In this document: in pieces, positions 1-64,000 of the stretch | How positions within the stretch are numbered: position 1 is the first letter of the stretch | Layout of the letters: every line of letters starts with the position of its first letter | From: Methanolobus mangrovi | GTDB lineage: Archaea > Halobacteriota > Methanosarcinia > Methanosarcinales > Methanosarcinaceae | Assembly (NCBI RefSeq): GCF_031312535.1 | Contig: NZ_CP133594.1 | Location: 1,426,001-1,490,000, forward strand | Length of the DNA: 64,000 nucleotides | Direction of reading: 5' to 3' | Translations under genes and position numbers: made by a program | The notes under the pieces: generated by a model | What the model was told of the DNA's origin: nothing | What the model saw: only the letters and a program-made list of their open reading frames with translations | Database searches by the model: none

Positions 1-1888
1 TGGCGACGTTACACGTGCAATGCGTGCAGTGGACGGAGCAGTCGTAGTTATTGATGCTGTAGAAGGTACAATGCCACAGACTGAGACAGTACTCAGGCAG
101 GCATTAAAGGAACACGTTAAGCCAGTACTGTTCATCAACAAGGTAGACCGTCTCATAAACGAGTTACAGGTCGATGCACAGGAAATGCAGATCAGGCTCG
201 GTAAACTTATCGACCACGTGAACAAGCTCATTAAAGGTATGAATGAAGAGCGCTACAATGCAGGATGGAGAGTCGATGCAGCAGAAGGTACTGTAGCATT
301 CGGTTCAGCATTATACAACTGGGCTATCAGCGTACCAATGATGCAGAAGACCGGAGTCAGTTTCCAGCAAGTATTTGATTATTGCCGTGCTGAAGACATG
401 AAGTCACTTGCAGAGAAATGCCCGCTTCATGAAGCGGTCAACGACATGGTTATCAGGTTCCTCCCAACACCTATTGTAGCTCAGGCTGACAGGGTCAATG
501 TAATCTGGCACGGAGATAAGGAATCCAAGATCGGAAAGGCAATGCTCAGTGCAGATGCAACAGCTGATCTGGCTTTCATGGTAACAGATATCTCAATGGA
601 CCCTCATGCTGGTGAAGTTGCAACAGGAAGGTTGTTCAGCGGATCACTTACCCGTGGTATGGAAGTTTACGTATCCGGTGCTTCAAAGAAGAACAGGATT
701 CAGCAGGTCGGTGTTTTCATGGGCCCTGAGAGGCTTGAAGTAGAGAACATCCCGGCAGGTAACATTGCAGCTGTAACAGGACTTAGGGACGCTATCGTCG
801 GTTCAACAGTAACCACCCTTGATGGTATGGAAGCTTTCGAAAGTATAACCCATGCCAGTGAGCCGGTAGTTACCGTAGCTGTCGAAGCTAAACACATGAA
901 GGATCTTCCTAAACTTGTCGAAGTATTGAGACAGGTCGCTAAAGAAGACCCAACTCTTAAGATCACACTGAACGAAGAGACCGGTGAGCACCTGATGGCA
1001 GGTATGGGAGAACTCCACCTTGAAGTCATTGCACACAGGATCGAGCGTGACAAGGGTGTAGAGATCACAACAACCCCACCTCTCGTAGTTTACCGTGAAA
1101 CTATCCGTGGCACTGCAGGACCTGTAGAAGGTAAGTCACCAAACAGACACAACAGGTTCTACGTTACAGTTGAGCCTCTTGAGGAAGGAGTAAGGGAACT
1201 TATCAGAAACGGAGAAATCTCAATGCGCATGCCTGAGGTTGAGCGCAGAGAGAAGCTCATAGCTGCTGGTATGGACAAAGATGAAGCAAAGGGTATTGCA
1301 GACATATTTGAGAGCAATATCTACGTCGATGTAACAAAGGGTATCCAGTACCTCAATGAAACCATGGAACTTGTTCTTGAAGGATTCCAGGAAGTAATGA
1401 AGGCCGGACCACTCTCCAGAGAACCATGTATGGGCGTAAAGGTCAAACTTACAGATGCAAAGTTGCACGAAGATGCAGTCCACAGAGGACCAGCACAGGT
1501 AATTCCTGCATCAAGACAGGGAATTCAGGCAGCAATGCTCATGGCGGACGATACACTTCTTGAACCACACCAGAAGGTATTCATCCAGGTCCCACAGGAC
1601 CAGATGGGTGGTGCCGCAAAGGAAATTCAGGGACGTCGTGGTGTCATTATTAATATGACCAGCGAAGGTGACATGACCATTATTGAGTCAAAGGCACCTG
1701 TATCTGAGTTATTCGGATTTGCAGGAGATATAAGATCTGCAACTGAAGGTCGCGCAATGTGGAGCACAGAATTCGCAGGCTTTGACACGCTTCCAGCTAA
1801 CATGACAACAGAAGTTGTTAGCGGTATAAGAGAAAGGAAAGGACTTAAGAAGGAACTTCCACAAGCATCTGATTACCTGAGTATGTAA
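1..1888 (+). CDS. fusA: Archaeal elongation factor 2 (aEF-2), 5'-truncated by the window edge
   Basis: GTPase that translocates tRNA and mRNA through the ribosome. The reading frame is open from base 2, giving [16 protein letters not shown], the switch-II region of aEF-2, so the G1/P-loop part lies before the window. Visible are the NKVD guanine-specificity motif, domain II, and domains III-V. Domain IV carries the CxGVKV / [15 protein letters not shown] segment, where the last H is in the position modified to diphthamide in archaeal and eukaryotic EF-2. About 630 residues of a usual ~730 are present. It is followed by tuf and rpsJ on the same strand, the usual archaeal str order. Identity is certain; only the 5' end is missing. 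Confidence 0.97.
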
Positions 1889-1897
1889 TTGCGGAGA

Positions 1898-1918
1898 TTT
1901 GCAGCTTTTTGCTGCAAA
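1898..1918 (+). terminator. Hairpin with T5 loop between fusA and tuf
   Basis: TTTGCAGC pairs with GCTGCAAA across a T5 loop, 10 nt after the fusA stop. It could partly terminate or protect the fusA transcript before the tuf promoter. There is no long T-run after the stem, so strong termination is not claimed. Confidence 0.45.
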
Positions 1919-1935
1919 AATCCTATTTCGTCAGA

Positions 1936-1948
1936 AAGGTTTAAACGT
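1936..1948 (+). promoter_or_regulatory. Probable tuf TATA/BRE region
   Basis: AAAGGTTTAAACG has a purine-rich BRE followed by a TTTAAA TATA-like box. A start site about 25 nt downstream would give a leader of roughly 45 nt including the Shine-Dalgarno sequence of tuf. It would let tuf be expressed separately from fusA. Confidence 0.45.
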
Positions 1949-2014
1949 AAAAAGACCTATTATGGCAAATCAAACTGATACATTATATTAGAATTAACTA
2001 AAGGAGATATGAAA

Positions 2015-3286
2015 ATGGCAGCTGACAAACCACACATGAACTTGGCAGTTATCGGTCACATTGACCACGGCAAATCAACCTTTGTCGGAAGATTAATGTT
2101 CGAAACAGGAGCAGTACCTGCTCACCTGATCGAGAAATACAAGGCAGAAGCTAAAGAGAAAGGTAAAGAATCCTTCGCTTTCGCATGGGTAATGGACTCC
2201 CTGAAGGAAGAGCGTGAGAGAGGTATTACAATCGATATCGCTCACAAGAGATTCGACACAGACAAATACTACTTTACAGTAGTAGACTGCCCAGGTCACC
2301 GTGACTTCGTAAAGAACATGATCACAGGTGCATCCCAGGCAGACGCAGCTGTTCTTGTCGTAGCAGCACCTGATGGTGTAATGGCTCAGACAAAGGAACA
2401 CGTATTCCTTTCAAGAACACTCGGTATCAACCAGCTTATCGTTGCTGTAAACAAGATGGATGCAGCTGAATACAGCGAAGAGAGATACAACCAGGTAAAG
2501 GCAGATGTAAGCCAGCTCCTCGGTATGGTAGGATTCAAGGCTTCAGAGATTCCATTTGTCCCAACATCCGCATTCGAAGGCGACAACATCACAAAGTCAA
2601 GCCCTAACACACCATGGTACACTGGTCCATCACTTCTTCAATGCCTTAACGAGCTAAAGGAACCAGAAAAGCCAGACAAGCTTCCACTCCGTATCCCTGT
2701 ACAGGATGCATACACCATCTCCGGTATCGGAACCGTACCAGTAGGTAGGGTCGAGACAGGAATTATGAAGAAGGGTCAGAGCGTAACATTCAACCCAAGT
2801 GGCGTAACCGGCGAAGTAAAGTCAATCGAAATGCACCATGAAGAACAGCCACAGGCAGTTCCTGGTGACAACATCGGATGGAACGTACGTGGTGTAGGTA
2901 AGAACGATGTCCGCAGAGGAGATGTATGTGGCGCAGCTGACAACCCACCATCAGTAGCAGAAGAGTTCACAGGACAGATCGTTGTCCTTCAGCACCCATC
3001 CGCTATCACAGTAGGATACACCCCAGTATTCCACTGTCACACAACCCAGACTGCATGTACTCTCATGTCCATTGACAAGAAACTTGACCCTAAGACAGGT
3101 CAGACAAAGGAAGAGAACCCAACCTTCATTAAGGCTGGAGATGCAGCAATCGTAACCATCAGACCAACAAGGCCAATGGTTATCGAACCAGTAAAGGAAA
3201 TCCCACAGCTCGGTAGATTCGCTATCCGTGATATGGGTATGACCATTGCTGCTGGCATGTGCATGAGTGTCAAACAGAAGCAGTAA
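2015..3286 (+). CDS. tuf: Elongation factor 1-alpha (EF-Tu homologue)
   Basis: GTPase that delivers aminoacyl-tRNA to the ribosome. The motifs are G1 [10 protein letters not shown]2 region RGITID, G3 DCPGHRDFV and G4 NKMD, followed by two beta-barrel domains; length (423 aa) is normal for archaeal EF-1alpha. An in-frame ATG lies at 2009, but AAGGAGAT at 2001-2008 runs into it with almost no spacer, whereas ATG 2015 has a normal 7-8 nt spacing, so 2015 is chosen. It sits between fusA and rpsJ and is a highly expressed translation gene. Confidence 0.97.
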
Positions 3287-3310
3287 GACACTCAAATTTC
3301 CTTTTTTTAG

Positions 3311-3631
<321 letters not shown>

Positions 3632-3633
3632 GC

Positions 3634-3738
3634 TATAGTTATTGCTAGCAATAACTATAACCTTTAAGTTACAGATCAAATCTGTAACCTCTACTTCTCA
3701 TCTTTCAGCCGGCACTCAAGAGTGCCGGCTATGAAAGA
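3634..3738 (+). terminator. Three consecutive inverted repeats after rpsJ
   Basis: Hairpin 1 (3634-3659) is a perfect 26-bp palindrome centred on TGCTAGCA. Hairpin 2 (3668-3688) is GTTACAGAT, CAA, ATCTGTAAC. Hairpin 3 (3701-3738) is a 17-bp stem with AGCCGGCACTC as its GC-rich top and one bulged A. They lie directly behind the stop codon of rpsJ. Termination or 3'-end protection of the abundant str mRNA is the likely role, but the lack of a clean T-run leaves this open. The rest of 3632-3870 holds the promoter of the next gene (TATA-like AAAATATATC near 3826) and nothing else seen. Confidence 0.55.
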
Positions 3739-3870
3739 TTTTAGGATAGAACTGCTGCAAACCTTCTGTTTTGATAGGTTCTTCCATTTCCTTAAATACT
3801 ACTGAGATAAACCATCAGTACCGCAAAATATATCTAAACCACCAACTCATTAAAAATGTGGGGTTAAACT

Positions 3871-5061
3871 ATGAAAGAAAAGGTACTGATATTAGGAGCA
3901 GGCTATGCCGGATCAGTAGTAGCCAATAAACTTGCCAGAGAATTCAGAAAGAAAATTGCTAAGGACGAACTGGAGATCACCATTCTTGACAAAAGTGACA
4001 CCAGCATAAATCAGGGAGGATTCACATTCCTTCCATTTGGACTGTACACCCCCGAGGACATAATAAGAAAAAGAAAGAAACTTATCAGTCCACGTGTTAA
4101 CACTGCCTTTGGAGATGATGGGGAAGTTACATCTGTTAATCTCAATAACAAAGAAGTGGCCGTCAAAAGTGGAAAGAAATACATTTATAACTACCTTGTA
4201 ATTGCAATGGGAGCCCGTGCAGATGCTGATGCAGTACCCGGACTTGCAAACGAACTAAACACATTTTACACATCCATTGAAGGAGCAATGCAGGTTGGGG
4301 AGAAACTTCGAAATCTTGAGAAAGGAGATATAGTTATCTCTGTTGCCTCAATGCCCATACCCTGCCCTGGAGCTCCCGTGAAATTTGCATTCCTGCTCGA
4401 TAGTTACCTCCGGAATATAAGGAAGAACAGGGAACAATTCAATCTTACATTACTCTGGCCTATGGAACCGATAGGGCCACCTGAATTCAATAAACTTGTA
4501 AGCGGCCTCCTTAAAGAGAAGAACATAGAAGTAAAAAGGAGCTTCCCGCTTGGTAAAGTCGATGCTTCCAAAAAAGAACTCAGTTCAAAGGAAGGAGAAA
4601 CAATCAATTATGATCTTTTGATAGCTGTCCCTCCCCATAAACCTCAAAAACTCCTTGCTGACTCAGGACTTACAGATGAAAAAGGCTGGATACCATGCAA
4701 TAAGACAACCCTCCAGTATCGAGGACCTGCGGGCAACCACGATGACGTTTACATCCTCGGGGATAACGGACCGGCAGATATACTGAAAACCGGAATAGGA
4801 GCACATTATCAGGCTCTCGTAGTTAGCCAGAACCTCATCAATGAGATATATGGCAATAAGATCAAAGTACCATACGAAGGAGAAACCGGCTGCCCCATAA
4901 TAACAGAGATGGAAACCCCTGTTTCAGCAGGAGAAGCATACATAGCCACATGGAATTACGGAGTCATGCCAGCACCATTCAAGCCAACTAAAATGGGATG
5001 GTACATGTATCGTATGTATTACTACCTGCACTGGGACATGAGTGTAAAAGGGTTGTTCTAA
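3871..5061 (+). CDS. FAD-dependent pyridine nucleotide-disulphide oxidoreductase, sulfide:quinone reductase-like
   Basis: The N-terminal dinucleotide-binding motif VLILGAGYAGSVVANKL, the second FAD signature near the C-terminus (DVYILGDNGPAD) and the overall length (396 aa) fit the SQR/NDH-2-like flavoprotein family. A proline/cysteine segment (MPIPCPGAPVKFAF) resembles that around an SQR active-site Cys, but the two other Cys of classical SQR are not obvious, so the substrate is not assigned. The C-terminal aromatic stretch GWYMYRMYYYLHWDM looks like an amphipathic membrane-binding tail. The next gene encodes DUF1641, a common partner of SQR-like flavoproteins. A role in sulfide or polysulfide redox reactions is inference. 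Confidence 0.8.
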   Translation: MKEKVLILGAGYAGSVVANKLAREFRKKIAKDELEITILDKSDTSINQGGFTFLPFGLYTPEDIIRKRKKLISPRVNTAFGDDGEVTSVNLNNKEVAVKSGKKYIYNYLVIAMGARADADAVPGLANELNTFYTSIEGAMQVGEKLRNLEKGDIVISVASMPIPCPGAPVKFAFLLDSYLRNIRKNREQFNLTLLWPMEPIGPPEFNKLVSGLLKEKNIEVKRSFPLGKVDASKKELSSKEGETINYDLLIAVPPHKPQKLLADSGLTDEKGWIPCNKTTLQYRGPAGNHDDVYILGDNGPADILKTGIGAHYQALVVSQNLINEIYGNKIKVPYEGETGCPIITEMETPVSAGEAYIATWNYGVMPAPFKPTKMGWYMYRMYYYLHWDMSVKGLF

Positions 5062-5073
5062 GGAGTGATGGAC

Positions 5074-5430
5074 ATGGATAATGAAAATACACCAACAAGT
5101 ATTCCCGTGGGACCTGAAGATATGGAAGCTTTTCTTGATCTGGTAAGAACTGCCAGGATCATGCAGGATTACATGAATGACCAGACAGCCCATGGAATCG
5201 CTGAAATCATGGCAACTGTCTTCAAGCTTGCAAACGCAGTAATAAGTACGGACATGGTGGATGTGATCGAGAGAGGATTGCAGGACCCGGAACTTGACAA
5301 AGCTCTTATCAATCCACCTAAAGTTGGATTTGGTGGTTTACTAAAACAAATGCAGGACGAGGATTTCCAGAAAGGTCTTGGCGTCATGCTGACACTCGTT
5401 AAAGCAATTGGAAGGGCCACAGAAGACTAA
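5074..5430 (+). CDS. DUF1641 protein, partner of the SQR-like flavoprotein
   Basis: The 118-aa product has the conserved DUF1641 C-terminal pattern (ALINPPKVGFGGLLKQM, then DEDFQKGLGVMLTLVKAIG). It is helical and has no Cys. GTG 5065 and ATG 5068 are in frame, but AAGGAG at 5060-5065 is best spaced for ATG 5074. The gene begins 12 nt after the flavoprotein stop, so the two are one operon. Proteins of this family are encoded next to SQR-like and formate-dehydrogenase-like enzymes; their molecular role is unknown. Confidence 0.8.
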   Translation: MDNENTPTSIPVGPEDMEAFLDLVRTARIMQDYMNDQTAHGIAEIMATVFKLANAVISTDMVDVIERGLQDPELDKALINPPKVGFGGLLKQMQDEDFQKGLGVMLTLVKAIGRATED

Positions 5431-5439
5431 AATAAATGC

Positions 5440-5472
5440 ATCCCACTTCCAAAGTGGGATAATTTGTTTTTT
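5440..5472 (+). terminator. Terminator between convergent operons
   Basis: ATCCCACTT and AAGTGGGAT form a 9-bp stem with a 3-nt loop, 9 nt after the DUF1641 stop, followed by TTTGTTTTTTG. It separates the plus-strand SQR operon from the minus-strand kinase ending at 5477 and could serve both. Confidence 0.7.
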
Positions 5473-5476
5473 GACC

Positions 5477-6913
5477 TTATTTCGACGTAGAAACATGGTT
5501 CAATTTTAGTATGAATATTACACCAGAAGGAACATTGTCTTCTAATGTAATCTCACCATATCTTTCAACTATTTTCCTGGCAATATACAGACCAAGACCC
5601 GTATTTGCTGATTCGCCATACTTGAAACCTTCTTCAAATACACGTCCTTTGATCCTGTCAGGTATTCCACTACCATTGTCTGCTATCCTTAATTCGCAAA
5701 AGTTATCTTTTTCTTGCATAGTGATATTTATTCTGTCAGCCTTCCCATGGACTATTGCATTCTGTATGATGTTGCTGACCACAGAATGAAGACCGGTATC
5801 TGCTTTCACAGAACAATTACCAACCACATTGATGGTAACAGGGAACTCCTGTGCAGCCTCCAATATAAGCTGACGGAGGTTAAGGGTACTCAGTCCTTTA
5901 AGGGAAGTAAGTGATTCGAATTCTTTCATTTCCTTTATAAGATTCAGGCTATGTTCAACTGCCTTCTGGGACATATCAAGTTCTCGTTCCTCCATCCTTT
6001 CTTTAAGGTTGTCTACTGAAAGATAAATGATATTAAGGTCATTAAGAATATCATGGCGAATTATCTTGTTTACAAGTCCAAGTGTTTCCAGCAGGCTTTC
6101 CTGTGATTCTTTTTCCTTTACAAGATCGTATTCTTTCATTTTGAGTTCCCTGTAAAGAAGATCATATGGACTCATAAGACCAGTTACAACTATAGCTTTA
6201 TACACAAGATAGAAAGAAAGTAGTTTGAAATAGTGCCCTATAAGATTGGAAAAACCATATACATCTATGTAAAAAGTAAATGACAGCTCTGAAAATATAG
6301 TAAAGATGATAGCAACGGATAGCAGCCTATAAACATTGTAGTTGAATTCTGCTTTATGCCTGTGTAGCATGAAAAGAGAGGCAAGCAAGAACAATGAGAT
6401 AATATATTCACTCACTATTTTAAACTGTGTAAGGCCACTACCTTCAATAAAACAATCAGGAAAATAACCTGTAAAAATTGATGTGAGAAGAAGAGAAGTC
6501 ACTACAAAGTATATGGAAAATACCTTATGAACATTCAGTGCCCTCCCCAGCATAAAAGGAGCAATTAACAGGGAAATACTTTGCATATACCGTGCAGCAA
6601 TCCATAATTGAGTTGGCAGGTTTGCATCATAACCCAGGAAGATGCACATTCCCTTATAGCTGATTATATGCAAAAAATCAATACCTGCCACAAAAAGAAA
6701 GCTTATTCCAAGAAAAAGAAGATAGGAGTTTTTGATATAATTCCTGGAGTTCCAGGCAATCAGAAAAACAGCAGATATAACTACGACACTGGCTACCTCA
6801 ACAATACTGTGGAATAGGAGATAACTCTTCAGGCTGACAAAATAAAGACATGCCAGAATTAAGAGAACCAGTAAAGTTTCAGAGTATCTTTCACATAAAT
6901 ATCTTGATCCCAC
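5477..6913 (-). CDS. Membrane sensor histidine kinase with MASE3-type N-terminus
   Basis: The N-terminal ~230 residues hold about seven hydrophobic helices, and the segment around FLHIISYKGM matches the MASE3 membrane sensor type. A coiled segment leads to the phosphoacceptor region NKIIRHDILNDLNII (His in the H-D-x-x-N-D form common in methanogen kinases). The HATPase domain follows (N box NIIQNAIVHG, G1 DNGSGIP, G2 NTGLGLYIARKI). The GTG start at 6913 has AGGAG 8 nt upstream. It lies 100 nt downstream of another kinase on the same strand and may be the last gene of that operon or have its own promoter. No receiver-domain partner is nearby. The ligand is unknown. Confidence 0.85.
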   Translation of the reverse strand: MGSRYLCERYSETLLVLLILACLYFVSLKSYLLFHSIVEVASVVVISAVFLIAWNSRNYIKNSYLLFLGISFLFVAGIDFLHIISYKGMCIFLGYDANLPTQLWIAARYMQSISLLIAPFMLGRALNVHKVFSIYFVVTSLLLTSIFTGYFPDCFIEGSGLTQFKIVSEYIISLFLLASLFMLHRHKAEFNYNVYRLLSVAIIFTIFSELSFTFYIDVYGFSNLIGHYFKLLSFYLVYKAIVVTGLMSPYDLLYRELKMKEYDLVKEKESQESLLETLGLVNKIIRHDILNDLNIIYLSVDNLKERMEERELDMSQKAVEHSLNLIKEMKEFESLTSLKGLSTLNLRQLILEAAQEFPVTINVVGNCSVKADTGLHSVVSNIIQNAIVHGKADRINITMQEKDNFCELRIADNGSGIPDRIKGRVFEEGFKYGESANTGLGLYIARKIVERYGEITLEDNVPSGVIFILKLNHVSTSK

Positions 6914-7012
6914 AATGCAAACTCCTGTTATTCCCCGAGAATAAACAACAATATAATTTTAGACCACTAATATATGACCCCGTAGATTGAATTTATATGG
7001 AAATGAATATCT

Positions 7013-8698
7013 TTAATTTGCCACATAATTATCCATTCTGGCAGCATTTAGCTCTATCACAAATTTTGCACCTGTTGGTTTATTATCCTCAACCTGTACA
7101 GTACCACCATAGCGTTCAATTGTTTTCCTGGCTATATACAATCCAAATCCCGTATGACCGGTTTTTCCATACTTGTATCCTTCATCAAAAGCCCTGGATT
7201 TTACTTCATCGGGAATACCTGTACCATTATCTGCAATGGAAATCTCACAAGTGCCATTTTGGCTGACTATTCCAATATCAACCTTGGTGGCGTTTCCATG
7301 AATAATTGCATTACTTACTATATTATCAAGCACCGATGACATGGCTTTGTCCGCCATGATAACACAATCCCCTCTTACATTGAATTCTGCTGTGTGTTTA
7401 CTAATGACACCATCCACCAGACTTTTCACATTCAAAAGCTCAAACTGTTTGTCGCCAGCTGAGACCTCTTCTATTTCCTTTAAATTCCTGATCAGGGCAA
7501 CACTTTTTTGTGACGCTTGTTTGACCATAGAAAGGAATTTTTCATCGCCATTCTCTTCAAATATATCCAACGCTCCTATGATGATCTGGAGATCATTGGC
7601 AATATCATGCCGCAAAATACGATTTGTAGTACGAAGCATCTCAGCAAGTTTTACCTGCTCTTCCCTTGACCTGAATAACTCATGATAACGCCTTATATTG
7701 GATATTGCAAGTCCTGAACCTTTTGCAAGATCATAACCAGCACTTAGATACTCATCCAGATATTCCGGGAAAGCAACACCATGTATCTCAATAATACCCA
7801 GGACATCAGCAGTTGCCATGATCTTAATCGCAAAACCATCTTCAGTATCAAATACAATATAGTTTGAATCAGAATTCTTCAATTTGATTGTATTTTCCTG
7901 TTCAGTTCCAGGTAACTTGCAATACTTAAGCTCCATCCCATCTTCATTAAATGAGTAGTAAACAATATTTTTCGGAGCGAACATAGTGCTGAATAACTTG
8001 CAAATAGAATCAATTGCAACAGATTCATCCGTGATATCGGCAATTGTTTTGATAAAATCAATTGACATGGCATATGAAGCCGCTTTTCTGTTGCATATCT
8101 TTAACTGGCTCTGTTTCTTTTCAATATTCCATCGAAGTACCAGATTCTCAAATATAAGGTTGAAGTACTCCATACCAACATCATGAATTTTAAATGGAAT
8201 CCCTGTAAATTCAGATAATTCCTTTGCCCTGACAATAAGGTCAGAATGAACACCTGTATCCAGAATGAGAATAGATGAATATGATTCAGAGAATGAAAAA
8301 ACTGAATTATTATCATATTGAGCAACAGACTTGATATTATCCTGCCAGTTTTCCAGCCACCCGGAAACTATGATAAAAGAACCTGTCCCTTCATATTCCT
8401 GTAGAACTAAGTTCTCAGTAAATAGATCATACATGTGTTCGACCTTATGTACATTAACAGAGCCTGAGTATTCATCCGGAATGGAAACTTTCGGACAGGA
8501 CCTATCACACAGAAGCAATATATCATTGTCACATTTCTGTTCCCTGATAATATCAAGAATAACTTCAGAGTTTCGGACATCCTGTGAAGAACTAAAATAT
8601 ACAGGTTTTATTCCTTTGAATTGCATATCTTCGGAAAGCACATATTCGACTTCCTTTCGAATGCATTCATGTGTAATGAGATAATTATCGTGAACCAT
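7013..8698 (-). CDS. Sensor histidine kinase with DUF1638-like N-terminal domain
   Basis: Residues ~1-200 resemble DUF1638, including LLLCDRSCPKV and the FIIVSGWLENW motif. A GAF-like segment (~210-350) follows, then the phosphoacceptor region NRILRHDIANDLQII, and the HATPase domain (NIVSNAIIHG, DNGTGIPDE, HTGFGLYIARK). There is no transmembrane segment, so it should be cytoplasmic. It starts 6 nt after the UroD-type methyltransferase gene and 18 nt after AGGT, so it is translated from the same mRNA as the corrinoid protein and the methyltransferase. That context suggests it senses a state related to methyl transfer or cobamide; this is inference. The DUF1638 assignment rests on recalled motifs. 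Confidence 0.8.
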   Translation of the reverse strand: MVHDNYLITHECIRKEVEYVLSEDMQFKGIKPVYFSSSQDVRNSEVILDIIREQKCDNDILLLCDRSCPKVSIPDEYSGSVNVHKVEHMYDLFTENLVLQEYEGTGSFIIVSGWLENWQDNIKSVAQYDNNSVFSFSESYSSILILDTGVHSDLIVRAKELSEFTGIPFKIHDVGMEYFNLIFENLVLRWNIEKKQSQLKICNRKAASYAMSIDFIKTIADITDESVAIDSICKLFSTMFAPKNIVYYSFNEDGMELKYCKLPGTEQENTIKLKNSDSNYIVFDTEDGFAIKIMATADVLGIIEIHGVAFPEYLDEYLSAGYDLAKGSGLAISNIRRYHELFRSREEQVKLAEMLRTTNRILRHDIANDLQIIIGALDIFEENGDEKFLSMVKQASQKSVALIRNLKEIEEVSAGDKQFELLNVKSLVDGVISKHTAEFNVRGDCVIMADKAMSSVLDNIVSNAIIHGNATKVDIGIVSQNGTCEISIADNGTGIPDEVKSRAFDEGYKYGKTGHTGFGLYIARKTIERYGGTVQVEDNKPTGAKFVIELNAARMDNYVAN

Positions 8699-8704
8699 AC
8701 AATT

Positions 8705-9724
8705 CTACCTGTATCTTCCCCATTTTTCAACATATTCTGAGACAGACTTAAGCACTTCAGATGGAACAGGATATGGAATCTCACCATGATTGTCAGAGAT
8801 AATATAGCCTCCACCGGTTGCTGCCTTTTGAATTGCATCTTTTACATGGTCTTCGGTTTCCTGCCGCGTCCAGTGCCTCATTTCTAAACCATTGAGGTTG
8901 CCCAATACTGTCATCTTCCCTTTACATACCGCCTTCATCTCTGCAAGATCTTCCAGCACACTTGTACAGATAACCGCAGTTCCGGTTTCTGCAATATCGT
9001 TTATTATAGGCAGGCACCTCCCCGAAGCCATGTGAGTTGCGGTCGGACCATTTATCCTGAAAATCGTTCTTTTTGCGACTTTAAAGCCTGTGTCCCGGTA
9101 AAGCTCAGGAGGAATAATAGTCGATGAAGAGACCGGATCAAAGTAGCAAATGGCAGTTGCACCTGACTCTATCTGCGCATTAGCCCACTGTATACAGAAC
9201 TGTTCATTGATTCGCATTAATTCATTGAAAATATCAGGTTGCTCGTATATCAGATCCAGGTAATTACCGAAACCCATCTGCATGGTTGGCAATGAAAAGG
9301 GAGACATAACTACTCCAATAATAGGAATATCCTCACCTGCATGTTCTTTTATTATTTCTGTGGTCTTCAGGACTTTCTGCAATTGCAGTGATTCGAATAC
9401 ATCCGGTGCTTCCAGAGAAACTATATCCTGAAAATCCCGGAGTATAGGCCTTCCTGAATTTGGGGGACCATCAGGATAGAAAATTGAATTGCTGCCCCAT
9501 GCTTCCATTTCAAGGGATGCGTAGTAAAAAGGATAATAACAATCATGACCATATTTATGTTGCATTTTTATCTGGCCCTGCGCAACCATTTCAGGATTTG
9601 AGAAATATTCTTCAATAGAAACATTGAACTCCTTGGCACCCTGTGTTGTCAATAACAGGAACAATGGAACCCTGTCAGGTTCTTCGTGACTGAGAGTGGT
9701 AAGGACTCTTTCCATGGGTGTCAT
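8705..9724 (-). CDS. UroD-family (MtaA/CmuA-like) methyltransferase with altered metal ligands
   Basis: The 339-aa single-domain TIM barrel is of the uroporphyrinogen decarboxylase/MtaA superfamily (N-terminus TPMERVLTTLSHEEPDRVPL). MtaA/MtbA enzymes bind zinc through an H-x-C pair and a later Cys in a GCG/GCE motif. Here the first site reads THMASG (H-x-A) and the second SDNHGEIPYPV, with His in place of the Cys. It may therefore use a different ligand set, as a methyltransferase acting on the adjacent corrinoid protein, rather than being a canonical coenzyme M methyltransferase. It lies 11 nt after the corrinoid gene. The substrate is unknown. Confidence 0.8.
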   Translation of the reverse strand: MTPMERVLTTLSHEEPDRVPLFLLLTTQGAKEFNVSIEEYFSNPEMVAQGQIKMQHKYGHDCYYPFYYASLEMEAWGSNSIFYPDGPPNSGRPILRDFQDIVSLEAPDVFESLQLQKVLKTTEIIKEHAGEDIPIIGVVMSPFSLPTMQMGFGNYLDLIYEQPDIFNELMRINEQFCIQWANAQIESGATAICYFDPVSSSTIIPPELYRDTGFKVAKRTIFRINGPTATHMASGRCLPIINDIAETGTAVICTSVLEDLAEMKAVCKGKMTVLGNLNGLEMRHWTRQETEDHVKDAIQKAATGGGYIISDNHGEIPYPVPSEVLKSVSEYVEKWGRYR

Positions 9725-9735
9725 TTCTTCGCTGC

Positions 9736-10353
9736 TTATTGGGATACCCCCAGAACCTCGTATATCCTGCCTATAGATTCCATGGCATCCACTGCCATAG
9801 CATCAGCACCAACTTCTTTCCACAGGTTACGGTCAAACAAGAATGGTGCACCACCCACTATTATCCTGGTTTTGATACCTTCACGCTCAAATATTAATCT
9901 GAGTTTTTTTACCTCATAGGCAATATTGAGCATCAGTGTCGAAGCCATTAGTACCTCAATACCGTCCTCTTTGACCTTTTGGGAAATTTTTTCCGGCCCC
10001 ATGTCACCATAGTCATGGATATTGAACCCTCTGGCCCTGAGAAAAGAACAAACTATACGTTTTCCAAGCATATGCTCATCGCCCAGGGTTGTAATACCAA
10101 TAACCGGCATGTCCTTCCTGGCAGGACTTTCGGCAGGCAATATCGTTTCAACTATTTCTTCACAAATCTTGCTTGCCATATACTCCTGAGATAATGCAAT
10201 TTCACCACTTGCCCACATACGACCTATGTTTTCAAGGGCAGGCGAGATTACCTCATTGATCAACTCAAAAGCATTGTCACCAGTAAATTCATTTATTATC
10301 ATCGTGGTTGCTGCTACCCTATTTAAAGAAAGTAAAGCATCCTCTAATTCCAA
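9736..10353 (-). CDS. Corrinoid (B12-binding) methyl carrier protein
   Basis: The 205-aa protein has an N-terminal helical cap (B12-binding 2 type, ~1-90) and a Rossmann-like cobalamin domain. The lower-ligand motif reads LGDEHMLGK (D-x-H-x-x-G) and a later IIVGGAPF glycine motif contacts the cofactor tail. It resembles MtaC/MtbC-type carriers. It is the first gene of the minus-strand operon with the UroD-type enzyme and the DUF1638 kinase. The start shown is TTG at 10353. No ATG or GTG is in frame between it and the upstream stop, so the exact start is uncertain. Confidence 0.85.
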   Translation of the reverse strand: MELEDALLSLNRVAATTMIINEFTGDNAFELINEVISPALENIGRMWASGEIALSQEYMASKICEEIVETILPAESPARKDMPVIGITTLGDEHMLGKRIVCSFLRARGFNIHDYGDMGPEKISQKVKEDGIEVLMASTLMLNIAYEVKKLRLIFEREGIKTRIIVGGAPFLFDRNLWKEVGADAMAVDAMESIGRIYEVLGVSQ

Positions 10354-10646
10354 AGCCAGATAATTATCCGTACCTATACACGCACCACCTGATAAATGAT
10401 ATAAAGACTATGGTATTCAGTTATATAAGCTTATTATTAAAAAATAGATGTAGTCTTTAAAAAATATAATGAATGATCAATGTTGTATTACCAGTTACAC
10501 TTACTCAAGAAAAAACATAATTAGATGATATTGTCAGGAAATAATGGGAAAAAGTATATAAGAAAAAGTACAATTCTCAATTGTGAACACAATGCCTTAA
10601 ATGGCAAATCCAATCTATATAGAGATATTAAACAAAGGTATTATTC
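10354..10646. promoter_or_regulatory. Divergent promoter region, corrinoid operon / nadA
   Basis: The 293 nt are AT-rich and hold no gene. Toward the corrinoid operon (minus) a TATA-like TTTATATC lies near 10396-10403. Toward nadA (plus) a TATA box GTATATAA lies at 10554-10561. The nadA-side operator palindrome is listed separately. Nothing else was recognised between 10410 and 10545. Confidence 0.6.
10554..10587 (+). promoter_or_regulatory. nadA promoter: TATA box plus palindromic operator
   Basis: TATA-like GTATATAA (10554-10561) is followed at 10574-10587 by TTCTCAATTGTGAA, one mismatch from the perfect palindrome TTCACAATTGTGAA found at the tRNA-Cys promoter. The operator covers the expected transcription start about 25 nt after the TATA box, a position typical for repression. 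It belongs to the same operator family as the sites at 14257, 14278, 14363, 17203 and 17226. Confidence 0.7.
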
Positions 10647-11576
10647 ATGACCTACATCGAAAAAACGACGCTTGACAGGGAAGCATTAGTAGAGAAAATA
10701 CTACAGCTCAAAAAAGAACGTAATGCTGTAATACTTGCCCACAACTACCAGGTAAAAGAAGTGCAGGACATAGCTGACTTCACGGGAGACTCATTGGAAC
10801 TTGCCAGAAAAGCAGCCAATCAGGATGCAGATGTAATAGTATTCTGTGGAGTTGACTTCATGGCAGAAACAGCAGCCATCCTTTCACCTGAAAAAACAGT
10901 ATTACTACCTGCTGCAGATGCAAATTGCCCTATGGCCGAAATGATAACTGCAGGAGAACTACGCGTCCTTAAAGAGAGATTCCCTGATGCGGAAGTTGTC
11001 TGTTATGTGAACACCTCAGCGGAAGTGAAAGCAGAGAGCGATATATGCTGTACATCCTCAAACGCTGTAAAAGTGGTCGAATCTCTTGATGCTGACCAGG
11101 TCATTTTCGTGCCTGACAGGAATCTGGGCAGTTATGTAGCCCGGTTCACCGACAAGGAAATAATGCCCTGGGAAGGATTCTGTTTTGTACATGACAGGAT
11201 CACACCCGAAGATGTGAAGACAGCACGCCAGCTTCACCCTGATGCAGAAGTTCTGGTACATCCTGAATGCAGATCGGAAGTCGTTGATCTGGCAGACTAT
11301 GTCTATTCAACATCCGGCATGATAGAACATGTCTTTAAGAGTAGCAGTAAAGAATTCATTATCGGTACTGAAGTAGGGATACTTCACAGGATGAAAAAAG
11401 ACTGCCCGGACAAATTATGCTATCCTTTATCTTCAAATGCAGTATGCATTACCATGAAAAGAACAGACCTTCAGAAAGTTTACAAGGCCCTTGAAACTCT
11501 AACCCCTGAAGTAACAGTCCCGGAAGATGTGGCAGACAGGGCACGTCTGGCAATCCAGCGAATGCTTGACCTTTAA
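10647..11576 (+). CDS. nadA: Quinolinate synthase
   Basis: NadA condenses iminoaspartate with dihydroxyacetone phosphate to quinolinate for NAD synthesis. It is a [4Fe-4S] enzyme whose cluster is held by three Cys. These are seen at about C94 (ADANCPMAE), C179 (WEGFCFVHD) and C267 (SNAVCITMK). The N-terminal AHNYQ and FTGDSLELARKA motifs and the 309-aa length are typical. The ATG is preceded by AAAGGT with acceptable spacing. nadC and nadB are not in the window. The operator upstream groups it with cysteine and Fe-S genes, consistent with its oxygen-sensitive cluster. Confidence 0.95.
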   Translation: MTYIEKTTLDREALVEKILQLKKERNAVILAHNYQVKEVQDIADFTGDSLELARKAANQDADVIVFCGVDFMAETAAILSPEKTVLLPAADANCPMAEMITAGELRVLKERFPDAEVVCYVNTSAEVKAESDICCTSSNAVKVVESLDADQVIFVPDRNLGSYVARFTDKEIMPWEGFCFVHDRITPEDVKTARQLHPDAEVLVHPECRSEVVDLADYVYSTSGMIEHVFKSSSKEFIIGTEVGILHRMKKDCPDKLCYPLSSNAVCITMKRTDLQKVYKALETLTPEVTVPEDVADRARLAIQRMLDL

Positions 11577-11600
11577 ATTACTGAAAAATGAAAATAGGGA

Positions 11601-12017
11601 TCAGGAATTATAGGCTTCCCCGGGTATCCAGCGATCACCGGCATCCCCTATTTCCTTTTTCCATATGGGGACACTTTCCTTTATTCTCTCGAGAATATAC
11701 TCGCATGCATCAAATGCTTCCTTGCGGTGCCCTGCACCTACAATTATCAAGAGGATATTCTCACCCACAGGCAATTCCCCTATTCGGTGAATAACATCCA
11801 CACTTTCAATGTCGAATTTTTCAAAGGCTTCATTACGTATGGTTTCAAGTTCACTGATGGCCACTTCTTCATAAACCTCGAACTGAAGTAAGTCCATCCC
11901 ATCATCCCTGACAGTTCCCAGGAAAGTAACCATTGCACCCATTTTACTAGTTCTTGCCTGAGATATCATTGCGTTTATATCAAAGTCATCATGTGTAATT
12001 TTTATCATAGGAATCAC
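11601..12017 (-). CDS. moaE: Molybdopterin synthase catalytic subunit
   Basis: MoaE inserts the dithiolene sulfurs into precursor Z using thiocarboxylated MoaD. The 138-aa product shows MGAMVTFLGTVRD, the HRIGELPVGE segment and the catalytic-lysine region SVPIWKKE. The start overlaps the stop of the E1-like gene (ATGA). An internal ATG at 12008 (MIKITHDD) is an alternative. It is the last gene of the minus-strand operon starting with SepCysS and converges with nadA. The MoaD-like partner may be the protein at 16801-16995. Confidence 0.93.
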   Translation of the reverse strand: MIPMIKITHDDFDINAMISQARTSKMGAMVTFLGTVRDDGMDLLQFEVYEEVAISELETIRNEAFEKFDIESVDVIHRIGELPVGENILLIIVGAGHRKEAFDACEYILERIKESVPIWKKEIGDAGDRWIPGEAYNS

Positions 12018-12754
12018 TCCTGCAACTTGCCGATGTTACAACACACCTTGCAATCCTTCCTTCGGGATACTTTCAGTGTTTCCATCTCCGAGTAAAGACC
12101 ATTCCATATGAGCAAACGGTTGGTCAGAAGCTCACCGGTACCCACTAGATACTTGATAACTTCGTTAGCCTGTATCATAGCAATTATACCAGGGGTCACG
12201 CCAACAACAGGAAATACTTCCGTTGGCGGAGGACTGGGAAAAACACAGTTGAAGCATGCACTTTCCCCGGGAATGATCGTCATTGCCTGACCATCAAAAC
12301 CACGGATAGCACCATGAATAAGAGGTATACCTTTTTCGTGGGCAACCTGATTGAGAAGATAACGGACAGGGTAATTGTCCATTGCATCGACTATAATGTC
12401 AGCGTCACCTACCAGCTCCCGGATATTGGACTCATCTATTGTCAGATGGAATGTCTCGACGTTAATATGCGGATTTGCAGCCTGGAGTTTATCTTCAACA
12501 GATAATACTTTCTCCCTGCCTATATCCGATTCCCAGTGCAGTACCTGACGGTTAAGGTTGCTTGACTCCACAGAATCACGATCTGCAATTCTCAGGTGTC
12601 CCACACCGGCAACAGCAAGATAAAGGACTATCGGACACCCCAGTCCCCCTGCACCTGCAATGAAAACCTTTGCATCCTTTAATCGTTTCTGGCCATCCTC
12701 ACCAAAAAGCATGATCTGCCTGCTATAACGTTCAAGCTCTTCTTTGCCTAGCAT
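12014..12754 (-). CDS. ThiF/MoeB/HesA-family adenylyltransferase (E1-like)
   Basis: It activates the C-terminal Gly-Gly of MoaD/ThiS-type sulfur carriers by adenylation. The 246-aa product has the nucleotide motif FIAGAGGLGCPIVLYLAVAG, SSNLNRQVLHW, the VDAMDNYPVRY substrate loop and two zinc-binding CxxC pairs (CFNC and CKVC). There is no C-terminal rhodanese domain. It lies 41 nt after SepCysS and overlaps moaE. It may serve MoaD in Moco synthesis, or ThiS-like carriers in cysteine or thiamine sulfur transfer; sequence alone does not decide. Confidence 0.9.
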   Translation of the reverse strand: MLGKEELERYSRQIMLFGEDGQKRLKDAKVFIAGAGGLGCPIVLYLAVAGVGHLRIADRDSVESSNLNRQVLHWESDIGREKVLSVEDKLQAANPHINVETFHLTIDESNIRELVGDADIIVDAMDNYPVRYLLNQVAHEKGIPLIHGAIRGFDGQAMTIIPGESACFNCVFPSPPPTEVFPVVGVTPGIIAMIQANEVIKYLVGTGELLTNRLLIWNGLYSEMETLKVSRRKDCKVCCNIGKLQE

Positions 12755-12795
12755 AATCCATATTCCTCAAACATGATTAATAACGGATAAGGATA

Positions 12796-14169
12796 TCAAA
12801 GTTTATCCCTGTTGACCTTTATTTCATATTTCTCTGCAATATCCTGAAGGGAATCTGCAAGATAGTTGATCTTTTCCCATGAGAGACCATAGGTACTGAG
12901 CTTCCACGCGCGGGTTGCGCCAGCAAACTCCCCTACTATTCCCCTCTTTGTGAGTTCATCGGAGAAGAAGAAACCTCTTCTCTTATGTTTTTCTGCAACC
13001 ACATCAAAGCTTCCGGTGGTGTCAACTTTTGAAAGGGCGTGCTTTCTCGGGTACTCAGATAATACTGCACTTCCTTCTATTTCGAGCAGCTTATCCATGA
13101 GGAAATTGGATTTCTTTAATTCTTCATCCCATTTCTGGGTACGCTCTTTCACTGTGGGGAAAGAGGCTATCATTGCCATCAGGGTCGAGCCCATAAGAGT
13201 ACATCCAAGCATCTCGACCTCTTTAACTCCGAATTTGCGATTGGTCAGGTCACCTGTCATCTGCGTTGTCCTGAATACCACATCAGCCCATTCATCGGTT
13301 GTGGCAAGGACACCTGATGGTGCAGGGGACGCCATACTTTTGTGACCGGAACCAACTATAAAGTCAGCACCGATCTTCTTTCCATCCACAGGCATCACAC
13401 CTACGGTATACGCTCCGTTGTAGAGGAAAGGAATATCATATTGGCGGGCAACCTTCCCGATCCCACTTACATCATGCTCATTTGCAAGCTGATAATCGAA
13501 ATGGTCGATCATGATAAGTGCGGGAAGCTTTCCGGTCTCAGCAGTAACGTCCTCTATCCTGTCTGCCACTGCATCGGCTGTGATAATATTATTCTCATTA
13601 AGAGGGACTTCCTTCACTACACCGCCTGCACCTTCAACTGCAAGGAACTCTGTGTAGTGTGCCAGAGATGAGACGATCACAGTATCCCCCGGTTTCACAA
13701 GGCTTGATGTGACAGCCTGGAATCCTCTTCGTGCTCCAGGGACTACACGAGCCGTATCCATGTTAAGGAAAGCAGCAAGCTCCTGGTGGAAATCAGCGAT
13801 GGGCGGTTTGGATATCTTGTCAAGTCTGAAGGGCTTACGACAACTGTCACAGGTAGAGTATCCGTCCCCATATGCAATGAGTGCCTTGCGGGCCTCCGGG
13901 GTTAGTCTTCCTGCTGCCTGTATTGGCTGGATATTAACGTATTCTTCCTCACGGCTTCGAATACCCAGTGTTCCGCCGATCTTAGTGATCTCAGGAACGC
14001 CGGTTCCAGCTTCCAGGTCGTCTATTACCGACCTGATATGCCGTATTTGCTCATTGAACCCATCCATATCTGTCGGGCCAGTCGAACCTGGTAGTGACTG
14101 ACGCAGCATTTCGCGGACGTCTTCAAGGGCAAATAGCGCTTCAAATGTTTTCTGTGCTCTGATATCCAT
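12796..14169 (-). CDS. pscS: Sep-tRNA:Cys-tRNA synthase (SepCysS)
   Basis: A PLP enzyme that converts O-phosphoseryl-tRNA(Cys) to Cys-tRNA(Cys), the methanogen route to cysteine that pairs with SepRS. Visible are the family signature YVNIQPIQAAGRLTPEARKAL, the essential CxxC (GYSTCDSCRKP), the PLP lysine in VGSGHKSMAS and a third conserved Cys in EMLGCTLMGST. The N-terminus is about 70 residues longer than in M. jannaschii-type enzymes. A TTG at 14223 extends the frame, but ATG 14169 has GAGGT 6 nt upstream and is preferred (457 aa). It heads an operon with the E1-like gene and moaE, and its promoter carries two operator palindromes. Confidence 0.93.
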   Translation of the reverse strand: MDIRAQKTFEALFALEDVREMLRQSLPGSTGPTDMDGFNEQIRHIRSVIDDLEAGTGVPEITKIGGTLGIRSREEEYVNIQPIQAAGRLTPEARKALIAYGDGYSTCDSCRKPFRLDKISKPPIADFHQELAAFLNMDTARVVPGARRGFQAVTSSLVKPGDTVIVSSLAHYTEFLAVEGAGGVVKEVPLNENNIITADAVADRIEDVTAETGKLPALIMIDHFDYQLANEHDVSGIGKVARQYDIPFLYNGAYTVGVMPVDGKKIGADFIVGSGHKSMASPAPSGVLATTDEWADVVFRTTQMTGDLTNRKFGVKEVEMLGCTLMGSTLMAMIASFPTVKERTQKWDEELKKSNFLMDKLLEIEGSAVLSEYPRKHALSKVDTTGSFDVVAEKHKRRGFFFSDELTKRGIVGEFAGATRAWKLSTYGLSWEKINYLADSLQDIAEKYEIKVNRDKL

Positions 14170-14256
14170 AGGAATACCTCGTGCTGCATCCCGGCTGTCA
14201 GTGAAAAAAGCACTTCCAGACAAAATACAGCATTAATATCGTGCATTTATCACCTA

Positions 14257-14299
14257 TTCACGATTGTGAAATGATAATTAACAATAGTGAATATATAAA
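14257..14299 (-). promoter_or_regulatory. SepCysS promoter: TATA box with two palindromic operators
   Basis: On the minus strand the TATA box TTTATATA (14292-14299) is followed directly by TTCACTATTGTTAA (plus-strand TTAACAATAGTGAA, 14278-14291; two mismatches to the palindrome). Then comes TTCACAATCGTGAA (14257-14270; one mismatch), near the expected transcription start. Centre-to-centre spacing is 21 bp, two helical turns. The same layout is seen at the tRNA-Cys promoter. Confidence 0.75.
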
Positions 14300-14357
14300 C
14301 CATTGCATTGAGGAAAAGGAAAAGTGAAGATGAGAGAAAAGACTTTTAAGATTCAGG

Positions 14358-14376
14358 TTATATTCACAATTGTGAG
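14358..14376 (+). promoter_or_regulatory. Promoter/operator of the HTH regulator operon
   Basis: TATA-like TTATATT (14358-14364) overlaps the start of TTCACAATTGTGAG (14363-14376), one mismatch from the perfect palindrome. It lies 50-63 nt before the regulator ATG and would block TBP or polymerase access when bound. This suggests the regulator operon is autoregulated. Confidence 0.7.
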
Positions 14377-14425
14377 CAAATACTCATTTTTAATTAAAAA
14401 CTGATTAGCCAGAGGAAAAAATATC

Positions 14426-14749
14426 ATGAAATTACCCTGTCAGATGATTGTCTGGGATGTTTTGCCAGCCATCAGAGCAGCAATTGCAGAAGAACTCGTT
14501 AACTGCGGCCTTTCCCAGCAGGAAGTTGCCAAAGAACTGGAAATGGCACCTTCGGCTGTTTCACAATACCTCTCCAAGAAAAGAGGTTATCGCATAGTAT
14601 TTGATGAAGATGTCAAGAAATCCATACGCGTTCTTGCAGAAGACATGGAAGCAGGCCGTGTTGATAACCTTGCAGCAAGGATATGTGACATCTGCCACCA
14701 ATTGCGTGAAGATGAGCAGCAATGCCATAATAGTGAAAGTGAAAAGTAA
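14426..14749 (+). CDS. XRE-type HTH regulator with C-terminal Cys pair; candidate regulator of the cysteine/Fe-S island
   Basis: The 107-aa protein has a helix-turn-helix at about residues 28-52 (LSQQEVAKELEMAPSAVSQYLS). Cysteines occur at about 5, 27, 87, 90 and 100; C87-x-x-C90 with C100 and C5 could bind an Fe-S cluster or zinc. A palindromic operator precedes it, and the same palindrome precedes nadA, SepCysS and tRNA-Cys. That it binds these sites and responds to cysteine or Fe-S status is inference from position, gene content and Cys residues. It heads an operon with the desulfurase and fdhD (gap 44 nt). Confidence 0.85.
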   Translation: MKLPCQMIVWDVLPAIRAAIAEELVNCGLSQQEVAKELEMAPSAVSQYLSKKRGYRIVFDEDVKKSIRVLAEDMEAGRVDNLAARICDICHQLREDEQQCHNSESEK

Positions 14750-14793
14750 TTAGAGGCATTTCCAGCCACGTAAACTTCTCCGGATGAGATCTT

Positions 14794-15978
14794 ATGCTAA
14801 ACGTTAAGCGGATAAGAGGCGATTTTCCAATCCTCGGGGACGTATCCTATATGGATAATGCCGCAACCAGCCTTTCCCCGGAACAGGTGCTTAGCTCCAC
14901 AAACGATTTTGAAAGGCATTATCGGGCCAATGTAGGACGAGGTGTACACAGACTTACGAATGTAGCTTCCCAGCGTTACTGGCATGCACACCAGAAGATA
15001 GCCCGGTTCATTGGCGGAGAGAGTGGCATTACCGTGCTTACGAAGAATACAACAGAAGCCATCAATATGGTTGCCTGCGGGACAAAGTGGAATAAAGGTG
15101 ACAAGGTGGTCACCACGATCCTTGAACATCATTCTGATTTTTTACCGTGGATGCGTCTGCGCAAGAGAGGCGTGAATGTTTCAATAATAAGAACAGATGC
15201 CCATGGTTCACTCGATATTAAAGACTTTGAGGCAGCAATAGATGAGAATACTAAGATCGTTGCCGTCACCCATGCCTCAAATGTCCTGGGAAACCTGTTG
15301 CCGGTAAAAGAGATAGCTGCCATCTGCCATGAAAAAGGAGCGAAACTACTTGTAGATGGGGCACAGTCAGTTCCGCACATCCCCATTGATGTAAAAGAAC
15401 TTGGTTGCGATTACCTTTGCTTTTCAGGACATAAGATGTTAGGACCCACCGGAACAGGAATACTGTGGATGAAAGAGGAAGGACTTCAACCGCTGATGCT
15501 TGGTGGCGGTATGATAGGAAAGGTATCCGTGGATGATTACACTCTTGCAGAAGGGTATGAGAAGTATGAAGCCGGAACTCCCAATATTTCAGGAATGATA
15601 GGACTAGCAACGGCTATAGATTATCTTGATGATATAGGTATGCAGAACATAAAAGAGCATGAGGATAAACTGACAAAGCGACTGCTTTCAGGACTTCACG
15701 GTATTGAAAATGTGACTGTTTACGGACCTGAAAACATTCATGAAAGGATAGGTGTCGTATCCTTCAATGTTGAAGGAATGCATCCGCATGAAGTGGCACA
15801 CATTCTTGATGAGGGCGCAGCTATCATGACACGGTCAGGAGAGCACTGCTGCCAGCCACTTATGAACCATATGGGACTTGAGAGCGGCACTGTCCGGGCA
15901 AGCCTCTATCTGTACAACACTGACGAGGAAGTAGACCTTCTGATAGACACAATGGAAGAACTGACAAGGAGATTATGA
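14794..15978 (+). CDS. SufS/CsdA-type cysteine desulfurase
   Basis: A PLP enzyme that removes sulfur from cysteine to form an enzyme persulfide. The 394-aa product shows the N-terminal YMDNAATSLSPEQVL, the PLP-binding lysine in FSGHKMLGPTGTGILW and the persulfide Cys in MTRSGEHCCQPLM, the class II (SufS-like) form. Length is normal. It lies between an HTH regulator and fdhD, the latter starting at the base after its stop codon. Sulfur passed to FdhD for formate dehydrogenase maturation is one plausible use, and Fe-S assembly another. Many methanogens lack a dedicated cysteine desulfurase, so its presence beside SepCysS is notable. Confidence 0.93.
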   Translation: MLNVKRIRGDFPILGDVSYMDNAATSLSPEQVLSSTNDFERHYRANVGRGVHRLTNVASQRYWHAHQKIARFIGGESGITVLTKNTTEAINMVACGTKWNKGDKVVTTILEHHSDFLPWMRLRKRGVNVSIIRTDAHGSLDIKDFEAAIDENTKIVAVTHASNVLGNLLPVKEIAAICHEKGAKLLVDGAQSVPHIPIDVKELGCDYLCFSGHKMLGPTGTGILWMKEEGLQPLMLGGGMIGKVSVDDYTLAEGYEKYEAGTPNISGMIGLATAIDYLDDIGMQNIKEHEDKLTKRLLSGLHGIENVTVYGPENIHERIGVVSFNVEGMHPHEVAHILDEGAAIMTRSGEHCCQPLMNHMGLESGTVRASLYLYNTDEEVDLLIDTMEELTRRL

Positions 15979-16788
15979 ATGTACAGAGAAGTAGATTGTA
16001 TAAAAGGAGATGGTGATTCCTTTGACCTGGAAATGCATCCGGTCATCGAAGAGATGCCACTTGCTGTCACTGTTAATGGGAGACATGCCCTTACCGCAAT
16101 GGTAAGTCCTGATATGCTAAGGGAATTTGTGATCGGCTTTCTTTACACAGAGGGAATAATCAAAGATACGGATGAGATCGAGTCGATCAAAATTGAAGAC
16201 ACAAATGCCAGCATTCTTACAAAAAGTCCTTTCAAGATACTTGTCTCGAAGAAAACGGTCCTTAGTGGCTGTGGCGGGTCAATGTCCTACCTTGATATAG
16301 CCAAACTTCCTGAGATCGAGTCGGACCTCATCCTTGATTCTGAAACGATACGTACCGTTGTGAAAGAAGCACTTGATTCACAACTTCATGTATTGACAGG
16401 CGGAATACATGTAGTTGGAATGTACAATGCAAAAGGAAAGGTTTGTGTTGTTGAGGATATTGGAAGGCACAACGCACTTGACAAGATAATAGGCTATGCT
16501 CTTGAGAAAAATATCGATCTTTCCAGTACATACATCATCTGTTCCGGAAGGATATCATCGGAAATGGTAAGGAAATGCCTGACAGCTAACATCCCGGTAG
16601 TTGTCTCAAGAGGAGCAACTACAACACTTGCAATTGATATCGCAAGATCCCGTGGACTTACTATTGTCGGTTTTGTACGCAGCAAAAAGATGAATGTTTA
16701 CTCAAGGGGAAACCGAATAACAGATATCCCACTTTCCATTTCTGAATCTCTGCGGGAAGATGAAAAAGAAGAAAGTAAGATGAAATGA
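15979..16788 (+). CDS. fdhD: FdhD-family sulfurtransferase
   Basis: FdhD carries sulfur from a desulfurase to the Mo/W-bisMGD cofactor of formate dehydrogenase. The 269-aa product shows EEMPLAVTVNGRHALTAMVSP, REFVIGFLYTEGII, the HVVGMYNAKGKVCVVEDIGRHNALDKIIGYAL core and the C-terminal SRGATTTLAIDIARSRGLTIVGFVR. The mobile-loop CxxC of E. coli FdhD is reduced here to one Cys (SGCGGSMSY). The gene begins directly after the desulfurase stop, giving a donor-acceptor pair. No formate dehydrogenase gene is in the window, so the client may be formylmethanofuran dehydrogenase or a distant enzyme; that is speculation. Confidence 0.92.
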   Translation: MYREVDCIKGDGDSFDLEMHPVIEEMPLAVTVNGRHALTAMVSPDMLREFVIGFLYTEGIIKDTDEIESIKIEDTNASILTKSPFKILVSKKTVLSGCGGSMSYLDIAKLPEIESDLILDSETIRTVVKEALDSQLHVLTGGIHVVGMYNAKGKVCVVEDIGRHNALDKIIGYALEKNIDLSSTYIICSGRISSEMVRKCLTANIPVVVSRGATTTLAIDIARSRGLTIVGFVRSKKMNVYSRGNRITDIPLSISESLREDEKEESKMK

Positions 16789-16800
16789 AGATGTTCCGGC

Positions 16801-16995
16801 TCAGCCACCGAATACGACCTGCCTTATGTGAACATTATCACCATTATTAAGTACGGTATCTTCCGGAATGATGTGCCCGTCCCTTGACACAAGCACTTCT
16901 CCCTGACTTATGTCCAGATGGCGCAGCAGTTCTTCAACAGTAACTGATCCCATATTCATTTCTTCTGTTTTACCGGATGGCAATTTTACTTTCAT
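16801..16995 (-). CDS. MoaD/ThiS-like ubiquitin-fold sulfur carrier
   Basis: The 64-aa protein ends in VFGG, the C-terminal Gly-Gly that is adenylated and thiocarboxylated. The beta-grasp pattern is clear (MKVKLPSGKTEEM, TVEELLRHLDIS, VLVSRDGHIIPEDTVLNNGDNVHI). A longer open frame runs upstream through the tRNA-Cys gene, but that is not coding; ATG 16995 is the start. A TATA-like CGTATAAACC lies near 17048-17057, and the tRNA-Cys promoter further upstream could also read into it. It is convergent with fdhD, 12 nt apart. Partners may be the E1-like enzyme at 12014 and MoaE. Confidence 0.85.
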   Translation of the reverse strand: MKVKLPSGKTEEMNMGSVTVEELLRHLDISQGEVLVSRDGHIIPEDTVLNNGDNVHIRQVVFGG

Positions 16996-17119
16996 GGTAT
17001 GACCTGTAATAGATGGTAAAAATAAAACAAGGGGTTTTAGACTTTCAGGTTTATACGTTTTTAGCAAGAGCCATTGAGGCTCCTGCTTATCTGAGGGAAG
17101 CGAGGTGGAGAAGACCTCA

Positions 17120-17191
17120 AGCCAAGGCCCGGATTCGAACCGGGATGGAATCGCTCTGCAGGCGATTGCGTAGCCGCTCCGCCACCTTGGC
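17120..17191 (-). tRNA. tRNA-Cys (anticodon GCA)
   Basis: The minus strand folds into a full cloverleaf. The acceptor stem is GCCAAGG/CCTTGGC, the D stem GCGG...CGC, and the anticodon stem ATCGC/GCGAT with loop CTGCAGA (anticodon GCA). The T arm is CCCGG-TTCGAAT-CCGGG. The discriminator is U, as in all tRNA-Cys. CCA is not encoded. There is no intron. It is the substrate of SepRS/SepCysS, whose SepCysS gene lies 3 kb away, and its promoter carries two copies of the same operator. Confidence 0.97.
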
Positions 17192-17202
17192 AGACGTTTT
17201 TC

Positions 17203-17245
17203 TTCACAATTGTGAATATACCTAATACACAATTGTGATATTTAA
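17203..17245 (-). promoter_or_regulatory. tRNA-Cys promoter with two operator palindromes
   Basis: TTCACAATTGTGAA, a perfect palindrome, lies at 17203-17216, 12 nt upstream of the mature tRNA 5' end. A second copy, TACACAATTGTGAT on the plus strand, lies at 17226-17239 (core CACAATTGTG perfect). A minus-strand TATA-like TTAAATATC (17237-17245) abuts the distal copy. Centres are 23 bp apart. The proximal copy covers the predicted start of a ~24-nt leader. The design matches the SepCysS promoter. Confidence 0.75.
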
Positions 17246-17398
17246 GGTTTTTGTTCGCAACAATACTAAACAAATTATTATGCTTCATACTGAGAACTAC
17301 TGTACATACTCACACAAATCTCCAAAACAACATCCAAACAACATTATATTTATCTTCAATGAGAAACATGCAGAACGAGCTTATTAATTTCAAGTAAT

Positions 17399-17470
17399 GG
17401 ACCTGTAGTGTAGCGGATATCACTTAAGCCTCCGGAGCTTAGAACCCGGGTTCGAGTCCCGGCAGGTTCA
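17399..17470 (+). tRNA. tRNA-Arg (anticodon CCG)
   Basis: Cloverleaf: acceptor GGACCTG/CAGGTTC (one G-T pair), D stem GTG/CAC around the loop containing AGCGGATAT, anticodon stem TAAGC/GCTTA with loop CTCCGGA (anticodon CCG, reading CGG). The T arm is CCGGG-TTCGAGT-CCCGG and the discriminator A. CCA is not encoded. A TATA-like TTATATTTA lies about 50 nt upstream (17344-17352). Confidence 0.95.
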
Positions 17471-17998
17471 CTAAAATTGCTTATATAGACCTATATGCTT
17501 TGTGTTTTTCCAGTTAATATCCACCTTTTTAAATATTGTCTGTGGCACATAATATACAATAGTGCACACCGCATTATAATTTGACAAAGCATAATGTCTT
17601 CCCGGAACTACTTGATTATTATTCCATAGCCCTAATTTAAAGTGTCTTTTTGCATACATTGACCATTTTTATCAAATTAGAGTATTGATAAAAGCCATTT
17701 AAATCTGGGGGCCACACAAGATTAGACATCTTTCTTATCAATTTTGATTTAGTGAGTTCTGCAGAAATTATATATAGTTGTATAAACCACATTCCTGCGC
17801 ATAGAAAGGTAGATGGGAAGAAAGTCATCGGCGTACTAATATTTGAAGGAACTTTGTGAATAAACTCAAGTGAGAGCTTGTTCATATTTTTCAGAGCACA
17901 AGTATTCCGTTGACAATCTAATGTATTAGACATTAATTGATATATTCCTTGGGTGTATTCCTAACTATTTAGTTGATACAATTATATGATGATAAAAA
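17471..17998. other. Long non-coding interval after tRNA-Arg with an orphan reading frame
   Basis: No complete gene is supported in these 528 nt. On the plus strand 17692-17853 is open and ends in protein-like sequence (INHIPAHRKVDGKKVIGVL), with no start codon or ribosome site; it may be the tail of a decayed gene. Within it 18 nt (17812-17829) recur exactly in the downstream kinase gene (19196-19213) in the same reading frame. The minus-strand open frame 17637-17933 has no protein-like features. The position beside a tRNA gene fits an old integration site, but no integrase or direct repeat of the tRNA end was found. Confidence 0.4.
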
Positions 17999-20551
17999 AT
18001 GGCACAACTTGATGTAAATTCAGAAATTGTAAAAGTCGTTAATGACAGTCCTGTGACTATATTCATATGGAAGCCAGAAGAAGGGTGGCCAGTAGAATTT
18101 GTCTCAGAGAATGTCAAACAGTTTGGATATTCATCTGAAGAGTTTCTTTCAGGCAGATTAAAGTATGAAGATATAATCCATCCTGATGACATTGAACGTG
18201 TACACAGAGAGGTTACTGAATACTCTGAAACATGTGTTGATAATTTTGTTCAGGAATATAGAATATTAACGCCATCCGGTGAAATACGGTATGTTGACGA
18301 CAGAACTATTGTTCGGAGGGATGAGAGCGGTAATATTCAGTATTATGAAGGTATTATACTTGATATAAGCCAGCGAAAACTCTCTGAAAAAATAATAGAT
18401 TGCCGCAATCAGATTCTTGAGGGCTTGGCGTCGGGTGAAACTCTTAATGAGATTCTCGCACGTTTGGTGAGATCAACTAAAAGACTTATACCGGAAGCAA
18501 TCAGTATTGTCATGTTACTGGATGAGGAAAAGAAACATCTGGTTCATGCTATTTCTCTTGATCTTCCGGATTTTTACAAAAAAGCTATTGAAGGACTACC
18601 CATTGGTGAAGGTATAAGTTCCTGTTCAACTGCTGTTTACACCGGGAAAAGGGTTGTTGTAGAGGACATAATGGAGCATCCATACTGGGATGATCTTAGG
18701 GAAGTTGCAGTCCAGGCAGGCATTAGGGCTAGTTGTTGCGAACCCATAAGAAGTTCGAATAATGAGATATTTGGAACTTTTGGAATCTACTTCTGTGAAC
18801 CACACAGGCCTACAAAAGAAGAAATTGATATCCTAAAAGCAAATGCCAATCTCGCAGCTATTGCAATAAACAAAAAGAACGTATTGGATAATGCTATTGA
18901 ATCTGAACAAAAGCTTAAGATCATTCTCAATAATGTGAACGATCAGATCTATATAAGTGAACTTGACGGAAAAACACTCGCTGTTAACCAGGCCGTAGTA
19001 GATACATTGGGTTACAGCAGAAACGAGATGTTAAATTCCTATCCAATCGACATAATTCCCGCAAAAGATGTGCGTCAAGTGTCAAAACTTATGAAGAAGA
19101 TCGAAAAGGATGGAAGGGCGGTATACGAGACCGAGGCTATACACAAGGATGGCAGGAGAATACCGCTGGAAGTCAGTGCCCGATTTATAATATATGATGG
19201 GAAGAAAGTCATCCTGTCAGTTGCCAGAGACATCACTGAGCGCAAAAGAGCCGAAAGAAAGCGCCGGCTTGAAGAGGAAAGGCTTGAAGCTCTTGTTAAA
19301 CTAAATAGAATGACAGGTGCATCGTTGAATGAGATCACCGATTTTGCAAGGGAAGAAGCTGTAAGGCTTACTGAAAGTACGCTTGGATACCTTGCGTTCA
19401 TGAATGCAGATGAAACAGCTCTTATTATGCATTCCTGGTCGAAAAGTGCTATGAATGAATGTGGTATCAAAGACAAACGTTTCGTGTATCCTATAAAGAC
19501 TACCGGGTTATGGGGTGAAGCAATAAGGCAGCGCAGACCTATAATCACAAATGATTACTCTCATCCAAGTCCTATGAAAAAGGGATACCCTGAGGATCAC
19601 GTGGAACTTACCAGGCATATGAATATTCCGATATTTGATGGTGACCATATAGTTGCCGTTGCAGGTGTTGGCAATAAAACAGAAGATTATGATGAATCAG
19701 ATGTACGCCAGCTTACCTTATTGATGCAGGGCATGTGGAATCTCATTCAAAGAAAACAAATAGAAGATGCCTTAAAACAATATTCCGATGAACTAAAGAT
19801 GGCAAATGAGGAACTAAGGTCCATTAACAGAATGAAGACCGAGTTCATTGCAGAAAGGCTGGAGTTTATAGATGGTCCTGAGCGTGCAGAGTGCGGTATC
19901 TTTGATGATGAGATGGTCATGGCTATTGATGATCAGCAGGCAAAAGCTATCGATTCCGTATTGCTTAACTCTGAAAGATTGAAACGTATGGTAAATTCAC
20001 TTCTGTATATGAGTCAGGAACAGGCTGGAAAGATTGTATATACTTTTTCCCAGACGCATGTGGACAAACTAATATCTGAAGCCTTGATGAATCTTATATT
20101 ACTAATAGATGAGAAAGGAATTGATTTAGAAGTTAATGTACCTGAGGGATTACCGACAATAAGCTCTGATAAGGATAAACTGACTCAAACATTGATAATT
20201 ATTATAGATAATGCGATCAAATTCACTCCAGAAGGGGGAAGAATAAACATAGATCTGAGTGAAGAAAGTGCCCATCTGCACTTGAGGATATCTGATACGG
20301 GGCCAGGTATACAAAAAGATCTTATTCCGCATATCTTCCAGAAATTCTATCAAATGGAGGACTCAATGAGTCGAATGTACCAGGGACTTGAATCCGGTCT
20401 GTACATCTGTAAAGACATAATCCTTGAACATAAAGGGGAGATATGGATCGAAAGTGAAAAGGGTAAAGGAACAACATTCCACATAAGGCTTCCAATAGAG
20501 GTTGCGGAAGGCGATTCCACGCAGAATATCAAACGTGAGATGATGGCATGA
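17999..20551 (+). CDS. MsmS/RdmS-like PAS-GAF-PAS-GAF sensor kinase lacking the phosphoacceptor His
   Basis: The 850-aa soluble protein has PAS1 (~10-125), GAF1 (~140-300), PAS2 (~305-425), GAF2 (~440-590) and a HATPase domain (~690-840; N box DNAIKFTPEGG, G1 SDTGPGI). GAF2 contains MNECGIKDK and GLWGEAIRQRRPIITNDY with a later RHMNIP. In MsmS and RdmS of Methanosarcina acetivorans the second GAF domain binds heme through a Cys, so a heme role here is plausible. The dimerisation helix reads NRMKTEFIAERLEFID, with Glu where the His should be, and G2 is degenerate (GLESGLYI). It overlaps the Msr regulator by 4 nt. No clear Shine-Dalgarno precedes the ATG. Confidence 0.85.
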   Translation: MAQLDVNSEIVKVVNDSPVTIFIWKPEEGWPVEFVSENVKQFGYSSEEFLSGRLKYEDIIHPDDIERVHREVTEYSETCVDNFVQEYRILTPSGEIRYVDDRTIVRRDESGNIQYYEGIILDISQRKLSEKIIDCRNQILEGLASGETLNEILARLVRSTKRLIPEAISIVMLLDEEKKHLVHAISLDLPDFYKKAIEGLPIGEGISSCSTAVYTGKRVVVEDIMEHPYWDDLREVAVQAGIRASCCEPIRSSNNEIFGTFGIYFCEPHRPTKEEIDILKANANLAAIAINKKNVLDNAIESEQKLKIILNNVNDQIYISELDGKTLAVNQAVVDTLGYSRNEMLNSYPIDIIPAKDVRQVSKLMKKIEKDGRAVYETEAIHKDGRRIPLEVSARFIIYDGKKVILSVARDITERKRAERKRRLEEERLEALVKLNRMTGASLNEITDFAREEAVRLTESTLGYLAFMNADETALIMHSWSKSAMNECGIKDKRFVYPIKTTGLWGEAIRQRRPIITNDYSHPSPMKKGYPEDHVELTRHMNIPIFDGDHIVAVAGVGNKTEDYDESDVRQLTLLMQGMWNLIQRKQIEDALKQYSDELKMANEELRSINRMKTEFIAERLEFIDGPERAECGIFDDEMVMAIDDQQAKAIDSVLLNSERLKRMVNSLLYMSQEQAGKIVYTFSQTHVDKLISEALMNLILLIDEKGIDLEVNVPEGLPTISSDKDKLTQTLIIIIDNAIKFTPEGGRINIDLSEESAHLHLRISDTGPGIQKDLIPHIFQKFYQMEDSMSRMYQGLESGLYICKDIILEHKGEIWIESEKGKGTTFHIRLPIEVAEGDSTQNIKREMMA

Positions 20552-21333
20552 AACTGGCTTTGTTAGGTACTCTTTTTCTCTCAGACAAAAGAAAAGATCT
20601 CCTCCTTCTGCTGATAGAAAGACCTATGAACATCGATGAGATCAAAAGCACACTTAATGTCACGTCCAGTGCTATGATGACGCAGATAAAGATCCTCATT
20701 GATCAGGGCATAATACTTTATGAGAATGATCAGTACCGACTTTCCAGTTTTGGTGAAGTTATTGTAAAGAAAATGGTCCCTCTATTAAATACCTTAATGG
20801 TCTTTGAAGACAATAAACAATACTGGGAAAATCATAAGGTAAAAGGTATTCCGGCACATCTTCTAGAGAGTATAGAAGAGCTAGGTTCCTGTGAACTTGT
20901 TGAGCCGGAACTCAATCGTATGTATGAATTGCCGAAAAAGTTCACCGACAATCTTGTACAGTCAAAATATATCATGGAAATCTCCTCTTCATTCAGCCCT
21001 ACTTATCCTTATAAATACATTGAACTTGCCAGGAAAGGTGTCCGAATCTCACTCATAATAACAGAGTCTGTATTTGAAAGATTTGAAACGGAGTATTCCG
21101 AACAATTGAAGGATTATCTCGGGATGGAAAATACGGAACTTTTTGTGTGTAAAGAGGATATTGATTTTGCCTCAAGTGTAGTAACAGACAGATTCCTTTC
21201 ATTGACACTGTTCTATAAGAATGGGATGTTCCACAATCATGCTATGATGAGTTTTGAAATGGATGCATTGAAGTGGGGAGAAGATATGTATCAGTTTTTC
21301 AGGCAGGCAGCACAAGAAGTGACTGGTCTCTGA
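20548..21333 (+). CDS. Msr/FilR1-type winged-helix regulator (DUF1724)
   Basis: The 261-aa protein has an N-terminal ArsR-like winged helix (LLGTLFLSDKRKDLLLLL, INVTSSAMMTQIKILIDQGII) and the FilR1 middle domain (~130-255, including VTDRFLSLTLFYKNG). Msr proteins of Methanosarcina of this architecture activate methyltransferase genes. It overlaps the sensor kinase (ATGA) and precedes the corrinoid-methyltransferase fusion, the arrangement known for methyl-sulfide methyltransferase loci. It most likely controls the gene at 21681; whether the kinase passes a phosphate or a conformational signal to it is unknown. Confidence 0.88.
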   Translation: MKLALLGTLFLSDKRKDLLLLLIERPMNIDEIKSTLNVTSSAMMTQIKILIDQGIILYENDQYRLSSFGEVIVKKMVPLLNTLMVFEDNKQYWENHKVKGIPAHLLESIEELGSCELVEPELNRMYELPKKFTDNLVQSKYIMEISSSFSPTYPYKYIELARKGVRISLIITESVFERFETEYSEQLKDYLGMENTELFVCKEDIDFASSVVTDRFLSLTLFYKNGMFHNHAMMSFEMDALKWGEDMYQFFRQAAQEVTGL

Positions 21334-21680
21334 GGTCCGTTTTTCATGTAGGGGATAGTTCCTCTGGTTATATTTTACTTTTTTTATCATGAAGTACTTG
21401 GATGGATATATTCTATTTTTGCTTTCATCAGATCAAAGCCATTAATTTAATTAAAACCATTAATCTAATTGTTGTTCATTTCAATTGTTAACGTTGTTAA
21501 TTCCCAGGGTTTCATTCATAGGATTATGGTCCTGCTTAAAATGATAGCTGGTTCATAATATTAATGCCATTAACATATTACCTCCGGTTATGATATATAT
21601 CGCAAATGAAATACTGTTCTTTGTTAACAGTGAGAAATGAAGGTTCACTGTGGAAACGATTTAAATTTTGGAGGCAATCT
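21334..21680 (+). promoter_or_regulatory. Long untranslated/promoter region before the corrinoid-methyltransferase fusion
   Basis: These 347 nt contain no convincing gene. The 3' part has promoter-like AT-rich stretches (GATATATATCGC near 21592-21603) and ends with TTTTGGAGGCAATCT, a strong ribosome site for ATG 21681. A 25-codon in-frame extension from ATG 21606 is open but lacks a ribosome site and conserved features. Long leaders are usual for methanogen methyltransferase genes. Around 21440-21510 repeated TTAA(T) and CAATTGTTAA elements occur and may be regulator sites; this is weak. Confidence 0.5.
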
Positions 21681-23588
21681 ATGAAAACAGCAATCTTGAA
21701 CCAATTAGCGGAAGCTGTGGTCGAAGGTGACGACGACCTGGCAGAAGAACTTTCACAAAAAGCCCTTGAAGAAGGTATCGATCCTTACGAGGCGATTGTG
21801 GACGGACTTGCAAAAGGAATGATCATTGTAAGTGACAAATATGAAAAAGGTGAAGCCTTTGTGCCACATCTGCTCATCGCATCCGGTGCCATGTATGCAG
21901 GTATGGACATACTGACCCCACATATGAAAGTAGAAGAGGGTGCCGGAAAGCGTTCTATTGGTGTGATTGGTACTATCGAAGGAGATGTCCACGATATCGG
22001 AAAGAACCTTGTCAAGACAATGATGTCTGCATCCGGCTTTGATATGGTCGATTTGGGACATGATGTGCCGGTCGAGAAATTCATAGAGGTGGCGAAGGAG
22101 AAGAAAGCAGACTTTGTTTCCATGAGTGCCTTGATGACCACTACCATGACCAACATGGAAAGAGTAATTGAGATGCTGCAGGAGGAAGGTATCAGAGATT
22201 CCCTCATAGTCATGATAGGAGGAGCACCTGTTTCCCCTGAATTCGCAGAAAAGATCGGTGCAGACTCTACACACTCTGATTCCATGGCGGCTACGGAATG
22301 GGCAAAGGATGCGGTAAGCAAACTTGCTCCTGCTGAACAGAGATGGAGCGAAGAGAAGATCTCACTTGGTAAGGTCAAATACAGAGAGATCCTGTCTAAA
22401 AAGAAGGTCAAAGGAAAGACAGACATCGGTCTGGAAACTGCGAAGCAGATCATTGCAGACTTTGAGAGTGTAGCTGTCAAGACAAAGGAAGAAATGACCC
22501 ATATGGACAGGACACTGGCAGCAATGGGCGACAAAAAGGTCGACAGATTACCGGTATATCCTCTTGCCTGTGGAGTACTCAGGAAATTTGCCGGTGTTAA
22601 TTACAAGCAGTATGCCACTGACATCAATGCGTTTGTTGAGAGTGCTTACCTGGGATCCAAATATCTGGATACAGACATGTTCGTAGGGCTCATAGATCTT
22701 TCTGCAACATCATCTGACTTTGGATGTAAGATAAAGTACCCTGAAGATGACACACCTTCATCTGAAGGACACCTTGAGGCATATGAACAGATTGAAGTTC
22801 CTGAGGTCAAGGAAGGTACTCGCGCCTATGAACTTATAATGGCTTCCAAGGCGGCTACTGAGAAACTTAACAAGGAACTCAATACACCATTTGTCGGATT
22901 CCATGAAGGTCCTCTGCTTACCCTTACCCAGCTCATGGGTGCAGATCGTGTCCTGATGGATATGAAGACACATCCTGATGTGGTGCTTGAAGCTGTCCAG
23001 AAATGTACAGATTACATCTGCCAGGTATCTGAACTGTTCTTTGAAGAAAGTGCCTGTAATGCACTGTGTATCGATAACCTATGGTCCAACAACGTAATCA
23101 TGGACGAAGAGGACTACTGGAAGTTCGATGGAAAGTTCGTATATGACCAGCATTTGCCAATATTCAAGAAATACGATCAGCCATACATAATACACAACTG
23201 TGCAGATGCAGTACACTATGAAACACAGATCAAGAAATTCGGAACTCAGTTGTACAGCTACGCATACTATCCAAAACTAAGGAGCAAGGGATCACAGAAC
23301 TATGCAGACCTTATTCCAAAGTATGGCGATATGTGCTGTATGATGGGAGAGGTCAACCCTGTAGAGTTTATGGATAATACCCCTGCAGGTGTTCAGAAAA
23401 TAAAGGATGACACTAAAGATCTGCTTAAAGGTGTGCTCCCCGTACTCAAGGAGAACGGACTGCAATCCAAGTATGTAATGGCATCTGGTTGTGAGATACC
23501 ACCTGGAGGACCTCTTACGACCGTGAAGGCAATGGTGGACACTGTAAAGGAACTGGGTCCTGACCTTCAGAAACAGATATTCGGATAA
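21681..23588 (+). CDS. Corrinoid protein / UroD-type methyltransferase fusion (MtsD/F/H-like)
   Basis: The 635-aa fusion protein has residues ~1-210 as a corrinoid carrier (helical cap, then IEGDVHDIGKNLV with D-x-H-x-x-G, and MIGGAPVSPEF). Residues ~270-630 are a UroD/MtaA-type barrel with zinc ligands H-x-C (YIIHNCADAVH) and the later Cys in ASGCEIPPGGP. Methanosarcina MtsD, MtsF and MtsH have the same two domains and act in methanethiol/dimethylsulfide:coenzyme M methyl transfer. Start 21681 has GGAGG 8 nt upstream. It sits behind the Msr/FilR1 regulator and kinase, again as in mts loci. The substrate is inferred from this likeness. Confidence 0.88.
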   Translation: MKTAILNQLAEAVVEGDDDLAEELSQKALEEGIDPYEAIVDGLAKGMIIVSDKYEKGEAFVPHLLIASGAMYAGMDILTPHMKVEEGAGKRSIGVIGTIEGDVHDIGKNLVKTMMSASGFDMVDLGHDVPVEKFIEVAKEKKADFVSMSALMTTTMTNMERVIEMLQEEGIRDSLIVMIGGAPVSPEFAEKIGADSTHSDSMAATEWAKDAVSKLAPAEQRWSEEKISLGKVKYREILSKKKVKGKTDIGLETAKQIIADFESVAVKTKEEMTHMDRTLAAMGDKKVDRLPVYPLACGVLRKFAGVNYKQYATDINAFVESAYLGSKYLDTDMFVGLIDLSATSSDFGCKIKYPEDDTPSSEGHLEAYEQIEVPEVKEGTRAYELIMASKAATEKLNKELNTPFVGFHEGPLLTLTQLMGADRVLMDMKTHPDVVLEAVQKCTDYICQVSELFFEESACNALCIDNLWSNNVIMDEEDYWKFDGKFVYDQHLPIFKKYDQPYIIHNCADAVHYETQIKKFGTQLYSYAYYPKLRSKGSQNYADLIPKYGDMCCMMGEVNPVEFMDNTPAGVQKIKDDTKDLLKGVLPVLKENGLQSKYVMASGCEIPPGGPLTTVKAMVDTVKELGPDLQKQIFG

Positions 23589-23625
23589 GCAGGAACTATC
23601 ACTTCCCCCTGCTTTTCCTTTTTTT
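23589..23625 (+). terminator. Terminator after the fusion methyltransferase
   Basis: GCAGG and CCTGC pair around a 14-nt loop immediately after the stop codon, followed by TTTTCCTTTTTTT. It separates this gene from the downstream hydantoinase operon, though read-through is possible. Confidence 0.55.
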
Positions 23626-23684
23626 ATTCTCATACGTGATTTAAAGATCACTTTATGAGGTCTATATCCATTGGGTGGTAAATC

Positions 23685-23747
23685 CCCATCTCCACAAAAG
23701 GGGGGTAAACCGCCCAACCTCCACATAACCCCTCCACATAAAAGGTG
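23685..23747 (+). promoter_or_regulatory. Leader with three CTCCACA repeats before the hydantoinase-family gene
   Basis: CTCCACAAAAGG, CTCCACATAA and CTCCACATAAAAGG occur in a row (from about 23693, 23720 and 23732), with GGGGGGTAAACCGCCC between the first two. The last copy contains the AAAGGTG used as ribosome site for ATG 23754. The repeats could be a regulator site or an RNA element; no known riboswitch was recognised. Confidence 0.35.
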
Positions 23748-23753
23748 ATAAGA

Positions 23754-25688
23754 ATGAATCTTGGACTTGGCATAGACACTGGCGGCACATATACAGATGC
23801 TGTAATAATGGATCTTGAAGATGGATCAATAATAGATTCAAACAAATCGCTCACTACTTACCCTGATCTGATAACGGGAATAATTAATTCAATTGATGGC
23901 CTTAAAGCCGAATATCTTGCTAATGTGAGATTCACTTCAGTATCCACCACACTTGCCACCAACACCACGCTGGAGGGCAAGGGATACCCGGCAGGTCTCA
24001 TACTCATAGGGTATAATATATCCCGGAAAATTCCAACAGACCATATCCTTTCCATAGAAGGCGGGCATGATGCTGATGGAAATGAAATGGAACCCCTGGG
24101 CAACCTGGGGAATGTGAGGGAATTTGTAACAACTAACCAACATAAGGTATCATCGTTTGCTGTATCATCGTATTTTGGAGTACGCAACCCGGAACATGAA
24201 CTTATGGTCAAAGAGATGATCCAGGATCTGACAGATCTCCCCGTTGTTTGCGGACATGAACTTTCCATGGAACTTGGAGCCTACGAAAGGGCTTTGACAG
24301 CACTTCTTAATGCTCAGCTGATCCCGGTAATAGACCAGTTCATAAGGTCTGTAAGGTCTGTGATGCAGAATAAGAACATCAATTCGGTCTTAATGATGAT
24401 GAAGTGTGACGGGTCGCTGGTCAGGATCGAAGAGGCACTGAAAAAACCAGTAGAATCCATTTTTTCCGGACCTGCTGCAAGCCTGTTGGGAGCTGCACAT
24501 CTGACAGGCCTTAAGGACTGCCTGACCGTAGATGTGGGAGGGACAAGTACGGATATCTCTATGATCCTCGATGGCATGCCTGCCATCAGCAGTTCAGGTG
24601 CTGTGGTCGGCGATTGGGATACAATGGTCAAGGCTATCAAAATGAATACGTCTGCCATTGGAGGGGATAGTCATGTGTGGATGAAGGAAAAAGCGCATAT
24701 CGGACCTACCAGGGTCATACCCCTATGTCTTTGCGCTGCCGAATTCCCCTCCATACTAAGTAAATTGCAGCATGCTGAAAAGTTCTCAAGTCGCATAATG
24801 AACGATATCATCCAGCCAACAACATTTTTCATGTCCAATGGAGCAAAATCCCATTCCCTGCACTCCTCTGAACTGGAGATAGAAGAGATGGAAATATTCG
24901 ATGCAATTACAGACGAACCATCCTCTATATCGGATATTGCCTCTAAGACAAATAAGCATGCTCTGATGTTCGAAGGTATCCTGAGAAAGCTCATACAGAA
25001 AAGATATGTAAGACAGGTAGGCTTCACCCCTACTGACGTCCTACATGTGACCGGTGACTATACAAGATGGGATTCCAGTGCATCGATGCTGGGGGCCTTG
25101 GTCCTTTCAGAATATACTTCCATAGAACCCTTTGATCTCTGCACCAAACTCAAAGAAGATGTTGCCAGAGAAATCGTACTCAATCTCATTGCACACTGTG
25201 CAGATAAAGTGAAGAAAACATATCTGGAAAAAATATTGACAGGCACAGAACTAATGAAATTCACGATAAAAACCCCTGTGGTAATGGTAGGTGCTCCGGT
25301 AGCCCCATATTTGAAAGATATGAAATATTTCATTGATGCGGACATAAGACTTCCGCAGTACCATGAAGTGGGTAACGCTGTAGGTGCACTTGTCGGTAAT
25401 GTGGTGTACAGGGAAGAAGTGCTGATAAGGCCAGCAGGTCCGGGAAGTTCACAATATCTGGTATTCTCCGAAAAAGGAAGACAAATGTTCGATGATTATC
25501 AGGATGCTCTTGACATGGCCAATTCCCTTGTCAACAGCACAGTTTCAGAGTATATGTCCGGCTACGGATTAAGTATGGATAATGTAAGGTTCGATCTTGA
25601 ATGTAATAATATCGGGAGTATTGGAACAGTACCCCTTGAGACAAAGATTGTAGGGGTAGCCGTTGGTTCCCCCAGGAGGGTAATATGA
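23754..25688 (+). CDS. Hydantoinase/oxoprolinase-family ASKHA ATPase
   Basis: The 644-aa protein resembles HyuA/oxoprolinase: phosphate-1 motif GLGIDTGGTYTDAVI, ESIFSGPAASLLGAAHLTG and phosphate-2 motif CLTVDVGGTSTDISMI. The later half differs from catalytic hydantoinases: a winged-helix-like stretch (ISDIASKTNKHALMFEGILRKL) and EVGNAVGALVGNVVYREEVLIRP near the C-terminus. There is no HyuB-like partner gene. Instead it overlaps a chaperonin-like gene by 4 nt and lies in a corrinoid operon, so an ATP-dependent role in cofactor or methyltransferase activation is more likely than hydantoin hydrolysis; this is inference. GTG 23745 is in frame, but ATG 23754 is better spaced from AAAGGTG. Confidence 0.8.
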   Translation: MNLGLGIDTGGTYTDAVIMDLEDGSIIDSNKSLTTYPDLITGIINSIDGLKAEYLANVRFTSVSTTLATNTTLEGKGYPAGLILIGYNISRKIPTDHILSIEGGHDADGNEMEPLGNLGNVREFVTTNQHKVSSFAVSSYFGVRNPEHELMVKEMIQDLTDLPVVCGHELSMELGAYERALTALLNAQLIPVIDQFIRSVRSVMQNKNINSVLMMMKCDGSLVRIEEALKKPVESIFSGPAASLLGAAHLTGLKDCLTVDVGGTSTDISMILDGMPAISSSGAVVGDWDTMVKAIKMNTSAIGGDSHVWMKEKAHIGPTRVIPLCLCAAEFPSILSKLQHAEKFSSRIMNDIIQPTTFFMSNGAKSHSLHSSELEIEEMEIFDAITDEPSSISDIASKTNKHALMFEGILRKLIQKRYVRQVGFTPTDVLHVTGDYTRWDSSASMLGALVLSEYTSIEPFDLCTKLKEDVAREIVLNLIAHCADKVKKTYLEKILTGTELMKFTIKTPVVMVGAPVAPYLKDMKYFIDADIRLPQYHEVGNAVGALVGNVVYREEVLIRPAGPGSSQYLVFSEKGRQMFDDYQDALDMANSLVNSTVSEYMSGYGLSMDNVRFDLECNNIGSIGTVPLETKIVGVAVGSPRRVI

Positions 25689-27319
25689 GCACTTCACTGG
25701 AATATGCAGGAAATATGAATGCAGGGAACATGAACAGTATGAATGCACTGGATAATATGGATGCTCTGCGTCAGAGTGTGCGCAATCGTATCGGGATCAA
25801 GGATGATGTTGAAGAAGATGGTCTGATATACGAGATGCTACATGCTTCCAGAGATATTAAGGATCTTCTTGTATCCTCTTTTGGGCCACGTGGCTCGAGC
25901 AAGATAATAATCAATCCTACAGATGACATTTTCCTGACAAGTGATGGAAAGACCATAATCGAACAGATCGATGTGTTGCATCCTGTGGTCACGTCCCTCA
26001 AAGAACTTGCCATGTCCATGGACAGAGTATGTGGAGATGGTACAAAGACCGCAGTGATCATCGCTGCTTCTCTTATTGAGAATGCTGCTAAACTCGTGGA
26101 TATTGGCCTGCATCCGACAACCATCATAAAAGGATACCAGCTTGCTCTGAACAAAGTGTACGATATCCTCAACTATGAGAGTATTCGGATAAGTTCTGAC
26201 AGTGATCTTCATTCTGTCATAGAGAATGCCAGCCTGAGTAAAGGGGTTGAACCCCATCAGGCCCGGATAATAGCTGATATCGTTCTAAAAACACTTGCAA
26301 TGATCAGGGATACCCATGGTGATGGTCACATAGATCTAAACGATTATGTCAAAGTTATAAAAAAGGTAGGTGCTCCATCTATAGAATCTATTTCAGGAAT
26401 GGTCCTGGATGAAAGACCTGCAAGATCAGACATGCCTTATCACCTGGAAAATGCAAGCGTTCTTATGATCAATGGCAATGTGAAATTTGAGAGTAAGATC
26501 ATAAATTCCCAGCGCAATCTAAGAATAGATGATCTCGCCGATCCAAAGCTGATCTTGCATGGACAGGAACGAAATTTGAAAGCCATGTCACAGAAGATAA
26601 TTGATTCCGGGGCTAACCTTGTCTTTTGTGAAGGAGATGTGGATGAATCTATTGAGGCATCACTTGCAAAACATGGGATTCTACTTTTCCAAAAACTGAA
26701 GATAAGGGATATGGAGATGGTCTCAAAGGCAACAGGTGCAAGTATTCTTTCCATCAGGGATGATATACTTCCTCATAATCTGGGTTTTGCCGATGAGGCG
26801 AAGGTAGAGAAAAGAAACGATGAACATTTCCTTTTTCTTTCTGTCAGTGATCAGCTGATATCCACGATTATGATATGGGAGCCTTTCAGGTATGGTCTTG
26901 AAAAGATAGAGGAAGCAGTAGATGATGCAGTCAACAATGCTGCATTCATACTGAAGAATCCTATTGCCGTCAGAGGTGGAGGGGATGTCGAATTTGTGCT
27001 CTCACAGATGCTCAGGCATTATTCTTCCACGATTGTTGGGAAAGAGCAACTTGCAGTTATCGAATATGCAAACGCCCTTGAAGAGATTCCCAGAACACTT
27101 GCAAGAAACGTTGGTCTCAATGAAGTGGATACGATAACGAAAATGCTCAACTCCTATAACAAGGGAATAGACTGCAGGATCGACCTTAGCCGAAATGTCA
27201 TTGCCAATGACCCTCCTGTATATGATTCTTTCAGCATTAAACAAATGGCTATTATCGCGGCGACTGAGGCTGTAAGCAATATGTTGAGAATTGATAAGAT
27301 CGTATTGAAAAAGTCCTGA
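25685..27319 (+). CDS. Divergent group II chaperonin (thermosome/TCP-1-like)
   Basis: The 544-aa protein spans equatorial-intermediate-apical-intermediate-equatorial domains. Conserved are SSFGPRGSSKIIINPTDDI (thermosome LGPKGMDKML...), the nucleotide motif GDGTKTAVI (normally GDGTTTAVV), the second equatorial region EEAVDDAVNNAAF with its catalytic Asp, and RGGGDVEFVLSQML. The N-terminus is Met/Asn-rich and the usual Gly/Met C-terminal tail is missing. It is far from a housekeeping thermosome subunit. Divergent group II chaperonins beyond the ordinary thermosome subunits have been described in Methanosarcina acetivorans. Its place between a hydantoinase-family ATPase and a methyltransferase suggests a dedicated client. 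GGAGG precedes the ATG. Confidence 0.85.
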   Translation: MSTSLEYAGNMNAGNMNSMNALDNMDALRQSVRNRIGIKDDVEEDGLIYEMLHASRDIKDLLVSSFGPRGSSKIIINPTDDIFLTSDGKTIIEQIDVLHPVVTSLKELAMSMDRVCGDGTKTAVIIAASLIENAAKLVDIGLHPTTIIKGYQLALNKVYDILNYESIRISSDSDLHSVIENASLSKGVEPHQARIIADIVLKTLAMIRDTHGDGHIDLNDYVKVIKKVGAPSIESISGMVLDERPARSDMPYHLENASVLMINGNVKFESKIINSQRNLRIDDLADPKLILHGQERNLKAMSQKIIDSGANLVFCEGDVDESIEASLAKHGILLFQKLKIRDMEMVSKATGASILSIRDDILPHNLGFADEAKVEKRNDEHFLFLSVSDQLISTIMIWEPFRYGLEKIEEAVDDAVNNAAFILKNPIAVRGGGDVEFVLSQMLRHYSSTIVGKEQLAVIEYANALEEIPRTLARNVGLNEVDTITKMLNSYNKGIDCRIDLSRNVIANDPPVYDSFSIKQMAIIAATEAVSNMLRIDKIVLKKS

Positions 27320-27331
27320 TGGAGGAGTTAA

Positions 27332-28447
27332 ATGCCTGATGAAATGACTTCAAAAGAACGTTTTATCAACGCTCTTGAATTAAAAGAGGTGGACAGGGTC
27401 CCACTGGGTTATTTGTGGTTCGGAGCTGGTGATGCAGTACTTGAGCGGATGAATACAAGCATGGAGGATGTTTATTATTCTGCAAAAGGGATTACAAGAG
27501 CACAGGTATTAGCAAGGGAAATGTATCACCATGACAATGTAATGTCCCCCTGGGGATGTTTGCTAGTGGAAGCGGAGGCCTTTGGGGCTAAAATAAACAT
27601 CAAAAAAGATGCTTACCCTTCAATAGCCAGTTTTCCTCTAAAGTCTGCAAAAGAATATGAGAATATTGATCCAGTTGTCATTGAACGCTCTGAAAGAGTA
27701 AAGACCATTGAAGAATCCATATCCATGCTCAAAAAACAGCTTGGAGATGAGGTTTTTATTAGCTGTGCACTTCTCACCCCCCTCATGCTTGCTTCCCAGT
27801 TAATGGATGGGAGCAGGATGTACATTGAAATGATGAAGGATCCCGATAATTTTCATGCACTTCTTGATGTCCTCACTGATGGTTGCATCACCTTTGCAGA
27901 TATGTTGCTTGATGCAGGAGCAGACGGTGCATTCATTGAGAATGGTGGCAGCACTTCAGATCTTTTCAGTCTTGAAATGGCAAAGGAATTTGGTTTTGAG
28001 TACTCTAAGAAATTATATTCACACATACAGGACAGCGGCGGTTATGTAATATCGCATAACTGTGCAAACCATGCATTCCATGAACTGGAAATGGCTCTTG
28101 AACCTGATGCTTTGAATTTCTTTTTTGGGAATGTGGAAACACTCGGAGAAAAGTATGGGATCGATTGCCTGAAGATCCACAATCATAAACACGTTGGTTG
28201 CAGGGAGAGATATTGTTTCAGGGATCTCAAAGATTTTAATGATCCAGGTGTATGCCTGATGGGAAATATCAATCCCTATGCATTCTGTTCAGGAAGGCTT
28301 GACGATATCGCTGCCGAAGTAAAGAATTGTATGGATGCGGCTCCTGATAAGGGGTTCATACTATCCACTGGATGTGAGATACCACTGAATACACCTCAGG
28401 AAGAGATGGGAATTCTCTGGGAATCAATGAAATCTTGTTTTAAGTAG
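27332..28447 (+). CDS. UroD/MtaA-family methyltransferase
   Basis: The 371-aa TIM-barrel protein has TSKERFINALELKEVDRVPLGYLWFG at its start. Its metal ligands match MtaA-type enzymes: H-x-C in YVISHNCANHAF and the later Cys in LSTGCEIPLNTPQEE. It therefore should bind zinc and activate a thiol or move a methyl group to or from a corrinoid. GGAGG precedes the ATG, 12 nt after the chaperonin stop. It is closer in motif style to the C-terminal half of the fusion protein at 21681 than to the MtaA-like enzyme at 30535. The substrate is unknown. Confidence 0.85.
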   Translation: MPDEMTSKERFINALELKEVDRVPLGYLWFGAGDAVLERMNTSMEDVYYSAKGITRAQVLAREMYHHDNVMSPWGCLLVEAEAFGAKINIKKDAYPSIASFPLKSAKEYENIDPVVIERSERVKTIEESISMLKKQLGDEVFISCALLTPLMLASQLMDGSRMYIEMMKDPDNFHALLDVLTDGCITFADMLLDAGADGAFIENGGSTSDLFSLEMAKEFGFEYSKKLYSHIQDSGGYVISHNCANHAFHELEMALEPDALNFFFGNVETLGEKYGIDCLKIHNHKHVGCRERYCFRDLKDFNDPGVCLMGNINPYAFCSGRLDDIAAEVKNCMDAAPDKGFILSTGCEIPLNTPQEEMGILWESMKSCFK

Positions 28448-28457
28448 GGGGAATAAA

Positions 28458-30080
28458 ATGTATGGAATTGCCTTAGATGTGGGAACTAGCGGCTTTAGGG
28501 CGCAGTTGATAGATCTGGAAACAAAAGAAGTTGTCAAGACCTCAATGACAATGAAACATCCGTTGCCAGGTGGGAACGTGACTGATCACCTTGACTTTGC
28601 CATATCCATTGGAGAAGATGTGGCACATAGTATAATCATAGATGCTGTCGGAAAAATGATCGAAGGATTCGCTGTAGATCCATCGCAGATATCAAAGATG
28701 GCTGTCTGTGGTAACCCTATACAGCTCTCTCTTTTCCAGAATTCGGAGATACGTGATCTGGCCTATGTGGGGAGAAATATGCGAAAAAGACTGGGCATAG
28801 ATAACGTACAACGTGATGCCCGAATTTTCAAAGCCACGGATATATTCCATGGAATCCTGAACCTTGTGAATTGTTTGATATTTATCCCGCCTGCAATCGA
28901 GCATGAGATCGGGGCTGATGCGCTTGCCATGATGATGGCGACGGATTTTCTTGAACAGGAAGAACCAACCCTTGTAACGGATTACGGAACGAATGCCGAG
29001 ATGGCCATAAAGGTTGGCAACAGGATAATCACAGGAAGTGCTGCAGCCGGACCTGCTATAGAAGGACAGGGAATCAGTTGCGGTATGCTTGCAGCTCCGG
29101 GAGCGATCACGGATGTTGATCTGGAAAATGGTTTCTGGAGAATATCTGTACTGAATGAGAGTATGGATGTTGTAAAAGGTCATCTTATTGATCCGATAAG
29201 CGGAACGATACTTGAAGGGTCTGATATAGTACCGGCTGGTATTACGGGAACTGGTCTTATTTCTATATTGTCTCTTGCAATAGAAACAGGAATTATAATC
29301 AGTCCACCTAAACTAAAGTACGGGAAGATCAAGCTTGGTGACGGTATCGAGGTATCAGAAGAAGATATAAAAGAGGCTGGTAAGGCTATAGGTGCCATAA
29401 GGGCTGCTCAGTTGACCCTGATACATGAATCAGGGATCGACTATGAAGACCTTGGGACCATGTATATGAGCGGTGCTTCCGGAACCTATGTCGATCCTGC
29501 CAAAGCAAGGAAAATAGGCTCATGCCCTGATTTTACAAAGAGAACAGTGCAATTCGGGAACACATCCCTGGCTCTTGCAAGAGACATTGTTATTGAGAAG
29601 GTAAAGCTTGATGTGCTGATAGAATTGGCAGGAAATATAAAAGCTGATCATCTTATGATGGCAACCAGTGAAACCTTCAAGAAGCTCTATGCCTGTGAAC
29701 TGGGATACTGGACAGAAGGTATGTCTATGGAGATGTACCGGAAACTTTTGAAGATGTCTAAATTACCTGAGCTGCCTGCTCCGGTTGCTTATCCTATGTT
29801 TGAGAAAAGGGTTACTAAAGATATCAGTGAGGCCGGTACCGGCCAGGTAGAAGTAATAGAGGACATAGGTGTCACTCTTGAAGAACTGGCAGTAGGGTGC
29901 ATAATGTGCCACAGATGTGAAAAAGAATGTCCTGAGCATGCGATATTCATAAAAGCTGATGATGATCTCTTTGCAGAGTACAACTCCTTGAAATGTCTGG
30001 GAACGGCGTGCAAAAGATGTGTGACTGTGTGTCCGGTGCATGCAATTGACTACAAAGAGATAAAGATTATGGAAAGCTGA
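28458..30080 (+). CDS. RamA-like reductive activator of corrinoid proteins
   Basis: RamA uses ATP and electrons to return Co(II) corrinoid proteins to Co(I). The 540-aa product has an ASKHA ATPase body (GIALDVGTSGFRAQLIDL; VTDYGTNAEMAIKVGNRI; GSAAAGPAIEGQGISCGM). The C-terminus has two [4Fe-4S] binding sets: CIMCHRCEKECP (~480) and CLGTACKRCVTVCP (~515). Unlike bacterial RACE proteins the ferredoxin part is C-terminal, as in Methanosarcina RamA. AGGGGG precedes the ATG. It presumably reactivates the corrinoid domain of the fusion protein at 21681. Confidence 0.9.
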   Translation: MYGIALDVGTSGFRAQLIDLETKEVVKTSMTMKHPLPGGNVTDHLDFAISIGEDVAHSIIIDAVGKMIEGFAVDPSQISKMAVCGNPIQLSLFQNSEIRDLAYVGRNMRKRLGIDNVQRDARIFKATDIFHGILNLVNCLIFIPPAIEHEIGADALAMMMATDFLEQEEPTLVTDYGTNAEMAIKVGNRIITGSAAAGPAIEGQGISCGMLAAPGAITDVDLENGFWRISVLNESMDVVKGHLIDPISGTILEGSDIVPAGITGTGLISILSLAIETGIIISPPKLKYGKIKLGDGIEVSEEDIKEAGKAIGAIRAAQLTLIHESGIDYEDLGTMYMSGASGTYVDPAKARKIGSCPDFTKRTVQFGNTSLALARDIVIEKVKLDVLIELAGNIKADHLMMATSETFKKLYACELGYWTEGMSMEMYRKLLKMSKLPELPAPVAYPMFEKRVTKDISEAGTGQVEVIEDIGVTLEELAVGCIMCHRCEKECPEHAIFIKADDDLFAEYNSLKCLGTACKRCVTVCPVHAIDYKEIKIMES

Positions 30081-30119
30081 CTTTTCCAGTACTTTCGACC
30101 GTAGATAAGGAGGATATCA

Positions 30120-30434
30120 ATGACAGAAGTAAAGGTAAATTCCAGGATATGTGGGTTCACCCATGTAGTCAGGGGAAAAAGGGATGGTCAAAAGATAATT
30201 GTTGATATTGACACTCCATGTGAGAAGATCAAAAAAATGTCTCATCTGGAAGTCGATATGATGGATCTGTTCGATATAAAAGATAATCTTGTAATGGAAA
30301 AAGCTAAAGAGGCCAGGTGTACTGCCACATGTCTTGTGCCCTGCGCAGTGATGCATGTCTGTTGCATCGAAGCAGATTTTATGTCGGGTACACTTGCCAA
30401 AGATACAGGAAGCGTCGGTATCGAGTTCCTATAA
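30120..30434 (+). CDS. Small cysteine-containing protein of the RamA operon (DUF6951-like)
   Basis: The 104-aa protein has conserved-looking Cys: SRICGFTH near the start, DTPCEKIKKM, and a cluster ARCTATCLVPCAVMHVCCIEAD near 70-85. This resembles a small family, which I recall as DUF6951, often encoded near corrinoid activators; the name is tentative. AAGGAGG precedes the ATG at good spacing, so it is a real, well-translated gene of this operon. The Cys cluster suggests metal or Fe-S binding. Function unknown. Confidence 0.75.
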   Translation: MTEVKVNSRICGFTHVVRGKRDGQKIIVDIDTPCEKIKKMSHLEVDMMDLFDIKDNLVMEKAKEARCTATCLVPCAVMHVCCIEADFMSGTLAKDTGSVGIEFL

Positions 30435-30534
30435 CCCACTCCTTAGTCAAAGTGAAAAACGTTATTTAATATTATAGACAGATACCCGAAATACAAGTAC
30501 TTTAAATGGATGGTATTATATTAGCGAATCGAAA

Positions 30535-31578
30535 ATGAGTCTCTCTAAAAAATTCCAACATATACTTGATGGAAAAAAGGTTGATACTCCTCTAGTAGGC
30601 ACAGTTACAACATCAGGAATACTTGACCTGATGGATATTTCCAGAGCTAGCAGACCTGAGGCCGACAGGGATCCGGTAAAAATGGCAAAGCTTGCATCTT
30701 CCTTACATACGGTTGCAAAGTTTGAGGTCATACGCATTCCATTTGATGTGACGTTGATAGGCGAGGCACTTGGATGTCAGATCGATTTCGGCACAAAGGC
30801 AAGAACCCCGTCAATAATTACTCATCCTTTTGAAAATAATCCTGCAGATTTCGATGTCCCAACTGATTTGCTGGGGCGGGGAAGGATACCTGTTGTAATG
30901 GAAGCAATATCCCTTCTCAAAAGTTATCATGGATTACAGGTACCTTTAGTTGCAGGTATTGAAGGGCCTGCTGACCTTGCTTCTTATCTTTGCAGCATCA
31001 AATCATTTTTGAAGTTGACTATAAAGGAACCTGAAACTGCAAGGAATATTATCGAAAAATGCATCGATGCCTGCATTACTTGTGCCAATGCCTATCTTCT
31101 TTCAGGTGCAGATGCGGTTGTGGTTGGAGATGCTCTGTCCTCCCCGGAGATGATGGGTCCTGATGCATTCAGAAGAATTGTAAAACCTGCGTTGATCAGG
31201 TTCAATAAAAGCATAAGTGGCCATAGTATACTTCACATATGCGGCGAAACGGATAGTATTATGCCAGATATACTTGAATGTGGTTTTAGTGCTATAAGCA
31301 TCGAAGAAAATGTGAAGGATCTGAAATATATGGTCGATTGTGCACACAGAAGCAATACAGCGATAATCGGAAATATTTCAACGGCCGACACCCTGTATAG
31401 AAAAACAGCGGAAGATGTCAGAAAAGAGGCCTTGCAATGCCTGGATGCAAATATAGATATACTTGCTCCCGGTTGCGGTATGGCTCCCGAGACGCCTTTA
31501 GAGAATATTCGGGCTATGGTCAAGTCGAGGGACGAGCATGTTGAAAAAATGTTCCGATTCAAAAAAGGCCCTGAATAA
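30535..31578 (+). CDS. Methylcobamide:coenzyme M methyltransferase, MtaA/MtbA-like
   Basis: The 347-aa UroD-family protein matches the CoM methyltransferases MtaA, MtbA and MtsA. Features are GIEGPADLASYL, the zinc H-x-C in HSILHICGETDSI and the third ligand in LAPGCGMAPETPLEN. It would transfer the methyl group from a corrinoid protein to coenzyme M. There is no Shine-Dalgarno; a TATA-like CTTTAAATGG at 30501-30510 is placed for a start close to the ATG, so the mRNA may be leaderless and separately controlled from the RamA operon 100 nt upstream. Confidence 0.9.
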   Translation: MSLSKKFQHILDGKKVDTPLVGTVTTSGILDLMDISRASRPEADRDPVKMAKLASSLHTVAKFEVIRIPFDVTLIGEALGCQIDFGTKARTPSIITHPFENNPADFDVPTDLLGRGRIPVVMEAISLLKSYHGLQVPLVAGIEGPADLASYLCSIKSFLKLTIKEPETARNIIEKCIDACITCANAYLLSGADAVVVGDALSSPEMMGPDAFRRIVKPALIRFNKSISGHSILHICGETDSIMPDILECGFSAISIEENVKDLKYMVDCAHRSNTAIIGNISTADTLYRKTAEDVRKEALQCLDANIDILAPGCGMAPETPLENIRAMVKSRDEHVEKMFRFKKGPE

Positions 31579-31692
31579 TCATTTTGTGCTATCTTTTCAT
31601 GAAGATATACTTTTGTTCCATAGTCCGTCTGGGTATATATACCAAAAGAGTATAATAAACCCGGCAGGTTCGTAAAAGTTTTCGGCGATCTT

Positions 31693-32640
31693 ATGAGTCA
31701 GAAGCATTCTACAAAAGGAAAAAGAAAGACATCTGAAAAGCAAAAAACAAACATAAAAATGCTTCCACTTGTTCTGGGGGCCTTGCTTATGATAGCAGGA
31801 GTTATCGGAATACTTAGTAGTTCTGACGAACAAGCTGACTGGTCAGTTTCAGATGATGCAATTCTTTCTTACCCACAGATTAAGGATGCAGAGTACAGCA
31901 TAAACAATATCACAACTTTGAATGACTCCGATATTGTGAAAGCTGTAACATTCAAAAGCAGGGACTCATATATCGAAGGATTGATAAGAATACCAGCAGT
32001 CGGCACTAGTATGCCCGGTGTTGTGATCCTCCCGGGGGCAGGCGTATCAAAAGAACAACAAACAGCTGTTCCTGAATTGCTCTCCAAATTGGGATATGCC
32101 ACCATCACTATTGACCAGAGGAATTTCGGTGGAATTGACCCGCAGAGAGATTTTGAGCTGTTCATGAAAGGCGAGGAACCTGTTGAATATATGATGGTAC
32201 ATGATGCAATGGTAGCTGCAAATGTTATTGGTGAGCAAACAGAAGTTGATAGTGAAAATATTGCCATGCTCGGACTCAGCAACGGTGGAAGGTTCGCCAT
32301 AATTGCAACAGCTATCGACCCTTCAATAAAAGGTGTTGTAGCCATCAGCACAAGCGGGTATGACACTGATACCATTACTGTTGATGAGAACACTGATCCT
32401 GATGCATACCTGTTCTACAGGTCCATAGACCCTGATACTTATCTCGAAGATATTTCACCCCGTAGATTTGTCATGCTTCACTCGCTCAACGACACCATAA
32501 TCCCATATGAACTGGCTCAGCGCAGTTTTAACAAAGCACAGGAACCAAAAGCATTCTATGATTTCGAGGGTAGCACTCATGGCTACAGTGCCCTTATGAA
32601 TAATGCAATTGAAAATGAGCTCGAACTTATATTCCAATAA
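31693..32640 (+). CDS. Membrane-anchored alpha/beta hydrolase
   Basis: The 315-aa protein has a Lys-rich N-terminus, one hydrophobic segment (~23-42, MLPLVLGALLMIAGVIGIL) acting as anchor, then an extracytoplasmic alpha/beta hydrolase domain. The catalytic triad can be read as Ser in GLSNGG, Asp in SLNDTIIP and His in STHGYS. The pattern is of the dienelactone-hydrolase/acylaminoacyl-peptidase type. Substrate unknown. A TATA-like GGTATATATACC (31631-31642), itself a palindrome, lies upstream. It is convergent with the cupredoxin-like gene. Confidence 0.8.
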   Translation: MSQKHSTKGKRKTSEKQKTNIKMLPLVLGALLMIAGVIGILSSSDEQADWSVSDDAILSYPQIKDAEYSINNITTLNDSDIVKAVTFKSRDSYIEGLIRIPAVGTSMPGVVILPGAGVSKEQQTAVPELLSKLGYATITIDQRNFGGIDPQRDFELFMKGEEPVEYMMVHDAMVAANVIGEQTEVDSENIAMLGLSNGGRFAIIATAIDPSIKGVVAISTSGYDTDTITVDENTDPDAYLFYRSIDPDTYLEDISPRRFVMLHSLNDTIIPYELAQRSFNKAQEPKAFYDFEGSTHGYSALMNNAIENELELIFQ

Positions 32641-32694
32641 CTGCAGTTGACCTGAGAAATTAAAAGGATTGGGAAATTGCTTTCCCATGAACTT

Positions 32695-33861
32695 TTATGT
32701 TACTACAATAGTACCTTTGATAGCAGGATTATCCTTTACACTGAAAGCATAAGTTCCAGGCTTTTCAAAGGTGTAAGTGAATATCTTACCGTAGTAGATG
32801 GTCTGGTCATCCCATAGTCCGTCATCACTTACAAGAACAATTGGAAGCTTTGGCCTCTGAAGGTTTCTCCACGTTACAGCCTCTCCGGAATCTATTTCTA
32901 TAATCTCAGGGGTTGCAATGCGGACGATAAGGAACTCATTACTGCGAGTTGTAGTCATTACCGGGGTTTGTTCCTGAGTTTGTACACTAACCTGTTCCAT
33001 TTCTTCCATCATTACGGGTTCCGGCTCAACCACCATCGTGGTCTCCTTGACAGGAGTGGCTGCTACAGATGGCATCTTCTTTTCAGTCACTATAACTGTG
33101 CCCGTAATTGCAGGATTATCCTGTGCACTGAAGGAATAAGTACCGAGTTCCTCAAAAGTATATGTGAATATCTTACCGTAGTAGATAGTATAATCTTCCC
33201 AAAGTCCGTCATCACTCACAAGCACAACAGGAAGCTTTGGCCTCTGCAGATTTCTCCATGTAACAGTATCCCCTTCATAGACCTCCAATGTGGAAGGCGT
33301 TACTATGCGGATGATAAGGAACTCATTACTAGGAGTTGTGGTCATTACCTGAGTTTGTTCCTGAGTCTGCACGTTAACCTGTCCCATTTCTTCCGTCATT
33401 ACGGGTTCCGGCTCAACCACCGTCTTAATCTCCTTTGCGGGAGTGGCGACCACAGATGGCATCTTCTTTTCAGTAACCACGACAGTTCCGGTTATTGCAG
33501 GATTATCTTTTGCACTGTAGGTGTAAATGCCGGGCTCTTCAAAAGTATAAGAGAAAATCCTACCGTAGTAGATAGTCTGGTCATCCCACAGCCCGTCATC
33601 ACTCACGAGTACAACAGGAAGTTTTGGCCTTTGCTGGTTCCACCAGGTAACAGTTTCACCTGCTGAAATCTCTATTAAATCAGGTGTTGCGATTTTAATT
33701 ATAACTATCTCGTTTGTCTGACTACTTGTTTCCATGGATGTGGCAGACATATCCACATCAGCTGTACCATAACCGTCTGCAGCCAATGCCGCAGATGTGA
33801 AAAGAACGGATAAGGTTATGAAAACTGTTGCAACTAATGATATTGTTCTAATGCATCTCAT
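32695..33861 (-). CDS. Secreted protein with three cupredoxin-like repeats lacking copper ligands
   Basis: The 388-aa protein has a signal peptide (TISLVATVFITLSVLFTSAALA, cut after ALA) and three near-identical ~80-residue domains joined by ~50-residue Pro/Glu/Thr/Gln-rich linkers (KKMPSVVATPAKE...EPEPVM). Each domain has the plastocyanin-like pattern (GETVTWWN, YTFEEPGIYTYSAKDNPAITGTVVVT). The His/Cys/His/Met copper set is absent: the C-terminal loop reads YSAKDNPAI where copper proteins have C...HP.M. A structural cell-surface role is likelier than electron transfer. ATG 33861 has GGGAGG 9 nt upstream; ATG 33894 is an in-frame alternative. The DNA shows recent tandem duplication. Confidence 0.82.
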   Translation of the reverse strand: MRCIRTISLVATVFITLSVLFTSAALAADGYGTADVDMSATSMETSSQTNEIVIIKIATPDLIEISAGETVTWWNQQRPKLPVVLVSDDGLWDDQTIYYGRIFSYTFEEPGIYTYSAKDNPAITGTVVVTEKKMPSVVATPAKEIKTVVEPEPVMTEEMGQVNVQTQEQTQVMTTTPSNEFLIIRIVTPSTLEVYEGDTVTWRNLQRPKLPVVLVSDDGLWEDYTIYYGKIFTYTFEELGTYSFSAQDNPAITGTVIVTEKKMPSVAATPVKETTMVVEPEPVMMEEMEQVSVQTQEQTPVMTTTRSNEFLIVRIATPEIIEIDSGEAVTWRNLQRPKLPIVLVSDDGLWDDQTIYYGKIFTYTFEKPGTYAFSVKDNPAIKGTIVVT

Positions 33862-34080
33862 AAGAAAATTCCTCCCGAGGTTCCCCCTCCTCATATATAA
33901 ATCATCTTCAATTCCATATAGCCAAACCCATGGAGACATAACAATAGATAAATGAATATTCTAATGGCCTGAAAAAAGTACAATGTTATTAGAATAAGAC
34001 AAGATGTTTAGTAGCATACCTAAGAAACATTTTTCCAATGAGTATATATGCATTTAAAAGAAATTAGAATAGGGGGTTTA

Positions 34081-34959
34081 ATGCAGTCCTCTTTACTTGA
34101 TACATTGTTCCTTTCTGAAAAAAGGAAGGAATTGCTACTATTCCTGAAAGATGGTACAAAAGATTCGGATGACATAAAGGCAGCTTTTGATTTCCCATGG
34201 AAGTCCATGATACCCCAGATTAAGAAACTTGTTGAATGGGACCTGATAAGCTACAAAAATGGGAGTTGCACCCTTACTACCATGGGTGAGGTTATTGCGG
34301 AGAATATGGGACGCTTCCTGATGACACTGAAAACGCATGAACTATATAGGAACTACTGGCTGGAACATGATCTCAGCCCTATTCCAAAAAAACTTATTTA
34401 CAGAATAGGCGAACTTGGATATTGTGAGATTCTTGAACCGAAACCCCCCGATATATTCAAACAACAGGAAGAGATACTCAGGAGAATGAATGGTTCGGAC
34501 AGGATAATGACCTTTATCTCCATATATCACCCTGCACAACTAATTATCCTTTCAGAACTCGTGGAACATGGAACAAAACTTGACCTGATAATGACCGAAG
34601 ATGTATACAATATGGTCAGGGGAGATATAGTACCAAACCTCAGTCTTATCCAGAGTGAGAATTCAATTTTTTCATCATTGAAAGAGGAATATGAAAAGGA
34701 ATTAGGAAACCTTTTCAAAGACAAACTATCGGAAATCTTTGTGTACAGAGGAAATTTGAAACCTTTGACCATCATTGTAACGGACAGATTCCTTTCACTG
34801 ACACTTTTGGACAAAGAAGGGAAGTACAACAATTCCAGCATTACGAGTTCCGAGCCTTCAGCTGTTCTATGGGGAGAAGCCCTTTTCACCCATTATAAGG
34901 AGAAGTCCTACAGACTGACAGAAACAGAACGCTGTTCAATTAGAAAAATAGAGAATTAA
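34081..34959 (+). CDS. Msr/FilR1-type winged-helix regulator (second copy)
   Basis: The 292-aa protein starts SSLLDTLFLSEKRKELLLFL, aligning with the regulator at 20548, followed by a winged helix and the FilR1/DUF1724 domain (IVTDRFLSLTLLDKEG). An in-frame ATG at 34048 extends the frame, but homology places the start at 34081. No methyltransferase gene is directly beside it; the nearest are 2.5-10 kb upstream on the same strand, and it may control that operon in trans. Upstream the divergent cupredoxin promoter region has AT-rich TATA-like stretches. Confidence 0.85.
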   Translation: MQSSLLDTLFLSEKRKELLLFLKDGTKDSDDIKAAFDFPWKSMIPQIKKLVEWDLISYKNGSCTLTTMGEVIAENMGRFLMTLKTHELYRNYWLEHDLSPIPKKLIYRIGELGYCEILEPKPPDIFKQQEEILRRMNGSDRIMTFISIYHPAQLIILSELVEHGTKLDLIMTEDVYNMVRGDIVPNLSLIQSENSIFSSLKEEYEKELGNLFKDKLSEIFVYRGNLKPLTIIVTDRFLSLTLLDKEGKYNNSSITSSEPSAVLWGEALFTHYKEKSYRLTETERCSIRKIEN

Positions 34960-35013
34960 CTACATACATTCATCCTGAAGAACAGTACCCCGATGAACTG
35001 TGAAATATTACTT

Positions 35014-35157
35014 TTATTTTATGCGTATGAAAGCCTGACCACATGAGGAATAGAAACCTTCTTCTTCCTTTTGTAGAGAGGAATTCACATCAGATGCTGA
35101 CATCTGCATGTCCGTATAGGCGTCATCTTTCTGCTTCAATTGCATGCCAGTAACCAT
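35014..35157 (-). CDS. Possible 47-aa small protein
   Basis: ATG 35157 is preceded on the minus strand by GAGGGAAATT, a fair Shine-Dalgarno. About 45 nt further upstream is a TATA-like TTTATATAAATGG region (around 35197-35210). The product is polar, with KEEEGFYSSCGQAFIRIK at the C-terminus and one Cys. No family recognised. The promoter and ribosome site together make it plausible; otherwise the 34960-35332 interval is non-coding. Confidence 0.35.
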   Translation of the reverse strand: MVTGMQLKQKDDAYTDMQMSASDVNSSLQKEEEGFYSSCGQAFIRIK

Positions 35158-35332
35158 AATTTCCCTCGTCGATTTAAGAATTCAATAATAAAACCATTTA
35201 TATAAATATATTAATTTATTATATATAAACATTCTTTTAATCAGGTTCAAGCTAAACGAATATATCATATATTAATGCGGCATTATTCCGGGTAAACAAA
35301 TTACCACAGAATCTCAAAGACAGGATGAAGAC
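35158..35332. promoter_or_regulatory. AT-rich divergent promoter region
   Basis: Runs of TATATAAATATATTAATTTATTATATATAAAC at 35198-35230 (described here by position; key element TTTATATA on the minus strand, TATATATAAAC on the plus) could serve both the small minus-strand ORF and the HAD gene at 35333. No gene is seen. Confidence 0.4.
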
Positions 35333-36037
35333 ATGAAAGAAAAAAAGATAAAAGGCGTCATTTTTGATATGGACAACACCCTTTTTGATTTTGTGAAAGC
35401 CAAAATAGCTGCCTGTACGGCCATTATAAAACATATTGGAACAGGTGACCCACATGAGCTATTATCTTATTTCCGCAGGGATAAGTATGGATTTGAGGAC
35501 GTGGAAAATATCAGTGATTACCTGGTAGAATATGACTTATACTCTCAAGAGATTTTCCAGGAATGCTGTACGATATACCAGAGAGAGAAGATCCACACCA
35601 TTGAACTTTATCCTGATGTGAAAAGAACCATGCTTGAGCTAAAGAGCATGGAACTTAGTATTGGAATACTCACAGATGCCGACAAAATGAATGCCCGAAA
35701 AAGGCTTCAGAAAGTTGATCTGTGTGGTTGCTTTGATTCCCTTTTCACTTTCGATATGACAGGATGGAAGAAGCCTTCCCATGAACCTTTCATGTATGCA
35801 CTTGATTCAATGGGACTTGCGGCTCATGAAACTCTTTTTGTGGGAGACAGTCTCCGAAGGGACATCAGCCCATCAAAACAAATCGGGATGATGGCCGTGT
35901 ATGCAGTATATGGAGACTGCAACCCCCCTGTTGACAGTCAATTCGTAGAAGAAAAACCAGACCATGTGATCAATAATTTCAGGGACCTGCTCGCAATCAT
36001 TCAGAATGGGAATAAATGTGAAAATGACGGAATATGA
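35333..36037 (+). CDS. HAD-superfamily hydrolase (phosphoglycolate phosphatase-like)
   Basis: The 234-aa protein has the four HAD motifs: I VIFDMDNTLFDF, II GILTDAD, III around GWKKPSHEPF (Lys) and IV FVGDSLRRDI. A cap domain lies between motifs I and II. Length and pattern fit small-molecule phosphatases of subclass I. The substrate cannot be told. The 3' end overlaps the next gene, so they are co-transcribed. Confidence 0.88.
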   Translation: MKEKKIKGVIFDMDNTLFDFVKAKIAACTAIIKHIGTGDPHELLSYFRRDKYGFEDVENISDYLVEYDLYSQEIFQECCTIYQREKIHTIELYPDVKRTMLELKSMELSIGILTDADKMNARKRLQKVDLCGCFDSLFTFDMTGWKKPSHEPFMYALDSMGLAAHETLFVGDSLRRDISPSKQIGMMAVYAVYGDCNPPVDSQFVEEKPDHVINNFRDLLAIIQNGNKCENDGI

Positions 36038-37232
36038 TGTAATTGTTGTCGGAGCCGGGCCTATCGGCTCAACTGCCGCAAGGTATGCTTCCATGCACGG
36101 GGCACGGACATTGATGGTAGAAGACCATGCATTTGTAGGAAGCCCCGTGGGATGCACCGGACTGCTAAGTACCCGGGCCGTCAGTGAATGTGATCTCAAG
36201 CCCTCGGGTGATTTTGTATTTAATTCAGTAAGAGGTGCCTTTGTGCATCCGATGAATGGAGACTGTCTGCCCATAGACGGGAAAAAGACAAAGGCCTATG
36301 TTGTTTCCAGGAAGATGTTCGACCGCCGTCTTGCTGCCATGGCAATTGAAAAAGATGTTGACCTGTGGCTGAACTCAAGAGTAAATGGTATTGAAAAAGC
36401 AGACGGCAAACAAAGAGTATCATTAGTCAGAAATGGACAATCTGAAACAGTAGAAGCAAAGGTTGTCATCGCTGCAGACGGTGTTCGCAGCAAGGTGGCA
36501 AAAATGGCGGGCCTTGGAAATGTTAGTAAGGTATTGTCAGGAATACAGGCAGAAGTACCTTATCGTTCAGATGATACCGATTTTGTGGAATTGTTCGTTG
36601 GTTCACAGGCACCTGGTTTCTTTGCATGGTCAGTTCCTGTGGATGAGAACATTTCCCGCATAGGGATGGCAATTGACCCTAAATACCAGCATGCGGCCGT
36701 AGCGAGTCAGACCCTTGAGAAACTGCTGGCAAATAATCCCCATATTGCCTCGAGATATGGAGGAGGAAAACTTGACCTTGTGATGGGAGGAATACCCCTC
36801 GGACCACTTGAAAAGACATACTCTGATGGTGTACTTGTGGTTGGGGATGCAGCCGGGCAGGTAAAGCCCACATCCGGCGGAGGAATATATACAGGCGCAG
36901 TCTGTGCGAAGATAGCAGGGGAAATAGCCGCAAAAGCTGTTGCTGAAGAAGACAGTTCAGTGAGTTTCCTCTCTGAGTATGATAAAAGATGGCGGACTGA
37001 AATTGGAAAAGAGCTTGCAATGGGCATGAGAATACACCGCTTTATCGGTGGACTTGATGACAATGAGCTTGACGGACTGATAGGTTCTATGAACAATCCC
37101 GCTATACTTGACACCATAACACGCTATGGGGACATGGACCATCCATCAATACTCATAAAGAAAATGTTGCACCCTTCAAGATCGGTGCATATGTTAAAGG
37201 TCTTTGGCGCATTTGCAAAAGCTGTTCTTTGA
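36024..37232 (+). CDS. Geranylgeranyl reductase family flavoprotein
   Basis: The ~402-aa FAD protein starts MTEYDVIVVGAGPIGSTAARYASMHG. Further family features are SPVGCTGLLSTRAV, VIAADGVRSKVAKM and the DGVLVVGDAAGQVKPTSGGGIYTGAVCAKIAGE segment. Archaeal members saturate the isoprenoid chains of membrane lipids (digeranylgeranylglycerophospholipid reductase) or other prenyl groups; which substrate is not decided here. ATG 36006 is six codons upstream in frame; 36024 is favoured by family alignment. It overlaps the HAD gene. Confidence 0.88.
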   Translation: MTEYDVIVVGAGPIGSTAARYASMHGARTLMVEDHAFVGSPVGCTGLLSTRAVSECDLKPSGDFVFNSVRGAFVHPMNGDCLPIDGKKTKAYVVSRKMFDRRLAAMAIEKDVDLWLNSRVNGIEKADGKQRVSLVRNGQSETVEAKVVIAADGVRSKVAKMAGLGNVSKVLSGIQAEVPYRSDDTDFVELFVGSQAPGFFAWSVPVDENISRIGMAIDPKYQHAAVASQTLEKLLANNPHIASRYGGGKLDLVMGGIPLGPLEKTYSDGVLVVGDAAGQVKPTSGGGIYTGAVCAKIAGEIAAKAVAEEDSSVSFLSEYDKRWRTEIGKELAMGMRIHRFIGGLDDNELDGLIGSMNNPAILDTITRYGDMDHPSILIKKMLHPSRSVHMLKVFGAFAKAVL

Positions 37233-37247
37233 ATGAGTGAGTTCACC

Positions 37248-37760
37248 CTAGTAGATACTTACGCCTTTTACGGAATCCAGTTTGAGCAGTTCTTCCACAA
37301 TGCTGCCCGGAACCTTGGTATCTGTAATTATGGTTAGTTTTGCCTCAGTGACAAAGAAAGGATCATCAGATACTGCCTGTCGGATACTGATATTGTGCTG
37401 CGCTATAACCGTGGAGACCTCAGAGATTATTCCTTTGTGGGAAGCATCATCTGGTGTGATAATCACAACACCCTGTCCCATCAGAGGCGCAACATCACGA
37501 AGGAAAGGTATTGATCTCACATTCTGGAAGACCTTTCTCAGCAGTTCATCGGAAAGTATTACTTCGGTAGTGGAATCCACAACACGCCTGTCAACACCTG
37601 CTTCCCTTGCAAGTTGTGTGTGTGCTATCTCTATGGCACCTGAGGTAACCTTGCCCTCATCATTGACCTGAAAACCACGTTCAAAAATAAGCTTTAAGAC
37701 CTTTTGCTGGGCAGGGTATTTTTCAAACTTGCTGAGTAATGTGCTCCACATATTCATCAT
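37248..37760 (-). CDS. HTH-ACT domain regulator of amino-acid metabolism
   Basis: The 170-aa protein has an N-terminal winged-helix-like part (AREAGVDRRVVDSTTEVILSDELL) and a C-terminal ACT domain (GIISEVSTVIAQHNISIRQAVS...SIVEELLKLDSVKGVSIY). This layout matches a conserved archaeal family predicted to regulate amino-acid metabolism through ligand binding by ACT. AAAGGATT precedes the ATG. It is convergent with the reductase and divergent from the LeuA-family gene at 38015, a possible target. Confidence 0.8.
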   Translation of the reverse strand: MMNMWSTLLSKFEKYPAQQKVLKLIFERGFQVNDEGKVTSGAIEIAHTQLAREAGVDRRVVDSTTEVILSDELLRKVFQNVRSIPFLRDVAPLMGQGVVIITPDDASHKGIISEVSTVIAQHNISIRQAVSDDPFFVTEAKLTIITDTKVPGSIVEELLKLDSVKGVSIY

Positions 37761-38014
37761 GTAATCCTTTAAATTATAAAGATTTAAGGTTAATTAAATA
37801 TGATACGGACTAATAGAATATAGATAACTTGACAAAGAAAAGACATTTTAAGTATGAGGTCGTGTATAACATTCTGTAATTCATCTTTCAATAAAGATAA
37901 TCATCCGGATTATAATCGTTTTCTGATGTGATATTAGAATATTGACATTAACTCATTTCTACAATTGATCATAAATTCCGGGATCTTCACGATTTACACC
38001 AAAGGAGGTATTGA
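37761..38014. promoter_or_regulatory. Divergent promoter region between ACT regulator and LeuA-family gene
   Basis: The interval has TATA-like CTTTATAATTTAAAGG close to the regulator start (minus) and ends in AAAGGAGGTATTGA, a strong ribosome site for ATG 38015. Several AT-rich stretches lie between. No gene or clear operator was found. Confidence 0.45.
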
Positions 38015-39370
38015 ATGAAAATATACAAAGATTATGAAGACCTTCCAAAAATAAAATTGCCACTTGGGCAGGAAGTATCTATTAGCGACAGCACGATCAG
38101 GGACGGAGCACAGATGCCCGGTATTGTGATGAAAAGCCAGCAGAAGTTCCAGATATACAATTACCTGCACAAGATAGGGATAGAAAAACTTGAGACTTTT
38201 GTCTATAACGACAGAGATAGAAAAGCTATCAAACTCATGATGGATCAAGGATATGAATTCCCCGAGATCACCGGATGGGCACGTGCAAACCCTGCTGATA
38301 TCGATATGGTCCTCAACATTGACGGCATAGAAGAAACCGGCATTCTGATGTCAGTCTCTGACCCACACATCTTTGATAAGATGGGACTGCCTACACGTGA
38401 GGCAGCCGAAGAAAAATACCTCACTGCACTTCAGTATGCAGTAGACCATGGTCTGCGCACCAGAGCACATATCGAAGATATGACCCGTGCTGACAATTAT
38501 GATTTCACATACCCACTTGTTAAGAAGATAATGGACATCGACCCTGATTGTACCATTCGTATATGTGACACTATCGGATTCGGAATACCATTTGTTGGCG
38601 TTGATGAGCCATTCGGCATGCCTTCAATTGTACAATACCTGAAGGATGAGCTCAATGTGAAGAACATCGAGACCCACTGTCACGATGACTTTGGTCTTGC
38701 TGTTGCCAACTCCATTGCAGGATACTGGCACGGTGCAAACTGGTCAAACGTGACCTTCCTGGGAATAGGAGAAAGGGCAGGTAATGCAGAGATGGAGAAA
38801 CTCCTGCTATTCCTTGCAAGACGCATAGAAGGATTTGACAAGTATAACCTTGAATGTCTTGTAGAATTTGCAAAGTTCATGGAAAGAGAGATTGGTATTC
38901 GTGTACCAAGGAACAAGTCAGTTGTGGGCAACAATGTATTCGCCCATGAATCAGGCATCCACTCTGCAGGCGTCATCAAGAACCCATTCACATACGAACC
39001 ATATCCACCTGAGATCGTCGGTGGAAAAAGGATATTCCTCATAGGTGACTCCTCTGGTATAGAAGTACTGAGGTATAAGGTACAGGAAACACTGAATGAA
39101 CTGATGGATGTAGAGATAGAGATAGGAAAGGACGACAAGCGTCTGCGAGCTATCCAGGCTGAGATCCAGAAGCTCTACAATGATGAGAAAAGGGTTTCCT
39201 GCATATCCGATGAAGAGGTCATGGCGTACGTGAAGAAGTACTTCATGTTCAACCCCATGGTCAGCAAGGACATGCACCGCAAGGAAGATGAAGAGAACGG
39301 TGACGAAGATTCAGATTCAAACGACACTTTAGGAAACACTAAAGCCCGTATGCATGATCTTGTAGACTGA
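38015..39370 (+). CDS. LeuA/AksA-family alpha-ketoacid condensing enzyme
   Basis: The 451-aa protein is of the DRE-TIM family of isopropylmalate, citramalate and homocitrate synthases: SISDSTIRDGAQMPGI (catalytic R, metal D), metal-binding H-x-H in IETHCHDDFGLAVANS, and LGIGERAGNAEMEKLLLFL. It lacks the regulatory LeuA C-terminal domain and instead ends in a ~45-residue acidic tail (KEDEENGDEDSDSND). Homocitrate synthase (AksA, coenzyme B pathway) or a paralogue of unknown substrate is likely. AAAGGAGG precedes the ATG. A hairpin terminator follows. Confidence 0.82.
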   Translation: MKIYKDYEDLPKIKLPLGQEVSISDSTIRDGAQMPGIVMKSQQKFQIYNYLHKIGIEKLETFVYNDRDRKAIKLMMDQGYEFPEITGWARANPADIDMVLNIDGIEETGILMSVSDPHIFDKMGLPTREAAEEKYLTALQYAVDHGLRTRAHIEDMTRADNYDFTYPLVKKIMDIDPDCTIRICDTIGFGIPFVGVDEPFGMPSIVQYLKDELNVKNIETHCHDDFGLAVANSIAGYWHGANWSNVTFLGIGERAGNAEMEKLLLFLARRIEGFDKYNLECLVEFAKFMEREIGIRVPRNKSVVGNNVFAHESGIHSAGVIKNPFTYEPYPPEIVGGKRIFLIGDSSGIEVLRYKVQETLNELMDVEIEIGKDDKRLRAIQAEIQKLYNDEKRVSCISDEEVMAYVKKYFMFNPMVSKDMHRKEDEENGDEDSDSNDTLGNTKARMHDLVD

Positions 39371-39417
39371 ACTTAAAAAAAATGACTGCTTTCATTAATG
39401 ACAGCAAATAATTATTT

Positions 39418-39448
39418 TTGGTGGAAATATCCACCAAGACTCTTTTTT
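39418..39448 (+). terminator. Terminator of the LeuA-family gene
   Basis: TTGGTGGA and TCCACCAA form an 8-bp stem with loop AATA, followed after GACTC by T6. It is about 50 nt after the stop. Confidence 0.7.
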
Positions 39449-39486
39449 AATTAGTAAATTAATTTAAAAAAGTATAGGAGATGAAA

Positions 39487-39573
39487 TTACTTCATCTCAG
39501 CTTCGACGTACTTTGCAATAGCTTCGGTCATTTCGCTCATCTTTGCATTGCCGCAGGCGCTGGATATTAGATA
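39487..39573 (-). pseudogene. C-terminal remnant of a gene truncated at the icd cassette
   Basis: On the minus strand 28 codons are open before a TAA stop and read as good protein (SSACGNAKMSEMTEAIAKY, then VEAEMK). The frame is cut upstream by TAG at 39574-39576, directly at the terminator of icd. No start is possible. Behind the stop is a hairpin (39478-39498, GAGATGAA/TTCATCTC) followed on the minus strand by T6, so this looks like the true 3' end of a former gene. The family was not recognised. The 5' part was not found on the other side of icd. Confidence 0.5.
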
Positions 39574-39577
39574 CTAA

Positions 39578-39603
39578 AAAGCCCCTGCCGAAACCGGGGC
39601 TTT
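39578..39603 (-). terminator. Bacterial-style intrinsic terminator of icd
   Basis: AAAGCCCC and GGGGCTTT form a GC-rich stem, followed on the minus strand by a T-run (CTTTTTAG). It is 20 nt beyond the icd stop. This classic rho-independent form contrasts with the AT-rich hairpins elsewhere in the window and supports a bacterial origin of the gene. Confidence 0.75.
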
Positions 39604-39624
39604 CCTTTTGTTCCCACAATAAAA

Positions 39625-41871
<2,247 letters not shown>

Positions 41872-42025
41872 TTAATATTGCTCAAAATCAATACGTTTTT
41901 TAACAAATTGTAATTTGACAGGAATCGTAAATTATAATATGAAAATTCAAATCGCTTTATTGACGACGACATCATATATATTTCATACCCAGAAAGCAAA
42001 CATGGGTACTAAAAAAATTGAAAGT

Positions 42026-42259
42026 TTATTCCTTACAATAAAGACCCATGACCTTTGCAAGGTTCAATAGTCTCAGGATGGTCACTGCGATAACAAAAGC
42101 AAATCCAAGTATCACAATTACCAGGATAGCAGCCCTCTCCATGGAAATATCCGTATTCAGCAGCATGAAAGAAGTAATGGATACAATCATCAACTGACCA
42201 AGCAACGAAAGCAGACTGAGCCATACTTCCTTCCTTGTCAAAAAGGGCTTCAAGTTCAT
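42026..42259 (-). CDS. Small membrane protein, two predicted helices
   Basis: The 77-aa product has two hydrophobic segments (~13-34, WLSLLSLLGQLMIVSITSFMLL, and ~43-64, AAILVIVILGFAFVIAVTILRLL). The N-terminus is positive (MNLKPFLTRKEVW). No family recognised. The ribosome site is weak (ACAGG). It lies alone between icd and the TIM-barrel hydrolase; the hydrophobic pattern makes it likely to be real. Confidence 0.55.
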   Translation of the reverse strand: MNLKPFLTRKEVWLSLLSLLGQLMIVSITSFMLLNTDISMERAAILVIVILGFAFVIAVTILRLLNLAKVMGLYCKE

Positions 42260-42365
42260 AGGCCTGTATTGATGTTACGGTCATTTATAGCTATTCACGG
42301 TCAACAATGGTCATCCGAATCATATGGCATTACAATTTTAGGTAAGTAACAACATACAGAACAGC

Positions 42366-43208
42366 ATGAAACAGAGTTTCCCCATAACGGACGAGCACAT
42401 GCACATTGACCCAAGGGCAAAAGGTCTCAAAGCTGTAAAGGAGTTCCAGAACACAGGCGGAACACATATTTTTCTTGTTATGAAACCAAGCTGGACCCTT
42501 GGTATAAAGGTCACGAAGCCTGAAGACCAGATCGCAGTCTTTGAAGAAACCGTTAACATCTCACGCCAGATCAATGAAACAGGCGTTACATCATTCCCGG
42601 TTCTGGGAGTGCATCCGGCAGAGATTTCAAAGCTAACCGAATACATGGAACTTCAAAAAGCTGTTGAAACCATGAAGGGTGGACTGGACATTGCGGCGGA
42701 CTATGTGAAAAGAGGACTTGCTGTGGGACTTAAGAGCGGAAGACCGCATTACCCGGTAAGCCCTGAAGTGTGGAATGCTTCAAATGAGGTTATGGAATAT
42801 GCATTCACGCTGGCCGCTGACCTTGACTGTGCCGTACAGTTACACACAGAAAATGTAGGGGAGCCGGAACTTATCGACATAACAGAACGGGCAAAAAAGA
42901 CCGGCATCAAACTGCACAAAGTGGTCAAACATTACGCACCGCCACTTGTTGATATTTGTGAACGCCTGGGCATATTCCCCGGAGTGCTGGCAGGCAAAGA
43001 TGCCATTGAGGAAGCACTGCAACAGGGTACGCGGTTCATGATGGAAACCGATTATATAGATGACCCCGAAAGGCCAGGAGCGGTGCTCGGACCAAAAACA
43101 ATACCAAGAAAGACATTGAAGCTTGTAGAACAGTTTGGAGAAGAACCTTTCTGGAAGATCCATAAAGAAAATCCCGAAAAGGTCTACGACGTTGATATCG
43201 AGCTCTAG
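42366..43208 (+). CDS. TatD-like TIM-barrel metal-dependent hydrolase
   Basis: The 280-aa protein has the metal motifs H-x-H (ITDEHMHIDP), LGVHPAEIS, VQLHTEN, LHKVVKHYAPP and the late Asp in METDYIDDPERPG. This matches a conserved archaeal family of predicted TIM-barrel hydrolases related to TatD. Substrate unknown. No strong Shine-Dalgarno. Its 3' end overlaps the convergent glycerate kinase by 4 nt. Confidence 0.82.
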   Translation: MKQSFPITDEHMHIDPRAKGLKAVKEFQNTGGTHIFLVMKPSWTLGIKVTKPEDQIAVFEETVNISRQINETGVTSFPVLGVHPAEISKLTEYMELQKAVETMKGGLDIAADYVKRGLAVGLKSGRPHYPVSPEVWNASNEVMEYAFTLAADLDCAVQLHTENVGEPELIDITERAKKTGIKLHKVVKHYAPPLVDICERLGIFPGVLAGKDAIEEALQQGTRFMMETDYIDDPERPGAVLGPKTIPRKTLKLVEQFGEEPFWKIHKENPEKVYDVDIEL

Positions 43209-44530
43209 AACCTGTCAACAAGGACCATATAGATATCCATTACATTGGTGCCTGTCGGACCTGTAGTTATAAGGTCACCTGTTTCCTTGAAGAAAACATA
43301 GGAATTGTTGTCATAAAGCTCGTGTCTTGCATCGATCTGCAGATTTTTCCCCCGCTGTACAGTATCACCGTCTGCAAAGGCACCGGCATGATCAGTAGTG
43401 CCATCATTGCCATCCGTACCGGCCGCAAGCAAAAGAACTCCTTCAAGATCGGAAACCTCTATACCAAAAGAAAGAGCCATTTCCTGACATCTTCCACCCA
43501 GCCCCTTTCCTTTCATAGTAACTGTAGTCTCACCGCCAGCAAGAATACATGCAGGAAGTGGCAAAGGAGTACCTCTTAACCTTTCTTCCCTTGCAATTGA
43601 AGCAAAGACCTTTGCAACCTCCCTTGCCTCACCAACTATGGATGAAGAAAGGACCATGGTATTATACCCTAGCTCAGATGCCTTTTTTTGTGCTTCCTGT
43701 AAAGCAAGGGCATTATTGCCAACCAGATAATGAGAGGTTTTTTCAAAAACAGTGGCTCCCAATTTAGGAGTTTCCTCTATCACGCCTTCAAGACCATCTT
43801 CAAGCAAGCCGCTCACAGCAGGAGATAATTTCAGATCGTACCTTTCCACGATCTCATTGAACTCACTAAAAGTGGATGTGTCGGGAACGGTAGGTCCGGA
43901 TGCAATAACATCCAGCGGATCCCCTACAACATCGGAAAGAATGAGACTCACAGATTCAGAAGGATAGGCCATTTTGGCAAGTCCGCCACCTTTTATGGAA
44001 CATAGGTGCTTTCTTATTGTGTTAAGTTCATCAATTGTAGCACCGGCACGCGTGAGATAATCGGTGAGTTTTACAATATCAGTTATAGCTACGCCTTTAC
44101 GCGGAAGCGTGATAAGAGCCGAACCGCCACCGGAGATAAGGAAAAATATAAGGTCCTTCTCACCAGTGCGCTCAAGAAAACTATGAACTATTTTCCCTGC
44201 AGCAACGCTATGTTCATCTGGCATCGGGTGACCTGACTCATAGACCTTCATCTTTACAAGTGAACCACCAAAACCATGTTTAGTTACAGCGATGCCATCT
44301 GTAAGAGAATCACCAAGGATATCCTCAATTGCTTTTGACATGGATATCGCAGCTTTTCCGAAGGCTACGGCATATATGTTATTATAACGTGAAAGGTCAT
44401 AGGAACGATTATTGATGATAATATTCTTACCATCCTTGTTCATAGCCCTGTAAATACAGGCAGAAGGATCCACTGCAGAGATTGCCTCTGACAATATAGA
44501 ATTAGCATCGTTTCTCATTTTTTCAGCCAT
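43205..44530 (-). CDS. Glycerate 2-kinase (DUF4147/MOFRL type)
   Basis: The 441-aa protein phosphorylates glycerate to 2-phosphoglycerate. Visible are AVAFGKAAISMSKAIEDIL, ESGHPMPDEHS, FFLISGGGSALIT, the C-terminal MOFRL region (ILAGGETTVTMKGKGLGGRCQEMALSF) and AAGTDGNDGTTDHAGAFADG. Length is normal. It may feed glycolysis/gluconeogenesis together with the pyruvate kinase at 50277. ATG 44518 (MRND) is an alternative start. Confidence 0.92.
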   Translation of the reverse strand: MAEKMRNDANSILSEAISAVDPSACIYRAMNKDGKNIIINNRSYDLSRYNNIYAVAFGKAAISMSKAIEDILGDSLTDGIAVTKHGFGGSLVKMKVYESGHPMPDEHSVAAGKIVHSFLERTGEKDLIFFLISGGGSALITLPRKGVAITDIVKLTDYLTRAGATIDELNTIRKHLCSIKGGGLAKMAYPSESVSLILSDVVGDPLDVIASGPTVPDTSTFSEFNEIVERYDLKLSPAVSGLLEDGLEGVIEETPKLGATVFEKTSHYLVGNNALALQEAQKKASELGYNTMVLSSSIVGEAREVAKVFASIAREERLRGTPLPLPACILAGGETTVTMKGKGLGGRCQEMALSFGIEVSDLEGVLLLAAGTDGNDGTTDHAGAFADGDTVQRGKNLQIDARHELYDNNSYVFFKETGDLITTGPTGTNVMDIYMVLVDRF

Positions 44531-44573
44531 ATGGTATCATCCGTATTTAAAGTATTACAAGGATTTGATGGAT

Positions 44574-45242
44574 TCAGGAACGACTGTATACTCCAATCAG
44601 TTCCCCGTAAGCAATAACATGACCTTTCATGGCATCTTCCACAAGACTCCTGTCAGAACCACTTTCAATACCCAGGTCCGTGTCAAGTGCATAGAATTTG
44701 AAGAAATACCTGTGAGTGCCTGAAGGAGGACATGGACCGGTGTAAGACACCTTATTTGCACCATTTGCTCCCTCTATACCCGGAATACTGTTTTCAGCAA
44801 TTTGCGTTTCAGGGTCGATATTCCAGACAACCCAGTGTGTAAAAGTTCCAATTGGTGCATCAGGGTCATCCATGATCAATAAAAGCGAGACTGTATCCCC
44901 TGAAACACCAAGTGCCTCCAGTGGAGGATTGATATTGTCCCCATCACAAGTATATATTTCCGGAATAAAACTTCCATTTTCAAAAGCAGAACTGGATATG
45001 GATAATGCACCTATAGAGCCATTACCGGATAGAGTATCTTCCAGCATGGAAGAATTTGTCGCAGAATTGTTAGTCTCATATACATCAGGAACAACATCAG
45101 GATCTTCACCGGAGGGTTCCACACAACCTGAAAAAGATAAAGTTAGTAACAATAGCAATATTATTGCCGATATTGTGATTAAACGGCAAATAAGTCTGCC
45201 ATCGTCTTTTAAACATTGATATGACTGGCTAAACCCTGGCAT
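44574..45242 (-). CDS. PEBP (YbhB/YbcL) family lipoprotein
   Basis: An N-terminal hydrophobic segment is followed by a lipobox (TLSFSGC), giving a predicted membrane-anchored extracytoplasmic protein. The PEBP domain shows FIPEIYTCDGDNINPPLEAL, LIMDDPDAPIGTFTHWVVWNI and YTGPCPPSGTHRYFFKFYALD. Length from ATG 45242 is 222 aa; the frame opens 7 codons earlier. Function of archaeal PEBP proteins is unknown. Confidence 0.85.
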   Translation of the reverse strand: MPGFSQSYQCLKDDGRLICRLITISAIILLLLLTLSFSGCVEPSGEDPDVVPDVYETNNSATNSSMLEDTLSGNGSIGALSISSSAFENGSFIPEIYTCDGDNINPPLEALGVSGDTVSLLLIMDDPDAPIGTFTHWVVWNIDPETQIAENSIPGIEGANGANKVSYTGPCPPSGTHRYFFKFYALDTDLGIESGSDRSLVEDAMKGHVIAYGELIGVYSRS

Positions 45243-45348
45243 ATTATCCCACAGATAATACACTAATTGCTGTCTATTTATTGTTTTTGGATACAGTGAA
45301 AAATGAATATATTTATGGAATATCAGATTCCGGAGAGTGATTCTGATA

Positions 45349-45534
45349 TTATTCCTCTGGAATTATGATCCATGCAAGCACATATATAAGAAGTCCGGTG
45401 CCTAAACTGAAGAAAGTACCTACAGCCCACAAAAGTCTTACAACTACAGGATCAACTTCAAGATATTCACCAAGACCGGCACATACTCCTGCAAGCATCC
45501 GGTCATTTCTTGAGCGTCTCAATTTATTTTCCAT
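45349..45534 (-). CDS. PspC-domain small membrane protein
   Basis: The 61-aa protein carries the full PspC domain: RLRRSRNDRMLAGVCAGLGEYLEVDPVVVRLLW-like segment and a single membrane helix (LLIYVLAWIIIPEE). GTGGGTAAAT precedes the ATG. In bacteria PspC takes part in envelope stress responses; in archaea it is uncharacterised. Confidence 0.88.
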   Translation of the reverse strand: MENKLRRSRNDRMLAGVCAGLGEYLEVDPVVVRLLWAVGTFFSLGTGLLIYVLAWIIIPEE

Positions 45535-45564
45535 ATTTACCCACCATAACAGTAATGATCAATA

Positions 45565-45921
45565 TCAAAGATCGCAGGTCTTGCAGTTGGTCCCGCAACA
45601 TTCCGGATTATCGAACTGCCATTTAAGACCCCATTTTTTGATGTTCTGCAATATATTCAGGAACTCCTCGCCACTTTCAGTTAGGGAGTATTCTGATTTG
45701 ATAGGAAACACTGAATCATCCACCTTCTTATCAACAAGGCCATGCTCTTCCAGTTCTTTCAATCTTGTAGAAAGGGTTTTCGGGGTCACGTCCTGCAATT
45801 TATTCTTAAGCTCGTTGAACCGTTTATGCCTGTTTTCCCCCTTGTACAACTCGTGCATAATGCATAAAGACCATTTTTTGCCGACAATATCGACCGTTTT
45901 GTAGATAGTACAATCTTTCAT
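45565..45921 (-). CDS. HxlR-family transcriptional regulator with Cys-rich C-terminus
   Basis: The 118-aa winged-helix protein has the HxlR signature (IVGKKWSLCIMHELYKGENRHKRFNELKNKL; VTPKTLSTRLKELEEHGLV). It has one Cys at position 4 and a C-terminal cluster NPECCGTNCKTCDL that could bind metal or an Fe-S cluster or sense thiol state. It is divergent from the sulfite-reductase-like operon, its likely target. Confidence 0.88.
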   Translation of the reverse strand: MKDCTIYKTVDIVGKKWSLCIMHELYKGENRHKRFNELKNKLQDVTPKTLSTRLKELEEHGLVDKKVDDSVFPIKSEYSLTESGEEFLNILQNIKKWGLKWQFDNPECCGTNCKTCDL

Positions 45922-46012
45922 AGTATCTTATAAGAAACCACCCAATATATAAGTGAGTATCCGTAATATACTTATTATCCAGAAAAGAATTTTGGAAGAA
46001 GGAGTGACCAAT
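45922..46012. promoter_or_regulatory. Divergent promoter with inverted repeat, HxlR / sulfite-reductase-like operon
   Basis: A TATA-like AATATATAAG (45944-45953) faces the plus-strand operon. ATAAGT (45949-45954) and ACTTAT (45970-45975) form an inverted repeat around the likely start site, and CTTATAAG (45927-45934) is a palindrome nearer the regulator. GAAGAAGGAG before 46013 is the ribosome site. These repeats are candidate HxlR operators. Confidence 0.5.
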
Positions 46013-46672
46013 ATGGCAAAAGATTTACTTGAAAAGGGAGCAATCCTGCAGAGAGACCAGGAAACATATGCAATTGCACCGCACCTGCCTGGCGGAATTG
46101 TTTCAGCAGAACAACTCGGTAAAATTGCAGACGTTGCAAAGAAATATGGAGCCGCAACATTAAAAGTAACCTCTTCCCAGAGAGTTGCTATTGTAGGATT
46201 GAAAGAAGACGATATCGACAAAGCCTGGGAAGACCTTGGAATTAAGCCAGGTGCTGCCATCGGACTTTGTGTAAGAAGTATAAAGATATGCCCTGGTACT
46301 ACATTCTGTAAGCGTGGACAACAGGATGCTGTAAGTCTTGGATTAAAACTTGATGAGAAATACCACGGAATGCCGCTCCCATCCAAATTCAAGATGGCTG
46401 TTTCCGGATGTATGAACTCATGCTCAGAACCCGCCATCAAAGATATCGGTATCATGGGTACACCAAAAGGATACACAGTCATGGTTGGTGGAAATGCAGC
46501 TATCAAACCAAGACTTGCTGATGTCATCGCAGATGAATTAAGTGAAGATGACGTCCTTGCGCTCGTAGATAAGATCATCAGCTTTACTAAGACCAATGGT
46601 TCAAAACACCGTCTTAGCAGAGTAATTGATGAAATGGGAATTGACAAGTTCAAGGAAGAGATCGGCTTATAA
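46013..46672 (+). CDS. Small siroheme sulfite/nitrite reductase-like protein
   Basis: The 219-aa protein has the ferredoxin-like half domain (LKVTSSQRVAIVGL) and the siroheme/[4Fe-4S] motif ICPGTTFCKRG...GCMNSCSEP, the C-x5-C and C-x3-C pattern of sulfite reductases. It is much shorter than assimilatory or dissimilatory enzymes and belongs to the small reductase-like proteins common in methanogens, whose substrate is mostly unproven. ATG 46013 with GGAG is chosen over upstream in-frame ATG 45953. It is first of four genes with CGGC, ferredoxin and GXGXG proteins. Confidence 0.88.
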   Translation: MAKDLLEKGAILQRDQETYAIAPHLPGGIVSAEQLGKIADVAKKYGAATLKVTSSQRVAIVGLKEDDIDKAWEDLGIKPGAAIGLCVRSIKICPGTTFCKRGQQDAVSLGLKLDEKYHGMPLPSKFKMAVSGCMNSCSEPAIKDIGIMGTPKGYTVMVGGNAAIKPRLADVIADELSEDDVLALVDKIISFTKTNGSKHRLSRVIDEMGIDKFKEEIGL

Positions 46673-46685
46673 TTTAGATATTTTT

Positions 46686-46720
46686 AAGGGGGAATTAGCC
46701 CCTTGTTTTCTTTCTTTTTA
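46686..46720 (+). terminator. Intra-operon hairpin after the reductase-like gene
   Basis: AAGGGG pairs with CCCCTT around a 7-nt loop, followed by GTTTTCTTTCTTTTT. It may reduce expression of the downstream genes relative to the reductase. Confidence 0.5.
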
Positions 46721-46746
46721 TATGTTCCTTTAAAAACGGAGTTGTT

Positions 46747-47091
46747 ATTATCGAAGATGCTAAACCGGCAACAAGAATTGCAGTAATAAGATGCGACATA
46801 GTCTCGGAAGCATGTCCGGGAGTAGGATGTTTCATGGCATTCAATAAAAAGAGAATGCACTTTAGTGATTATGAAGAGAATACAGAGATGGTTGCCTTTT
46901 TCACATGTGGTGGCTGCTCCGGCCGCAGGATATACCGCCTGTTGAAATCACTTAAGAAACGCGGAGTGGATGTTATCCATCTGAGTTCCTGTATGCAAAT
47001 GGAGAACTATCCAAAATGTCCGCACATCGATGAGATAAAGAGAACAGTTGAAAATGCAGGAATAAAACTTGTGGAAGGAACACATCACTAA
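46747..47091 (+). CDS. CGGC-domain protein, apparently starting at an ATT codon
   Basis: The protein shows the CGGC family pattern: TRIAVIRCDIVSEACPGVGCFMAF, FFTCGGCSGRRIYRLLKSL and IHLSSCMQMENYPKCPH. These Cys and His suggest metal binding. The conserved N-terminus lies upstream of the first ATG (46834). In the open frame from 46699 there is no ATG, GTG or TTG before it. ATT 46747 has GGAG (46738-46741) 5 nt upstream and gives 114 aa, the expected N-terminus. It sits 74 nt after the reductase-like gene and 17 nt before the ferredoxin. Starting at 46834 would lose conserved Cys. Confidence 0.75.
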   Translation: MIEDAKPATRIAVIRCDIVSEACPGVGCFMAFNKKRMHFSDYEENTEMVAFFTCGGCSGRRIYRLLKSLKKRGVDVIHLSSCMQMENYPKCPHIDEIKRTVENAGIKLVEGTHH

Positions 47092-47108
47092 CACATGGAG
47101 ATTAGAAT

Positions 47109-47477
47109 ATGAGCCAGAGAATGATAGTCAAAATAGATGAAGATAAATGTACCGGATGTGGAAAATGCGTATCTCCCTGTGCTGAAGGAGCTATACAGAT
47201 AATTAATGGAAAGGCAAAGGTCGTTTCAGAAGAACTCTGCGACGGAATGGGATTCTGCATAGGAGTTTGTCCTGAAGGCGCAATCACCATCGAAAAAAGA
47301 GAGGCTATTCCCTTTGACCTGAGGAAAGCCGAATCACAGCCAAAAAAGACAGATATTTCAATTCACTGTTTCAGTTGCGGCTGTGGCGAGGATAATAATT
47401 ACCTGATGCCTGTAAGACATAACATGGAAAGTCTCTGGGTTTGCACAAGATGTCTTCCAAAACTTATCCACGGATGA
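47109..47477 (+). CDS. 2[4Fe-4S] ferredoxin with C-terminal Cys motif
   Basis: The 122-aa protein has two cluster motifs (CTGCGKCVSPC and CDGMGFCIGVCP) and a C-terminal extension with HCFSCGCGED and CTRCL, possibly a third metal site. It probably gives electrons to the reductase-like protein of the same operon. GGAG precedes the ATG. Confidence 0.88.
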   Translation: MSQRMIVKIDEDKCTGCGKCVSPCAEGAIQIINGKAKVVSEELCDGMGFCIGVCPEGAITIEKREAIPFDLRKAESQPKKTDISIHCFSCGCGEDNNYLMPVRHNMESLWVCTRCLPKLIHG

Positions 47478-47481
47478 GATA

Positions 47482-48462
47482 ATGGCAATTGAGATCGAAC
47501 TTAGCAAGGACGCAGACTACCTCTGCGACTACACTTTCAATTTTCATTGGCATAACAAAAGTCTTGATCCCGATTCACTGATACCAGACCAGAATGGTAC
47601 AAAACTTACTTACAGGGACCTCGTCAATGAAATTAGGACAGGGGGCGAGGTTCGTATCAAAGGCAATGTGGCAAAGAATTTTGCTTACAGTATGGGAGCA
47701 GACCTGAAGCACTTCGGAGGGAACGGAGAAGCTGAAAAAACAGGCAGGATATTCATCCAGGGAGATGTCGGCCCTGAAGCCGGCATGGGCATGGTTGCCG
47801 GAACTCTGTATATCAAAGGCAATATCGGATATCCGATTGGGAATATAGTGGAACTCGAATCTGATGTGCAGGATTATCGAAAATTCCGCTCGATCACAGA
47901 TGTCCTCTGTAATGGTCTCGGCGAGGATAAGCTCATAGATAACGACTTTAACGAAAAGCAAAGAACACTGATCCTTAAGGACGGTATATCCAGAGGTACT
48001 GTTGCTGCCAGGTGTCCATGTGATGCGAAGGTCATCATAGAAGGAGATGCATACAATGGAACGGGAATACTTGCAAAGAAAGCTACTGTTATCGTGAACG
48101 GAAATGCAGGCATGAACACTGGTTCACACCTTAACGGAGGAACTGTGGTGGTCCATGGAGATGTGGGGGAATTTGCCGGAGCATATATGAAAGACGGAAA
48201 ACTCATTTTCCTGAGTGCTAAGGGTTTCATTGGTGCGGGAATGGAAGGTGGTTCCATATACTCAAAGAATAAGGCCAAAACAAGCCCTCCTGCTGCAAAG
48301 TCCAGAATGAAAGGAGAGGACAGTTCACTCATTAGAGAGATGATGGATGCCGGAAGAGTTGAATCAATGCTCTACAACAAGTATGAGCCAGAAGAAGAAA
48401 AACAGAAATATGCGGAAGTTCACATGCGTGACGGGTCCATTATTATGCGTAGGATCGACTGA
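47482..48462 (+). CDS. GXGXG-domain protein (glutamate synthase domain 3 / FwdC-like)
   Basis: The 326-aa protein is a right-handed beta-helix of the GXGXG type, with repeats such as GRIFIQGDVGPEAGMGMVAGTLYIKGNIG and TVIVNGNAGMNTGSHLNGGTVVVHGDVGEFAG. This fold forms the third domain of GltB and subunit C of formylmethanofuran dehydrogenase. As a stand-alone protein it presumably serves as a scaffold or substrate-channelling subunit. It is the last gene of the reductase-like operon (4 nt after the ferredoxin). The exact partner is not known. Confidence 0.82.
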   Translation: MAIEIELSKDADYLCDYTFNFHWHNKSLDPDSLIPDQNGTKLTYRDLVNEIRTGGEVRIKGNVAKNFAYSMGADLKHFGGNGEAEKTGRIFIQGDVGPEAGMGMVAGTLYIKGNIGYPIGNIVELESDVQDYRKFRSITDVLCNGLGEDKLIDNDFNEKQRTLILKDGISRGTVAARCPCDAKVIIEGDAYNGTGILAKKATVIVNGNAGMNTGSHLNGGTVVVHGDVGEFAGAYMKDGKLIFLSAKGFIGAGMEGGSIYSKNKAKTSPPAAKSRMKGEDSSLIREMMDAGRVESMLYNKYEPEEEKQKYAEVHMRDGSIIMRRID

Positions 48463-48464
48463 CT

Positions 48465-50183
48465 TCATGCTTTATCCAGCATTACCCAGAAAACGGAGCC
48501 TTTACCCTGCGGATTGTCTTCAACACCAACAGTGCCATTGTGGATGTCAACTATTCTTTTGACAATTGCAAGACCAAGACCGGATCCTTTTATACCTTTT
48601 TTGTCAGCTCTTTTGAATCTCTCAAAAATGTATGGCTTGGCTTCATCCGGAATTCCATCCCCTTCATCTGCCACCATTATTTTCCAGCTTTTGCCAATTT
48701 CAGCAATTTCCACCCTAATAGTACTACCTGAAGGACTATATTTGAGAGCATTGGATATCAAATTGGAAAAAACATCCTCAATTATATCGTTTATTCTGGA
48801 AGGATATTCTCCTTTGAGCTCGAAGTCAAGTTTAATGTCCTTTTTTCTAAATTCTGGAGAAAAACTACCGACAACATCCCATAATATAATACCAACATCA
48901 TTTGTTTCAAATTTCATCTCTTCGTATGATTCAAGTTTTGAGAGTTTTGCGGCAGAACTTATCATTGATATCAGATGATCGGTCTGTTCGCTTATTATTT
49001 TGAGTGTTTCTTTTTTCTCAACATCCATTTCTTTCATGTACAGCACATCACTAAAACCTTTGACAATACCTGCAGGATTTAACAGGTCATGTCTCATAAT
49101 ATCTGCGAAAAGGTCCTTTAGTTCGTTTGAATCCTCAAGTTTTGATTTTTTTGCTTTCTCCAGCATCCAACGGGAATGCACTTCAAAAATAATAAAAAGC
49201 ATAAATATGAGAGCTAAAACATACCAGTACTGGATAATTGCCTGCGTAGGAGATACTTTTCCGTAATCTACATATAAGCTAACCCTGAGTTCTTTCATAA
49301 GATTATCCACAGGACTATAGCTTGCCGGAACTGACCAACCACTTGAATCAAGAGTAATGGCAGCATTGCTGTTTGAAGGCATACTTAAAAGGGCTATAGA
49401 TACTTTATTTGAAATATCATCTGATGTTAAAGCGGTCTTCCCGAACATCCATTCAGGGTAAATATCTGTGCTCACCAGTAGTGGAAAGTTCTCGTATTCC
49501 TTCTGATTAAGGACTTTGATATCCTTTAAATTTATCTTACCTTCAAGAGCCATTTTTTCCAGGGTGCCTGTCCGGACCGTTCCAGCATCGACATCCCCAT
49601 TGATAATGGAAAGAACTACTTTATCATGGGTCTTCCCAAATGTTAGTTCGTTAAAATCAGTATTGTAATTTATACCATTATGGTGTAATTCCCCCGCGCC
49701 GGCAAGAAATCCACCAAATGATTCTTCGCTGACTGCCATAAAAGATTTATCTTTCAGATCCTGCAAAGAATTGATATCGTCCCTGTCAGCTCTTGTGAGA
49801 ATTACACCGCCAAAACCATCGTATGAAGAATTTTCCCACATCGGCTGGAAAGTTGCAATCCTGCCAGCTCCGTAGATGCGCGCCATTTCTACGTAAACCA
49901 TTGGATTTGAATAGAAAAAATCAATTCCTTCATTGTCTATAACAAAAAAGAATTCATCATAATCAAGAGGAATTACTTCAAAGGTTGTATTGGGAATGCT
50001 AGTTGACAGATACTCTGCAGTTGGAGTCCATTGCTCCATAGTATTATCCTTTTCTCCGTTAACAGAAAGAACACCAATTTTGTAAACATTGGATTCGCAA
50101 TTCACCGTCGGAAGAAAAATAGAATTGAGAACAAAAATAAATAATATTACCCTCAGAATCCAACCAGCTTTTCCCTTACTAAT
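48465..50183 (-). CDS. Sensor histidine kinase with extracytoplasmic PhnD-like domain; apparent ATT start
   Basis: From the GTG at 50105 (546 aa) the protein has a PhnD/TtrS-type periplasmic binding domain (YKIGVLSVNGEKD, FYSNPMVYVEMARIYGAG), one membrane helix (~310-330), phosphoacceptor IMRHDLLNPAGIV and a HATPase (NLISNALKYSPSG, DEGDGIPDE, GSGLGLAIV). That start gives no export signal. The frame continues upstream as a clear signal sequence (GKAGWILRVILFIFVLNSIF) to ATT 50183, preceded by GGAGG 7 nt upstream and an in-frame TAA. No ATG, GTG or TTG lies in this stretch, so ATT is the likely start (572 aa). Ligands may be phosphonate-, tetrathionate- or other anion-like. Confidence 0.85.
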   Translation of the reverse strand: MSKGKAGWILRVILFIFVLNSIFLPTVNCESNVYKIGVLSVNGEKDNTMEQWTPTAEYLSTSIPNTTFEVIPLDYDEFFFVIDNEGIDFFYSNPMVYVEMARIYGAGRIATFQPMWENSSYDGFGGVILTRADRDDINSLQDLKDKSFMAVSEESFGGFLAGAGELHHNGINYNTDFNELTFGKTHDKVVLSIINGDVDAGTVRTGTLEKMALEGKINLKDIKVLNQKEYENFPLLVSTDIYPEWMFGKTALTSDDISNKVSIALLSMPSNSNAAITLDSSGWSVPASYSPVDNLMKELRVSLYVDYGKVSPTQAIIQYWYVLALIFMLFIIFEVHSRWMLEKAKKSKLEDSNELKDLFADIMRHDLLNPAGIVKGFSDVLYMKEMDVEKKETLKIISEQTDHLISMISSAAKLSKLESYEEMKFETNDVGIILWDVVGSFSPEFRKKDIKLDFELKGEYPSRINDIIEDVFSNLISNALKYSPSGSTIRVEIAEIGKSWKIMVADEGDGIPDEAKPYIFERFKRADKKGIKGSGLGLAIVKRIVDIHNGTVGVEDNPQGKGSVFWVMLDKA

Positions 50184-50276
50184 TTACACCCCTCCCCTAA
50201 AGTGCAAATGTGTCTATAATACTTAAGATATTTAGTGTTTTTGACGCATTGTAATAAAAAAAGAAAGTGAGTGAAA

Positions 50277-51716
50277 TTATTTCACTACAATGAACTTCAG
50301 GAGATTAGTACCACCAGGCTTTCCGTGACCTGAAATCTGACCCTGGGTGAGAATGACCATATCCCCTTCCCCAATATTGTCTGATTTCTTCAAAGCGTCC
50401 ATTGCAGTTTCCTCCCAATCGAACACCTTCTGGCGGGTAAGTACTGGATAAACTGCATATTGCATTGCAAGTTGCTCACACGTAAGAGGATAGCGGCTAA
50501 AGGCAAGTATCCAGATATCCGGCCTGAATCTCGAAATATGCCTGGGAGTCTTTCCTGAAACAGTAGGCGTAATAACATAACGTATAGGAAGGCTGCGAAG
50601 TGCATCATTTACCTGTATCGAGATCATATCCTCAACACCCGGATGCATTTTATGGATGGCTTTTTTCATCATTTCAAGGCCTATTGTAGTGTGGTCCCTC
50701 CATTTTTCAGTTGACCTTGCTATTTTAGACATCATTTTAACAGTTTCAACCGGATATGTTCCTACTGCAGTTTCCGCTGAAAGCATGACTGCATCTGTCC
50801 CGTCTATAATAGCATTGGCCACATCTGTGGCTTCAGCCCTTGTAGGCCGGATATTGCCGGTCATTGATTCAAGCATCTGCGTTGCGGTTATTATCGGCGT
50901 GCTCATCAGGTTTGCCTTATGTATAATGTTCTTTTGGACAATAGGAACATCCTGTATCGGGATCTCTACGCCAAGATCACCACGGGCGATCATAATGGCA
51001 TCGCTCTCTTTGATAATTGCATCTATGTTCTTTACAGCCTCTTCCCTCTCGATCTTTGAAACTATGAATATTTCTTTGCCCTGGCTTTCCGCATAGTTTC
51101 GAACCTGTATGATATCCTCTTTTGATTCTATGAATGACAGGCAGAATATGCTCAAACCTTCCTCAAGTCCGAAGTCAACGATCTCAAGGTCCCTTCCGGT
51201 TATGGGATTGATAAACATCTGGGAACCTGGCAAATTGATGCCTTTTTTAGAGAACAGGGGGCCGCCAACAACAACCTCACAATGAATATCTTCACCTTCG
51301 ACACTTACACAATCAAGCTGGATGAAGCCATCATTCAGGTAAATAGGACTACCTGGAACCACACTATCTGTGATCTGTTTGTACTGAACAGGGATCAATA
51401 AATCCTTTCCGAGAACGTCACGTGAAGTCAAAGTTACATGCGCTCCTTTTTCCAGTATCATTGGTTCATCCTGGATTATTCCTACCCGTATCTTTGGCCC
51501 GGGGAGATCTGCCATTATAGCTACCACCCTGTTGAGTTCCCCGGCTATGGTCCTTATTCTCTTGATGATAGTACGGTGGTCATCAAGATCACCGTGAGAG
51601 AAATTCAGACGGGCAACATTCATGCCCTGCAGAATGAGTTCACGTAGCACATCCTCTGAAGAAGAGGCCGGGCCGATAGTACATACGATCTTTGTTTTAT
51701 GATCTGGCAAGTCCAT
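50277..51716 (-). CDS. pyk: Pyruvate kinase
   Basis: It converts phosphoenolpyruvate and ADP to pyruvate and ATP. The 479-aa protein has TKIVCTIGPASSS, VARLNFSHGD, MADLPGPKIRVG, FIVSKIERE (catalytic Lys), ARGDLGVEIPIQDVP, ATQMLESM and AVMLSAETAVGTYPVETV. Length and motifs are normal. It stands alone, divergent from the flavoprotein at 51874; a TATA-like CTATATATAGG near 51809-51819 lies between them. Confidence 0.96.
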   Translation of the reverse strand: MDLPDHKTKIVCTIGPASSSEDVLRELILQGMNVARLNFSHGDLDDHRTIIKRIRTIAGELNRVVAIMADLPGPKIRVGIIQDEPMILEKGAHVTLTSRDVLGKDLLIPVQYKQITDSVVPGSPIYLNDGFIQLDCVSVEGEDIHCEVVVGGPLFSKKGINLPGSQMFINPITGRDLEIVDFGLEEGLSIFCLSFIESKEDIIQVRNYAESQGKEIFIVSKIEREEAVKNIDAIIKESDAIMIARGDLGVEIPIQDVPIVQKNIIHKANLMSTPIITATQMLESMTGNIRPTRAEATDVANAIIDGTDAVMLSAETAVGTYPVETVKMMSKIARSTEKWRDHTTIGLEMMKKAIHKMHPGVEDMISIQVNDALRSLPIRYVITPTVSGKTPRHISRFRPDIWILAFSRYPLTCEQLAMQYAVYPVLTRQKVFDWEETAMDALKKSDNIGEGDMVILTQGQISGHGKPGGTNLLKFIVVK

Positions 51717-51873
51717 ACTTTATCCCACCTTTATGATAAACAACAATTAATTCATTATTTCTTATGGAACTGATTAAATTAAGGCTTATTCCGAAGTATT
51801 CAATACACTATATATAGGATACATCATTAAAAATTATTTAAACTAACAGTATCCAATACATATTGGGGTTACC

Positions 51874-54800
51874 ATGACAAATTCAATGTTTGAACTAACT
51901 GAGAAACAAAAGAAAGAACTCTCTGACATTTTCGGAAGAGGAGTTAATTTCAAAGATAAGGAAAGACACTTTTACACACATGATGTGGGAGCATTGCCAT
52001 CACTTGTAAAAAAAATGGTTGGCAAAACAAAGCCTGCTGCGATTGTAAAAGTAAAGGATGAAGCAAAAGCTGTTGAGCTTGTTAATTTTGCACGCAAATA
52101 CAAGATACCAATCGTGCCAAGAGCAGGTGCTTCATCAGGATACGGCGGCATCATACCCACAAAGGGCGGTATAATTGCCGATGTAACCCCCATGAGGAAA
52201 ATAATCGATATTGACAAAGATAATCTCAAAGTGACTGTAGGCGCAGGTGCCGTCTGGTATGACCTTGAATCAAAACTTAACGAGGAAGGACTGGCTGTAC
52301 AGGCAGTTCCATCAAGCGCACTTTCCGCAACAGTTGGAGGATGGCTTGCGCAGAACGGTGTGGGTTACGGAAGTTATGAATACGGCTGGTCACAGGACAC
52401 TATGGAATCTGCCAGGGTCGTCCTGCCAAATGGAGAAGTTAAGGATTTCTCAGGAAATGAGCTTGACAAGATCATCGGCACAATGGGAACTACCGGTATC
52501 ATCACACAGGTTACCCTGAAATTAAGGAAGTACGAAAAGAACGCTGCTATCTCTGCAGGATTCCCTGATGCTTCCAGCATGAAGAAAGCGATCAAGAAAG
52601 TAGGGGAGAAGAAAATACCCATCTGGGCCATCTCATTCTTAAATCCACAATGGGCTGACATGAAGAACAAATCCCCATATAAAACACATTATGGAGAAAC
52701 TGTTGAGGAACACAGGCCGGAACTTCCGCATTCCTACATATGTAATTTTGCCTATCCGCAGTCAAGAGATGTCAGCGGCCTTGAAGACATAATCAGAGAA
52801 GCTGGCGGAGTGATCCTGCCACAGGAAATTGCTGACCATGAGACCCAGGAATGGTTCAGGTCCATGAAAGTGAAGAGACTTGGCCCTTCCTTTATTCCTG
52901 CTGAAGTGGTAGTGCCTGTCGATAAGATAGACACCATGTTCACAGAGATCGGTAAAAAGATTGGGCTTCCTGTACTGGTAGAGGGAATGGTCACAAAGGG
53001 TGATGAAGCTATTATGCTTTGTTTCATGCCTCACTCGGAAAGATCCTTCAAGTACAATCTTGCATTCCCGCTTGCCCTTAGTATTGTAAAGATAGCTGAG
53101 GAGAATGGCGGAAGGATATATGCATCTGGTCTCTATTTTGCGCAACAGGCAGATAAGGTCTACAAAAAGCGCCTGCCTCTTATTCAGGAGCTTAAGAAGC
53201 AGACCGATCCTGATGACATAATGAACCCTGAAACACTGACTGGCAAAACTATGTTGAAGACAGGACTTTCCTTTGCAAGAGCATTCGAGCCAATGGCCCG
53301 CATGGTCGGAAATATGTCAGGGGTTGGCGATCAGGAATTCAAAGAGGAGAAAAAAATACCGGGCGACATTATATCTCATGCGTACACCTGTGCCCAGTGT
53401 GGATACTGTGTGAATGAGTGTGACCAGTACTATGGCAGAGGCTGGGAATCACAGTCCCCACGTGGTAAGTGGTTCTTCATCAAGGAATACCTTGCCGGAA
53501 AAATGCCGCTTGACCAGGAACAGGTAGATACTTTCCTTGCCTGTACCACCTGTGAGATGTGTGATCATAACTGTCAGCTTGACCTGCCTATCGAACGTTC
53601 ATGGATGACACTCAGAGAGAACTTTGTCCAGAAGAGAGGCATGATGACAATCCCCCCGTTTGAAATCATGGCTCAGAGTCTGGACAAGGAGAGGAACATC
53701 TGGGCAAATTACAGGGTTGACAGGGACAAGTGGCTGCCTGATGATATCAGGGCAAAGATCAAGGACAAGGCCGAGATCGCATACTTTGCAGGATGTACCG
53801 CATCTTTTGTGGAAAAGGATGTTGCAGAGGGTACGGTCCGGCTGCTTGATGAAGCTGGAATAGATTTCGCATACCTTGGTGACAAGGAAGCATGTTGTGG
53901 AATTCCAATGCTCGTTGCCGGAAAGTGGGATGTATTCGAGAGAATCCTGAAAATGAACATCGCCAACATGCAGAAACTTGGCGCAAAGACGGTTGTTACA
54001 TCATGTCCTGCATGTCTGCTTATGTGGAGAACTATCTATCCACAGTGGGCTGAGAAACTTGGAATGGACTTTGACATTGAGGCAAAACACTATTCAGAAG
54101 TCCTGCTGGATAAACTGGATGTATTGAAGCCAAAGTTCAAGGTACCAATTAACAAGACCATTGCATGGCATGATTCATGTCACCTGGGAAGAGCCGGTGC
54201 AGGCGTCTACGAGCCACCACGAGAATTGCTCAAAGCAATCCCGGGAGTAACGTTCAAGGAGATGGAACACAACCGTGAGAAAGCACTCTGTTGTGGTTCA
54301 GTTGTAACCCTTATCGATGAGCCGAAAGTAGCAAGCAAGATAGGTAATACCCGTTTGCAGGAAGCTGTTGACCAGGATGCTGACATCATGGCTGCACTCT
54401 GTCCGTGCTGTCTTGTTCAGTTCAGGGTCGCTGCAAGGGATAATAATGTAGATATGAAGGTAGAGGACCTTGCAGCACTTGCAGCACGCAGTCTTGGATA
54501 TGACATACCGGAAACTACAACTGATGCTCTTGTTGCATGGGCGACCTTCGAAAAGATGATAGAGCTGATGGAGCCGGAGAACATGACCGAGATGATGGTG
54601 GAACTCCTGCCTGACATGATCGGAGCCATGCCTTCATACATGCAGGCCATGATGAAGACGGTGAAGTACGTACCGGGCATGGATGTACTCATGAAACCCA
54701 TGATGCCGATAATGATGCCTATGCTCATGCCTTCAATTATGCCAAAGGTCATGCCAAAGATGCTCAAGGCTGTTGAAAAGAGAGTCCCAATGCCGGATTA

Positions 54801-54921
54801 TATGCTCGAGCAGATGCCAGACCTCATGCCGGCTGCAATGGGCAATCTTTTGCCGAACATGCTTCCGCAGCTCATACCTCTGCTGACACCGAAGATGATC
54901 GAGTATATCAAGACGAACTGA
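51874..54921 (+). CDS. GlcD-HdrD-like FAD / Fe-S oxidoreductase with Met/Pro-rich tail
   Basis: The 1015-aa fusion protein has an FAD_binding_4 domain (~50-190, PRAGASSGYGGI), a FAD-oxidase C domain (~230-465), two [4Fe-4S] sets (CAQCGYCVNECDQ ~505; CTTCEMCDHNC ~560) and two CCG cysteine domains (AYFAGCTASF...CCGIPM...SCPACLL; WHDSCHLGR...CCGSV...LCPCCLVQF). This is a D-lactate dehydrogenase-like oxidase joined to an HdrD-like electron acceptor; a 2-hydroxyacid substrate is likely, and heterodisulfide or another acceptor possible. The last ~117 residues hold about 28 Met and many Pro in repeated LMPxIMP units. A terminator follows. Confidence 0.88.
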   Translation: MTNSMFELTEKQKKELSDIFGRGVNFKDKERHFYTHDVGALPSLVKKMVGKTKPAAIVKVKDEAKAVELVNFARKYKIPIVPRAGASSGYGGIIPTKGGIIADVTPMRKIIDIDKDNLKVTVGAGAVWYDLESKLNEEGLAVQAVPSSALSATVGGWLAQNGVGYGSYEYGWSQDTMESARVVLPNGEVKDFSGNELDKIIGTMGTTGIITQVTLKLRKYEKNAAISAGFPDASSMKKAIKKVGEKKIPIWAISFLNPQWADMKNKSPYKTHYGETVEEHRPELPHSYICNFAYPQSRDVSGLEDIIREAGGVILPQEIADHETQEWFRSMKVKRLGPSFIPAEVVVPVDKIDTMFTEIGKKIGLPVLVEGMVTKGDEAIMLCFMPHSERSFKYNLAFPLALSIVKIAEENGGRIYASGLYFAQQADKVYKKRLPLIQELKKQTDPDDIMNPETLTGKTMLKTGLSFARAFEPMARMVGNMSGVGDQEFKEEKKIPGDIISHAYTCAQCGYCVNECDQYYGRGWESQSPRGKWFFIKEYLAGKMPLDQEQVDTFLACTTCEMCDHNCQLDLPIERSWMTLRENFVQKRGMMTIPPFEIMAQSLDKERNIWANYRVDRDKWLPDDIRAKIKDKAEIAYFAGCTASFVEKDVAEGTVRLLDEAGIDFAYLGDKEACCGIPMLVAGKWDVFERILKMNIANMQKLGAKTVVTSCPACLLMWRTIYPQWAEKLGMDFDIEAKHYSEVLLDKLDVLKPKFKVPINKTIAWHDSCHLGRAGAGVYEPPRELLKAIPGVTFKEMEHNREKALCCGSVVTLIDEPKVASKIGNTRLQEAVDQDADIMAALCPCCLVQFRVAARDNNVDMKVEDLAALAARSLGYDIPETTTDALVAWATFEKMIELMEPENMTEMMVELLPDMIGAMPSYMQAMMKTVKYVPGMDVLMKPMMPIMMPMLMPSIMPKVMPKMLKAVEKRVPMPDYMLEQMPDLMPAAMGNLLPNMLPQLIPLLTPKMIEYIKTN

Positions 54922-54935
54922 AGATTTAGATTTGT

Positions 54936-54970
54936 TTGACATTGCTTGAGGGCAGTGTCAATTTTTTTTT
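54936..54970 (+). terminator. Strong terminator after the FAD/Fe-S oxidoreductase
   Basis: TTGACATTGC pairs with GCAGTGTCAA (one G-T) around a 6-nt loop, followed by nine T. Confidence 0.8.
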
Positions 54971-55016
54971 ATTTCAGAAAGGTATTAATATATAATATGT
55001 AGGTATATTTTAAATT

Positions 55017-56720
55017 ATGGATTCTCAAAATAATATTGAAGAGTGGTTAACATTAGCGGAAGAAGCTCTGACTTTGAATGAGCAAATCGAATGCTATGAG
55101 AAAGCATTAGCCATTAAGCCGGATAATATTGATATATGGATCAAAAAAATAAATCGTATTTGCGATATATGCCCCACTCCTTATGATATAATGTCTAATA
55201 ATATTGATTTGGAAAAATCAATCTCAAATAAATGCAACAAAGAGAAAATTACTATAGAAGAATTTGAACTTTTGTTTATCAAAGCTAAAATATATGACAC
55301 TTATGGCAAATATGATGAATCTGTGGAAACTTTTGATAGAGCATTGAATATATCACCAGATATTATAAAATTGTCGTGCAGCCAAATAATAGAAAGTTTC
55401 GACAATGTTCAATTAGAATTAGTTGATATAGCATTAGAACTCAAACCAAACGATACAGACTTATTAATAGATAAAGCTTGGTTGACTTTTGGTTGCCAAT
55501 CGCAAGTTGACGAAGGTATAGAATATTTTAATAAAGCAGTAGCAATAAAGCCAAATGATGATTACATATTGAAGAGTAAAGCATCTTATTTAAACCATAT
55601 GCGGAGATATAATGAAGCATTGGAAACTGTTGATCTTGCATTAGCTATAAAACCAGAAGATACTGTATTGTTAAGTGATAAAGCTTGTTATCTCAACAAT
55701 TTAAGCAAATATGATGAAGCATTGGAAACTGTTGATCTTGCGTTAGCTATAAAACCAGAAGATACTGAATTGTTAATGAACAAAATTTGCTATCTCATCA
55801 ATTTAAGAAGGTATGATGATTTATTGAAAAATATTAAGAGAGTCGATACAAGTTCAGAAAACATTAACCATTTAATTGAAAAAATAAGAACGCCTCAGTT
55901 TGGTAGCCCAGCTGATTCACCTATAATTTGTTCAGAAACTTATTCAGCATTTTATGATATAGGCACTGAATACTTTGAAAATAATAATTTAGAAAAAGCA
56001 TTTAATTACTTTAATTATGCATCAAAAATAAAGCCTGATGATGCAGATATTTGGATTAAAAAAGGCGATTCAAAGTATAGAAATGGAAACTATGGACAAG
56101 CACGCATACAATACAATAAAGCAACAAAAGTTGATCCGAAAAATGCTGAAGCATTGTACAAAAAAGGTTTATCTTTGGATAAAAAAGGGGAAATTGAAGA
56201 AGCAAAAGAATGCATCGATAAAGCTTTAAAAATCAATCCAAATTATACCCTTGACCATGATTTAGACTATGAGATTTTTCCGTCAAACAAAAGTCCTCAA
56301 GCTCTCCACAATATTGGGACAAAACAACATAAAGAATTAGACCACCATCTTGAAAAGAAGCAAAAAACAAGAAGTGTTTGGAATAACATAAGTTATAATA
56401 TTGTTGAAGCTGATGAGGGAGAAGAGGATAGAAGAGAAGTTACTTTTAGGAAACGAAATTCGACACTTATTAAGAATAAGAAGTCAGATTCAGATTATCG
56501 ATGTGAAGTATGCGGAATCAGTTATGAAGATGTGTACGGCGAGATTGGAAAGAATTACATCATTGCCCATCATATAGAACCAATAGGAAATAGGGAAGGT
56601 TCATCCAAAACAACGCATGATGATATTGCTCTTTTATGCTCAAATTGCCACAATATGGTTCACAGAACAAACCCCCCAATGACTGTAGAAGAATTACGCA
56701 GTCTAATACAGAACATTTAA
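55017..56720 (+). CDS. TPR-repeat protein with C-terminal HNH nuclease domain
   Basis: The 567-aa protein has many TPR-like 34-residue repeats (for example YNEALETVDLALAIKPEDT and KAFNYFNYASKIKPDDADIW) over ~1-420. A charged linker follows, then an HNH domain (~490-567): CEVCGISY, IIAHHIEPIG and LLCSNCHNMVHR, with two CxxC pairs and the HH metal/catalytic pair. The DNA is notably richer in A and T than its neighbours, and two TPR units (offset 102 nt) are almost identical in DNA, marking recent duplication. It stands alone between terminators. A nuclease with a protein-interaction or sensing array suggests defence or regulated cleavage; this is inference. Confidence 0.85.
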   Translation: MDSQNNIEEWLTLAEEALTLNEQIECYEKALAIKPDNIDIWIKKINRICDICPTPYDIMSNNIDLEKSISNKCNKEKITIEEFELLFIKAKIYDTYGKYDESVETFDRALNISPDIIKLSCSQIIESFDNVQLELVDIALELKPNDTDLLIDKAWLTFGCQSQVDEGIEYFNKAVAIKPNDDYILKSKASYLNHMRRYNEALETVDLALAIKPEDTVLLSDKACYLNNLSKYDEALETVDLALAIKPEDTELLMNKICYLINLRRYDDLLKNIKRVDTSSENINHLIEKIRTPQFGSPADSPIICSETYSAFYDIGTEYFENNNLEKAFNYFNYASKIKPDDADIWIKKGDSKYRNGNYGQARIQYNKATKVDPKNAEALYKKGLSLDKKGEIEEAKECIDKALKINPNYTLDHDLDYEIFPSNKSPQALHNIGTKQHKELDHHLEKKQKTRSVWNNISYNIVEADEGEEDRREVTFRKRNSTLIKNKKSDSDYRCEVCGISYEDVYGEIGKNYIIAHHIEPIGNREGSSKTTHDDIALLCSNCHNMVHRTNPPMTVEELRSLIQNI

Positions 56721-56728
56721 TAGAAAAG

Positions 56729-56758
56729 AAGAATAAAAGGCTTTGAGCCTTTATTCTT
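56729..56758. terminator. Bidirectional hairpin between TPR-HNH and small Cys protein
   Basis: AAGAATAAAAGGCT and AGCCTTTATTCTT form a 13-bp stem with a bulged A and a TTG loop, 8 nt after the HNH stop and 5 nt before the stop of the minus-strand gene. Confidence 0.75.
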
Positions 56759-56763
56759 AAAAT

Positions 56764-56958
56764 TTACTTCTTAATTGGTTGGTCAGGCGTTACACCATAG
56801 TATTCTGTTCTTGCCTTGCCCCATGGACAACCTTTCGCGCCAAAAATCTTGAGTTCAATGTTCTGGATAGCTTTGAAAAAGCCATTGCCGGCACGTGCAC
56901 CTTTACATACAAGACAGTAGTTCTCACAGAATACAGGAGCTTTTTTCTGGTCTGCCAT
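56764..56958 (-). CDS. Small four-Cys protein of unknown function
   Basis: The 64-aa protein has FCENYCLVCKGARAGNGFFK and GCPWGKARTEYYGV, i.e. Cys at about 11, 15, 18 and 44, possibly a zinc or Fe-S site. AGGGG precedes the ATG on the minus strand. It has the look of a conserved methanogen small protein but I cannot name the family. It lies 80 nt downstream of the flavodoxin gene, on the same strand. Confidence 0.7.
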   Translation of the reverse strand: MADQKKAPVFCENYCLVCKGARAGNGFFKAIQNIELKIFGAKGCPWGKARTEYYGVTPDQPIKK

Positions 56959-57038
56959 AAATTATCCCCTCCGTTTGTTTCTCAGTTGTTTAGACTCGTC
57001 TGACGTTTTTTCCAGATAAAGATAAGAAAGACAGGTTA

Positions 57039-57533
57039 TTATAATTTTGCCTGTATTTCCTTTGCAAATTCCTTAGCTTTCTGTACGCGTGATGCATCAG
57101 GCTGTCCTTTTGTGGATGGGCCCATCTCACCGAATGCTTTCATCTGCGGGTCGTCTGCCTTTAACAGCATGTCGATAACAGGCTGTGCAAGCTCACCCTG
57201 ACAGTCAAATGTGCCAAGTATGTTTGCACCTTCTGCAGCCTGTGAAGCGGAACCGGTCCAGGAGTGGATAGCTTCGAATCCTTCAGGAACTGCATGGGTC
57301 ATGAATATGGCTACATTCTTGCCGGATGTTTTCTCTGATAAAAAGGACTTTACCTTTGGCGGGACATCGAACTGTAGAACGGGGAAACCTATGAATGCAA
57401 GGTCATATCCTTCAAGGTCCGTGACCTCACCTATTGGTTTGATCTCCTTTTCCCCTTCAAGTTCTCCGTAAATGGCTTCTGCGATCTTCTGTGTGTTTCC
57501 GGTCTGGGTCATATATGTAACAAGTGTCTTCAT
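57039..57533 (-). CDS. Flavodoxin family protein
   Basis: The 164-aa protein starts MKTLVTYMTQTGNTQKIAEAIY, with the phosphate loop of flavodoxins (T-Q-T-G-N-T). Also visible are LAFIGFPVLQFDVPPKV and a C-terminal FDCQGELAQPVID. It carries FMN and probably moves electrons in redox metabolism or protects against oxygen. AGAGGTATCC precedes the ATG. Confidence 0.9.
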   Translation of the reverse strand: MKTLVTYMTQTGNTQKIAEAIYGELEGEKEIKPIGEVTDLEGYDLAFIGFPVLQFDVPPKVKSFLSEKTSGKNVAIFMTHAVPEGFEAIHSWTGSASQAAEGANILGTFDCQGELAQPVIDMLLKADDPQMKAFGEMGPSTKGQPDASRVQKAKEFAKEIQAKL

Positions 57534-57762
57534 ATGGATACCTCTGTTTTTTGATAATTTAGTTTATCCACTATAGATTTATATAGATAAGCGTCAGGAA
57601 ACTGTAGTTAATTGGAAGAGATACAAAAAAATGACCTTAAGTAGTCAATTCACCTGACATTTCAGGCAAGTAACTCTATTATGAAGGGATTTTGCTAAAA
57701 AATCAAAAGGGAATAAACCAAAACCCCGAAGGATTTTGGCACTAACTGAAAAAGAAAAAGGG
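57534..57762. other. Intergenic interval between flavodoxin and actin-like gene
   Basis: A TATA-like TTTATATA lies at 57576-57583, placed for the flavodoxin gene (minus strand). Near 57717-57735 AACCAAAACCCCGAAGGATTTTGG has a short inverted repeat (CCAAAA/TTTTGG) that may end the actin-like transcript. No gene is seen. Confidence 0.4.
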
Positions 57763-58815
57763 TTAAGCTGAAGCTACCTTTTCAGCTTTAGCATCTACGG
57801 CTTCAACTACTTCAGCATCTTCTCTTGTCAGAGCTGCAATCAGACATCCTCTTGCAATGGAATATATAGGGTCTTTAGAGTCTGATAAAACATATTTGTT
57901 CTTCTTTACTTTGGAGATATTGATAGGAAGATTTGCTTCATTGATCCTCATTTCAAACATTTCCATGAATCCTCTTGCCCGGCTGCTGCCACCTGCGATA
58001 GCAACTGGGAATTCTGCATCCGGAGGAGCTACTTCGGAGAGTTTTCGTTTCAGGTTTGCAATAATATACGTTATTAGAGCATCGTAGTAGAGGGCAAGTG
58101 CACCCTGGACACTTCCAATCTCATAATCTGAGCTTAATGAAAAGTCACTTTCTTTTATTGCAGTTATCCTTTCATTTGCTACTCCGGTGGCACTGGATAC
58201 CTGTTCATCGATCCAGTCTCCGCCTCTTGCAATGCTGAATGAGACTACAGGAGTTGCAAGATAGGCAACTGTTATGTTTGTCATGCCTGCTCCTACACTA
58301 ATACCGATACCTGTAAAATTGAAGTCACCAAGCTCGGAAAATACAACTGCCAAACCTTCATCGATCAAATGGGTCTGATAACCGAATCTTTTTGCCAGAG
58401 CTTCAACGGTTTTGCTGTGATACAGTACGTTGACCTTGCTGTCAACAGGACTTGCAGGAACAGAAATGTATACTATCTCTCCTTCTTTTTCAGGCTTACC
58501 TAATACTCTCTCAATGATCAGTTTGATCATCGGAATGGATTCTTTCTCGTCAGGACTGATAATACCCTGTTTCATTGGCCTTCTAATTGGCTTGTTGAAT
58601 ACATTTGAAAACTTGAAAGCATCTTCCCCAAGTACATTGATCATGTTATCCTTCTGGGTGTATAGTATCTTGGCACTGTCCAGCATGTTTTGCGCCAGGT
58701 CCCCTGCTTCCATTTCCAAAAATGCATTTCTTTGCTGTGCAAATGAGATAGAATCTCCTTTTCCTTTCTCTGCACTTATTATGTTCATTGTTCCAACATC
58801 AAGTCCTTTTGCCAT
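57763..58815 (-). CDS. Actin/Hsp70-fold (MreB-like) ATPase
   Basis: The 350-aa protein has the ASKHA nucleotide motifs: phosphate-1 GLDVGTMNIISA, connect-1 LIDEGLAVVFSE, phosphate-2 GIGISVGAGMTNITVAY and adenosine motif VAIAGGSSRARGFMEMF. It is shorter than DnaK and lacks its substrate-binding domain. The N-terminal half contains RRPMKQGIISPDEKESIPMIKLII, MreB-like. It starts 3 nt after the stop of a membrane-protein gene, so the two are co-translated. A role in envelope organisation, division or partition is plausible but unproven; the acidic Ala/Glu-rich C-terminus (EDAEVVEAVDAKAEKVASA) may bind a partner. Confidence 0.8.
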   Translation of the reverse strand: MAKGLDVGTMNIISAEKGKGDSISFAQQRNAFLEMEAGDLAQNMLDSAKILYTQKDNMINVLGEDAFKFSNVFNKPIRRPMKQGIISPDEKESIPMIKLIIERVLGKPEKEGEIVYISVPASPVDSKVNVLYHSKTVEALAKRFGYQTHLIDEGLAVVFSELGDFNFTGIGISVGAGMTNITVAYLATPVVSFSIARGGDWIDEQVSSATGVANERITAIKESDFSLSSDYEIGSVQGALALYYDALITYIIANLKRKLSEVAPPDAEFPVAIAGGSSRARGFMEMFEMRINEANLPINISKVKKNKYVLSDSKDPIYSIARGCLIAALTREDAEVVEAVDAKAEKVASA

Positions 58816-58818
58816 GTT

Positions 58819-59604
58819 TTATCTCCTGATTGAATTAAATTTAACTTTAAGTTTATCCGAAAAAGTTCTATTTTGCTCTGCTGCACTCTGTTTCATTGTT
58901 GCACTTAACATTTTGCTTGTCAGATCAATGCCGCAATCACTCACTTTGACCTTTCCACTGATGGTATTTTGCAGAAATTCGACTTCCCTGATACTATCCC
59001 TTAATTCGATTTTGCTCTGTGCTGATTCCTTCAGAGCTTTTCCCAGAACAAAATCACATGAGTCTTCTTTTATACCCAGATTAAATGTCGAAAAACTACT
59101 ATTGCCGGATAAAGATTCATTTAATGTCTTCTCGACTTCTTTTTCAATATCCTCAATAGAATACTGGTTGACCGTATCTGTTTCAAGCAATAGCTTGGAA
59201 CGCTCTTCAATAAGCTTTAGAACTGCATTCCCAAAGGCATTTCCTGAAAGGAGACAAATACCTGCAGCATATGAAAAAGATACATAGCTAACATTTGGAT
59301 ATACCCAGCTATTCGAATAGATGGTTGCAAAATAAAGTACTCCGCAAATTGAAGACAGGAATCCGAATATCATAACCCAATTACTATAAAGACCGTAGGG
59401 TCTGCGCTGACTTATCATCAGATTTATGCCCAATAGTACAAAGGAAAGTCCAATGCCCAGAAGACCATAAGTGGTTATTATTTCTGAAGGATCAGATGTT
59501 CTTCTGAGATGAACCATTATAGCAAATCCGATTGCACTGATGGATAAAATAAGGCCAGAGAGGAATATCATTGATCCAAAATAGTACCTGAATTTTGATT
59601 CCAT
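58819..59604 (-). CDS. Four-helix membrane protein paired with the actin-like ATPase
   Basis: The 261-aa protein has four hydrophobic segments in the first ~125 residues (~9-32, 46-64, 76-97, 106-124). A soluble C-terminal part of ~135 residues follows, with a short acidic helix (SIEDIEKEVEKTLNESL) and a basic end. No family recognised. It is upstream of and practically fused to the actin-like gene, so it may be the membrane anchor of that ATPase. Transcription probably starts in the AT-rich region around 59630-59700. Confidence 0.75.
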   Translation of the reverse strand: MESKFRYYFGSMIFLSGLILSISAIGFAIMVHLRRTSDPSEIITTYGLLGIGLSFVLLGINLMISQRRPYGLYSNWVMIFGFLSSICGVLYFATIYSNSWVYPNVSYVSFSYAAGICLLSGNAFGNAVLKLIEERSKLLLETDTVNQYSIEDIEKEVEKTLNESLSGNSSFSTFNLGIKEDSCDFVLGKALKESAQSKIELRDSIREVEFLQNTISGKVKVSDCGIDLTSKMLSATMKQSAAEQNRTFSDKLKVKFNSIRR

Positions 59605-60021
59605 TACGCGTATTGAATATTTTTTATAATATATAGTTTGTGCTTATACATATATATATATTATAAATATTAATAAATAAATATGTGTTAATAAATAGTA
59701 CATTATATTAACCACCCAGGACTATTCAATGTGATTATCATCGAGATAAATCAACAAAAACATTGGATCTTATTAAATGAAATAAAGTGAAGATACTACA
59801 AACATAATACTTTCACCCCGCTTACATCACCCGCATATAGGTAAATCGCCAATTAACAACTCGATGACAGAGTTCGAGAGAAAAGTAAAGATCATAACCT
59901 TGATCCGCAGCATCCAAAAAAAGGATTCGGCAAGCAGAGAGAACGCAAGACAACAAACTCTTTTTTAAATTCTGCAGTCCACCGTAAACTATACCTATTA
60001 ATCAACCTCATGAGATAAACA
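59605..60021. other. AT-rich intergenic region before uvrA
   Basis: 59620-59710 is almost pure A/T with many TATA-like boxes (TATATATATATTATAAAT near 59652), serving the minus-strand membrane-protein operon. An open frame of 34 codons at 59864-59968 ([14 protein letters not shown]...) has no ribosome site and is not claimed. Upstream of uvrA a TATA-like AACTATACC lies near 59986. Nothing else was recognised. Confidence 0.45.
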
Positions 60022-62847
60022 ATGTCTTTGAGCAGCATCAGGATTAAAGGTGCTAAGGAGCACAACCTTAAGAATGTTGACCTCACCCTGCCGCGTGATA
60101 AGCTAATCGTCATCACCGGACTTAGTGGGTCAGGCAAATCATCACTTGCTTTTGATACAATTTACGCCGAAGGACAGCGCAGATATGTGGAATCACTCTC
60201 AGCGTATGCCAGGCAGTTCTTGGGGCTTATGGAAAAACCGGATGTGGAGTATATCGAAGGGCTGTCCCCTGCCATATCCATTGAGCAGAAGACCACAAGC
60301 AAGAACCCTCGCTCCACAGTAGGTACTGTTACTGAAATTTATGATTACCTGAGATTGCTCTTTGCCCGTATCGGTATAAGACACTGCCCTGACTGTGGAC
60401 GAATAATAGAGACACAGAGCGTTGACCAGATAGTTGACAGCATAATGAACCTGCGGGAAGGCACCAAAATACATGTGCTGGCTCCACTTGTAAGAGAGAG
60501 GAAGGGAGAGTACAAGAAACTCCTCACCGACCTGCTTGCTGAGGGTTTCACACGTGTACGCATAGACGGTGAAGTGCACACGCTGGATGATGTTGAAAAT
60601 ATAGAGCTCGGACGTTATTTTAAACATAATATTGACATCGTGGTTGACAGGCTTGTAATCAAGAAAGGAATCGAGGAAAGACTATCAGATTCCGTGGAAA
60701 CCGCACTTGAGAAAAGCGGAGGTACACTTACAGTTCAGGTCATCGATGGTGAGGAACTGACATTCAGCGAGAAGCTTGCATGTACTAAGTGTGGAATCGG
60801 TTTTGAAGAAATGGAACCTGCTGCATTCTCATTCAACAGTCCGCAGGGTGCATGTCCTGAATGTCACGGTCTTGGAACATCAATGGAATTCGATCCTGAC
60901 CTGATAGTTCCAGACAGGACACTATCGCTTAATGAAGGAGCAGTAGAACCCTGGTACAGCAAAAAAGCTGATGGGTACTACATGCAGTCACTTCAGTCCC
61001 TGGCAAACTATAAAGGATTCTCAATGGACACTCCTTTTGAGGAGCTAGAACCAAGTATCCAGAACATCATATTCAATGGCAGTGAAGAACTTATTCCATT
61101 TGTCCATGTAGGAAAGAATGGCGGTATGTGGAAACATAAAGGCCGCTTTAAAGGAGTAATAGCAAACCTTTCCAAGGTATACGAAGGCACAGAATCAGAG
61201 AGCAGCAAGGAAAGGATGAGCAGGTACATCAGCACAAAACCATGCCTGACCTGCCATGGCAAGAGACTCAAACCAGTTACTATCGCCGTAACCATCGATG
61301 GAAAAAATATAATCAACGTAACGGAAATGTCCGTTGATGAAGCACTGGAATTCTTCAAGGAACTTGAACCAAAACTCAATGACAGGGAATATACAATCGC
61401 TCGTCTTATACTCAAAGAGATTAAGGCACGGCTTGGGTTCCTTGTTGATGTAGGTCTGGACTACTTGACACTGAGCAGGTCCGCAGCCACGCTTTCAGGA
61501 GGAGAAGCACAGCGTATCAGGCTTGCAACACAGATAGGTTCCAGTCTCATGGGCGTGCTCTACATACTTGACGAGCCAAGTATTGGTCTGCACCAGAGGG
61601 ATAATCTCAGACTCATTACAACATTAAAACACCTGAGAGATATAGGAAATACCGTGATCGTGGTCGAGCACGATGAGGAAACCATAACCAGCGCCGACTA
61701 TGTTGTTGATATGGGACCAGGAGCAGGCATACATGGAGGAGAAATAGTTGCCGAAGGTGCTCCTAAAGAGATAATGAAGAACAAGAATTCCACAACCGGA
61801 AAATATCTGAGCGGAAAACTGAAGATAGAGGTTCCCGATAAAAGAAGGGAAGCTACGGGTACTCTGGTCCTCCGGGGTGCCATCCAGAACAACCTCAAGT
61901 CAATTGATGTGGAATTCCCCCTTGGTATTCTTCTCTGTATCACCGGAGTATCCGGTTCCGGAAAGAGTACGCTAATCAATGAAACGCTTAACAAGGTGCT
62001 TGCAAAACAGCTTAACAAAGCAAGGGACATACCGGGCAAATACAGTTCCATAGATGGACTTGAGAATGTAGATAAGGTAATAACCATAGACCAGTCACCC
62101 ATCGGACGCACACCCAGATCAAACCCCGCAACTTACACTAACCTTTTTACCCCTATCAGGGAACTCTTCGCCCAGACAAAAATGGCACGTGCAAGAGGTT
62201 ACAAACCCGGACGTTTCAGTTTTAATGTCCGCGGCGGCAGGTGTGAAGCATGTTCAGGTGACGGGATAATCACCATTGAAATGCACTTTTTGCCTGACGT
62301 ATACGTCCCATGTGAAGTGTGTCATGGCAAGCGTTACAACAGGGAAACCCTTGAAGTAACCTACAAGGACAAGAATATAGCCGAAGTTCTTGATATGACA
62401 GTTGAGGAAGCTTTTGAGTTCTTTGAGAATGTTCCTACTATCAGCCGCAAGCTTCAGACACTTAACGATGTGGGCCTGGGATACATAAAACTTGGACAGT
62501 CATCCACCACACTTTCAGGCGGAGAAGCGCAGAGAGTGAAACTCGCAACCGAACTAAGCAAGCGCTCAACCGGTAAAACAGTTCACATATTAGATGAACC
62601 CACAACAGGTCTTCACTTTGACGATGTGAAAAAGCTTCTTGAGGTCCTCCAGAGACTCGTGGATACAGGTAACACAGTTATAGTCATCGAACACAACCTC
62701 GATGTCATAAAAACCGCAGACTGGATAATAGACCTCGGGCCTGAGGGAGGAGACCGTGGCGGAGAAGTTATTGCGCAAGGAACTCCTGAAGAAGTGGCAA
62801 AGAGCTATATTTCCTATACAGGGAAGTTCTTGAAGAAAATGCTATAA
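60022..62847 (+). CDS. uvrA: Excinuclease ABC subunit A
   Basis: UvrA finds DNA damage for nucleotide excision repair. The 941-aa protein has two ABC ATPase modules (Walker [15 protein letters not shown] ~33 and [14 protein letters not shown] ~643; signatures [14 protein letters not shown] and [14 protein letters not shown]). Zinc modules are [19 protein letters not shown]...CPECHGLG and CEACSGDG...[10 protein letters not shown]. Also seen are the UvrB-interaction region and the insertion domain typical of the family. Archaeal uvrABC genes are thought to be of bacterial origin. uvrB and uvrC are not in the window. Confidence 0.97.
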
Positions 62848-63062
62848 TAAAATAGACTCAGACAGTTCCTGCTCATTATCAGTTATTTTTTAATAATACT
62901 TTTGTACAAGGCCCATTGAGTACAATATATAAATTTCATAATAATATTATTTTATATATTATTGGCGTGTAATATAATACTCTCTTATAGATTTTATGAG
63001 CTCAATACCTGAATCACCAGGAAATGAACTCATGATGGAAAATCTGAAAAACGATTACAAAA
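62848..63062 (+). promoter_or_regulatory. Promoter region of the terminal kinase gene
   Basis: AT-rich, with TATA-like CAATATATAAATTT (62929-62942) and TTTATATATTATT (62951-62963). A 25-codon open frame at 62996-63073 (MSSIPESPGNELMMENL...) overlaps the start of the kinase in another frame and could be a leader peptide or chance; it is not claimed as a gene. Confidence 0.4.
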
Positions 63063-64000
63063 ATGCTATATGATACAGCAGAAGATGTAAATATGTACCT
63101 CAATTACTATGCAATTCCCTTAATCATCCTGGCATGTCTCCTGAGTGTACTGATATTTCATATTCAAAAACATAAAAATACAAATGGAACTACCAGCTTC
63201 TCGTTATTATTATTTTTCATCATTATTTATGCATTTTTTTATGCATTTGAAATATCTTCAACAACATTGAATTCTGCTCTAACATTTTATAAACTTGAAT
63301 ACATAGGAATTGCTTTTATACCTCTTTTTATGCTTATTTTTGCGATAAAATATACAGGAAAAAAACACTTGTTAACCACACCTGCAATCGTTGCTACCTT
63401 TGCAATTCCATTGATAACTATGATCCTTGTATTTACTACCGGGAAGCATACTTTATATCACAAAGAGATATTCCTGAGCTCTGAAACAATTTTCCCCAGT
63501 CTTGTATTCGAGCCAGGAATATGGTACGGTGTTCAGCAATTCTATCAAATTGCCTGTATCATTTTCAGCATAATCCTTCTCCTGAAAATGTGGCTGGAAG
63601 TAATACCAGCTTTTCGAAAGCAGGTCACCATAGTAATGATTGGTATAATGGTGCCTTTTTTAGTATTATTACTTTACATTGCCAGGATATTCCCACTTGG
63701 TCTTGATCCGATTCCTTATTCCCTTGCATTTAGTGGTCTGTTGATCTATGTAGGAATGACTCACTATAAGCTACTGGATGTAGCTCCTCTGGCACGGAGC
63801 TTACTATTTGAAAAATTACCTGACGGAGTGATTGTTCTCGATGGAATGCAAAGAATAGTTGATTACAACCATTCCGCCATTAAATACCTTGAACTTACAT
63901 CAGAGGACATTGGAAGACATGCATCCAAAGTGCTGGCCTCATGGCCAGAACTTATTGATAATATCCAAAGTACGCATGGAATAGACAGTATTGAAGTAAA
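63063..64000 (+). CDS. Sensor kinase with 7TM N-terminal region and PAS domain, 3'-truncated by the window edge
   Basis: The frame from ATG 63063 (or ATG 63093) is open to the end of the window. It encodes about seven membrane helices (PLIILACLLSVLIFHI; LLLFFIIYAFFYAFEI; IGIAFIPLFMLIFAI; TPAIVATFAIPLITMILVF; IACIIFSIILLL; IMVPFLVLLLYIA; YSLAFSGLLIYVGM). The pattern matches the histidine-kinase 7TM N-terminal region, followed by a PAS domain beginning FEKLPDGVIVLDGMQRIVDYN. The kinase domain should lie beyond the window. It has no clear Shine-Dalgarno. Confidence 0.82.
   Translation, partial: MLYDTAEDVNMYLNYYAIPLIILACLLSVLIFHIQKHKNTNGTTSFSLLLFFIIIYAFFYAFEISSTTLNSALTFYKLEYIGIAFIPLFMLIFAIKYTGKKHLLTTPAIVATFAIPLITMILVFTTGKHTLYHKEIFLSSETIFPSLVFEPGIWYGVQQFYQIACIIFSIILLLKMWLEVIPAFRKQVTIVMIGIMVPFLVLLLYIARIFPLGLDPIPYSLAFSGLLIYVGMTHYKLLDVAPLARSLLFEKLPDGVIVLDGMQRIVDYNHSAIKYLELTSEDIGRHASKVLASWPELIDNIQSTHGIDSIEV

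Follow-up and report, generated by a model that had tools for sequence, protein, structure and literature searches.

A divergent group II chaperonin-like protein encoded beside Mts-type corrinoid methyltransferase fusions in Methanosarcinales

Chaperonin relatives encoded with a single enzyme have a precedent in MmoG, which is encoded in the operon of a C1 metalloenzyme, the soluble methane monooxygenase, and for which a role in folding or assembly has been proposed (PMC9324122); MmoG is a GroEL-like group I protein, it is bacterial, and its client is a di-iron enzyme. Of the group II chaperonins (thermosomes), M. acetivorans is listed with five subunits, whereas M. mazei and M. barkeri each have three (PMC5220055). 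The corrinoid-dependent Mts enzymes take dimethylsulfide and methanethiol to methane in methanogens, and in the literature searched we found neither a chaperone for these enzymes nor a paper that connects a chaperonin with an Mts protein (subscription literature was outside the scope of that search). We describe here a chaperonin-like protein (CPN) from the complete 2.62 Mb genome of Methanolobus mangrovi, encoded in the 64,000 nucleotide stretch that was analysed (the window), together with the distribution of its relatives in one archaeal phylum. What is new is the exclusive association of CPN with Mts-type fusion proteins.

The features of the window locus are collected in Table 1. The first-pass annotation of this DNA had described five tightly packed genes here, and both the packing and its family calls stand, domain searches being in agreement for all five; the next gene, which it had called MtaA- or MtbA-like, is MtaA according to a curated model. 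It had also given every gene a strong ribosome site; purine-rich, GGAGG-type sites precede most of the starts in the operon. The start of the hydantoinase-like gene (HYU) is taken as the ATG at 23754, and there is also an in-frame GTG at 23745. The RamA-type activase scores 737 bits against TIGR04270 (cut-off 500) and has C-terminal 4Fe-4S motifs (Fer4 matches), and the UroD protein scores 160.7 bits against NCBIfam PRK06252, which is under the cut-off of 244. Relatives share the gene arrangement of the window locus, so it is not due to chance; the UroD, RamA and DUF6951 neighbours of CPN differ from genus to genus. The FilR1/Msr-type regulator is retained at most loci, and lies on the opposite strand in those of the mtsF type.

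Table 1. Features of the CPN locus of Methanolobus mangrovi (positions in the window)
Feature	Position	Strand	Remarks
PAS/GAF sensor histidine kinase	17999-20551	+	upstream; many loci keep it
FilR1/Msr-type regulator (methyltransferase regulator family)	20548-21333	+	PF08350 1.5e-38
MtsD-type fused corrinoid protein/methyltransferase (presumed client)	21681-23588	+	B12-binding_2, B12-binding, URO-D
HyuA-like ASKHA ATPase (HYU)	23754-25688	+	PF05378 and first half of PF01968
Chaperonin-like protein (CPN)	25685-27319	+	PF00118 2.7e-116; 4-nt overlap with HYU
Lys89 codon of CPN	25949-25951	+	SDGK versus thermosome NDGA
Lys121 codon of CPN	26045-26047	+	GDGTK versus thermosome GDGTT/S
Asp414 codon of CPN	26924-26926	+	equivalent of group II catalytic Asp (Asp386)
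Putative UroD/MtaA-superfamily methyltransferase	27332-28447	+	PF01208; 12-nt gap after CPN
RamA-type ATP-dependent corrinoid reductive activase	28458-30080	+	TIGR04270; 10-nt gap after UroD gene
DUF6951 small Cys protein	30120-30434	+	PF22263 1e-23; 39-nt gap after RamA-type gene
MtaA methylcobamide:CoM methyltransferase	30535-31578	+	NF040654 434 bits (cut-off 400); 100-nt gap

The fusion protein encoded just upstream of HYU carries its corrinoid domains and an MtaA/UroD-type domain in a single chain, and scores 218.4 against TIGR02370 (cut-off 215.3). It is 80% identical to the fusion at locus L074 of genome G148, which is probably M. acetivorans, the probable mtsD product, and 69% and 56% identical to the probable mtsH and mtsF products of the same genome; these three labels follow from gene order and position, and the gene order at L075 matches the mtsF to mtaCB2 region described previously (PMC11619418). 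As far as sequence identity and this naming by gene order indicate, the closest of the three to the window fusion is the probable MtsD.

CPN is homologous to the chaperonins along its whole length. Its match to PF00118 (Cpn60_TCP1) spans profile positions 1–489 of 490, and thermosome structures align over CPN residues 52–543, which include all three domains. By sequence its ancestry lies with the thermosomes of group II; models of GroEL give it at most 75 bits versus 338 for thermosome models, and group I descent is not supported. It is not an ordinary thermosome subunit, however. CPN is only about 31% identical to the thermosomes of its own genome and falls below the curated thermosome cut-offs (338 versus 450 for alpha, 331 versus 400 for beta and 336 versus 671 for thermosome_arch), and in a tree 19 CPNs, including two from Archaeoglobi (below), are split from 14 thermosomes with branch support 100/100. 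The CPNs form a long separate branch, have an N-terminal extension and lack the Gly/Met-rich tail.

The nucleotide pocket of this family is altered. The thermosome motif NDGAT has become [S/N]DGK, with Lys89 present in 47 of the 48 Methanosarcinaceae CPNs (the other has Arg) and in both Archaeoglobi, and the phosphate loop reads GDGTK in all 48, the Archaeoglobi pair having GDGVK or RDGVK; the Lys121 equivalent is found in 19/19 aligned CPNs, and the 14 thermosomes have another residue there. Asp60 and Asp386 we take to be functional pocket residues of the group II chaperonins, Asp386 being the catalytic one, and the Methanosarcinaceae CPNs keep both, Asp386 in 48/48 and Asp60 in those that are complete at that site. 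The sensor Lys is likewise retained in the Methanosarcinaceae members of the 19-CPN alignment (it is the equivalent of Lys161, whose role in group II chaperonins has been described; PMC5220055). CPN resembles the thermosomes in its full-length Cpn60_TCP1 homology and, in Methanosarcinaceae, in the catalytic Asp, and differs from them in the phosphate-loop Lys, the N-terminal extension, the tail without Gly/Met and its tie to one enzyme. Unlike MmoG, it is related to group II, archaeal and presumably devoted to a corrinoid client, and its ATP pocket has been changed.

The first-pass annotation had placed the chaperonin with the Mts-type fusion, and the genomes bear this out. It had named as refuting the case that such genes lie mostly away from corrinoid genes, and in the genomes searched no CPN gene was seen apart from a fusion. 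Across the order Methanosarcinales (186 genomes), a match at E ≤ 1e-80 was counted as CPN; the three ordinary thermosomes of M. mangrovi score 2e-74 or weaker against the window CPN. CPN is present in 47 of the 186 and the fusion in 53, and all 47 CPN genomes have the fusion. In a sample of 60 regions containing 49 CPN genes, a fusion gene lies within 3.1 kb on the same strand for every one of the 49 (median distance 2.1 kb). The usual order is fusion-HYU-CPN; loci of the mtsF type are without HYU and have CPN after the fusion and a CobW GTPase after CPN, fusion and CPN often being separated by a small ORF, and at two loci (L087 and L110) CPN is upstream of the fusion. Five genera mix carriers and non-carriers, and in these CPN and the fusion come and go together.

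Six genomes have a fusion and no listed CPN. In three of them (G161, G166 and G170) the contigs stop 48–75 codons into CPN at two loci per genome, as near-identical gene copies are expected to break the assembly, and in the other three (G121, G122 and G175) they stop shortly behind the fusion or inside it, so that CPN is likely present there as well although it is not itself seen. A functional link between CPN and the Mts-type fusion is thus strongly supported; a conserved neighbourhood indicates such a link and does not identify the client. A scan of contigs with exact short CPN peptides, an insensitive method, returned three Methanolobus loci only.

The phylum-wide search for CPN gave one further relative, in genome G455, whose gene begins 8 nt behind a fusion gene. 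When the G455 fusion was used as query it led to a second genome (G333), where CPN directly follows the fusion with a gap of 12 nt. These two belong to different genera of a class of 59 genomes, which we label Archaeoglobi from gene content and from the known methylotrophic Archaeoglobi (PMC10945360), and CPN and the fusion are both restricted to the same two of the 59; here too CPN is with the fusion in 2/2 cases. The thermosomes of G333 group with other thermosomes in the tree and not with its CPN. HYU is absent from both loci. The CPNs of these two draft genomes have Lys at the first pocket Asp and Ser or Asn at the catalytic Asp, and the sensor Lys is missing; judging from these residues, ATP hydrolysis by them is improbable. 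Because these forms are without the putative catalytic residues, the family as a whole cannot depend on folding driven by ATP, and they bear on whether hydrolysis is needed at all.

Several Methanosarcinales genomes carry more than one CPN locus. In the seven such genomes compared, at least two CPN copies are 89–97% identical in each, whereas the mtsD- and mtsF-type fusions of these genomes are 53–57% identical (96.8% and 55.0%, respectively, in G148, where the similar tract between the loci is 3.8 kb long and 89.6% identical). The CPN pairs of G148, G155 and G160 group by genome in the tree. Gene conversion or a recent duplication would account for this, and one CPN protein may hence serve several fusion loci. 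The copies are not always alike, and a third CPN of G160 is 55–56% identical to the other two. CPN is interrupted at L078, L082 and L098 and eroded at L084, and in each case the same genome keeps an intact copy (L077, L081, L097 and L083, respectively). In M. acetivorans the region from mtsF to mtaCB2 (MA4384-MA4394) is a contiguous cluster that is jointly regulated upon HdrED depletion (PMC11619418); by gene order this cluster should include CPN, which is not named in that report. Two of the five chaperonin matches in G148 are CPNs, which probably are the two extra group II subunits of M. acetivorans and so the likely reason that it has five of these and M. mazei and M. barkeri have three.

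Taken with the separate clade and the residue changes, the gene order, the exclusivity and the near-identical copies lead us to think that CPN is probably a dedicated maturation factor for the Mts-type fusions, with the fusion as presumed client and a mechanism that can be outlined as follows. CPN would form a ring that receives newly made or damaged fusion protein, with its corrinoid-binding domains and TIM-barrel methyltransferase; it would either fold the fusion or keep it open for corrinoid binding, and then release it. ATP would drive this cycle in Methanosarcinaceae, and the Archaeoglobi CPN would probably retain the holding function only. The RamA-type activase of the same operon would reduce the bound cobalt to Co(I), HYU, which is common to other corrinoid systems, would probably act in cofactor release or activation, and the CobW-type GTPases may be alternative cofactor handlers beside HYU. 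The earlier proposal that the operon encodes a machine that folds, loads or reactivates the fusion would be consistent with such a scheme. Unfused corrinoid methyltransferases with the same domains function without CPN, which counts against this model, and MtsF/CmtA has reportedly been studied as a recombinant protein, which would speak against an absolute requirement for folding.

The alternative that survives best is that CPN is a pseudo-chaperonin scaffold, which no longer folds proteins and hardly cycles ATP, if at all, but keeps the fusion (perhaps along with RamA and HYU) in place while corrinoid is loaded or the enzyme is reactivated. The invariant T121K change and Lys/Arg89 in the pocket would fit such a protein, as would the loss of the Asp60, Lys161 and Asp386 equivalents in both Archaeoglobi and the known or plausible cofactor handlers (RamA, HYU and CobW-type GTPases) that adjoin CPN; however, the catalytic Asp, Asp60 and the sensor Lys are retained in Methanosarcinaceae as described above and the alignment to thermosomes is full-length, and we consider the scaffold unlikely. 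We would give about the same low weight to the related idea that a chaperonin ring has been converted to a corrinoid-loading or reactivation chamber with a Lys-modified pocket, which in Archaeoglobi would work without ATP hydrolysis. Less probable still, and in our opinion quite doubtful, is that CPN is an inducible extra thermosome subunit that shifts the composition and clients of the ring during growth on methylated sulfur compounds. Methanosarcina does have several thermosome paralogues (PMC4350412), and the higher subunit number of M. acetivorans (PMC5220055) could be read this way, but the long separate branch of CPN, its own N-terminal extension and its missing Gly/Met-rich tail argue otherwise, as does the location of its gene next to the fusion gene and not next to thermosome genes. 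That CPN is a general protectant, merely co-expressed with the Mts enzymes and with no specific client, accords with the redox or thiol stress response of the Mts genes (PMC11619418) but is very improbable, as an exclusive linkage in two archaeal lineages, in several arrangements and with no free-standing copies found in the phylum searched, exceeds what a general chaperone would need.

If CPN is a dedicated maturation factor, it would be a rare case of a group II chaperonin with a naturally single client, and a model for client specificity. It could be used as a genomic marker of Mts loci, and it is suggested as a missing factor for making Mts fusions in other hosts.

HYU differs from CPN in its distribution. 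The first-pass annotation had treated hydantoinase and chaperonin as a pair, which fails as an obligate one: HYU lies within 300 nt of CPN in 32 of 49 cases, and is absent beside CPN in the mtsF-type loci and in Archaeoglobi. Its association of the hydantoinase with corrinoid genes fared better, although other methyltransferase clusters are served too. For five of the seven HYU paralogues in the M. mangrovi genome the nearest gene for a corrinoid protein is less than 9 kb away, and 8.7% of the genome is that close to one (binomial p 9e-5, a value that overstates independence because three of the five share one trimethylamine cluster). Other paralogues are found next to the mcr operon, at a corrinoid-free site, and within an mtaCB cluster that also includes RamA and a CobW-type GTPase. 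The radical SAM protein near the mcr-adjacent paralogue was considered as the corrinoid-dependent enzyme Mmp10 and rejected (TIGR04083), so it is no evidence of a corrinoid. The HYU family thus looks like a general corrinoid-cluster ATPase.

A true hydantoinase is ruled out for HYU by its half domain and the lack of a HyuB partner: besides Hydant_A_N it matches positions 1–144 of 291 of the Hydantoinase_A profile only, and no HyuB is encoded in the window operon. A HyuA-HyuB fusion is found at another site of the same genome (L129). The AF2 model of HYU (pLDDT 87) has acetone carboxylase beta as its nearest fold (Z 32.1, 516 aligned residues, 4.2 Å), and also resembles the diol dehydratase reactivase 2d0o (Z 18.1, rmsd 3.8 over 268 residues) and further ASKHA activators; there is a weak GlmL profile match, and among solved structures no sequence match to the C-terminal half was found. 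HYU thus shares fold and N-terminal ATPase sequence homology with the acetone/acetophenone carboxylase and hydantoinase A-type subunits, and differs from these in having no adjacent HyuB, a half match to Hydantoinase_A and three invariant Cys. With DdrA, GlmL and RamA/RACo, the ASKHA ATPases that serve B12 or corrinoid proteins, it has the ASKHA fold in common, but by fold and sequence it sits on the hydantoinase/carboxylase side, so that a role in reactivating a corrinoid protein would be by analogy.

The model of the small DUF6951 protein gave no Foldseek match at E < 0.001; its VIA-align matches include IscU-like proteins at Z 4.9 or lower, a weak hint. Four of its cysteines (Cys11, 34, 67 and 71) are invariant.

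The chaperonin-like proteins (CPNs) of two genomes that we take from their gene content to be Archaeoglobi (loci L130 and L139) lack the ATP-hydrolysis residues, reading KKGK/RKGK, GDGVK/RDGVK and NS/NN, and by their sequences these proteins, whose genes adjoin the fused corrinoid protein/methyltransferase (Mts fusion), are predicted to be natural pseudo-ATPase chaperonins. Of 48 Methanosarcinaceae CPNs, 47 carry a cysteine immediately ahead of the phosphate loop (Cys116 in the window's CPN), as do both Archaeoglobi proteins; in the thermosomes used for comparison this position is Ala or Val. At L078, L082, L084 and L098 the second copy of CPN is damaged, being either interrupted or eroded, and these genomes retain an intact CPN adjoining another fusion.

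Features discussed, with coordinates
Feature	Coordinates	Context
Archaeoglobi-type CPNs	L130:8045-9586; L139:2022-3617	beside Mts fusion
CPN Cys116 codon	window 26030-26032	
HyuA-like ATPase	window 23754-25688	
HyuA-like paralogue	L128:7678-9726	window's genome
Trimethylamine methyltransferase cluster	L125:6887-16096	window's genome
CobW/COG0523 GTPase genes	L075:9075-10178; L080:3666-4733; L126:2857-3990	
DUF6951 gene	window 30120-30434	

Cys169, Cys221 and Cys259 of the HyuA-like ATPase (P0002 numbering) are invariant across 27 aligned HyuA-like paralogues and set these apart from the aligned N-methylhydantoinase and 5-oxoprolinase-type sequences. Elsewhere in the window's genome one paralogue has as neighbours the mcr operon and a radical SAM enzyme of family TIGR04083, and the trimethylamine methyltransferase cluster holds three.

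In Methanosarcina-type mtsF loci CPN is followed by a CobW/COG0523 GTPase gene, and in the window's genome an mta cluster carries another, with RamA on one side and MtaC on the other; these GTPases may act as corrinoid or metal chaperones.

The small DUF6951 protein has four invariant cysteines (11, 34, 67 and 71). Its AF2 model (pLDDT 77) best matches IscU/SufU scaffolds, but with Z ≤4.9. The gene adjoins that of RamA, an iron-sulfur protein.
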